Assembly (NCBI GenBank): GCA_031257455.1
Contig: JAIROQ010000050.1
Span: forward strand, 1-11,534
DNA from: Prevotellaceae bacterium
GTDB taxonomy: Bacteria; Bacteroidota; Bacteroidia; Bacteroidales; UBA932
Length of the DNA stretch: 11,534 nt
Reading direction: 5' to 3'
Part shown: positions 1 through 11,534 of the stretch, piece by piece
How the letters are laid out: each line of letters starts with the position of its first letter
Position numbering within the stretch: the stretch's first letter is position 1
Notes under the pieces: generated by a model
Seen by the model: the letters and a program-made list of their open reading frames with translations, nothing else
Database searches by the model: none
Told to the model about the DNA's origin: nothing
Translations under genes and position numbers: made by a program

Positions 1-96
1 AATTTTCCACATTTCGACATTTACGCAGAATAAAAGTCAAAGCGATATATTTTTAATATATCAATTCCAATACGTCAAAGAAGCATATTAATGGCA

Positions 97-127
97 CAAA
101 TATAAAACAATATTTTTTATCTACAAA
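97..127 (-). promoter_or_regulatory. Bacteroidota-type promoter facing left
   Basis: Read on the minus strand, TTTG (127-124) is followed by a 19-nt spacer and then TATATTTG (104-97). This fits the Bacteroidota housekeeping sigma consensus TTTG-N19-21-TAnnTTTG. It is the only site in the window where both boxes match with ideal spacing. Transcription would run left out of the window, so its gene is not visible here. Confidence 0.55.
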
Positions 128-152
128 TACTTTTTGCGATTTTTTTTTGTTT

Positions 153-190
153 GTACGAATTACACGGATTGGTACGAATTACGCGGATTT
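153..190. repeat. 19-nt direct repeat, two copies
   Basis: Two adjacent 19-nt units, 153-171 and 172-190, both start GTACGAATTAC. They differ by one base in the middle (A/G) and at the last base. The unit is longer than the heptamers found elsewhere in the window and has no GC-rich core beside it, so it looks like a separate repeat type. Confidence 0.6.
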
Positions 191-218
191 TAGGAAATCG
201 TTCCCCAAAGTCTTTTTT

Positions 219-345
219 AGTCGTTAGTCGTGAGTCGCGGCAAGCGTATTTTAGTTATGAGTTATAAGTTATGAATTATGAGTTACGACAAGCGTAATGG
301 CGTCAGACAACTCATACTTCATACTTCATACCTCATACTTCATAC
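219..345. repeat. Composite heptamer tract with two GC-rich joints
   Basis: Three tandem arrays of 7-nt units lie here: AGTCGTT-like (219-239), GTTATGA-like (254-284) and CTTCATA-like (309-345). They are separated by GC-rich joints: CGGCAAGCG at about 238-246, and CGACAAGCGTAATGGCGTCAG at 286-306, quoted here only to mark its ends GACAAGCG and GGCGTCAG. The second and third arrays are imperfect reverse complements, so the unit could fold into a long hairpin with the joint as its loop. The right array runs into the 3' end of the thioesterase gene and supplies its last codons and stop. Confidence 0.7.
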
Positions 346-731
346 AAGTTTATTTTTTCGCGCCATTCTTCCGGCAGGGGGAAAGACTGGCCGGTATCCA
401 TGTCGTAGGTGGAAAGGACGCTGTAGCCTTCCACGCGTACCGAGCCATCGGCCGCGACAATGTACTGCTTCATTTTTACGCTCCGGTGGCCTGTTTCTAT
501 CACAGAAGTGTGTACTTCTATGGTATCGTACAGGAATACCGGTTGCAGGTAATCCGCTTCGGTATGCACCAGTACCAGTGTTTTTCCCTTGCCCCATTCC
601 GGCGGCTGCCCAAAGGCTTCCTTGAAATAATGTATCCGGCCTATATCAAAATAATCGCTGTACACTGCATTATTGACATGCCCTATGCCGTCAATATCAC
701 TAAACCGAATCTGAATGGAAATTTTATGCAT
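333..731 (-). CDS. Acyl-CoA thioesterase, hotdog fold (4HBT/YbgC-like)
   Basis: This is a 132-residue single-domain hotdog thioesterase that probably hydrolyses an acyl-CoA or acyl-ACP in the cytoplasm; the substrate cannot be read from sequence. Residues 10-32 hold the family signature, with SDID (11-14) and GHVNNAVY (17-24), followed by the DYFDIGR stretch on the long helix. Asp12 or Asp14 sits where the catalytic acidic residue of 4HBT-type enzymes is expected. The length is normal for the family. The ATG at 731-729 lies 3 nt after the stop of the HEPN gene, so the two are almost certainly cotranscribed and probably translationally coupled. The last three residues (Tyr-Glu-Val) and the TGA stop are read from the heptamer tract at 309-345, so the native C-terminus may have been replaced by repeat sequence. 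Confidence 0.88.
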   Translation of the reverse strand: MHKISIQIRFSDIDGIGHVNNAVYSDYFDIGRIHYFKEAFGQPPEWGKGKTLVLVHTEADYLQPVFLYDTIEVHTSVIETGHRSVKMKQYIVAADGSVRVEGYSVLSTYDMDTGQSFPLPEEWREKINLYEV

Positions 732-734
732 GTA

Positions 735-1145
735 TTATTTTATTAATTTTTCTTCAATCATACTGATAAATGTTTCGGCTTTTGGGCGGATAGCATGTAT
801 CATTTCGGCATCATAGTGCACATAGTCGTCATAGTCGCCACTAATCCGGTCGTTGAACAATCGGCTGTAGAAAGTGGAATAGTGTTGCGGGACTTTTCCC
901 GTAACAATAAAATGCAGTGAAAACATTTGCCTTACCCCTTGATGTGTTTGGGCTGTAATATTGTTTTTTATCAATAGTGCAATTACAGCATAGTAACATG
1001 CGTAGTATAGACGGTTTACGGCAGCATTATAAAATCCGCCGGTTATCAAAGTATCGGCTTCGAGCAACGTTTCTTTAGCGCGTTGCAGGCGGTATGCACT
1101 CAGGGCTACGCGACTTTCTTCCGAAAGTTCTTGCGTTGGCGTCAT
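735..1145 (-). CDS. HEPN domain protein, likely toxin of HEPN/MNT pair
   Basis: This 136-residue, probably all-helical protein is a HEPN domain of the kind paired with MNT nucleotidyltransferases. Visible marks are a first helix rich in Arg/Lys/Glu (about 17-31), the conserved block NRLYYACYYAV (44-54), and a late R-x2-GDYDDY block (Arg100 to Tyr108). In characterised HepT toxins an R-x4-6-H motif forms the RNase site. Here the nearest arrangement is Arg100 to His110, nine residues apart, so that motif is not present in standard form. The protein may be a non-nuclease HEPN variant or use different residues. Its ATG overlaps the MNT stop by 4 nt (ATGA, 1142-1145), and its TAA lies 3 nt before the thioesterase. 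The gene order and overlap support a HEPN/MNT module; toxicity is inferred. Confidence 0.82.
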   Translation of the reverse strand: MTPTQELSEESRVALSAYRLQRAKETLLEADTLITGGFYNAAVNRLYYACYYAVIALLIKNNITAQTHQGVRQMFSLHFIVTGKVPQHYSTFYSRLFNDRISGDYDDYVHYDAEMIHAIRPKAETFISMIEEKLIK

Positions 1146-1465
1146 TGCAGTTTTACTCCTTCTTTCATTACATTTATAAAAAACGGCGTCTGAAATGGGC
1201 GGTCATACCATTGTTTGCGGGTATAGACCAAAGGGCTGATAAAAACGCTGCCATCTTTTTGGTCGGATAATTCGTATAAAGGCTCGGTTATTTGGGTCTT
1301 TTCGTAATAATCTACCGTATCCTTATCCAATACAATGAGCAGGTCGATATCGCTGTCGCTGCGCGCCTCGCCGCGCGCTTCCGAACCGTAGAGGATAACC
1401 TCTGCTTCGGGCGCTACACGCTGCATGATACGCTTAATTTGTTGTATGTAATAAGGGCGGGTCAT
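1142..1465 (-). CDS. MNT-type nucleotidyltransferase, likely antitoxin of HEPN/MNT pair
   Basis: This is a minimal nucleotidyltransferase of 107 residues. It carries the complete active-site motif G-S-x10-D-x-D: Gly27-Ser28 and Asp39-Ile40-Asp41 within the typical GSEARGEARSDSDIDLL block. In characterised pairs, MntA-type proteins transfer AMP to a tyrosine of the HEPN partner and thereby neutralise it; this role is inferred here from family and context. I chose the ATG at 1465-1463. The reading frame is open to a TTG at 1477, but that codon falls inside the TATATTTG promoter box (1482-1475), so it would lie upstream of the transcript. The stop overlaps the HEPN start in ATGA. The pair sits between sua5/tsaC and a thioesterase without any phage or transposon gene beside it. 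Confidence 0.85.
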   Translation of the reverse strand: MTRPYYIQQIKRIMQRVAPEAEVILYGSEARGEARSDSDIDLLIVLDKDTVDYYEKTQITEPLYELSDQKDGSVFISPLVYTRKQWYDRPFQTPFFINVMKEGVKLQ

Positions 1466-1474
1466 ATTTCCCCA

Positions 1475-1482
1475 CAAATATA
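1475..1482 (-). promoter_or_regulatory. -7 promoter box for the MNT-HEPN-thioesterase operon
   Basis: The minus strand reads TATATTTG, a full match to TAnnTTTG, ending 9 nt before the MNT ATG. No good TTTG box lies 19-21 nt upstream, so only the -7 element is supported. If used, the transcript would start within a few bases of the ATG, giving a leaderless or nearly leaderless mRNA and separate expression of this operon from tsaC. Confidence 0.45.
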
Positions 1483-1519
1483 CAAAAACTTTTATTTAAA
1501 GATTTAAACTGTTGCCGCC

Positions 1520-1555
1520 AATTCCTAATTCTTAATTCCTAATTTCTAATTCTTA
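1520..1555. repeat. Heptamer tract at the tsaC 3' end
   Basis: About five tandem 7-nt units (ATTCCTA, ATTCTTA, ATTCCTA, ATTTCTA, ATTCTTA) lie between tsaC and the MNT operon. On the minus strand they encode the last residues of TsaC (Ile-Arg-Asn) and its TAG stop. Just beyond, 1508-1520 holds a GC-rich GTTGCCGCC patch followed by an AAATCTTTAAA-like stretch. This may be a decayed joint of the kind seen elsewhere in the window. Confidence 0.6.
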
Positions 1556-2102
1556 TTACTTCGTTTTGCAGTCCGATTTTGAGGATAGACGAGGGTTTTC
1601 GCGTGGGGTTGCCTTCGTATTGCTCGGGTATGATGAAATCGCAACCGTCTTTTATACCGGCGGAAATCTGCGCAAAGGTTGCCGGCGGGGGCTGTCCCGA
1701 CAGGTTGGCAGAAGTGGAAACGAGCGGCCGGCGGAAGTGGCGCAGTAACTGCCGGCAAAAATCATGCTGCACGATACGCAGGGCCACGCTGCCATCCGCT
1801 GCCGGTACATTCGCCGCCAGCCCGCGCGTCTGCGGATAGATTAACGTCAGCGGCGCACCGGCGGCTTCCGTTAAATTATACGCAATATCGGGTATCCGCG
1901 ACACATAACGGCTAACCATTTCCATTCCTGAGACCAATAAAATAAGGCTTTTGCTGTCGGCGCGCCGTTTCAGGGCATATACTTTTTCGATGGCCGTTGC
2001 ATTCGTGGCATCGCAACCGATACCCCAGAGCGTGTCGGTCGGGTAAAGCAGCAGCCCGCCGGCATGCAGTGTCTGCACCGCTTTTTGGAGAACGTCCGTC
2101 AT
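1539..2102 (-). CDS. L-threonylcarbamoyladenylate synthase (Sua5/YrdC/TsaC family)
   Basis: This 187-residue cytoplasmic enzyme is a YrdC-domain protein. The family makes threonylcarbamoyl-AMP from threonine, bicarbonate and ATP for the t6A37 modification of ANN-decoding tRNAs. Visible signatures are YPTDTLWGIGCDA (20-32), the KRR cluster after KVYALKRR (about 41-47), and STSANLSG (129-136), which contribute to the nucleotide and threonine pocket. The length fits the short bacterial TsaC/YwlC form without the extra C-terminal Sua5 domain. The ATG overlaps the stop of the upstream glycosyltransferase by 4 nt (2099-2102), so the two are coupled. The final residues and TAG stop are read from a heptamer tract (1520-1555). 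Confidence 0.93.
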   Translation of the reverse strand: MTDVLQKAVQTLHAGGLLLYPTDTLWGIGCDATNATAIEKVYALKRRADSKSLILLVSGMEMVSRYVSRIPDIAYNLTEAAGAPLTLIYPQTRGLAANVPAADGSVALRIVQHDFCRQLLRHFRRPLVSTSANLSGQPPPATFAQISAGIKDGCDFIIPEQYEGNPTRKPSSILKIGLQNEVIRIRN

Positions 2103-3220
2103 GGTTTCAGTTCCTTATACACGTTCCAGATGTTTTTAGCAATGCTTTCTTCACGGAATTTAGCAGCATGTTCCGTCCCGGCGGCAATCATTTTATTGCG
2201 CAGCGCTTCATCGTCCAATACCTGTCGGATGGCATGCGCGATGGCCTGTTCATCGGTCGGTGAAACGTACAGTTGTCCGCTGCCGCCGGCTTCGGGCAGG
2301 CTCGAAATATTTGACGCTACCACCGGCAGGCGCGAATTGAGCGCTTCCAAGACCGGAATGCCGAAGCCCTCAAACAATGAAGGCAAACAAAATACCTGCG
2401 CCAGCTGGTAAATCGCCGGCAGGTGGTTAAAGAGGACTTCGTCTAAAAACCGTACCCGCTGTTCCAGTTTCCGGACGGCCATTTCTTCCTTTATCTTTTT
2501 TGCATAACCCGTTTCGCGTCCCACGACAATCAGCTGCACGTCTTCGGGCAGCAGCGACATGGCTTTGACAAGCGTGATTAAATTCTTGCGCATCTCGACC
2601 GTCCCTACATACAACACGTATTTTTCGGGCAACCGGTACAGGGCGCGTATATTTTGCTTTTCTATATCGGTAGCCGTCCGGTAAAACTGCGCATCGCAGC
2701 CCTGGTAAACCAGCCGGATTTTCTTTTCATCCACTCCGAAAAATTCCATGATATCCTGTTTGGTCTGCTCGCTGATGGCAATCACCAAATCGGCGGATGC
2801 GCAGGCCAGCCTGTGTTTCCGCACATACATCCACCGGTCGATGGATTTATAATAATGAGGATACCGCAAAAAAATCAAGTCGTGCACCGTAACCACCGTG
2901 CGGATACTGCTGCTCAAACCCACCGGCAACTCGCCGGTCAGGCCATGGAACAAGTCAATCCTCTCAAACCGGACATCGCTCGCCATACCCAGCGAACGCC
3001 ACGCCGCCGGCAAACGTTTCAGCAGTCCCTCCGGCCCGCGCACCGCAATATTGGGGCGGTGGGCAAAAGATAACAGCGGATGTTTTTTATAGAACGGCGT
3101 ATATAAAAAATACCGGTTGTCGGGATAAAAATCCGATAAAATAGAAATCACCGCCCGGCTATAATTGCCAAGCCCGGTGAAGTTCTTAAAAGCGCGTTTT
3201 GCATCAAATCCGATTTGCAT
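2099..3220 (-). CDS. GT4-family glycosyltransferase (GT-B fold)
   Basis: This is a 373-residue GT-B glycosyltransferase, likely soluble or peripheral to the inner membrane, that transfers a sugar from a nucleotide donor. The N-terminal acceptor domain has the glycine-containing loop FTGLGNYSR (14-22) and TVHDL (111-115). The donor domain starts at YVGTVEMRKN (204-213) and carries the E-x7-E motif in FEGFGIPVLEAL (Glu284 and Glu292). Residues 266-300 form the usual nucleotide-sugar-binding region. It resembles mannosyltransferase-like enzymes of surface polysaccharide or lipid-linked glycan synthesis, but the sugar is not decided by the sequence. The ATG at 3220-3218 follows directly on a repeat tract. 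The TGA overlaps the tsaC start, a neighbour with no obvious related function. Confidence 0.9.
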   Translation of the reverse strand: MQIGFDAKRAFKNFTGLGNYSRAVISILSDFYPDNRYFLYTPFYKKHPLLSFAHRPNIAVRGPEGLLKRLPAAWRSLGMASDVRFERIDLFHGLTGELPVGLSSSIRTVVTVHDLIFLRYPHYYKSIDRWMYVRKHRLACASADLVIAISEQTKQDIMEFFGVDEKKIRLVYQGCDAQFYRTATDIEKQNIRALYRLPEKYVLYVGTVEMRKNLITLVKAMSLLPEDVQLIVVGRETGYAKKIKEEMAVRKLEQRVRFLDEVLFNHLPAIYQLAQVFCLPSLFEGFGIPVLEALNSRLPVVASNISSLPEAGGSGQLYVSPTDEQAIAHAIRQVLDDEALRNKMIAAGTEHAAKFREESIAKNIWNVYKELKP

Positions 3221-3224
3221 AGTT

Positions 3225-3376
3225 TTATTTCTGATTTCTGATTTCTGATTTCTAATTTCTGATTTCTGATTTCTGATTTCTGATTGGCTGACGCGCCAGC
3301 AACTCTTAATTTCTGATTTCTAATTTCTGATTGGCTGACGCGCCAGCAACTCTTAACTCTTAGTTCTTAACTCTTA
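3225..3376. repeat. Composite heptamer tract with a duplicated joint
   Basis: From left to right: TTTCTGA/TTTCTAA heptamers, a joint GGCTGACGCGCCAGC (3286-3300), AACTCTTAA, a second run of TTTCTGA/TTTCTAA, the identical joint (3333-3347), then AACTCTT/AGTTCTT heptamers to 3376. The two joints are exactly 47 nt apart, and their flanks (TTTCTGATT before, AACTCTTAA after) also match, so a 47-nt unit has been duplicated. The right end of the tract encodes the final Asp-Lys-Ser region and TAA stop of the EEP-family gene on the minus strand. The left end stops about 4 nt upstream of the glycosyltransferase ATG. Confidence 0.8.
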
Positions 3377-4443
3377 TCTAAAACTGCTACGGCCGGGTAA
3401 TGGTCGGAGTAGCGTATTTTGGGGATATAAAATTGTTTGGCTTTAAAATAATCATCGTTGAAAATATAATCAATACGGAATGCCGGCAACATGCTGCGAA
3501 ACGAAGAGGGAATGCCTGCGCCTGCATCCATGAAAGCGTCCCGCCGGTTGCCTTTCATTTTCCGGTAGGTGTAGGACATGGGCAAGTCATTGAAATCGCC
3601 GCACACCAGCACCGGATAGGGCGAGGCGGCAATATGCGCCGCAACCTTGTCCACCTGTGCGGCGCGTTTCTTAAAGGCATCGCGCAGGCGCACGGTTACC
3701 CGTTTTATTTCGTTATTCCGGCCGGTATCTTCTTTTAGCCGCGAGAAACTCATGGCAAAGTCGAGCCGCGTTGATTCCAGATGATTGTTGTACACGCGGA
3801 CGGTTTGCCCGTCAATGGAAATATCCGTATAAATACAGATGTTCCCGGAGTTGGGGAAAACAATTACGTCCTTTTTCAGGACAGGATGGCGGCTCAATGT
3901 AGCGGTCGTAAACCATGCCCTGCCGTAGAGCCTGCGCGACCGGTAATGAATGTAAGGGTAACGCGGAAAGAGGCGGCGTATGCCGGCCGTATCGAATACC
4001 GCCGCTTCCTGCAAGCACACAATATCGGGGTCTTCCTGTTCGATAAATGCCTTGATGCCCGGCAGTGTTTCCAGTGTCCGGGTGGCGGTATTGACGCCGA
4101 ATAAATGTACGTTGTAGGTGATGATTTTTATTTCACCGTGCTGTGCCGGCCGGCCGGGCTGATGGTCGCCGCTGCGCCATTGCACGTATGCCGGCAGGAA
4201 AAAGAACGCCGGCAGAATGACGGCTATATGCAGCCAGAAGATTTTGCGCTTTACCACTGTCCACAATATCGCCAGCAGGATATTCAGCGCTACCAGTTGC
4301 GGGAACAGCAATCCGAAGAAAGCAAAAAACCATGTGCCGGCAGGATTAACATAGCGCGAGAAGTAAGACATCGCCAATCCGGCCGCTAAAAGCAGGATGC
4401 CTGTCCTGCATATCCACCCTATGATTTGTCGAATTGCGTTCAT
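3367..4443 (-). CDS. Membrane-anchored endonuclease/exonuclease/phosphatase family hydrolase
   Basis: This 358-residue protein has an N-terminal membrane part of about three hydrophobic segments (roughly 12-32, 36-62, 68-86) followed by an EEP (DNase I-like) metal-dependent phosphodiesterase domain from about residue 104. The active-site residues of the fold are all present: Asn111 in ITYNVHLFG, Glu146 in CLQEA, Asn220-His221 in YNNHLES, Asp283 and Asn285 in CGDFND, Asp325 in RIDYIF, and Asp347-His348 in YSDHYP. The substrate (phospholipid head group, nucleic acid or other phosphodiester) cannot be told. The frame is open to a TTG at 4455, but the ATG at 4443-4441 gives a proper start and sits 20 nt after the rhomboid stop. 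Rhomboid-EEP adjacency is, to my knowledge, common in Bacteroidales. The last codons and TAA come from a heptamer tract. Confidence 0.9.
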   Translation of the reverse strand: MNAIRQIIGWICRTGILLLAAGLAMSYFSRYVNPAGTWFFAFFGLLFPQLVALNILLAILWTVVKRKIFWLHIAVILPAFFFLPAYVQWRSGDHQPGRPAQHGEIKIITYNVHLFGVNTATRTLETLPGIKAFIEQEDPDIVCLQEAAVFDTAGIRRLFPRYPYIHYRSRRLYGRAWFTTATLSRHPVLKKDVIVFPNSGNICIYTDISIDGQTVRVYNNHLESTRLDFAMSFSRLKEDTGRNNEIKRVTVRLRDAFKKRAAQVDKVAAHIAASPYPVLVCGDFNDLPMSYTYRKMKGNRRDAFMDAGAGIPSSFRSMLPAFRIDYIFNDDYFKAKQFYIPKIRYSDHYPAVAVLDKS

Positions 4444-4463
4444 TGTTTCTTTCAACTTTCAAC

Positions 4464-5180
4464 TCAATAGTACATTCTTCCTTTCCGTTGCCAGTATTTT
4501 ATCAGGATAAACCCGAACAACATGCCGCCTATATGGGCAAAGTGGGCGATGTTGCCGCCGGAATTGACCAGTCCCAACACTAATTCTATCGCGCCGTAGC
4601 CGATAACCACCCATTTGGCTTTCAATGCCACCGGCGGGAAAATAAATTGCAGCACCGTATTCGGATACAACATGCCGAAGCCCAACAACACGCCATACAC
4701 CGCGCCCGATGCGCCTACCATCGGGGTATTCATCGTAACATACCACTGTTGCATGGCCGGCGAGCGATTGACAAAAATGTTTCCTTCCCGCAACAATTCC
4801 TTCATTTGCGCCAAGGTCGCCGTGTCGATTTGCGCTTCGGCATGCAATACCTGTATCCACAGCACCAGCGCATAGAATAACGCCGCGCCGATGCCGGTAA
4901 CCAAATAAAAAGTCAGGAACTTCTTCCCGCCCCACTGGTATTCCAGCGCATTTCCGAATAGCCACAGCGCATACATGTTGAACAGCAAATGCCCGAAACC
5001 GCCGTGCATGAATATATGCGTCAGCAGTTGATAAGGTTTGAACAACGGCGAACCGGGATAGTACAGCGCAAAATGCTCATACATGAAATTGCCCGAAAAA
5101 GTAGTGATAAGCAGCATCGCTACGTTTATCACTATTAAATTCCGCACTATCGGCGGCACGTTCCTTAAAAATCCTGTCAT
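4464..5180 (-). CDS. Rhomboid family intramembrane serine protease
   Basis: This 238-residue polytopic membrane protein is a rhomboid protease, cleaving transmembrane segments of other proteins within the bilayer. The catalytic dyad is visible as Ser158 in GASGAVYG and His216 in AHIGGMLFG. His64 and Asn68 in HGGFGHLLFNMYAL match the oxyanion-side residues of GlpG (His150, Asn154). Six hydrophobic segments can be placed (about 12-28, 52-76, 88-110, 152-172, 188-206, 211-230). A hydrophilic loop of about 40 residues (110-150) separates segments three and four. The ATG at 5180-5178 lies directly beside the large repeat hairpin that separates it from lepA. The stop lies 20 nt before the EEP start, so these two form an operon. 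Confidence 0.93.
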   Translation of the reverse strand: MTGFLRNVPPIVRNLIVINVAMLLITTFSGNFMYEHFALYYPGSPLFKPYQLLTHIFMHGGFGHLLFNMYALWLFGNALEYQWGGKKFLTFYLVTGIGAALFYALVLWIQVLHAEAQIDTATLAQMKELLREGNIFVNRSPAMQQWYVTMNTPMVGASGAVYGVLLGFGMLYPNTVLQFIFPPVALKAKWVVIGYGAIELVLGLVNSGGNIAHFAHIGGMLFGFILIKYWQRKGRMYY

Positions 5181-5182
5181 GT

Positions 5183-5320
5183 TTGTTGAGTTGTTGAGTT
5201 GTTGAGTTGTTGAATTGTTGAATTGTTGAGTTGTTGAGTTGTTGAGTTGTTGATATTGGCGCGTCAGCCAATCAACAGTTCAACAGTTCAACAGTTCAAC
5301 AGTTCAACAGTTCAACATCT
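5183..5320. repeat. 9-nt tandem repeat inverted around a GC-rich joint
   Basis: The left array (5183-5253) repeats TTGTTGAGT/TTGTTGAAT about eight times. The right array (5272-5319) repeats TCAACAGTT about five times. Between them lies the joint TTGGCGCGTCAGCCAA (5256-5271). The arrays are near reverse complements, so the lepA-rhomboid intergenic RNA could fold into an imperfect hairpin of more than 40 bp whose tip is the joint. The lepA TGA stop is read from the edge of the right array, and the left array ends beside the rhomboid ATG. The hairpin could block or attenuate readthrough between the genes; this is inference. Confidence 0.75.
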
Positions 5321-7107
5321 CAATCCAGTTTCAGTACTGCTAAAAACGCCTGTTGCGGCACTTCCACATTGCCGACTTGCCGCATACGTTTCTTACCTTT
5401 CTTTTGTTTTTCCAGCAGTTTCCGTTTCCGCGTGATGTCGCCGCCGTAGCATTTTGCCGTTACGTCTTTGCGCAGGGCTTTGACGGTTTCGCGGGCAATA
5501 ATTTTTGCGCCGATGGCGGCCTGTATGGCAATATCGAACTGCTGGCGCGGGATTAAATCTTTCAGTTTTTCGCACATCCGGCGGCCGAAATCATACGCAT
5601 TGTCGCGGTGGATAAGGCATGACAGCGCATCCACCGGTTCGCCGTTGAGGAGGACGTCTAATTTGACCAAATCGGCCTTTTCGTAACCGATGGTCTGGTA
5701 ATCGAACGAAGCATAGCCGCGCGAAATGCTTTTCAGTTTGTCGTAAAAATCAAAAACAATTTCCGCCAACGGCATATCATAGGTCAGTTCCACCCGCTCG
5801 CTGGTCAGATAATGCTGGCCTTTCAACACGCCGCGCTTGTCGAGGCAGAGTTTCATTATTGCGCCGTAATACTCCGCTTTTGAAATGATTTGGGCACGGA
5901 TATACGGTTCATCTATATGGTCAATCAGCGTAGGGGCGGGCAGTCCCGAGGGGTTGTGCACATGCAGCGCCTCGCCCTGCGTGGTATGCACGATGTACGA
6001 CACATTGGGAACGGTCGTGATGACGTCCATATTGAACTCGCGGTACAGCCGTTCCTGAATAATCTCCATGTGCAGCAAGCCCAGAAAGCCGCACCGAAAG
6101 CCGAAACCCAATGCCAATGACGACTCCGGCTCGAACGTGAGCGAAGCGTCATTCAGTTGCAATTTTTCGATAGACGCGCGCAGGTCTTCGTAGGCGTCGG
6201 CGTCCACCGGGTAGAGGCCGGCAAATACCATCGGCTTGACTTCCTCAAATCCCGCAATGGCTTCCCGGCAGGGCGTTTCCACATGCGTGATAGTATCGCC
6301 TACTTTCACTTCCGGCGCCGTTTTGATGCCGGAGATAATGTATCCCACGTCACCCGTGCGGATTTCATTACGCGGACATAATTTCAATTGCAGGATACCT
6401 ACTTCGTCCGCTTCATATTCTTTGCCGGTATTAAAAAATTTCACTTTGTCGCCCTTGCGTATCACGCCGTTTTGTACCTTGAAATAAGCAATAATCCCGC
6501 GGAATGAATTGAACACCGAATCGAAAATCAATGCCTGTAACGGGGCGGCTTCGCTGCCCGCCGGCGCCGGCACGCGCTGCACGATAGCCTGCAAAATTTC
6601 CGCTATACCGGCGCCGGTCTTGCCGCTGGCCGTAAGCACGGCAGCAGGCGGACAACCGATTAATTCCACTATCTGGTCGCGCACTTCTTCCACCATCGCC
6701 GCCTCCATGTCGATTTTATTGATGACGGGGATAATTTCCAAATCGTGGTTGAGGGCAAGGTAGAGGTTCGAAATGGTTTGCGCCTGTATGCCCTGGGTCG
6801 CATCGACCACCAGCAACGCGCCTTCGCAAGACGCAATGGCACGCGACACTTCATACGAAAAATCCACATGCCCCGGCGTGTCAATGAGGTTCAGCACATA
6901 GTCTGTGCTGTTGTGCCGGTAGCGCATTTGAATGGCGTGGCTTTTTATGGTGATACCTTTTTCCTTTTCCAAATCCATAGAGTCAAGTACCTGCGCCGCC
7001 ATTTCGCGTTCCGTGAGCGTATGTGTCGCCTCGAGCAAACGGTCGGCCAGCGTACTTTTTCCATGGTCTATATGAGCAATGATGCAAAAGTTGCGGATAT
7101 TTTTCAT
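5320..7107 (-). CDS. lepA: Elongation factor 4, ribosome back-translocating GTPase
   Basis: This 595-residue translational GTPase is full length for LepA/EF4, which acts on the ribosome during initiation/elongation under stress and can reverse translocation. GTPase motifs are clear: G1 AHIDHGKST (11-19), switch I EKGITIKS (49-56), G3 DTPGHVDF (76-83) and G4 NKID (130-133). The EF-G-like domains follow, and the LepA-specific C-terminal domain ends in the signature [16 protein letters not shown] and [15 protein letters not shown]. No truncation or frameshift is seen. The ATG at 7107-7105 follows a TATCTTTG box after only 5 nt, suggesting a very short or absent leader. The TGA stop is provided by the start of the 9-nt repeat tract. 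The gene is divergent from mfd across a 525-bp repeat-rich spacer. Confidence 0.98.
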
Positions 7108-7112
7108 GGCTG

Positions 7113-7120
7113 CAAAGATA
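7113..7120 (-). promoter_or_regulatory. -7 promoter box of lepA
   Basis: The minus strand reads TATCTTTG (7120-7113), a full TAnnTTTG match, 5 nt before the lepA ATG. No TTTG box is found at the standard upstream spacing. The expected transcription start falls at or next to the ATG, so the mRNA may be leaderless. Confidence 0.45.
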
Positions 7121-7138
7121 ACAAAAATAAGTCGTTTT

Positions 7139-7258
7139 TGTTGATTTGTTGAATTGTTGAACTGTTGAATTGTTGAACTGTTGATTTGTTGAACTGTTGA
7201 CAGGCTGGCGCGTCAGTCAATCTTTAAATCTTTGAATTTTTAAATCTTTAAATCCTTC
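7139..7258. repeat. 9-nt and 8-nt repeat arrays joined by a GC-rich core
   Basis: An array of TTGTTGAAC/TTGTTGAAT units (7139-7200) is joined through GACAGGCTGGCGCGTCAGTC (7199-7218) to an array of AATCTTTA-like 8-nt units (7219-7256). Unlike the lepA-rhomboid tract, the two arrays are unrelated to each other, so no long hairpin forms; only the joint is shared. The tract lies just upstream of the lepA -7 box, where the -33 region would be. Confidence 0.7.
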
Positions 7259-7259
7259 C

Positions 7260-7519
7260 GGCGTCAGCCCAATTAGTCACATTAGCACATTAATTCCTTA
7301 TTTTAATAACAAAACAGCCTTAGTAGTACTACATGCCCCGCCCTGCACATCGCGCGGCGCACGGGTTTTCCGCGATGCACCGGCAGTATGCCGCGCGAAA
7401 GGCAGGAGGCTACTTTGTATCCCCGCGCTTACGCACGGGGTTATTCACATTTCGCCCCTTCGGGGCTAATTAATGTGCTAATGTGGAAATGTGCTAATGT
7501 GACTAATTGGGCTGACGCC
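7260..7519. mobile_element. Inverted-repeat element with hairpin-rich centre (MITE-like)
   Basis: A 36-nt left arm (7260-7295, starting GGCGTCAGCCCAATTAG) matches the reverse complement of a right arm (7468-7519, ending CTAATTGGGCTGACGCC). The right arm carries an extra 16-nt copy of its inner repeat (7486-7501). The 172-nt centre is more GC-rich than its surroundings and dense in perfect short stems: GTAGTACTAC (7323-7332), CATCGCG with CGCGATG (7348-7354/7371-7377), CGGCA with TGCCG (7381-7393), CCCCG with CGGGG (7421-7440) and GCCCC with GGGGC (7454-7466). No ORF of note is inside. The layout fits a miniature inverted-repeat transposable element or a structured RNA gene. The arm ends are also the GC-rich joint found throughout the window, so the arms may simply be two facing repeat tracts. 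Confidence 0.5.
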
Positions 7520-7609
7520 ACTAACCACTAATCACTAAAATGGCGACAGGCGCACTGTCGAAAAGTCGCAAATCGAATATCGAGTATCGAAAAGTCGAGT
7601 ATCGAATTT
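7519..7609. repeat. Heptamer tracts with a small hairpin joint upstream of mfd
   Basis: CACTAAC-like heptamers (7519-7540) meet TCGAATA/TCGAGTA-like heptamers (about 7558-7609) at a joint containing GCGACAGGCGCACTGTCG (7543-7560). CGACAG (7544-7549) pairs perfectly with CTGTCG (7555-7560) around a 5-nt loop. The right array ends about 6 nt before the mfd -7 box. Confidence 0.6.
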
Positions 7610-7614
7610 TTTAA

Positions 7615-7622
7615 TACCTTTG
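7615..7622 (+). promoter_or_regulatory. -7 promoter box of mfd
   Basis: TACCTTTG fits TAnnTTTG and ends 10 nt before the GTG start of mfd. The region 19-21 nt upstream is heptamer repeat and contains no TTTG. The transcript would have only a few bases of leader. Confidence 0.4.
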
Positions 7623-7632
7623 TTCCGCAAAA

Positions 7633-10600
7633 GTGGATGCAGAAACATTAGTCAGACATTTTTCCGGACAGGAGGCTTTCCGGAAATTACATTCGCAATA
7701 CGCCGCGAATGAGAGGCAGGTTATGCTCCTGCATGGCCTGCACGGCGCGGCACGCACGCTGGCGGTAGCGGGACTGTTCAATACTTCGCCCGGAAATGTT
7801 ATATACATCGCGCCCAGCCGCGACTCCGCCGAATACCGCTGCCACGATTTGGAACTGTGGTGCAATCCCGAACATGTTTTCTTCCTTCCCGCTTCTTTCA
7901 AGCGCAGCATCGAATATGGACAGCCCGACACGTCACACAGAGTACAGCGTACCGCTGCACTGAATGCCCTGCGCACCGGCCTGTCGTGCATTGTGGTTAC
8001 TTATCCCGAAGCGTTGGCCGAGCTGGTGGTCGCCCGCGAAGAGATGGCGCGTAACTTGTTGCCGTTGCATACCGGCGAACATATTTCCATGGATTTCCTC
8101 TGTGAAACCCTGCATTCCTACGGCTTCGAGCGGGTCGATTTTGTGGCGGAACCCGGCCAGTATGCCGTGCGCGGAAGTATTGTCGATGTATTTTCTTTCG
8201 CCGGAAACCTTCCCTGCCGCATCGACTTTTTCGGCAACGAGGTGGAAAGTATCCGCACGTTCCATGTCAATACGCAACTGTCGGCGCAACGGTTGCCACA
8301 GGTAGAAATCATTGCGGACTTGCAGGAAACCGCCGGCGCTTCCCGGCGTTCCACCTTGCTTGAGTTTGCCGGCAGCCCGCTAACCGTATGGGTGGAAGAA
8401 TGGAAATATACACTCGGCATGTTGGAATTATTGTGGGAAAAAGAGCCGCTGCGCCCGGACCTGATGCCGCCGGAAGCCCTACTTGCCGCAGCGGGCGGCA
8501 AACATTTTCCGGCAGGTAAAGAAACAACCGTCCTCATCTCCGTCCCCTGCGCACCGTCCGGCTCCCTCTCCTCTGGGGAGGGTTGGGGGGAGGCGTCCTT
8601 TGCCACTTCTCCGCAACCGGTATTCAACAAAAATTTCGAGTTGCTCGCCGCCGACATCGCCGCGCACGCCGAACAGGGCTACCGGACATTTATCTTTTCA
8701 GGAAACAGCGCACAGACGGAACGGCTGAAAGCGGTTTTTACTTCTATCAAGAAAACGCATCTCCCGTTTGAGTTTGTACCGTTCACGCCGCACGAAGGAT
8801 TCATCGACCACACGCTGCGTATCTGCTGCTACACCGACCACCAGTTGTTCGAGCGTTATCACCGCGTGCCGTTGCGCCGCGCCGTAGAGAAAAACGAACG
8901 GCTGACATGGCAGGAATTGACCGGCATGCAAACCGGCGATTATATCGTGCATATCGACCACGGCATCGGCGTCTTCGGCGGATTGGTGAAAATGCACGTG
9001 AAGGGGAAAATACAGGAAGCGGTGAAACTGGTTTACCGCGATAATGACGTCCTGTTCGTCAATATACACGGGCTGCACCGCATTGCGAAGTACAAAAGCA
9101 GGGACAGCGAACCGCCGAAAATAAACAAACTCGGCAGCGCGACATGGCAAAACATGAAGCAATCGGCCAAAAGGAAAGTAAAGGATATTGCCCGCGAACT
9201 CATTGCCCTGTATGCCCTGCGCAAACAGACCAAAGGCTTTGCCTTTGCCGGCGACACTTACCTGCAGCACGAACTGGAGGCGTCATTTATTTATGAAGAC
9301 ACACCCGACCAGCTCAAAGCTACACAAGCCGTGAAAGCCGATATGGAACGCCCCTACCCCATGGACAGGCTCATTTGCGGAGACGTGGGTTTCGGGAAAA
9401 CGGAGGTGGCTATCCGCGCGGCATTCAAAGCCGCAGCCGACAGCAAACAGGTCGCCGTGCTGGTGCCGACCACCATTCTGGCATTGCAGCATTATAAAAC
9501 ATTTTCGGCACGGCTGGCCGATTTCCCGGTAACGGTCGATTATGTATCGCGCCTGCGTTCCGCCAGACAGGGCAGGGAAACATTGCAGGCGCTGGCGCAG
9601 GGAAAAGTCGATATCATTATCGGCACGCACAAACTGCTGGGCAAGGACGTACGCTTCAAAGAGCTGGGACTGCTCATCATTGACGAAGAACAAAAGTTCG
9701 GCGTATCGGCAAAAGAAAAACTGCGGCAACTGAAACTCCACGTGGATACGCTGGCCATGACCGCCACGCCTATCCCGCGCACATTGCAGTTTTCGCTGAT
9801 GGGCGCGCGCGACCTGTCCCTCATCCACACGCCGCCGCCCAACCGCCATCCGATAGTTACGGAAGTGCATCCGTTCCACGAAAACATTATCCGCGATGCT
9901 ATCCGGCACGAAATACAGCGCGGCGGGCAAGTGTTTTTCGTGCACAACCGCGTGGAGGACATTCAGGCAATGGCCGACACGCTCCGGCGTATCTGTCCGG
10001 AAGCATCGCTTGACATCGGGCATGGGCAAATGCCTTCCGGCCAACTGGAAAAAGTAATACTCGGATTTATGAACGGCGATTTCGACATACTGCTCTGCAC
10101 GACTATCATCGAAAACGGACTGGATATACCGAATGCGAACACGATTATCGTAGATAACGCACAGTATTTCGGGTTAAGCGATTTGCACCAGTTGCGCGGC
10201 CGCGTGGGGCGTTCCAACCGCAAAGCCTTCTGTTACCTGCTCGCGCCGCCGCCCATAGCCCTCACCGAAGACGCCCGCCGCCGCCTGAAAGCCATTGAAA
10301 CATTTTCGGAACTGGGCAGCGGCTTCAATATCGCCATGCAAGACCTCGATATTCGCGGCGCAGGCAACCTTCTGGGCGGCGAACAAAGCGGATTTATCGC
10401 AGATATCGGATTTGAAACCTACCAGAAAATCCTGAACGAAGCGCTATCTGAAATGGAGAATGGAGAAGGGAGAGTGGAGAATGACGACAAGCGCACAGTG
10501 GCGCCAGCCCACTCTCCACTCTCCCTTCTCCATTCTCCATTTATTGCCGACTGCGCCATTGATACCGACATGGAGATACTGATTCCCGACAGCTATGTCG

Positions 10601-11001
10601 GCAACGCCACCGAAAAGCTGCGCCTCTACAAGGAAATGGACAATATCACGGACGAAGGACAATTGCAAAAAATGATTGCCGAACTGACCGACCGCTTCGG
10701 CGCACTGCCGCCCGAAGTGAAGCAACTGTGCGATATTGTCCGGTTGCGGCGCCGGGCGATGATGCTGGGATTTGAAAAAATAACGCTTAAAAATAAACTG
10801 ATGATTGCTTATTTCGTGAGCAACCAGCAGTCGAATTATTACCGGTCGCCGCTATTTGCCCATATTTTACGGTATATTCAGGAACATCCCAAAGTTTTTA
10901 CCGTAAAAGAACAGCACAGCAAATTATCCCTGACAGTGAAAAATGTCCCCACCGTCCGCCACGCCATTGAAGTGCTGACGCTGCTGCAAATTAAGAATTA
11001 G
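7633..11001 (+). CDS. mfd: Transcription-repair coupling factor
   Basis: This 1122-residue DNA translocase removes RNA polymerase stalled at lesions and recruits UvrA for nucleotide excision repair. In order: a UvrB-like module (about 1-330) with a degenerate P-loop (GLHGAARTLA, 36-45); the CarD-like RNA polymerase interaction domain with GDYIVHIDHGIG (435-446); the translocase core with Walker A GDVGFGKT (583-590), DEEQ box (684-687), TATPIPRT, CTTIIENGLDIPN and QLRGRVGRSNR; the TRG motif (about 885-920, LDIRGAGNLLGGEQSGF); and the C-terminal UvrA-masking domain. The start is GTG at 7633; an in-frame TAA at 7612 leaves no earlier option and the first ATG is residue 31. Two linkers carry in-frame palindromic repeat DNA: about residues 307-322 and 940-970. 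Total length is still normal, so the inserts probably replaced flexible sequence. The last codons and TAG are repeat-derived. Confidence 0.97.
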   Translation: MDAETLVRHFSGQEAFRKLHSQYAANERQVMLLHGLHGAARTLAVAGLFNTSPGNVIYIAPSRDSAEYRCHDLELWCNPEHVFFLPASFKRSIEYGQPDTSHRVQRTAALNALRTGLSCIVVTYPEALAELVVAREEMARNLLPLHTGEHISMDFLCETLHSYGFERVDFVAEPGQYAVRGSIVDVFSFAGNLPCRIDFFGNEVESIRTFHVNTQLSAQRLPQVEIIADLQETAGASRRSTLLEFAGSPLTVWVEEWKYTLGMLELLWEKEPLRPDLMPPEALLAAAGGKHFPAGKETTVLISVPCAPSGSLSSGEGWGEASFATSPQPVFNKNFELLAADIAAHAEQGYRTFIFSGNSAQTERLKAVFTSIKKTHLPFEFVPFTPHEGFIDHTLRICCYTDHQLFERYHRVPLRRAVEKNERLTWQELTGMQTGDYIVHIDHGIGVFGGLVKMHVKGKIQEAVKLVYRDNDVLFVNIHGLHRIAKYKSRDSEPPKINKLGSATWQNMKQSAKRKVKDIARELIALYALRKQTKGFAFAGDTYLQHELEASFIYEDTPDQLKATQAVKADMERPYPMDRLICGDVGFGKTEVAIRAAFKAAADSKQVAVLVPTTILALQHYKTFSARLADFPVTVDYVSRLRSARQGRETLQALAQGKVDIIIGTHKLLGKDVRFKELGLLIIDEEQKFGVSAKEKLRQLKLHVDTLAMTATPIPRTLQFSLMGARDLSLIHTPPPNRHPIVTEVHPFHENIIRDAIRHEIQRGGQVFFVHNRVEDIQAMADTLRRICPEASLDIGHGQMPSGQLEKVILGFMNGDFDILLCTTIIENGLDIPNANTIIVDNAQYFGLSDLHQLRGRVGRSNRKAFCYLLAPPPIALTEDARRRLKAIETFSELGSGFNIAMQDLDIRGAGNLLGGEQSGFIADIGFETYQKILNEALSEMENGEGRVENDDKRTVAPAHSPLSLLHSPFIADCAIDTDMEILIPDSYVGNATEKLRLYKEMDNITDEGQLQKMIAELTDRFGALPPEVKQLCDIVRLRRRAMMLGFEKITLKNKLMIAYFVSNQQSNYYRSPLFAHILRYIQEHPKVFTVKEQHSKLSLTVKNVPTVRHAIEVLTLLQIKN
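8555..8598. repeat. In-frame GC-rich palindrome inside mfd
   Basis: CCCTCTCC (8564-8571) pairs with GGGGAGGG (8575-8582) around a TCT loop, with one G-T wobble, and is followed by a G-run ending GGAGGC. The DNA resembles a palindrome seen between genes in many bacteria. Here it is translated as a Gly/Ser-rich stretch around SLSSGEGWGEA (about residues 311-321), just before TSPQPVFNKNF, which looks like normal Mfd sequence again. The linker lies at the end of the UvrB-like module. Confidence 0.6.
10451..10542. repeat. In-frame 92-bp palindromic repeat element inside mfd
   Basis: Two arms, 10451-10480 and 10513-10542, are perfect 30-bp reverse complements built of about four 7-nt units (ATGGAGA-like). 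The 32-nt loop contains GACGACAAGCGCAC and GGCGCCAGCCC, the same core found at the intergenic joint 286-306. It is read through without a stop as residues of about 940-970, between the helix after the TRG motif and IADCAIDTDMEILIPD. Mfd homologues have a variable acidic linker there. Confidence 0.85.
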
Positions 11002-11216
11002 GAATTGGAGTGACCATTTACAGATTTGGAAATGTGCTAATGTGACTAATGTGCTAATGTGACTAATTGGGCTGGCGCGGTAGCCTGTCAACAATTCAAC
11101 AATTCAACAACTCAAAATTAAGCGTTGCCTGAGCCACATCAACCAACTACTTTAACTACTCTAACTACTCTAACTACTCTAACTACTTTAACTACCTTAA
11201 CTCCTCTAACTCCCTA
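10990..11216. repeat. Composite repeat region between mfd and the converging gene
   Basis: From the mfd end: ATTAAGAATTAGGAATTGG units that supply the mfd stop (10990-11008), an AATGTGCT/AATGTGACT array (11029-11066), the joint GGGCTGGCGCGGTAGCCTGTC shortened here to its ends GGGCTGGCGC and GCCTGTC (11069-11089), CAACAATT units (11089-11115), a possible decayed joint TAAGCGTTGCCTGAGCC (11119-11135), and CTAACTACT 9-nt units (11146-11216). The last array supplies the TAG stop of the gene on the minus strand. No separate terminator hairpin with a T-run is visible for either converging gene. Confidence 0.7.
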
Positions 11217-11534
11217 AGGTATTACTGCGCTCTGTATGGCGTTCCAGGGGCCTTTTTCGCCGGTGGTGTTTTCCCAGCGGAGGGCGAAGTACAGGGTTCT
11301 GCCACGCTGTTCATCCGGGAAAGTCAGGCGGAAAGGCGTGTGCGTGTCGAATGAAGAATGGGTGAGTTCCTCGTGGCTCGCGGGCGGCTCGTGGAGGACT
11401 GCCCATATCATTTCCGCGCCCTGCACACCAAAAGGTTTGCTCTTCTTTTCCGTGCCCTGCTCGTGGAAATGAACTTCTATGATACCCACGCCCACCAATA
11501 TCACAAATGCTTCTACAAAGGTAGTAGGCACGGG
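11214..11534 (-). CDS. C-terminal part of a hypothetical protein, cut by window edge
   Basis: The minus-strand frame is open from the right edge to a TAG at 11216-11214, giving at least 106 residues. The GTG at 11531 is probably an internal Val, because the frame continues upstream through the edge. The sequence ends in a pattern I associate with conserved Bacteroidota proteins of unknown function: KPFGVQGAEMIW, FDTHTPFRL, QRGRTLYFALRWENTTGEKGPW. The Trp- and aromatic-rich strands and the LRWENTTGEKGPW stretch resemble a fibronectin type III-like beta fold. No catalytic motif is visible. It converges on mfd across a repeat-filled spacer, and its stop codon lies at the start of the CTAACTACT array. 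I cannot assign a function. Confidence 0.7.
   Translation of the reverse strand, partial: PVPTTFVEAFVILVGVGIIEVHFHEQGTEKKSKPFGVQGAEMIWAVLHEPPASHEELTHSSFDTHTPFRLTFPDEQRGRTLYFALRWENTTGEKGPWNAIQSAVIP

Follow-up and report, generated by a model that had tools for sequence, protein, structure and literature searches.

The common view is that housekeeping genes are purged of repeats. In cyanobacteria, the small dispersed repeats (SDR) of Elhai (2008) reportedly consist of a 20–27 nt core embedded in heptamer arrays. Cyanobacterial heptanucleotide repeats had been described by Mazel in 1990, as outlined in PMC4692102. Rickettsia palindromic elements (RPE) appear in passages of PMC10969869 and PMC3733652 as palindromic families of ∼150 bp that are inserted in frame in unrelated genes. 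REP/REPIN sequences with RAYT are summarized as short dispersed palindromes (PMC3116915, PMC3733652), and a passage of the latter source reports CGTC-type repeats in Bacteroidetes. PARCELs are sketched in PMC2996958 as dispersed coding tandem repeats with dyad symmetry, whose 25-residue protein repeat is found in ORFs that have no function assigned to them. Our literature search, for which most subscription journals lay outside the scope, turned up no article describing heptamer arrays for the Bacteroidales.

Here we analyze an 11,534-nt stretch of DNA (the window), which is contig C153 of a fragmented 1.59-Mb genome of the order Bacteroidales in 225 contigs (G000; related genomes carry handles of the same form). 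Its relatives in public records include MAGs labelled "Prevotellaceae bacterium" and "Bacteroidales bacterium".

Results

The mfd gene (7633–11001, plus strand) encodes a transcription-repair coupling factor of 1122 aa with matches to Pfam TRCF, DEAD, UvrB_inter, and CarD_TRCF_RID. It hosts, on the same strand and in frame, a 92-bp element at 10451–10542, which is delimited by its inverted repeat, exact arms and translation and which falls in the Mfd linker (about residues 940–970). The left arm (10451–10480) consists of four ATGGAGA-type heptamers (ATGGAGA ATGGAGA AGGGAGA GTGGAGA) with a consensus word that is stop-free on both strands. The right arm (10513–10542) is its exact reverse complement at 30 of 30 positions, and the 32-nt centre (10481–10512) contains the conserved core CGACAAGCGCACAGTGGCGCCAGCCCA at 10485–10511. 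Inward of the arms, one mismatch is followed by two more pairs, extending the match to 33 nt at 97%. Perfect arms in dinucleotide shuffles of the window (n = 60) reach at most 13 nt (mean 10), compared with 30 nt in the real sequence. The RNA fold of 10430–10560 has an energy of −71.3 kcal/mol (z = −10.8), and 0 of 200 shuffles are equally stable. The element translates as ...SEMENGEGRVENDDKRTVAPAHSPLSLLHSPFIADC... in the mfd frame. The initial annotation had described a perfect 30-bp heptamer inverted repeat in mfd that is translated without a stop and surrounds the same core as the intergenic joints. The first two points are confirmed by the arm pairing and by the open 1122-aa frame, and the third holds in the sense that CGACAAGCGCACAGTGGCGCCAGCC, the core here, represents a variant of the joint at 286–306. 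In the other-strand reading, the Mfd core exceeds the commonest intergenic form by two bases.

Related composites occupy the intergenic regions of the window. TTATGAG-type arrays at 231–345 (minus strand) contain the core at 286–306, and 8-mer arrays at 5180–5323 are inverted around TTGGCGCGTCAGCCAA. A repeat search located heptamer arrays at 3226–3378 (minus strand) that are joined twice by GGCTGACGCGCCAGC, and 8-mers followed by a 9-mer array downstream of mfd (11022–11218). Repeat search and sequence together define arrays with the joints GGCTGGCGCGTCAG and GGCGTCAGCC at 7138–7300, and arrays with the joints GGGCTGACGCC plus a variant core upstream of mfd at 7465–7610. When the lepA flanks were surveyed across the genus, the start pattern matched lepA in two of seven loci (G004 and G006).

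The core is dispersed. Searching with its other-strand reading CTGACGCCACTGCGCTTGTCG at ≤3 mismatches, we find 92 matches in G000, 10 in G007, 9 in G002, 4 in G004 and 1 in G001, and none in the other four of the nine genus members; any match is found in 9 of 99 genomes. Four genomes outside the genus have a single 3-mismatch match each, which is no more than chance would give, because the backwards control gives one match each in three non-genus genomes; it gives 0 in all nine genus genomes. The longer core CGACAAGCGCACAGTGGCGCCAGCCCA (≤3 mismatches) has four copies in G000 and one in G007. The word TGGAGAR matches 142 times in G000, 149 in G007, 185 in G001, 12 in G008 and 0 in the other five, and GGCAGTN 97 times in G000, 94 in G007, 78 in G001, 9 in G005 and 0–2 in the other five, with controls at 0 for both; these are overlapping matches, so that one array scores several times. 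The DNA surrounding 30 of the core loci is built as a chain of arrays, in which words of 7 to 8 nt, drawn from a vocabulary common to the loci, are repeated in tandem and the core or its halves form the joints. The suggestion of the initial annotation that the family is mobile or can be copied into coding DNA thus stands as regards a dispersed family with in-frame copies, and mobility itself is suggested by the spread; we found no enzyme that moves the repeat.

To describe the arrays, we scanned periods 5–11 in samples of 83–175 kb from six genus genomes (consecutively numbered contigs, runs of N excluded). Words of 7 or 8 nt account for 37 of 40 arrays in G000, 36 of 37 in G007, 20 of 22 in G001, 16 of 16 in G002, 26 of 27 in G005 and 8 of 11 in G006. 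The motif CT[GT]NCGC is found at array ends pointing outward in 27/84 cases in G007, 15/60 in G001, 9/42 in G002, 14/68 in G005, 11/96 in G000 and 0/32 in G006, against a background of 1.1–1.5% in random stretches. It points inward in 21 cases in G007, 11 in G001, 6 in G002, 8 in G005, 4 in G000 and 0 in G006, partly because the palindromic form of the motif is self-complementary, and its outward polarity is only weakly shown. A second motif, CGRCAAGCG, is present at array ends in G000 only (7/96 outward, 2 inward). Hairpins with array arms occur in the G000, G001, G005 and G007 samples, and none were found in those of G002 and G006. Several hairpins from G001 and G005 and that of the window centre on or near GGCTGGCGCCAGCC, which is missing from others in G000.

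We then compared the arms of 60 distinct core copies (up to 4 mismatches, N-free, with 60 nt of flank on each side). This set is mainly intergenic and mainly from G000; it leaves out L061–L140 and the extended core variant present in mfd, and it includes a few copies from elsewhere (e.g. L142 and L141, the latter likely a chance match). The left arm of a copy resembles its own right arm no more closely than the right arm of another copy (mean 7.93 versus 7.82; scores ≥12 in 6/60 versus 96/1177). Palindromy as a family-wide rule is thus ruled out for the core copies tested, and hairpin-templated copying cannot be the rule because these arms do not match. Most core copies join unrelated arrays. 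By eye, the same word is found on both arms in the Mfd, C8 and C100 elements and in the Mfd element of G007, and different words in C142. Among C8, C100, C142 and the window's own copy, one core is thus combined with various arm words, and the conservation of the whole element that is a trait of RPEs is not found here, the arm word varying among copies of one core. A register test of hairpin-templated arm matching was favourable in 10 of 13 elements but is biased, as these were mostly taken from the hairpin search or cut by eye; the C100 element was cut asymmetrically, and its low score is uninformative.

Words that are stop-free on both strands would be favoured in genes because heptamer arrays run through all frames and a palindrome presents both strands. 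Six of seven coding rows, which represent four distinct words picked by eye, are open on both strands, and the CarB row is open on the coding strand only. Among the 143 arrays of 7- or 8-mers in the six samples (all such arrays, mostly but not only intergenic), 14 have words open on both strands, compared with 18.5 expected from letter-shuffled words. Together with the small number of distinct coding words, this weakens stop-free words as a sign of selection, and a filter for them inside genes is logical but not demonstrated.

The Mfd linker differs among relatives. The relatives at 84–85% identity over the protein contain other heptamer elements in the linker, with GGCAGTC-type words and a different core, and many more distant ones have plain linkers. 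P0002, an Mfd of separate origin with 90% identity across the part searched, shares the window's element, with a left arm that is longer by 7 aa (21 bp, or three heptamers) and an equal right arm. Among the best 36 Mfd proteins inspected by eye, heptamer-type linkers are present in seven (P0001–P0005, P0013, P0018) and possibly in three more (P0010, P0014, P0033). An ancestral conserved segment, which would have contradicted the initial annotation, is ruled out: the relatives do not all carry the same residues, their linkers being plain or occupied by other heptamer elements. Linker lengths were taken by regular expression in 103 of 120 proteins including that of the window (the other 17 were dropped), and the spacing between QSG and the TD motif comes to 60 for the window against a median of 56. 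The element thus mostly replaced the linker; of the earlier statement that it adds or replaces about 30 residues, replacement is upheld and an addition of 30 is not, the net gain being about four residues over the median homologue.

We modelled the C-terminal 262 residues of Mfd using 50 of 78 sequences (the window plus 77). The longest stretch with pLDDT <50 lies within the element (fragment residues 84–101), which is preceded by a helix of low-to-middling confidence and followed by a well predicted C-terminal domain. The element aligns around residues 990–1003 of E. coli Mfd, which we take to be the D6–D7 interdomain linker. Its position in a predicted flexible linker ahead of the C-terminal domain agrees with the proposal that it is tolerated there. 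In Mfd the element would now act as an unstructured connection from the helicase part to the C-terminal TRCF domain, probably without any specific role.

A second variable site is found in Mfd around residue 300. In the window it contains a different, GC-rich short inverted repeat identified by sequence, CTCCCTCTCC..GGGGAGGG (8562–8592, plus strand), whose exact pattern is limited to the window's own loci among 367 loci. It looks like a short GC-rich inverted repeat, CCCCTCCCCTGCCCT..GGGAGGT, that is found in frame in two G001 genes (L191, ∼1260–1330; L359) at places where G000 has heptamer elements. In G007, the Mfd sequence ends before the linker site, and a 92-bp element with the same word and core as that of the window is located at residue ∼300; P0002, judged by residues, has a second such element at this site. 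The G007 element and the window element are equal in length and identical at 76 of 92 bases (83%), and a copy in contig C8 of G000 shares 79/92 bases with the window element and 84/92 with the G007 element. Thus, 92-bp elements with one word and one core occupy three different sites in two species, and copies with a common word and core are 83–91% identical.

Besides Mfd, in-frame copies are present in a metallophosphatase/PQQ gene, a histidine kinase, an esterase and CarB, and orthologues without the respective array exist for the first three. In-frame insertion in otherwise conserved genes, a trait of RPEs, is therefore found in Mfd and four other genes, and the parallel to RPEs drawn in the initial annotation is borne out as a way of working, with in-frame copies in unrelated genes. 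The metallophosphatase/PQQ/golvesin gene of G000 (C8) has four internal elements. Its counterpart in G005 is one open frame of 1581 aa without them, and G001 has repeats of other sequence at all four positions, three of them heptamer arrays and the remaining one a short GC-rich repeat. The G000 gene (L144, 9562–14830) is divided between two frames; the fourth array, which is open in both, forms their overlap. ACTGCC-type arrays seem to encode its leader or signal-peptide region (L144, about 14690–14812, minus strand), and an array of this type seems to encode the beginning of the mature part in a GH3 enzyme (L206, 3701–3900).

The open frame of the histidine kinase (C9) is 666 codons long and holds an array upstream of its HisKA domain; its orthologues in G002, G005 and G007 have 575–582 codons and a plain linker, and that in G001 has another element. 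The esterase (C186) contains two elements, and at the first site G001 has a short GC-rich repeat instead. In CarB (G000 C23; L209, 1880–1940), one loop holds a different heptamer-like insert in each of G000, G001, G002, G005 and G007, and the G003 protein has a short loop; in this survey the search pattern did not match the G006 and G008 sites, and G004 gave no CarB match. Inspected by eye for MITE-type traits, orthologous sites show a replaced linker, and no target duplication was seen. Tandem palindromic repeats of a different type were also noted: a repeat of CGTACATGTACGGAATACTTT lies within a 297-aa ORF (L154, 7568–7685), and G005 has repeats with the units TTTTGCGCAAGTGCAAA (L259, 8188–8318) and TATTGAGCTCAATA (L265, 66–206).

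Discussion

The repeat is dispersed over several genomes, its constant core is combined with varied arm words, and the same word and core recur at unrelated genes. Array-free orthologous sites exist, the Mfd linker has mostly been replaced rather than extended, and the left arms of one close Mfd pair differ by a 21-bp step. The reading that we favour, and regard as likely, is that of a small dispersed repeat shared by several species of a Bacteroidales genus, which spreads by DNA copying and is kept as a linker, the Mfd stretch being an in-frame copy. A family member would consist of 7- or 8-nt words repeated in tandem, in many cases with a short conserved GC-rich motif at the end, GGCTGRCGCC (in the species of the window also CGACAAGCGC). 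Two arrays would be joined head to head at their GC-rich motifs, and the same word on both would yield a long hairpin. Copies would spread through some DNA-copying process, and their arms would lengthen by slippage and might occasionally be kept matched through hairpin-templated copying. Selection would then keep those copies within genes that sit in surface linkers, in frame and without an in-frame stop. The replacement of linkers without recognizable boundaries does not look like cut-and-paste transposition.

How much of an element is inherited may be seen differently. Possibly, though we are doubtful, only a joint of ∼10–25 nt is inherited and the arms are rewritten at each site, with the word set by the local array or by similar codons, and survivors ending up in linkers and perhaps in signal peptides. 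Insertion at matching codons, judged by eye at six sites, fits metallophosphatase sites 1, 3 and 4 and CarB, and does not fit metallophosphatase site 2 or the histidine kinase. We think it rather unlikely that there is no movement between loci and that elements grow in place, with word-like codons of unconstrained linkers being expanded by slippage and quasi-palindromes being perfected by template switching. Such growth would account for different words in the same linker across species, for the modest identity (83–91%) of copies with a common word and core, for the word-like codons GGAGAATG in the short CarB loop of G003, and for those (GGCAGT, TGGAGA, CAGTGG) beside metallophosphatase sites 1, 3 and 4, the latter being found in repeat-bearing alleles. 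It does not readily explain a 21–27 nt core common to unrelated loci, one word and one core in 92 bp at three sites in two species, or the G005 allele, which lacks the word at metallophosphatase site 2. The five different CarB loop inserts in five species could equally be growth in place, which may be most plausible for such single-array inserts.

Movement of a REPIN by a RAYT (Y1 transposase) would be in line with one Y1_Tnp match each in G000 (L196, C217:239–583) and G002 (L197, C78), and the repeat next to the G000 gene has a TGAC loop, like the GGC-TGAC-GCC of the core. However, each Y1 gene is flanked by a different repeat of its own (CCGTCCCTGACGGGACGG in G000, a GTAGTAG-containing repeat in G002), and no Y1_Tnp match was found in the heptamer-rich G001 genome (94% complete) or in the other six of nine genomes, several of which are incomplete. 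RAYT as the mover of the element is thus not supported, and we regard it as very improbable. A contingency locus, in which heptamer arrays switch the frame and thereby turn genes on and off, seems improbable as well: the metallophosphatase/PQQ gene, split in G000 over two frames meeting in array 4 and a single 1581-aa frame in G005, would suit it, but Mfd and CarB serve housekeeping functions, and the 21-bp difference within the single close Mfd pair (90% identical) keeps the frame. The MAG is fragmented (225 contigs), yet an assembly or binning artefact is hardly credible, because P0002, from another source, has the same element, assemblies of sister species carry related ones, and comparable elements occupy the same site in P0002–P0005.

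On the favoured reading, a single repeat family has remodelled linkers in Mfd, CarB, a kinase and an esterase of one genus. It would be a second case, unrelated to that in Rickettsia, of repeats supplying new protein sequence to old genes. Since array-free orthologues are available, the rules of the family (frame, choice of linker, 21-bp steps) can be measured.

Among known systems, PARCELs resemble the present family as dispersed coding tandem repeats with dyad symmetry, whereas here the units have 7 nt and are found in linkers of conserved enzymes. REP/REPIN sequences are likewise short dispersed palindromes, but the core described here is not the repeat that flanks the Y1 gene of the genome, contrary to what an association with RAYT would require, and the arms are tandem arrays. 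With RPEs our family shares palindromic repeats in frame within unrelated genes; it differs by its tandem-heptamer arms, whose word changes among copies while the core stays constant. The cyanobacterial heptamer/SDR repeats combine dispersed, degenerate heptamer arrays with an embedded short dispersed core, and we find both here, although in another phylum, with in-frame copies in housekeeping genes and with some arms forming matched palindromes. We do not claim membership in the RPE or SDR families, the likeness being one of build and way of working. By this analogy, we read the family as a putative Bacteroidales counterpart of the cyanobacterial heptamer/SDR repeats, with a behaviour like that of Rickettsia palindromic elements.
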